A program made the translations under genes and the position numbers. This document shows, piece after piece, positions 1-15,475 of a stretch of 15,475 nucleotides of DNA; positions within the stretch are counted from its first letter, which is position 1; the number at the start of each line of letters is the position of its first letter. The stretch covers positions 1-15,475 of the forward strand of contig JASBVU010000008.1 in NCBI GenBank assembly GCA_029960905.1, written 5' to 3'. This DNA is from Thermoanaerobacterium sp. (lineage in GTDB: Bacteria; Bacillota; Thermoanaerobacteria; Thermoanaerobacterales; Thermoanaerobacteraceae). The notes below the pieces were generated by a model. The model was not told the origin of the DNA, made no database searches, and saw only the letters and a program-made list of their open reading frames with translations.

Positions 1-1454
1 TATGCCAGTCTGTCGTACTCTTTTTCTTTAAATTCCCTGTAATGTTCAATGTAATCTATCTCCTTGAAGCCTTTTGATTTTCTGACGATATTTATAAGCC
101 TCTTTGTAAAGTCCGTGTTTTCAAATATACCATGCATATACGTGCCAAACACCTTTCCATCACTGCTTACACATCCATCACTGACAAATATCCTTTCATC
201 ATTTCTCGATAAAATATTGGAAAAATTTTTCTCTTTTGTAGAGCTTATGCCCATGTGTATTTCGTATCCATCTACAAATAGTCCTCTAAGCGGCGATAAA
301 AAATCAGGCAAATCATCAGAAATTTGAGCTTTCACCTGTGTTGTGATCTTTTCATTTGAAATAACCGTCTCTATGTCTAATAATCCTAAACCTTCTATCT
401 CACTAATAGGCCCTTCTATGTGATGCGGATCCCATATACTTTTTCCCAGCATCTGATATCCGCCACATATACCGATTATAAGCTTTCCCATCTTTCTTAA
501 ATTCAAAATCTCATCGTATAATCCAGCATTTTTAAGTACTTTAAGATCACCTATCGTATTTTTCGTGCCTGGTATTATCAAGATGTCGCAGTCACCGATT
601 TTCTCTCCTTTATTTATGTATCTTACATTTACATCTTGAATCTTCTTTAATGGCTCAAAATCAGTAAAATTGGATATATGCGGAAGATTTAAAATCGCAA
701 TGTCGATAGCTCCACCGCTTTTTCTCCTGTAATAAGCATCTGTTGCACTGTCCTCTTCATCAACATATACGTCCATGTACGGAACAACTCCAATGACGTC
801 TTTATTAATTATATCCTCTAGCATCTTTAAGCCCGGCTTTAATATTTCCATGTCGCCTCTAAATTTATTTATTATGACACCTTTTACCCTTTCTCTTTCA
901 TCATCATTTAAAAGCAATAATGTACCTGCAATAGATGCAAAAACACCACCTTTATCTATGTCACCCACTATCAATACTGGTGAATCCACCAACTTCGCCA
1001 ATCCCATATTTACTACATCCTTTTCTCTGAGATTGATCTCAGCAGGACTTCCAGCACCCTCTATCACGACGATATCGTATGACTGGCTAAGCTTATCAAA
1101 ATCCTCTTTTATCATATTTAAAAGTTTGGGCTTAAAATTCTGGTAACAAGATGCATCCATGCTGTCATAAACTCTGCCTCTTAATATAACCTGACAATTT
1201 TTGTCTGAGCTTGGCTTTAAAAGTATCGGATTCATAAGTACCGACGGTTTTATGCCTGCAGCTTCAGCTTGTACAGCTTGTGCTCTACCCATCTCAAGAC
1301 CTTCATCTGTGATAAAGGAATTAAGCGCCATATTTTGTGACTTAAATGGTGCAACCGAATATCCATCCTGCTTGAATATCCTGCAGAGAGCAGCTACCAA
1401 CAAGCTTTTCCCGACAGATGAGGCCGTACCTTGAAGCATTATCTTAAGCGCCAT
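1..1454 (-). CDS. cobQ/cbiP: Cobyric acid synthase, 3' end cut by window
   Basis: This enzyme makes cobyric acid by glutamine-dependent amidation of the b, d, e and g side chains of adenosylcobyrinic acid a,c-diamide, in the cytosol. About 484 codons are visible and the family is about 490-510 residues, so only the extreme C-terminus is missing. I translated it directly from the minus strand. The N-terminal ATP-binding domain opens with GTASSVGKS at residues 9-17, followed by [11 protein letters not shown]. The C-terminal class I glutamine amidotransferase domain has its nucleophile in [10 protein letters not shown] (Cys330) and a conserved YEIHMG (His400). The ATG at 1454 has GGGAG about 10 bases upstream and lies inside the end of cbiA, overlapping it by 11 bases, which suggests translational coupling. 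It is the last visible gene of the riboswitch-controlled operon, and further cobalamin genes may follow beyond the edge. Family call is confident. Confidence 0.93.
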
Positions 1455-2827
1455 ACTTACTCATCTCCCGTGCGTAATCTCTGCAATGGCCTATAAACCT
1501 GTCTACAGCATTTGGATATTTCAATAAATTGATGTGAAAATAGGTACCTAAACAATTTTTGTACACATATCCGCATGACCACTTTTCTTCAGAATGTGGT
1601 TTATGCACTTCATACGCAAAATCATCGTGTAGCCCTGACATCTTCGAGTTGTGAAAAACATGCCCAGAAACAGTATCTCCTTTTTTAAACAGCACATTGT
1701 CTTTAACGACATTTGCCTTGGCGTAGCCAAAATTGACTAATCTTTTCGTCATAATGGCATCTAAATCGAATATTCCTACCATATCGTATTCAGCTCCATT
1801 TAAATCCACGATTTTTTTTCGCAAGGTACATAAGACCACCACATTCTGCATAGACTGGCATTCCTTTTTCAATACTTTCTTTAATTGAAGATAACATCGA
1901 ATGATTTTTGCTTAATCTTTCAGCAAAAACCTCAGGAAATCCTCCACCTAAGTAAATTCCCGACACACCTTTTGGAATAGCATCATCACGTAGAGGACTA
2001 AATGGGATTAGCTTCCCTCCTGACTCAATCAATGAATCTAAGCTATCTTGGTAGTAAAAGTTAAAAGCTTCATCGTATGCAAGTGCAATCTTGACAGTTT
2101 CTCTTATTCTTACTGTCACTTTTCCTTCGTCTGAATCATCTTTTTTCAAATCCACATCACATGCATCGAGAATGCCATCTACGTCTATGAATTTCCCTAT
2201 GCTGTCGTACAAAATGCTGAAATTGTGATCTCCCTTTGTCTCAAATATGGGTGTAAGTCCTAAATGCCTTTCAGGTAAACTGACCCTATCATCGTGTGGA
2301 AGATATCCAAATGCCCTTATGCCTAAATCTCTTTCTATGCATTCTTTTAAAAGATTGTAGTATTTTTCACTGCCAACTCTGTTGAAAATTACTCCTACAA
2401 CACTTACATCTTTATCATATTCTATATAGCCTTTAACTAATGCAGATACACTTGCAGCCATACCAGATGCATCAACGACAAGTATGACAGGTAAGTTTAA
2501 AAGTTTTGCCACATGTGCACTGCTGCCATAGCTTGTATTATTCGTTCCATCGTACATCCCCATGACACCTTCTACAACTGCTACATCTCCAGATAAAGCG
2601 TGCTTTAAAAACGACTTTTTCACGTAGTCTTCTCCAAGCATGTAAACATCCAAATTATACGAGAAATTTCCAGATGCAAACCTGTGATACGCTGTGTCAA
2701 TGTAATCAGGCCCAACTTTAAACGGTACGACGTTGTACTTTTTAGAAAGATATCCTATTATGCCAATAGTAATGGTAGTCTTCCCTGCGCCAGAATGAGT
2801 TCCGGCTATCATAAATGCTTTAAACAA
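1444..2827 (-). pseudogene. cbiA: Cobyrinate a,c-diamide synthase, split by a one-base frameshift
   Basis: CbiA amidates the a and c side chains of cobyrinic acid using ATP and glutamine, the step before cobyric acid synthase. The first ORF (2827-1790) starts at a TTG three bases after the ABC ATPase stop and has the P-loop AGTHSGAGKTT at residues 8-18 and the amidotransferase nucleophile in YAECGGLMYL (Cys329). It then runs out of frame at residue 338 and stops. The remainder (IVDLNGAEYDMVG through GHVFHNSKM to the stop at 1444) continues in another frame. The switch lies in eight A residues at 1819-1812. Removing one A restores CLAKKIVDLNG-like continuity and gives 460 residues, the normal family length. 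I therefore read it as one gene with a single-base insertion. Sequencing error, true mutation and transcript slippage on the A run are all possible. A start at the ATG six codons later is an alternative. Confidence 0.88.
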
Positions 2828-2830
2828 TTT

Positions 2831-3619
2831 TTAAATCATCCCCTTATTTTTTGAAAGAACAATGAGCGGTGTATCTGTAATAGGATTTCTAATTACATCT
2901 GCGTCGACAGAAAAAGCCATCTTCATATTTTCTGCAGTTATAACTTCATTCGGTGTCCCCATTGATATAATCTCTCCATCTTTCATAAGCAGAATAAAAT
3001 CGCAAAATTGAGACGATAAGTTAATGTCATGTAGAACAGCAAATACAAGTATTTTCTTGGCGGTCAACTGTTTAAGTATTGAAAGCACTTCTATTTGATA
3101 TTTTACATCTAAATGTGAAATCGGCTCATCCAATAGCAATATCTTAGGCTCTTGAGCCAATGCCCTTGCAATGTAAACCCTTTGTCTTTGACCACCGCTT
3201 AATTCATTTACATATCTATCCTTAAGATCCCATGTGTTTGTAAGAATCATCGCTTCTTTTACGCTGCTTGCGTCTTTTTCGGTCTCTCGTTGAAACCTTC
3301 TTAAATATGGTGTCCTCCCCATCATCACAACATCGTAAGATGTAAATTCAAAGTCAAAATACATATCCTGCGGAACATAACCAATAAGCATTGCTCTGTC
3401 TTTTGCTCTCATTTTGTATACGCTTTTGCCCATTATAAATACATTGCCTTTGCTTGGCTTCAAATAACCTGATATGTTTTTCAAAAGTGTAGTCTTTCCA
3501 GACCCATTGCTGCCTAGTATCCCCACCATTTTATAGTCATCTATCTTAAAATTTACACCTTTTAAAGCTTGAATCATGCCATAACTAAAATGAAGATCTT
3601 TCACATTTACGATTGACAT
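2831..3619 (-). CDS. btuD: Cobalamin-type ABC transporter ATP-binding protein
   Basis: This is the ATPase subunit of a FecE/BtuD-type importer, powering uptake through the permease encoded just upstream. It has 262 residues from the chosen ATG. Visible motifs are Walker A GSNGSGKTT (36-44), Q-loop YVPQD (Gln84), signature LSGGQ (140-144), Walker B ILLLDEP (160-166), a D-loop SHLD and the H-loop His197 in VLHDIN. A longer reading from 3679 is possible, but the ATG at 3619 is preferred: GAGGT lies about 9 bases before it, it sits one base after the permease stop, and the protein then begins at the usual MSIVNVKDLHFSYG. The riboswitch and the following corrin amidase genes point to a cobalamin or corrinoid substrate rather than an iron siderophore. 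The substrate is inferred from context. Confidence 0.93.
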   Translation of the reverse strand: MSIVNVKDLHFSYGMIQALKGVNFKIDDYKMVGILGSNGSGKTTLLKNISGYLKPSKGNVFIMGKSVYKMRAKDRAMLIGYVPQDMYFDFEFTSYDVVMMGRTPYLRRFQRETEKDASSVKEAMILTNTWDLKDRYVNELSGGQRQRVYIARALAQEPKILLLDEPISHLDVKYQIEVLSILKQLTAKKILVFAVLHDINLSSQFCDFILLMKDGEIISMGTPNEVITAENMKMAFSVDADVIRNPITDTPLIVLSKNKGMI

Positions 3620-3620
3620 A

Positions 3621-4610
3621 TCACTTGACCTCTTTATTTTTATTTTTAACAAGAAGGTATATGAAAAATGGTCCACCACATGCGGCAGTTATTATGCCAA
3701 CTGGTATTTCTACAGGAGCCATCACAGTCCTTGCCAGCGTATCAGCAAACACCAAAAACGCTGCACCTACAATACCGCTAAAAGGGACTAAAAATCTGTT
3801 GTCAGAGCCTACTATTAGCCTTGATATGTGTGGCACTATAAGCCCTACAAAACCAATTATACCACCTGCTGAAACAGAGGAAGCCGTTATTAAAGAACCA
3901 ACAATCAAAATGATTTTTTTTACTCTTTCAGTGTCTATACCTAAATGCTCAGCTATCTCTTCACCTGTCATAATAACATTGAGATCTCTAGAAAACACAT
4001 ATAGCGTAATACATCCAATCAATATTATTGGAACTGTGTAAAAAATCTGGCTCCAGCTAATAAGACTAAATCCACCCATCGTCCAAAAGACTATCTGCGA
4101 CATTTCATCATGATTTAAAAGCATCATAAGAGAAATAATGGATGACATAAAAGCACTGATGGCAATGCCTGCAAGAAGCATCGTCTGCATTTTAATATAC
4201 GGTCCTTTTTTAGCCAAAATATACACTACGTAAATAGTCATAAGAGCAAATGCAAATGCAAAAAATTGAAGACCAAAAATGCCTAATCCTAAGACAATTG
4301 CGATGGACGCTCCGAAAGCAGCTCCTGATGATATGCCTAAAACATAAGGATCTGCCATAGGATTCTTCAAAAGTCCTTGAAAGAATGTACCTGCCACAGA
4401 AAGTCCCATCCCAGTGAAAGCAGCTTCAATAATCCTTGGAAACCTAAGATTTAACAATATCATCTTGTCTGTGCTGTTGCCATCACCAAATATGACATCA
4501 ACAATACTTTTCAATGGCATTTTGACTGCACCAACTGATGCAGAAAACATCAGCGATGCAATCAAAATCACAATAGAAATTAGCAAATAAAAACCTTTTT
4601 TTACTTTCAA
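3621..4610 (-). CDS. btuC: Cobalamin-type ABC transporter permease (FecCD/BtuC family)
   Basis: This is the membrane subunit of the importer. It is a hydrophobic protein with many membrane spans and FecCD landmarks such as FPRIIEAAFTGMGLSVAGTFFQGLLKNPMADP split across the first third (written here only as FPRIIEA, then GLLKNPMADP), GISSGAAFGA, and GFVGLIVPHISR near the C-terminus. The open frame extends back to a TTG at 4646, which would overlap the binding-protein gene by 35 bases. I prefer the TTG at 4610, giving 329 residues in the normal family range. It follows the upstream stop by one base, and GGAGG lies about 12 bases ahead of it inside the end of btuF. That spacing is long, so the exact start is uncertain. 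The gene sits between the binding lipoprotein and ATPase genes with no room for promoters, so the three are co-transcribed and probably co-translated. Confidence 0.93.
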   Translation of the reverse strand: MKVKKGFYLLISIVILIASLMFSASVGAVKMPLKSIVDVIFGDGNSTDKMILLNLRFPRIIEAAFTGMGLSVAGTFFQGLLKNPMADPYVLGISSGAAFGASIAIVLGLGIFGLQFFAFAFALMTIYVVYILAKKGPYIKMQTMLLAGIAISAFMSSIISLMMLLNHDEMSQIVFWTMGGFSLISWSQIFYTVPIILIGCITLYVFSRDLNVIMTGEEIAEHLGIDTERVKKIILIVGSLITASSVSAGGIIGFVGLIVPHISRLIVGSDNRFLVPFSGIVGAAFLVFADTLARTVMAPVEIPVGIITAACGGPFFIYLLVKNKNKEVK

Positions 4611-4611
4611 T

Positions 4612-5562
4612 TTATTTGAATGCCTCCGGGTGCAAATCTTTTGCAATTTCTTCCAATCCTAAGACGATTCTGTTAGATGGCTTAGTGACAATGTCATCGT
4701 TGGAGATTACAAATATTTTCCCATCCTTTGCCGCTTTTGTATCCTTATAACCCGCCATATTTTTTATTTCATTGGCGTTTGCAGCATGTGGCGATGTAAT
4801 TATAACATCAGGGTTCTTCTGTATCAGTTTTTCCATGCTGTACTGCGCCCATCCGTTTGCATCACTGGCTACATTATTTCCACCAGCCAATGTAATAAGC
4901 TCATCGATGAATGTACCCTTTCCAGCCGTCCAGTTTCCATTTGTATCAACTACGCAAAACACATTTACTTTTGGTAAATTTTTTACTTTATCATTGATCT
5001 CTTTGATCTTATCCTTCATATTGCTTATTATTTCATTGCCCTTTTCTACATTACCTGTGATCTCGCCTAATATCTTTATTGAATCATATATCTGGTTTAT
5101 GCTCTGAGCTTCAAGTACCACCACTGGTATACCTGATTTCTCAATAGTCTCCATCTGGTCCTTCCCAGAAAGATTTGACGCAAAAACTATATCTGGCTTC
5201 TGAGCCAATATAGCTTCAATATTAGGTCCTTCGTATCCTCCAACCTTTGCAACGCTTTTTACTTCAGGCGGATAATCGTCGTAATTGGTAACACCAACCA
5301 CATCTTTGCCAGCACCAATTGCGTATATCAACTCTGTCGTTGATGGAGATAAGGAAACGATTCTCTTAGGTTGGTTTTTTATCGTCACTTGCCTATCCAT
5401 AAAATCAGTAATCTTCAATGGGAATGTGGCCTTAACTTCCGTCTTTGCAGAATTAGCATTAGTCGATGCTTTTTCCTTTGTAGTTTGAGAACATGAAACA
5501 AGGCTTAATGAAAGAACTGCTACTATGATGAAAACTACAATATTTTTAATCAATTTTTTCAC
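4612..5562 (-). CDS. btuF: Cobalamin-type ABC transporter substrate-binding lipoprotein
   Basis: This is the extracellular solute-binding component of the importer, anchored to the membrane by lipid. It has 316 residues. The N-terminus has positive residues, a hydrophobic stretch and a lipobox LVSC with acceptor Cys24, followed by a Ser/Thr/Lys/Ala-rich linker. The mature part matches the periplasmic-binding-protein 2 (BtuF/FecB) fold: KRIVSLSPSTTELIYAIGAG near residue 68, then GGYEGPNIEAILAQKPDIVF. The start is GTG at 5562, with GGGAGG at 5578-5573 about 10 bases upstream. An in-frame stop directly before the GTG excludes a longer protein. It is the first gene behind the cobalamin riboswitch and terminator, so corrinoid is the likely ligand and B12 excess should repress it. 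Ligand identity is inferred from context. Confidence 0.93.
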   Translation of the reverse strand: MKKLIKNIVVFIIVAVLSLSLVSCSQTTKEKASTNANSAKTEVKATFPLKITDFMDRQVTIKNQPKRIVSLSPSTTELIYAIGAGKDVVGVTNYDDYPPEVKSVAKVGGYEGPNIEAILAQKPDIVFASNLSGKDQMETIEKSGIPVVVLEAQSINQIYDSIKILGEITGNVEKGNEIISNMKDKIKEINDKVKNLPKVNVFCVVDTNGNWTAGKGTFIDELITLAGGNNVASDANGWAQYSMEKLIQKNPDVIITSPHAANANEIKNMAGYKDTKAAKDGKIFVISNDDIVTKPSNRIVLGLEEIAKDLHPEAFK

Positions 5563-5630
5563 TTAGATCTCTCCTCCCAATTTCTTCATAAAAATTTGAA
5601 ACATAGCCAAAGCGCTTAAGCAGTAAACCT

Positions 5631-5662
5631 AAAAAAACTAAGGCATACCGAGAAGGTATGCC
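5631..5662 (-). terminator. Intrinsic terminator of the cobalamin riboswitch
   Basis: On the minus strand an 8-bp perfect stem (GGCATACC / GGTATGCC, 5662-5642) with a 5-base loop is followed within four bases by seven T residues (5637-5631). It lies between the riboswitch aptamer and btuF, where a transcription-attenuation platform is expected. Inference: B12 binding favours this hairpin and stops transcription before btuF. Confidence 0.88.
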
Positions 5663-5705
5663 CCATATTTTTCAAAACAAATATGTATCACATTACCAAC
5701 CTCCC

Positions 5706-5880
5706 CTCCGAAGGTGTTTTTCACATCTTAAGGCAGGTCTCCTGGCTTGCGATTCATCTTTAGCTCAACCTTCCCGGTTTCCCCAGTGGCATTTTGAGCC
5801 TCATCATCGCTTACAGTAGCGGGGGCTGCAGCGGCTTCTCACCGCTTTCCCTATTAACCTTTCGGACCTTAAGACTATAT
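5706..5880 (-). promoter_or_regulatory. Cobalamin (B12) riboswitch aptamer
   Basis: The minus strand carries the conserved cobalamin-riboswitch elements in order: AAGGTCC near 5870, GGGAA and GGTGAGAAGCCGCTGCAGC, CCCGCTACTGTAA, GCCACTGGGGAAACCGGGAAGG, and the B12 box AGCCAGGAGACCTGCC at 5747-5732. It begins a few bases after the predicted transcription start and is followed by a terminator hairpin. The downstream genes are a B12-type importer and corrin amidases, matching the known B12 regulon. Outer limits are approximate. The alternative antiterminator pairing was not resolved. Confidence 0.95.
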
Positions 5881-5893
5881 TCAGTTTAACTAT

Positions 5894-5922
5894 ATTATAT
5901 CTTTAATGCAAATTTGCGTCAA
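5894..5922 (-). promoter_or_regulatory. SigA-type promoter of the cobalamin operon
   Basis: TTGACG (5922-5917) and TATAAT (5899-5894) are separated by exactly 17 bases on the minus strand. The predicted start near 5887 places the riboswitch at the very 5' end of the transcript. A short palindrome, GCAAATTTGC, lies in the spacer; its role is unknown. Confidence 0.85.
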
Positions 5923-5971
5923 TAAAAATAAATGACCTTTATTTGTAATAACTTGTCATGAATTTGGTTTT

Positions 5972-6088
5972 TCATCTCGTATAAATTTCTACAACTGTAA
6001 TATCCAAAATCACAAACATGATAAATATGGCTAAAATAATTGAAATCAAAATAAACGCATGCAAAATAAACTCCCTATATCTTTTCAT
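5972..6088 (-). CDS. Putative 38-residue single-pass membrane peptide
   Basis: This small gene was translated directly. It begins MKRYREFILHAF, continues with about 22 hydrophobic residues (Ile, Leu, Phe, Ala, Met), and ends DITVVEIYTR. A positive N-terminus and one membrane span suggest an inner-membrane peptide with N-in topology. GGAGG lies about 11 bases before the ATG, slightly far, and another ATG between them is followed at once by a stop. About 80 bases upstream is an ECF-type promoter (6174-6200) matching those of a sigma gene and another small membrane ORF in this window. That shared promoter is the best argument that it is real. No family recognised and no function assigned. It ends about 50 bases before the cobalamin promoter with no clear terminator between. 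Confidence 0.55.
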   Translation of the reverse strand: MKRYREFILHAFILISIILAIFIMFVILDITVVEIYTR

Positions 6089-6173
6089 ACCATACTCTGC
6101 CTCCAATTTCAACAGACTAAATTATCCTATAATTATAAATATGCACTAGATTAATTTCCTCTCCACATATATA

Positions 6174-6200
6174 AGACAAATTTTTTCTCGTTTTGTTACA
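6174..6200 (-). promoter_or_regulatory. ECF-sigma-type promoter P2
   Basis: TGTAAC (6200-6195) and GTCT (6177-6174) are separated by 17 bases on the minus strand, followed by TATATATGTGGAGA. The same pattern and spacing occur before the leftward ECF sigma gene (11069-11095) and before the 36-residue ORF (12587-12613). With the latter it also shares the flanking bases AAAA after TGTAAC and AAATTAAT downstream. Expected start of transcription is near 6167. Confidence 0.65.
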
Positions 6201-6227
6201 GTTTTTTTTAAAAAATTTTTTATGTAT

Positions 6228-6247
6228 AAAAAATAGCCCTAAGGCCA
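6228..6247 (-). terminator. Possible weak intrinsic terminator
   Basis: On the minus strand, TGGCC-TTAG-GGCTA can form a 5-bp stem with one G-U pair, followed directly by six T residues. It lies downstream of the ORF ending at 6355 and upstream of ECF-type promoter P2, where a transcription boundary would be expected. The stem is short, so confidence is low. Confidence 0.35.
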
Positions 6248-6354
6248 ATTATCAAATGAAATGTGTAGTATTAAGCATAATGTGTTAATGAGGTTCAAAG
6301 CGCAAGTCCGACGCAAGTTCAAAATTATCATAATAAAAGTACAATATTCCTGAT

Positions 6355-6537
6355 TTAATATCTAAAAAGAATAGCAGCTCCAAACTTCCATCTTTTTTCT
6401 TCTGCAGATTTTATGAAAGCATCCATTTGGGACTTATTGAACTTCATAACGATATAATGTAGCTCTTGATCTCTGCCAACTGTATAGTTATTTTCCAGCT
6501 CGTCTCCATTTATAAAGCGAAAAGCCAAGCCAAACAA
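6355..6537 (-). CDS. Small ORF fragment, probably the C-terminal half of a frameshifted gene
   Basis: This is a 60-codon frame opening at a TTG without a ribosome binding site. The convincing part is its C-terminal 45 residues, soluble and mixed alpha/beta in character: ELHYIVMKFNKSQ, then MDAFIKSAEEKRWKFGAAIL and FRY at the end. It overlaps the end of the 47-residue membrane ORF in another frame. Dropping one A from the AAA near 6507 would join the two into one protein of about 91 residues (membrane segment, then ...LYNGDELENN and this domain). The lack of its own start signal favours that reading, but no homologue was recognised. Not otherwise identifiable. Confidence 0.45.
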   Translation of the reverse strand: MFGLAFRFINGDELENNYTVGRDQELHYIVMKFNKSQMDAFIKSAEEKRWKFGAAILFRY

Positions 6538-6631
6538 TCATTAGTACAGCTATATTAATAAGAAATATTTCATATATGTAAATCATGCGATTACCTAAAT
6601 CCCCTAAGTACAATTGCGTATGTAAATCCAT
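6488..6631 (-). CDS. Putative 47-residue single-pass membrane protein
   Basis: This short frame begins MDLHTQLYLGDLGNRMIYIY, then has one membrane segment (roughly residues 19-41, EIFLINIAVLMIVWLGFSLY) and a basic end, KWRRAGK. Its ribosome binding site is strong: GAGGTGA at 6643-6637, five bases before the ATG. The basic tail would be a natural end for a one-span protein. The overlapping downstream frame (6355-6537) nevertheless suggests it may be the front of a longer, frameshifted gene. It follows the 211-codon gene and a weak hairpin terminator by about 45 bases. No family recognised. Confidence 0.5.
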   Translation of the reverse strand: MDLHTQLYLGDLGNRMIYIYEIFLINIAVLMIVWLGFSLYKWRRAGK

Positions 6632-6675
6632 TACTATCACCTCATATCATATAGCTAATGTAGTAGCTATTTAAG

Positions 6676-6697
6676 AAAAAAAGCTCCACTATGAAGC
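6676..6697 (-). terminator. Weak intrinsic terminator after the 211-codon gene
   Basis: GCTTC-ATAGT-GGAGC on the minus strand forms a 5-bp stem with one G-U pair, followed immediately by seven T residues (6682-6676). It begins two bases after the stop codon of the upstream gene. Confidence 0.55.
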
Positions 6698-6698
6698 A

Positions 6699-7334
6699 TC
6701 AATACATTTTTATATCAAAATTTTGTAGCAATAAATCTTCTTCCCCATCGTCCCATTTTATTATCAGTTTGATTGGCTTTTTGATTGAATCTAATATTTT
6801 CTGCCTTTCATCTGCATCTATTTGAGAGATATTAGGTAGCCATGCAGATCTGCTAACATCAATACAATTATCTTTTTTCTTTGTATTTGGTACATTCAAA
6901 TCTATTTTCTGTTGAATTGGTGTTCCAAAATACAAAAGTCCAGATACTATATAAGGCTCAAGCCCTTTATCAAGGAATGCAACAATTTTAATGTTATTTA
7001 ATTTTTTCTTACTGATGTTCTCAACTCTTACCGTATAATTTAGTGAAGTAAATTCATTTGAATCTTGCATATCTTTTAAATTTCTTGTGATCGTAGAATT
7101 ATTATTTGATATTTGTAGCTTTTTCCCAATCTCAATCGTTGTATTGATTTTAAAATGCTTGCTTTTAGTTGTATAATTTAAATCAGGTGCATCATTTGTT
7201 TGATATAGATAAATCTGAAAATGACTTTTCTTATAGCCGTAGTAATCATAATATATAAAAAGGCTCAAGACAACTGCTGTTATAAAGCCAAATATTATTA
7301 TACGCTTAATTTTTATAAAATCACCTCCAACCAT
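6699..7334 (-). CDS. Hypothetical single-pass membrane protein with an extracytoplasmic domain
   Basis: The open frame is 211 codons. A membrane segment near residues 12-32 (IIIFGFITAVVLSLFIYYD) follows a basic start and is followed by about 175 residues, mostly beta-like and polar, presumably outside the cell. The stretch YTVRVENISKKKLNNIKIV recalls an Ig-like or DUF11-like strand pattern, but I cannot assign a family. The start is odd. The first ATG (7334) has no ribosome binding site, whereas a near-perfect GGAGGTGA (about 7326-7319) lies inside the frame and points at ATA (7316) or ATT, which would give xKIKRIIIFG. The stop of a short upstream ORF overlaps this Shine-Dalgarno sequence, as in operons. 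The last ten codons contain one copy of the 30-bp direct repeat found also at 8555-8584. Confidence 0.7.
   Translation of the reverse strand: MVGGDFIKIKRIIIFGFITAVVLSLFIYYDYYGYKKSHFQIYLYQTNDAPDLNYTTKSKHFKINTTIEIGKKLQISNNNSTITRNLKDMQDSNEFTSLNYTVRVENISKKKLNNIKIVAFLDKGLEPYIVSGLLYFGTPIQQKIDLNVPNTKKKDNCIDVSRSAWLPNISQIDADERQKILDSIKKPIKLIIKWDDGEEDLLLQNFDIKMY
6704..6733. repeat. 30-bp perfect direct repeat, copy A
   Basis: All 30 bases are identical, in the same orientation, to 8555-8584. The core includes the palindrome CAAAATTTTG. This copy lies inside the 3' end of the 211-codon gene. The two copies start 1851 bp apart. Confidence 0.9.
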
Positions 7335-7437
7335 CAGTTATTTTGTCACAACAATTAGAAGCAGTAAAACCAGTTTTTTTAACACACCATGCATCTCCTT
7401 TTTTGTAGTCACTACGCTTCTCGGTACCAAAAAGCAT
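7321..7437 (-). CDS. Short Cys-rich ORF, possibly a remnant
   Basis: The minus strand reads 38 codons from an ATG at 7437 (or 49 from a GTG at 7470) to a TGA at 7323-7321. The C-terminal part has the look of protein: DYKKGDAWCVKK, then TGFTASNCCDKITDGWR, with three cysteines and several aromatic residues. Neither start has a clear ribosome binding site. The stop overlaps the Shine-Dalgarno sequence of the 211-codon gene, suggesting translational coupling. A SigA-like promoter lies just upstream (7488-7516). It may be a genuine small gene or the tail of a gene lost by rearrangement. No family recognised. Confidence 0.35.
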   Translation of the reverse strand: MLFGTEKRSDYKKGDAWCVKKTGFTASNCCDKITDGWR

Positions 7438-7487
7438 ATTGACTACGATTTTATCTGCAGGAAATGGCACCAATTTCTGTTAATGTT

Positions 7488-7516
7488 ATTATAATCCAAT
7501 TATCGTCATCTGGGAA
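7488..7516 (-). promoter_or_regulatory. Probable SigA-type promoter
   Basis: TTCCCA (7516-7511, four of six consensus bases) and TATAAT (7493-7488) are separated by 17 bases on the minus strand. It would drive the short Cys-rich ORF and the 211-codon membrane protein gene. Initiation near 7481 leaves only a very short leader before the GTG at 7470. Confidence 0.5.
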
Positions 7517-7631
7517 GGTGCTAAATTAGGTCAATTTTTTTGTCGTACTTTGTCAATCCATGTAATATATTGTCGAAACTGCGACCGTTTTCCGGTCATC
7601 AATAAATTTATATAATAATTATTACCTCCAT

Positions 7632-7654
7632 AAAAAAGACAGGCATCAAGCCTG
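7632..7654 (-). terminator. Intrinsic terminator after the Rpn-like gene
   Basis: CAGGC-TTGAT-GCCTG on the minus strand (7654-7640), with flanking G-T/T-G extension, is followed by six T residues (7637-7632). It begins ten bases after the stop codon at 7664. Confidence 0.75.
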
Positions 7655-7663
7655 CTTATAATC

Positions 7664-8454
7664 CTAATTCATCAATTTTTTTATCTCCTCTTTTGGCAAC
7701 CCTGTAATCTCTGCTATTCTGTCAATGTCCATACCTTCTTTTAATAATTTTTTTGCTATTGAAATTTTTTCTTCTTTTGCGCCTTTCTCAATACCTTTTT
7801 CTATTATCATTTTGTATGTTTCTGATTCTTCAATTCTAAACATTTTTACCACCTCCGAAAAAACTTTCTCAATAACTTCTCTTTTATAAACTATACCCGA
7901 TAATATCTCTGCCTTAAATGCTATGTCTTTCTTTTTGTTTATATCTAACGGAATATCTTTTATAGCCTCAACACATCTTTCCAAATATTTTCTCCTTCTT
8001 CTTTCCTTCTATTTTGATCCATCAGCGGGAGAAGCGAATATAAATCATAATAATCTGTCCCTACAACATCAGTATATTTTATGTCACCAACATTTATTAT
8101 CCTGTATCTATAGTCTAATGTGTTTTGTTCTCCAAAGTCGTAACTTAAGCTATTTTTCATGTTTGCATTATCTTTGCCTATATAAACAACTATCTGATAT
8201 GGTAAGAGATTATGCTTTTCCATTATCTCAAGCGAATATCTTAACATCCTATAAGGCATTTTTCCGTCATTTTCTGATTGAAATTCTATATGCACAGCGA
8301 CATTTCCTTTATCAGTAGTACATTTGAATATCATGTCGCTGTCCCTTCGTTCTATTCTTGCAAATTCTATATTAAGTTCATCAATCTTTGTATATTGCAA
8401 TCCAAGAAAATAACTCATTATGTCATCAGCCATATCCGAAAAAATATTTTTCAT
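7664..8454 (-). pseudogene. Rpn-family / PD-(D/E)XK nuclease-like transposase, frameshifted
   Basis: Two overlapping frames together make one protein of about 263 residues, normal for recombination-promoting nuclease (Rpn, PDDEXK_2-type) proteins. The N-terminal frame (8454-7960, 164 residues) has the nuclease core: Asp near RRDSDMIF (residues 37-44) and the VHIEFQS strand carrying Glu and Gln (an ExQ variant of ExK), followed by MPYRMLRYSLEIME. The C-terminal frame (to 7664) gives LERCVEAIKDIP and ends in a charged helical tail, EKGAKEEKISIAKKLLKEG. Adding one A to the run near 7990 (GAAAATATTTGG) joins them as EEGEKYLERCVEAI, typical of the family. I therefore call one missing base. The upstream ATG lacks a clear ribosome binding site. 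Known Rpn proteins cleave DNA and promote RecA-independent recombination in E. coli. Activity here is doubtful unless the shift is a sequencing error. Confidence 0.8.
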
Positions 8455-8513
8455 CGTTATATCATATTTCTAGCTCATACTTCTTCCTTCCATTTCTCTT
8501 CATCTCACCTTTA

Positions 8514-8522
8514 ATTATATCA
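8514..8522 (-). promoter_or_regulatory. Extended -10 promoter of the Rpn-like gene
   Basis: TGATATAAT (8522-8514, minus strand) is an extended -10 match. No good -35 is seen at 17 bases (CTGTAT). Initiation near 8507 would leave a leader of about 50 bases before the ATG at 8454. Confidence 0.5.
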
Positions 8523-8554
8523 TATGAATATAAAAAATACAGATTATTGCCATA

Positions 8555-8584
8555 ACATTTTTATATCAAAATTTTGTAGCAATA
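8555..8584. repeat. 30-bp perfect direct repeat, copy B
   Basis: Identical over 30 bases to 6704-6733 but here intergenic, 15 bases after the stop of the propeller protein gene and upstream of the Rpn-like gene promoter. With flanking bases it can form a long hairpin on the minus strand (TATTGC pairing with GCAATA near 8584 and 8545), followed by a T-rich stretch, so it may also act as a weak transcript end. Confidence 0.9.
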
Positions 8585-8599
8585 CTTTAATCCTATATA

Positions 8600-10552
8600 C
8601 TATGGAATGCTTACTTCAGATTTTTCCGGATTGTATTTATAATAGAGATACTGATCATTTGTATTTACATTAAATATGAGCATGTCTTTATCCCAAAAAC
8701 TTGAGTTTAAGGCTTGGATGTCTGTATCTTCAATCAATGATTGCAAATCTATTTTTTTATTATCATTTAAATCGTAGACATACGTTTTAGCTTTATTTTG
8801 TGCTGTCATATAATCTGCTGCAAGGTATCTCCCACTTTCATCGATCTTAAGTTCAAAGAAGCTGCCGCTATTAATACTATCAATCATTTTGAATTTTTTG
8901 CTGTTTAAGTCGTAACTTGCCAATTTCACACTTTGTTTATCTGTCTTTTGTATTGTAAATACGAGAGTATGAGTCTTGCTGCTGTACGCTATTGGTCCAA
9001 ATCTATAGTCTCCATCTGACAAATACTGTTTTGGAATATCGGTTTTGTCAAATAGTTTTACATTACTTTGTCCTTCTACCTTGTACAAAGCGCCATTTTT
9101 AATCACATACTCTTCCTTGCCTATATTTTTTGTACTATCTATTACATAGCCATTGCTGTCGGGTATCAAATAATACCTCGATTTTTCCATGGAATAGTAG
9201 CTATCCATCGTATAGGCGTATTCTAGTACAGCATCAACATATATTTTCCCACCTTCAGTGCCTGACGATAGTATTGTATATCCCACTGGATGAGGATTTG
9301 ATATTGTAAGCAACTGTGGCGGATTTTTCATAAGCATTTTTGCAAAATCATCATCTCTAACTAACAATGCTTGTAAATACCTTCTTACAACATCTTTTGC
9401 ACTGATTTTTTCTTTGCTCAAATCTATCTTCATTAGACGCATTACATTACCATTCACGTCTACATTTTTGTTTTTCATAACGAAAATACTGTTTGAGCTG
9501 CTATTCCAGACAGGATTAAAGTAACTATATAAACCGTTGACAACAAGGCTTTGAGGTAAATTTAATGATTTTAAATTTTTAAGCCAATCTTCAACAACAT
9601 CTTTTTTAGGTATATTTAACGTTATTTGCTTCTTAATTTCAAAATTTGCTGCATCTGTAATCCAAATATTTGACATTGATTCCTTGATGCTTATGTTATC
9701 TTTCATGATATCTGTTTTAATCTGTTGTTTTTCGTATGCAATATAATTGCCATCCGGAGAGACTGATGGGAATCTGCCTTCATCGACTGTTTTTTCAATA
9801 TTGCTATTTAGATCTTTGTACAGTATTTTACCATCTCTTTCGAATACTATCGCATTAACACCCTTTACAAAAGAACCATATGATCCATCAGCGACTTTAT
9901 CAGATTTTAGAGTCTTTAAATCTAATTCGTACAATGATGATTCTTTTTCATAAAATCCGTGATTATCTCTTGGCGCAATAATCTTTTTCGTATAAATCAT
10001 TTTCCTGCCATCAGGTGAAAATGAAGGCTGCTCGTAATATGTGTCTGTATCAGCATTACCGCCTTTTACTAAAAGCCTCGTATTATTTGTCTTAATATAC
10101 TGCTCGTATATACTATTGTCAGATACATATACCAATTTGTTGCCATCTGCGGATATACTTACAAAACCAATATCCCCATCAGCAACTTTAGCAAATCCGT
10201 TATTATTGTACTTATATAATCCTTTATCGGCTATAGACATATAAATCGTGCCGTCATGTTCAGCCATCCCAGCAATATTGTTACCACTTCCTACATCAAC
10301 AAATGACATCTGGTTGGCTATCTTGAGATCTGCTGCACTGATTTTTTGAATAATTGTATCTGGAATTTTCTTGATATTAAAAGAGTAAAGCACCGTCAAT
10401 AAACATGCTGCAGCAGCCGCTGTTATGAAAAGTCTTTTTATCCAATTGTTATTCTTTTTAAATCTCTTGCGAAGCTTCCTCTTTAGTTCCATATTTACAG
10501 GTATTTGCTCTTTTATCCTATTAAGGTTATTTTCTATTCTCTCATCATCCAT
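8600..10552 (-). CDS. Putative membrane anti-sigma factor with TolB/PD40-like propeller domains
   Basis: This 650-residue protein probably restrains the ECF sigma encoded three bases upstream and senses something outside the cell. Residues 1-37 are cytosolic and strongly basic near the end (KRKLRKRFKKNNNWIKR). Residues about 39-60 are one membrane span (LFITAAAAACLLTVLYSF). Outside, PD40/TolB-like strands are visible: VSISADGNKLVYVS, PSFSPDGRKMIYT and PSVSPDGNYIAYE. A middle part around residues 385-490 (DVVRRYLQALLVRDDDFAKM onward) resembles an NTF2-like insert, and a second beta-rich region with YDLNSKKFKMID and YVYDLNDNKKIDL follows. No zinc-binding HxxxCxxC anti-sigma motif is seen. The anti-sigma role is inferred from gene pairing and topology. 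The ligand is unknown. Start ATG 10552 has GGAGGG about 8 bases upstream, inside the end of the sigma gene. Confidence 0.8.
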   Translation of the reverse strand: MDDERIENNLNRIKEQIPVNMELKRKLRKRFKKNNNWIKRLFITAAAAACLLTVLYSFNIKKIPDTIIQKISAADLKIANQMSFVDVGSGNNIAGMAEHDGTIYMSIADKGLYKYNNNGFAKVADGDIGFVSISADGNKLVYVSDNSIYEQYIKTNNTRLLVKGGNADTDTYYEQPSFSPDGRKMIYTKKIIAPRDNHGFYEKESSLYELDLKTLKSDKVADGSYGSFVKGVNAIVFERDGKILYKDLNSNIEKTVDEGRFPSVSPDGNYIAYEKQQIKTDIMKDNISIKESMSNIWITDAANFEIKKQITLNIPKKDVVEDWLKNLKSLNLPQSLVVNGLYSYFNPVWNSSSNSIFVMKNKNVDVNGNVMRLMKIDLSKEKISAKDVVRRYLQALLVRDDDFAKMLMKNPPQLLTISNPHPVGYTILSSGTEGGKIYVDAVLEYAYTMDSYYSMEKSRYYLIPDSNGYVIDSTKNIGKEEYVIKNGALYKVEGQSNVKLFDKTDIPKQYLSDGDYRFGPIAYSSKTHTLVFTIQKTDKQSVKLASYDLNSKKFKMIDSINSGSFFELKIDESGRYLAADYMTAQNKAKTYVYDLNDNKKIDLQSLIEDTDIQALNSSFWDKDMLIFNVNTNDQYLYYKYNPEKSEVSIP

Positions 10553-10555
10553 CTT

Positions 10556-11044
10556 TTAACCCTCCAAGCAAATATTTACAAGCTTCTTGAGCTTCTGAAT
10601 TATTCTGTATGATTTCATCTTAACTGCATCCTCAGTTTTATCAAGCAATAATGATAATTCTTTGTTTGACAAATTTGAAAAATATTTAAGCCCTACTATC
10701 TCAATTTCCTCCTTCGGTAAACTGTATAATGATTTTTTTAAGCAGTTTAGCTCCGCTTCCTTATCAAACTTATTTTCAAAGACATCTGGATATGTGAAAG
10801 CATCAAGGTCGTCGCCAAACGCTATATCTTTTTTCTTTTTGTAAAAATCTACGACTGTATTTCTTGCTATTGCGAAAATCCATGCTTTTACATTAGAATT
10901 GATACTGCCGTAATTTTCATACGCTTTTTTGAAAATATCGCTGACAATGTCATCCACATCCCAACCATTGCCAACCTTAAAATACACGTATCTGTAGACA
11001 TCGTCGAAAAAACTTTCATATATGTCTAAAAAATTTCTTTTCAC
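10556..11044 (-). CDS. ECF-type RNA polymerase sigma factor (leftward module)
   Basis: A group 4 sigma factor of 162 residues. Region 2 spans roughly residues 8-70 (YESFFDDVYRYVYFKVG, then DVDDIVSDIFKKAYENYG and WIFAIARNTVVDFYKKKK). Region 4 lies near the C-terminus (LPKEEIEIVGLKYFSNLSNK, then KTEDAVKMKSYRIIQKLKK). The frame stays open back to an ATG at 11086, but I choose GTG at 11044: GGAGGGAGG (11060-11052) lies seven bases before it, and the ATG falls inside the ECF-type promoter, upstream of the expected transcription start. The GTG start gives MKRNFLDIYESF, typical of the family. The promoter (11069-11095) has an ECF-like pattern, implying autoregulation. The next gene, three bases downstream, encodes its likely membrane anti-sigma factor. 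Confidence 0.88.
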   Translation of the reverse strand: MKRNFLDIYESFFDDVYRYVYFKVGNGWDVDDIVSDIFKKAYENYGSINSNVKAWIFAIARNTVVDFYKKKKDIAFGDDLDAFTYPDVFENKFDKEAELNCLKKSLYSLPKEEIEIVGLKYFSNLSNKELSLLLDKTEDAVKMKSYRIIQKLKKLVNICLEG

Positions 11045-11068
11045 CGCCAAACCTCCCTCCAAATATAT

Positions 11069-11095
11069 AGACGAATTAATTTTCATATAGTAACA
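11069..11095 (-). promoter_or_regulatory. ECF-sigma-type promoter P1 of the leftward sigma gene
   Basis: TGTTAC (11095-11090) and GTCT (11072-11069, preceded by C to give CGTCT) are separated by 17 bases on the minus strand, followed by ATATATTTGGAG. The pattern recurs at 6174-6200 and 12587-12613. Predicted initiation near 11062 gives a leader of only about 18 bases that is nearly all Shine-Dalgarno. Confidence 0.7.
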
Positions 11096-11201
11096 CTTTT
11101 TATAATAAATTTATTTTTGCAATTTTAAGTATAAATATCTACAAAAACATATTTTATTACATGCAGAAATTTTTGTTAAATATCTCACAGGAAAAGTTTT
11201 A

Positions 11202-11210
11202 TGATATAAT
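11202..11210 (+). promoter_or_regulatory. Extended -10 promoter of the rightward sigma gene
   Basis: TGATATAAT is an extended -10 match about 55 bases before the preferred TTG start at 11266. No convincing -35 is seen 17 bases upstream, and no copy of the ECF-type pattern was found here, so this module looks SigA-driven rather than autoregulated. Confidence 0.5.
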
Positions 11211-11265
11211 CTATTTGACATGCTTAAAATTTTGTGGATTAGCATGGACAAGGGAGGGAAAAAAT

Positions 11266-11823
11266 TTGCTCATCTTATTTGACACAATTACAGATGAAAG
11301 TCAAAGGAAAAAGGTCGAAGATATATATGTAAATTACAGTAAAGATATGTTTAAAGTAGCATACAACATTTTAAACGACTATCAATTAGCACAAGATGCT
11401 GTCCAATCTGCTTTCATAAATATTATCAACTACATCGAAAAAATTTCTGATTATGACTGTAACAAAATAAGGGCATTAGTTGTTATTATAGTTAGAAACA
11501 TCTCAATAAATATGTACAAACAAATAAAGCGGCAAAAAAATTTATTTATTGAAGATGCAGATGAGTTTTTCCATGATGACTCAGAGCCATTTGACGAGAA
11601 GTTAATAAACGGTGACATTTTTAGAAGAGTATCCGAAAAGGTAAAGGAGCTAAAAACAGAGTACGCAGACATTATTTCTTTAAAATACTACTACGGATAC
11701 TCCAATAAAGACATCGCAAATCTTTTAAACATCACACAAGACAATGTAAGGATAAGACTGTATCGTGCGCGGCAAAGCCTTAAGAATGCTTTATACGAAT
11801 ATAAAGGAGATGTGAAAATATGA
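11266..11823 (+). CDS. ECF-type RNA polymerase sigma factor (rightward module)
   Basis: A group 4 sigma factor of 185 residues. Region 2 includes YVNYSKDMFKVAYNILNDY, QLAQDAVQSAFINIINYIEK and VVIIVRNISINMYKQIKRQK. Region 4 includes KTEYADIISLKYYYGYSNKD and IANLLNITQDNVRIRLYRAR. The two are joined by an acidic linker rich in Asp and Glu. The frame extends back to an ATG at 11161, but that lies upstream of the predicted promoter and lacks a ribosome binding site. The TTG at 11266 follows AGGGAGGG (11251-11258) by seven bases and gives a normal family length, so I choose it. The stop overlaps the next start by four bases (ATGA), coupling it to its likely anti-sigma factor. It is divergent from the other ECF module. 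Confidence 0.87.
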   Translation: MLILFDTITDESQRKKVEDIYVNYSKDMFKVAYNILNDYQLAQDAVQSAFINIINYIEKISDYDCNKIRALVVIIVRNISINMYKQIKRQKNLFIEDADEFFHDDSEPFDEKLINGDIFRRVSEKVKELKTEYADIISLKYYYGYSNKDIANLLNITQDNVRIRLYRARQSLKNALYEYKGDVKI

Positions 11824-12575
11824 AAGACCTTTACGATGAAAAGCTAAAATCTGAAAGCAAAATATTTGAAGCATTGCTGGAATATGCAGGGGCTTGCCAT
11901 GTAAACAACATAATTAACGATCTCGATGCAGAAGCCAATGGTGAAGAAGTACCTTATCCTGAAGAATTAAGCATTAAAATCAGAAAGATGTTAAGACATC
12001 ACAAAAGAAAAGAAGCAGTCAAAAAGTTCTTCACATCGGCAAAAAAAGTTTTCCCAAAAGTTGCGGTATTCTTCTTTGTGGCTTTTATTGGCTTCACTTT
12101 GGCAATAACAACTGTTTCTGCCTTTAGAGCTCGCGTATTTAACCTCATAATTGAAATCAAAAAAGATTATACAGACATAAAATTAAAAGAAAACAGTGAG
12201 CCTAATGCATCTTCTTCAACATCAATGGTGCCAGCCAACTGGGAAAATGAATATTATCTTTCATACGTACCACATGGGTTCAAGATAAGCAAGGTAGAGT
12301 CACAGGAAATAACCAAAATCATTCAGTATACAAATGATAAAGGTGATTTCATAATTTTCAGCCAAAGTTCCAATGAAAACACTGATATGATGGTAGACAC
12401 AGAAAATGCTGTCACACAAAAGATTGATGTAAACGGCTATGAGGGTATCTTAGTCCAAAAAAATGGTTTAAACACCATTGTCTGGAGGAAAGACAACAAT
12501 TTATTCTCTTTAATGTCTAAAATCGATAAAAATGAGCTCATAAAAGCTGCCAATAGCATCAAACTGAAAAAATAA
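11820..12575 (+). CDS. Putative single-pass anti-sigma factor (DUF4367-like)
   Basis: A 251-residue protein that probably holds the adjacent ECF sigma at the membrane. Residues 1-78 are cytosolic and charged (MKDLYDEKLKSESKIFEALL onward, then a basic stretch HHKRKEAVKKFF). Residues about 80-102 form one membrane span (VAVFFFVAFIGFTLAITTVS). The outer domain has the DUF4367 look: NWENEYYLSYVPHGFKISKV, IIQYTNDKGDFIIFSQS, VNGYEGILVQKNGLNTIVWR and a terminal helix ELIKAANSIKLKK. No zinc anti-sigma motif is seen. Its ATG overlaps the sigma stop by four bases, the standard arrangement of sigma/anti-sigma pairs. Assignment to DUF4367 is by eye; the anti-sigma role is inferred from context. An ECF-type promoter begins 12 bases after the stop. 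Confidence 0.82.
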   Translation: MKDLYDEKLKSESKIFEALLEYAGACHVNNIINDLDAEANGEEVPYPEELSIKIRKMLRHHKRKEAVKKFFTSAKKVFPKVAVFFFVAFIGFTLAITTVSAFRARVFNLIIEIKKDYTDIKLKENSEPNASSSTSMVPANWENEYYLSYVPHGFKISKVESQEITKIIQYTNDKGDFIIFSQSSNENTDMMVDTENAVTQKIDVNGYEGILVQKNGLNTIVWRKDNNLFSLMSKIDKNELIKAANSIKLKK

Positions 12576-12586
12576 TTTATTTTAAC

Positions 12587-12613
12587 TGTAACAAAATTAA
12601 TGCTTATTTGTCT
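12587..12613 (+). promoter_or_regulatory. ECF-sigma-type promoter P3
   Basis: TGTAAC (12587-12592) and GTCT (12610-12613) are 17 bases apart, followed by AATATATATGGAGA and, slightly further, AAATTAATATAG. Both the boxes and the downstream bases match promoter P2 (6174-6200). It lies 12 bases after the anti-sigma gene and 39 bases before the 36-residue ORF. Confidence 0.65.
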
Positions 12614-12651
12614 AATATATATGGAGAAAAAATTAATATAGAGGGGATTTA

Positions 12652-12762
12652 ATGTTGAAGAAGAATTTTATTAGAGCATTTTTAATAGTCTTTTTAATCA
12701 TAGTCGTAAACTATGCGATATTTTACGGCATATTTTCTCTATATATGGCCATTCATCCCTGA
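12652..12762 (+). CDS. Putative 36-residue single-pass membrane peptide
   Basis: The frame begins MLKKNFIRAF, continues with a long hydrophobic segment of Leu, Ile, Val and Phe (LIVFLIIVVNYAIFYGIFSL) and ends YMAIHP. GAGGGG (12641-12646) lies five bases before the ATG, a strong ribosome binding site for so small an ORF. It is preceded by ECF-type promoter P3 and followed about 35 bases later by a hairpin terminator, making a complete transcription unit. Size, positive N-terminus, single span and promoter resemble the 38-residue ORF at 5972-6088, though sequence similarity between the peptides is weak. No family recognised. Possible roles, such as a membrane-stress peptide or a modulator of a membrane protein, are only guesses. 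Confidence 0.65.
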   Translation: MLKKNFIRAFLIVFLIIVVNYAIFYGIFSLYMAIHP

Positions 12763-12794
12763 CAGAATAGCATAAACAGCAATTATATGTATAT

Positions 12795-12824
12795 AAAAAA
12801 GCCTTGGTCATCATCCAAGGCTTT
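12795..12824. terminator. Intrinsic terminator, probably bidirectional
   Basis: A 10-bp perfect stem (AAAGCCTTGG / CCAAGGCTTT, 12798-12807 and 12815-12824) with a 7-base loop has a T run on the minus-strand side (12800-12795), five bases after the permease stop. On the plus strand the T tract is shorter (TTTAT) but could still end the small-peptide transcript. Confidence 0.85.
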
Positions 12825-12828
12825 ATCA

Positions 12829-14289
12829 TCATACTTCTTTATAAAGGCTTTCGACTTTGACACCTTTGTAATCACTTTGCGCAAGTTTGCTGTGCCTATA
12901 TCCGTAAAATGCATATATGATAATCCCCAACACAAACCATACTATAAACCTTATCCATGTCTCAAGAGGCAGCGAAATCATCAAAAATACAGTTGAAGCA
13001 ATGGATAAGATAGGCACTAAAGGCACAAGCGGACATCTAAATTTTCTCGGAAGTTCAGGCTTTGTGTACCTCAAAACAATAACAGCTACTGATACAAGAA
13101 CAAATGCAAACATAGTTCCTATATTCACAAGCTTTGCAAGTTCATCGATGGAGAAAAATCCTGCAACAACTGCCGCAAATAATGCAACTATTATAGTGCT
13201 TGCAACAGGCGTTTTGTGCTTCTCATGGAGTTTTGAAAGAAATGGCGGCAAAAGTCCATCTCTTGACATAGCAAAGAATATCCTCGTCTGTCCATACATC
13301 ATTACCAAAAGAACCGTCGTTATCCCTGCTATTGCACCGAAAGAAACTAATCCTGACGCCCAGTTTATGCCGAGGCTGGTTAGCGCAAATGCCACAGGTT
13401 CAGGCGTATTAAGTTTTGTATATGATACGACACCTGTCAATATTGCAGCAACGACTATATACAAAAGTGTGCTGATACCTAATGAACCTAAAATTCCTAT
13501 AGGCATATCCCTTTCAGGGTTTTTTGTCTCCTCAGCCGCAGTTGACACAGAATCAAACCCAATGTAAGCGAAAAATATTATTGCAGCGCCTGAAAATACT
13601 CCCTTCCATCCAAACGGCAAAAATGGCTTCCAGTTTGATGGATGTACATGCCATACAGCGACAGCTATGAAAAACAGTATTACCATCACTTTAAATATAA
13701 CAGCGATATTATTCAATATTGAACTTTCTTTTGTACCAAAAAGCAGGATTACTCCCAACAACAAAACTATGCCGATAGCTGGTAGATTTATTATTCCACC
13801 ATGTGCAGAGCTTGCTGAATTTGCAGCCCATACAGGTATGTTAACGCCAAAGCTGTGAAGCAAACTTGTGAAATATCCTGACCAACCCAAAGCAATGGCA
13901 GGTATAGCGAAAGCATACTCCAGTATCAAATCCCATCCTATTATCCAAGCGAATATTTCACCAAGTGCCACATAACTGTAGCTATACGTAGATCCTGCTG
14001 CAGGAAATGTAGATGCAAATTCTGCATAACTTAGTGCGGCAAAAGAGCAAGCAATTCCTGAAAGAACAAATGATAATATAAGACCTGGTCCTGCATATTT
14101 TGCAGCCGCAACGCCAGTCAATACGAAAATACCTGTACCGATTATGGCACCAATCCCAAAGAGAATAAGATCAAACCATGATAGTGATTTTTTCAATGCA
14201 TGTTTTTGGTCCTGTGTGTCATCTATTATCATGTCAAGAGATTTTTTTCTTAATATATTTGAACTTCCACCATTTTCCTTGCGAGCCAT
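12829..14289 (-). CDS. APC-family amino acid permease (YhdG/CAT type)
   Basis: A 486-residue cytoplasmic-membrane transporter with about 12 hydrophobic segments, taking up amino acids by secondary transport. Family landmarks are the first-span motif GIGAIIGTGIFVLTG (residues 45-59), YAEFASTFPAAGSTYSY, the loop FFAYIGFDSVSTAAEETKNP (near 238-257) and YGQTRIFFAMSRDGLLPPF. Length and motifs fit the cationic/branched-chain subgroup (YhdG, BcaP, YfnA), but substrate cannot be told from sequence. The start is ATG at 14289, preceded about 11 bases by GGGGG. It forms a single-gene unit, with its own promoter at 14364-14392 and a strong terminator right after the stop, and has no evident link to the sigma modules. 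Confidence 0.92.
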   Translation of the reverse strand: MARKENGGSSNILRKKSLDMIIDDTQDQKHALKKSLSWFDLILFGIGAIIGTGIFVLTGVAAAKYAGPGLILSFVLSGIACSFAALSYAEFASTFPAAGSTYSYSYVALGEIFAWIIGWDLILEYAFAIPAIALGWSGYFTSLLHSFGVNIPVWAANSASSAHGGIINLPAIGIVLLLGVILLFGTKESSILNNIAVIFKVMVILFFIAVAVWHVHPSNWKPFLPFGWKGVFSGAAIIFFAYIGFDSVSTAAEETKNPERDMPIGILGSLGISTLLYIVVAAILTGVVSYTKLNTPEPVAFALTSLGINWASGLVSFGAIAGITTVLLVMMYGQTRIFFAMSRDGLLPPFLSKLHEKHKTPVASTIIVALFAAVVAGFFSIDELAKLVNIGTMFAFVLVSVAVIVLRYTKPELPRKFRCPLVPLVPILSIASTVFLMISLPLETWIRFIVWFVLGIIIYAFYGYRHSKLAQSDYKGVKVESLYKEV

Positions 14290-14363
14290 CTTATATTTAT
14301 CCCCCAGTTTTAATTAGATTTAACTATTTTAAATTAATTACTTAAAATAGGATATTTTATTTT

Positions 14364-14392
14364 ATTATAATTAAAATTATAATGGGTCGCAA
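14364..14392 (-). promoter_or_regulatory. SigA-type promoter of the amino acid permease gene
   Basis: TTGCGA (14392-14387) and TATAAT (14369-14364) are separated by 17 bases on the minus strand. A second TTGCGA lies about 17 bases further upstream, so the element is locally repeated. The leader of about 70 bases to the ATG is very AT-rich and no riboswitch is recognised in it. Confidence 0.75.
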
Positions 14393-14431
14393 ATAAGTTT
14401 TTCGCAACTATTAAAAATTTTTTGCAAATAT

Positions 14432-14448
14432 AAAAAGACGCTTACGTC
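14432..14448 (-). terminator. Short intrinsic terminator after the RNA methyltransferase gene
   Basis: GACG-TAAG-CGTC (14448-14437, minus strand) followed by five T residues overlaps the stop codon of the gene. The stem is only four base pairs, so efficiency is uncertain. Confidence 0.45.
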
Positions 14449-15475
14449 AGTCCCTTGGTGGTCTTGGTCCAAAATACTGATAATAAGTGGTTTTTATCAT
14501 ACCATTGTATAACTTCCTTCTTTTATTTGCATCTCTTCCAAAAAGTTTTTCAAAATTTTCATGTGATGTTATTATATAGTACGACCATGTATCAAGCTTT
14601 GTAAATACTTTTCCCATCTCCCTATACAATTTTTCTACCTCTTTTAATTCCCCCATTCTTTCACCATAAGGCGGATTGCAGATTATTATGCCATACTTAT
14701 CATCGGTTTTTAGATCTTTCAAAGATCTTTTTGAAAATCTTACATAATCACTGACACCAGCCTTTTTGACATTGTCTATGGATAATTTTACCGCATCTTC
14801 ATCTGCGTCATATCCATTTATATTTAGTTTTACATCCTTATTGATTAAATCAAAAGCTTCATTTCTCGCGTCAGTCCACAGCTTTTTTGGTATCTGCCTC
14901 CATTTTTCCGATGCAAATTGTCGATATAGCCCTGGAGCTATATTTGCACCAATTAGCGCAGCTTCAATAGGTATAGTTCCCGATCCACAAAATGGATCAA
15001 TAAGCGGTCTATCGTTTCTCCAATAGCTTAGCATGACCATGGCAGAAGCCAAAGTTTCCCTTAAAGGCGCTGCATTTGACACAGCTCTATATCCTCTTTT
15101 ATGAAGTCCCTCTCCGCTTGTATCTATCATCAGTACAGCCTTGTCTTTCATCAATGAAAATTTTATTTTATAGAGAGGTCCATTTTCATCGAACCATTCC
15201 TTTTTATATTTTTTCTTAAGCCTTTCAACCACCGCTTTTTTCACTATCGACTGGCAATCAGGCACACTAAAAAGCTTAGATTTAAGAGAATATCCGTCGA
15301 CAGGAAACTGTCCATTTTCAGGAATCCACTCTTCCCACGGCAAAGACTTTACACCTTCAAAAAGCTCGTCAAATGTAGTAGCCGTAAATTCACCAACTTT
15401 AATGTAGATTCTCTCGGCAGTCCTTAGCCACAAATTTGACTTGCATATAGCGGATATATCCCCAATAAATGTCAC
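14447..15475 (-). CDS. THUMP-domain class I RNA methyltransferase, 5' end cut by window
   Basis: This SAM-dependent enzyme of the YpsC/RlmL (UPF0020) family most likely N2-methylates a guanine in 23S rRNA. 343 codons are visible, entering the window already in frame. Homologues are about 375-385 residues, so roughly the first 40 are missing. The N-terminal half fits a THUMP RNA-binding domain (LWLRTAERIYIKVGEF, then FSLMKDKAVLMIDTSGEGLH). The catalytic half has the SAM-binding DPFCGSGTIPIEAA and the target-base motif NPPYGERMG. GTG at 15475 should not be taken as the start. It ends with PRPPRD and a small terminator. The precise target base is inferred from family only. Confidence 0.9.
   Translation of the reverse strand: MTFIGDISAICKSNLWLRTAERIYIKVGEFTATTFDELFEGVKSLPWEEWIPENGQFPVDGYSLKSKLFSVPDCQSIVKKAVVERLKKKYKKEWFDENGPLYKIKFSLMKDKAVLMIDTSGEGLHKRGYRAVSNAAPLRETLASAMVMLSYWRNDRPLIDPFCGSGTIPIEAALIGANIAPGLYRQFASEKWRQIPKKLWTDARNEAFDLINKDVKLNINGYDADEDAVKLSIDNVKKAGVSDYVRFSKRSLKDLKTDDKYGIIICNPPYGERMGELKEVEKLYREMGKVFTKLDTWSYYIITSHENFEKLFGRDANKRRKLYNGMIKTTYYQYFGPRPPRD

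What the first reader, a model, noticed from the sequence alone, without database searches (positions are those of the whole stretch)
6174..12613. Three matching ECF-type promoters link a sigma factor to two tiny membrane peptides
Seen: TGTAAC/TGTTAC, 17 bases, GTCT, then an ATATAT-n-TGGAG stretch occurs at 11095-11069 (before the leftward ECF sigma gene), 6200-6174 (before a 38-residue membrane ORF) and 12587-12613 (before a 36-residue membrane ORF). Spacing is the same in all three, and the last two also share flanking bases. Known: ECF sigma factors usually drive their own operon and use short -35/-10 boxes of this kind. Inference: this sigma is autoregulated and its regulon includes very small membrane proteins, an output rarely annotated. 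The conserved bases reach past the -10 box into the start region, which is unusual. The other sigma in the window could be the one that reads them.
Basis: partly seen in the sequence, partly recalled or inferred. Interest (0 to 1): 0.78.

Follow-up and report, generated by a model that had tools for sequence, protein, structure and literature searches.

The report
Sigma-factor regulon with tiny membrane peptides
Three look-alike switches in this heat-loving bacterium's DNA are real and belong to a larger family of switches that is probably read by the right-hand of two neighbouring sigma factors, not the left-hand one, and that turns on, among other genes, two conserved membrane peptides of only 36 and 38 amino acids.

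Summary
P1 and P3 belong to a Thermoanaerobacterium-wide family: a strict form has 41 matches in 9 of 9 genus genomes, 1 in 28 others of the class (a truncated gene) and 0 reversed controls. The likely reader is the rightward ECF sigma, sig2, paired with a DUF4367 membrane anti-sigma. The leftward sig1 is in 2 of 9 genomes, yet P3 is found in 9 of 9 and P1 in 8 of 9. Diverged sig2/anti-sigma pairs (35-38% identity) in Thermotalea, Caloramator and others have a similar promoter 36-309 bases after the anti-sigma gene, before proteins related to Thermoanaerobacterium targets. sig2 itself has a SigA-like promoter, so the motif does not autoregulate it. The 36- and 38-residue membrane ORFs look like real genes (pN/pS 0.32, 0.24). 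In sister strains other outputs are GAF-LuxR-type regulators, secreted proteins, a VanZ-like protein and a lipoprotein. P2, before sig1, is divergent and its reader open. No transcription data; function is inferred.

The parts
6174..6200 (-). P1: TGTAAC-N17-GTCT promoter before the 38-aa ORF
   Evidence: found before pep38 in 8 of 9 genus genomes with N17 (3) or N18 (5); not found in G005
5972..6088 (-). pep38, 38-aa single-helix membrane peptide MKRYREFILHAF...VVEIYTR
   Evidence: found in 8 of 9 genus genomes, pN/pS 0.24
11069..11095 (-). P2: divergent site TGTTAC-N17-GTCT before sig1
   Evidence: present in both genomes that have sig1 (G000, G002)
10556..11044 (-). sig1, leftward ECF sigma factor (start GTG 11044 or TTG 11050)
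   Evidence: Sigma70_r2 6e-12; r4_2 5e-4, below its cut-off; TIGR02937 over cut-off; 2 of 9 genus genomes
8600..10552 (-). anti1, probable membrane anti-sigma with PD40/TolB-like propeller
   Evidence: PD40 7.5e-12, TolB-like 4.9e-7, far below the model's cut-off
11202..11210 (+). extended -10 (TGATATAAT) of the SigA-like sig2 promoter
   Evidence: conserved upstream of sig2 in 9 of 9 genus genomes
11266..11823 (+). sig2, rightward ECF sigma factor (TTG start), best candidate reader of P1 and P3
   Evidence: Sigma70_r4_2 1.6e-11, r2 1.5e-6; 9 of 9 genus genomes
11820..12575 (+). anti2, DUF4367 membrane protein, probable anti-sigma of sig2 (overlaps sig2 by 4 bases)
   Evidence: PF14285 3.7e-23; 9 of 9 genus genomes; residues from about 141 to 250 modelled at block-mean pLDDT 68-91, nearly all the rest below 50
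12587..12613 (+). P3: TGTAAC-N17-GTCT promoter directly after anti2
   Evidence: TGTAAC invariant in 9 of 9 genus genomes, -10 GTCT or GTTT in 8 of 9
12652..12762 (+). pep36, 36-aa single-helix membrane peptide MLKKNFIRAFL...AIHP
   Evidence: 9 of 9 genus genomes, pN/pS 0.32

Best explanation
P1 and P3 are promoters of the ECF sigma factor sig2 (11266-11823), which the DUF4367 membrane protein anti2 holds back. sig2/anti2 are made from a SigA-type extended -10 promoter, so the motif gives no positive feedback. When an unknown extracytoplasmic signal frees sig2, RNA polymerase-sig2 reads an A/T tract plus TGTAAC, 16-17 bases, TGT(C/T), with TATATT-like and G/A-rich bases beyond. It transcribes pep36 directly downstream of anti2, pep38 about 5 kb away and, in sister strains, DhaR-like GAF-HTH regulators (a second regulatory tier), secreted proteins, a VanZ-like protein and a lipoprotein. 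I infer an envelope or antimicrobial-peptide stress response in which the two peptides act in the membrane, either as protection or as feedback on the sigma/anti-sigma complex. P2 before sig1 is a divergent copy, read by sig1 itself or by sig2. Shown: sites, conservation, co-occurrence, architecture and selection on the peptides. Inferred: sigma-promoter recognition, signal and peptide function.
For: Co-occurrence: strict sites in 9 of 9 genus genomes and 1 of 28 others, there before a truncated gene; sig2 in 9 of 9 and at 35-38% identity in a few others. Position: P3 follows anti2 in 9 of 9; 5 of 9 also have a divergent site before a GAF-HTH gene next to sig2 and 2 of 9 have P2/sig1 there. 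Diverged systems: TGTCAC-N18-GT(C/T)T with a similar A/T tract and downstream bases lies after the anti-sigma gene in 7 of 7 loci outside the genus (36-38 bases after in 6, 309 in L261), and TGTCAC-N18-GTCA 266 bases after that of the G001 paralog. Outside the genus, 4 of 4 genomes with a sig2-like sigma have this pattern against 1 of 24 without. Targets are related across systems: secreted proteins at 32% and 47% identity. -35 'AAC' and -10 'CGT' are stated ECF hallmarks (PMC8103513, passages).
Against: No transcript or binding data. In the window's own fragmented assembly no further family member turned up beyond these sites, so the wider regulon is seen only in relatives. The nine genus genomes are one clade, and the seven outside loci resemble each other closely (probably spread by transfer), so independent lineages number about three. 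11 of 27 distinct N17 sites have GTTT instead of GTCT, weaker than CGTC. Inner spacer positions pair as an inverted repeat beyond a shuffle control (84 against 67.6 expected, 0 of 2000), which fits an operator as well. The pattern was written from four of the loci it finds, and its reversed control has 3 hits in 37 genomes against 8 real hits.
Confidence: 0.8

Rival explanations
1. The leftward sigma sig1 reads all three sites, is autoregulated and controls both peptides.
For: P2 sits before sig1 in both genomes that have sig1 and keeps TGTTAC/CGTCT while the spacer changes; ECF sigma factors are often autoregulated (around 55%, PMC8103513, passage).
Against: No sig1 ortholog in 7 of 9 genomes, in which P3 (7 of 7) and P1 (6 of 7) persist. 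P2 differs in the -35 box and in the base before GTC.
Confidence: 0.07
2. The motif is the operator of the GAF-LuxR regulators that often follow it, acting on a SigA promoter with TATATT as -10.
For: Many sites precede DhaR-like GAF-HTH genes; spacers of one subset are inverted repeats such as ACAAATTTCT-T-AGAAATTTGT; TATATT is nearly constant, though partly imposed by my pattern.
Against: TGTA outside the repeat is constant and has no symmetric partner; an A/T tract abuts it like an UP element; P1 has N17 or N18; sites before the 144-aa secreted protein and P2 are not palindromic (by eye); no TTGACA-like box at SigA distance (by eye).
Confidence: 0.1
3. Another alternative sigma of the genus reads the sites (above all the SigW-like L210 group or the L209 group).
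For: Besides sig2 these are the only groups among my 58 ECF-size genes that occur in G007, which has P1, P3 and a strict site: L209 in 9 of 9 genomes, L210 in 8 of 9. A third group is in 8 of 9 but not in G007.
Against: L210-type sigma is in 11 of 28 non-genus genomes, of which only G010 has a strict site, before a truncated gene; L209-type is in G009 and G020, which have no strict site, though G020 has one 2-mismatch N18 hit without an A/T tract. I saw no site beside either gene but did not scan for that systematically.
Confidence: 0.05

Closest known systems
ECF sigma / membrane anti-sigma systems of Firmicutes (SigM, SigW, SigX class; promoter consensus recalled)
   Same: two-domain sigma, co-encoded transmembrane anti-sigma, -35 box ending in AAC, -10 box around GT, scattered promoters, envelope-type outputs
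   Different: sig2 is not autoregulated through the motif; conservation runs from an upstream A/T tract past the -10 box; anti-sigma has a DUF4367 domain; outputs include 36- and 38-aa membrane peptides and, in relatives, GAF-LuxR regulators
Bacillus subtilis sigM-yhdL-yhdK (PMC6827917, passages read)
   Same: a second membrane protein encoded next to sigma and anti-sigma; there YhdK is needed for full anti-sigma activity
   Different: YhdK is in the sigM operon and sigM is autoregulated; pep36 has its own promoter and is 36 aa; no similarity was tested
DhaR-type GAF regulators (NCBIfam NF008485)
   Same: N-terminal sensor region of the four kinds of regulator matches DhaR at E 2.9e-14 to 7.6e-11, far below the model's cut-off
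   Different: they are 249-272 aa against a 643-position DhaR model, and two of the four end in a clear LuxR/GerE HTH

Membership tests
ECF sigma factor (sig2) | only sigma2 and sigma4 domains | tested here: met
   Pfam r2 at 31-99 and r4_2 at 131-182 of a 195-aa frame, no region-3 family among the 5 listed; above TIGR02937 cut-off, 76.1 against 42.9 bits
ECF sigma factor (sig2) | co-encoded anti-sigma factor | tested here: inconclusive
   anti2 overlaps sig2 by 4 bases, has a hydrophobic segment (by eye) and DUF4367; binding to sig2 not testable
ECF promoter (P1, P3) | -35 box with AAC | tested here: met
   TGTAAC in P1 and P3 and in all 9 P3 orthologs; in the 27 distinct N17 sites it was partly imposed by the search pattern
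ECF promoter (P1, P3) | -10 box CGT | tested here: inconclusive
   TGT(C/T) instead of CGT in P1, P3 and their relatives; CGTC only in P2
ECF sigma factor (sig2) | positive autoregulation (typical, not defining) | tested here: not met
   conserved TGATATAAT upstream of sig2 in 9 of 9; no sense-strand site upstream in the scans
ECF group of the published classification | group-level profile match | not tested
   no group models at hand

The most novel reading that the evidence does not exclude
pep36 is a dedicated third component of the sig2/anti2 system: a 36-residue membrane peptide, induced by the sigma from its own promoter directly after the anti-sigma gene, that binds the membrane anti-sigma and sets or ends the response; pep38 is a spread-out relative doing the same for another membrane partner.
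Probability: 0.2. Interest if true: 0.75.

Novelty: new variant of a known kind. Interest (0 to 1): 0.57.

Why it matters
It gives a testable sigma-to-promoter assignment for an ECF family with a DUF4367 anti-sigma. The term DUF4367 occurs in no paper of the held library, and the only paper there that holds both 'Thermoanaerobacterium' and 'ECF sigma' is about Lactobacillus sakei (listing seen). The regulon ties two membrane peptides of under 40 residues, a size class that annotation usually skips, to a stress-type sigma, and shows a promoter whose conserved stretch runs from an upstream A/T tract past the -10 box across systems whose sigma factors are only 35-38% identical.

Tried and rejected
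Rejected: sig1 as reader of P1/P3 (found in 2 of 9 genomes). Disfavoured: two other conserved sigma orthogroups. Kept as a rival: operator of the GAF-LuxR regulators. Dropped by eye: the upstream TATAAA-like stretch as a SigA -10 box, because P1, P3 and the 266-aa GAF family lack it next to the site.

Led nowhere: my first motif pattern had a spacer one base too long, but it exposed the N18 form of P1. A first sigma clustering lost most genes to an over-strict filter and was redone on 58 genes of ECF size picked; I left out G008:C22:47469, G002:C10:40654 and G004:C77:3691 and the larger frames, so group counts are lower bounds. Absence of P1 in G005 rests on whole-genome pattern searches; the pep38 gene was sought there only in the stretches fetched. 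A homology search of the peptides was not possible: the tool's minimum is 40 aa and my coordinates for pep36 were off. Second N18 sites in G026 and G033 have no clear gene close behind them. Paper searches gave nothing on this system in what was listed: TGTAAC/ECF (5 listed), ECF plus small membrane protein (5), TGAAAC/CGTA (0), YxlD/YxlE (8 of 10), ECF classification (10 of 11), Thermoanaerobacterium with sigma factor or small peptide (12 of 292). Passages of PMC7406223 were seen and not used.
Full report
WHAT IS THERE. The three sites are at the stated places with the stated letters. The exact pattern TGTWAC-N17-GTCT occurs 8 times in the 2.64-Mb assembly, 3 of them here; the reversed control occurs 6 times; chance of three in 15.5 kb is 4e-6 to 7e-6. 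The other 5 hits were not examined further. P1 precedes a 38-aa ORF (6088-5972), P2 the leftward ECF sigma sig1 (10556-11044), P3 a 36-aa ORF (12652-12762). The window lies in a draft assembly of 606 contigs, 89% complete. The genus is Thermoanaerobacterium: a same-genus genome (G008, contig of 100,886 bases) matches the named record of T. butyriciformans DSM 101588 in contig length and place.

THE NEIGHBOURS. sig2 (11266-11823) and anti2 (11820-12575, DUF4367) run rightward and 11 bases separate anti2 from P3; sig1 and anti1 (PD40 propeller) run leftward. pep38 lies upstream of a cobalamin riboswitch (5715-5886).

CONSERVATION. sig2/anti2 are in 9 of 9 genus genomes, sig1 in 2 of 9, this genome and G002. 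P3 and pep36 follow anti2 in 9 of 9; TGTAAC is invariant, most of the spacer varies, the -10 is GTCT or GTTT in 8 and GTAT in G005. pep38 with its site was found in 8 of 9, with N17 in 3 and N18 in 5. In G005 no P1-like site turned up in whole-genome pattern searches; the gene was sought there only in fetched stretches. Both peptides are under purifying selection (pN/pS 0.32 and 0.24). So P1 and P3 do not need sig1.

A LARGER REGULON. A strict form, TGTAACRAA-N11-WTTGTYTTATATT with up to 1 mismatch, has 42 matches in 37 class genomes: 41 in the 9 genus genomes, 1 elsewhere, 0 for the reversed control. The outside one (G010) heads a truncated copy of a GAF-regulator gene. By my count of the rows, 24 of the 41 lie on the sig2 contig within 50 kb of sig2. 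In the window's own assembly the relaxed and strict scans find only P1, P2 and P3, so the wider regulon is seen in relatives. A script listing (67 pattern matches by the count, including evident chance hits and reverse-strand echoes, not filtered) shows genes behind sites: GAF-HTH regulators of four kinds, all matching the DhaR sensor region well below the model's cut-off, two with clear GerE/LuxR HTH; a 144-aa secreted protein and 36-aa short forms of it; a VanZ-like protein (2.5e-22); a lipoprotein (by its signal sequence, by eye); a 76-aa HTH protein; and membrane proteins without a family. One regulator lies before a PqqD/radical-SAM-like gene pair and a Cys-containing 54-aa ORF in G006 (read by eye).

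WHO READS IT. (1) sig2 and sites share their distribution. Among the ECF-size genes that I clustered (58, three rows left out) only two groups besides sig2 occur in G007, which has sites; both also occur outside the genus, in 11 and 2 of 28 genomes, without strict sites except the G010 remnant. (2) Sites flank sig2/anti2: P3 in 9 of 9, and a divergent site before a GAF-HTH gene in 5 of 9 (G001, G004, G005, G006; G008); 2 of 9 have P2/sig1 in that slot; in G003 and G007 one search found neither. (3) Diverged sig2/anti-sigma pairs show the same plan: TGTCAC-N18-GT(C/T)TTATTT with an A/T tract before and TGAAGA-like bases after, in L018-L020 and L258-L261 (7 of 7), 36-38 bases after the anti-sigma gene in six and 309 in L261. 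The G001 paralog has TGTCAC-N18-GTCATAAT 266 bases after its anti-sigma gene. Their downstream secreted proteins are related to Thermoanaerobacterium proteins that sit behind sites: 32% identity, E 4e-8, and 47%, E 4e-40, there the second gene behind the site in G006. (4) Outside the genus the N18 pattern is in 4 of 4 genomes with a sig2-like sigma and 1 of 24 without, Fisher P 2.4e-4. That pattern was written from four of the loci it finds, so only its absence elsewhere is informative; it has 8 hits in all 37 genomes, and 3 when reversed.

WHY A SIGMA AND NOT A REPRESSOR. -35 with AAC and -10 with CGT are described ECF hallmarks, later relaxed to the two-domain build alone (PMC8103513, passages). 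TGTA is constant outside the partial inverted repeat and has no mirror partner, and an A/T tract abuts it. Against: 11 of 27 distinct N17 sites read GTTT, and inner spacer positions pair more often than shuffles (84 against 67.6; 0 of 2000 reach it; related sequences inflate this). The invariance of the boxes in that table was partly imposed by my search pattern.

AUTOREGULATION. sig2 has a conserved extended -10 (TTTTATGATATAAT) in 9 of 9 and no sense-strand site upstream was found. P2 may autoregulate sig1 or put sig1 under sig2; I hold these about equal.

MECHANISM. anti2 has, by eye, a cytoplasmic N-terminus and a hydrophobic stretch; its C-terminal domain (from about residue 141) is modelled at block-mean pLDDT 68-91, nearly all the rest below 50, mean 57.9. 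A signal frees sig2, which switches on pep36, pep38 and the others. The envelope-stress reading rests on the kind of genes and on known ECF biology, not on a test. A precedent for a second membrane protein beside an anti-sigma is YhdK of B. subtilis SigM (PMC6827917, passages).

VERDICT. Observation confirmed, interpretation half right: a real ECF-type promoter family with tiny membrane peptides as output, but most likely read by the rightward sigma.

Noticed in passing
L141 (G006) near G006:C1:159041 and 166755; L175 near G005:C1:17023; L137 near G008:C17:68414: Motif sites precede 36-aa ORFs with a signal peptide and a short tail ending in HWY, alike at both ends to a 144-aa secreted protein but lacking its middle; they could be peptide signals or deletion relics.
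   Followed up: partly
L117 (G006:C1:2316352-2319863): A site precedes a GAF-LuxR regulator directly before PqqD-like and radical-SAM-like genes and a 54-aa Cys-containing ORF, resembling a modified-peptide cluster (by eye).
   Followed up: no
G006:C1:2273213-2273344 (L115), G005:C1:771355-771487 (L127), G008:C6:76370-76502 (L135): A 43-aa paralog of pep38 with the same IVKIY-type C-terminus but no motif in the bases shown upstream.
   Followed up: partly
spacers of sites in L123, L124, L027, L018, L022: Several spacers between -35 and -10 are inverted repeats (ACAAATTTCT-T-AGAAATTTGT, CAAAAG-CCT-CTTTTG, AAATGTACATTT); others are not. Unexplained; perhaps a second regulator.
   Followed up: partly
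window 5715-5886 (-): Cobalamin riboswitch (RF00174, 120 bits) between pep38 and the btuF-like operon, so P1 read-through would meet it.
   Followed up: no
window 6355-6537 and 7664-8454: The short ORF at 6355-6537 resembles the inside of a 220-aa membrane protein of relatives (by eye), and the YhgA-like gene is split into two overlapping ORFs although several relatives have 270-290 aa in one frame; both look decayed here.
   Followed up: no
L172 (G010:C5:332563): One genome of a related genus carries a perfect site before a truncated GAF-regulator gene and has no sig2 ortholog: probably transferred and decayed.
   Followed up: yes
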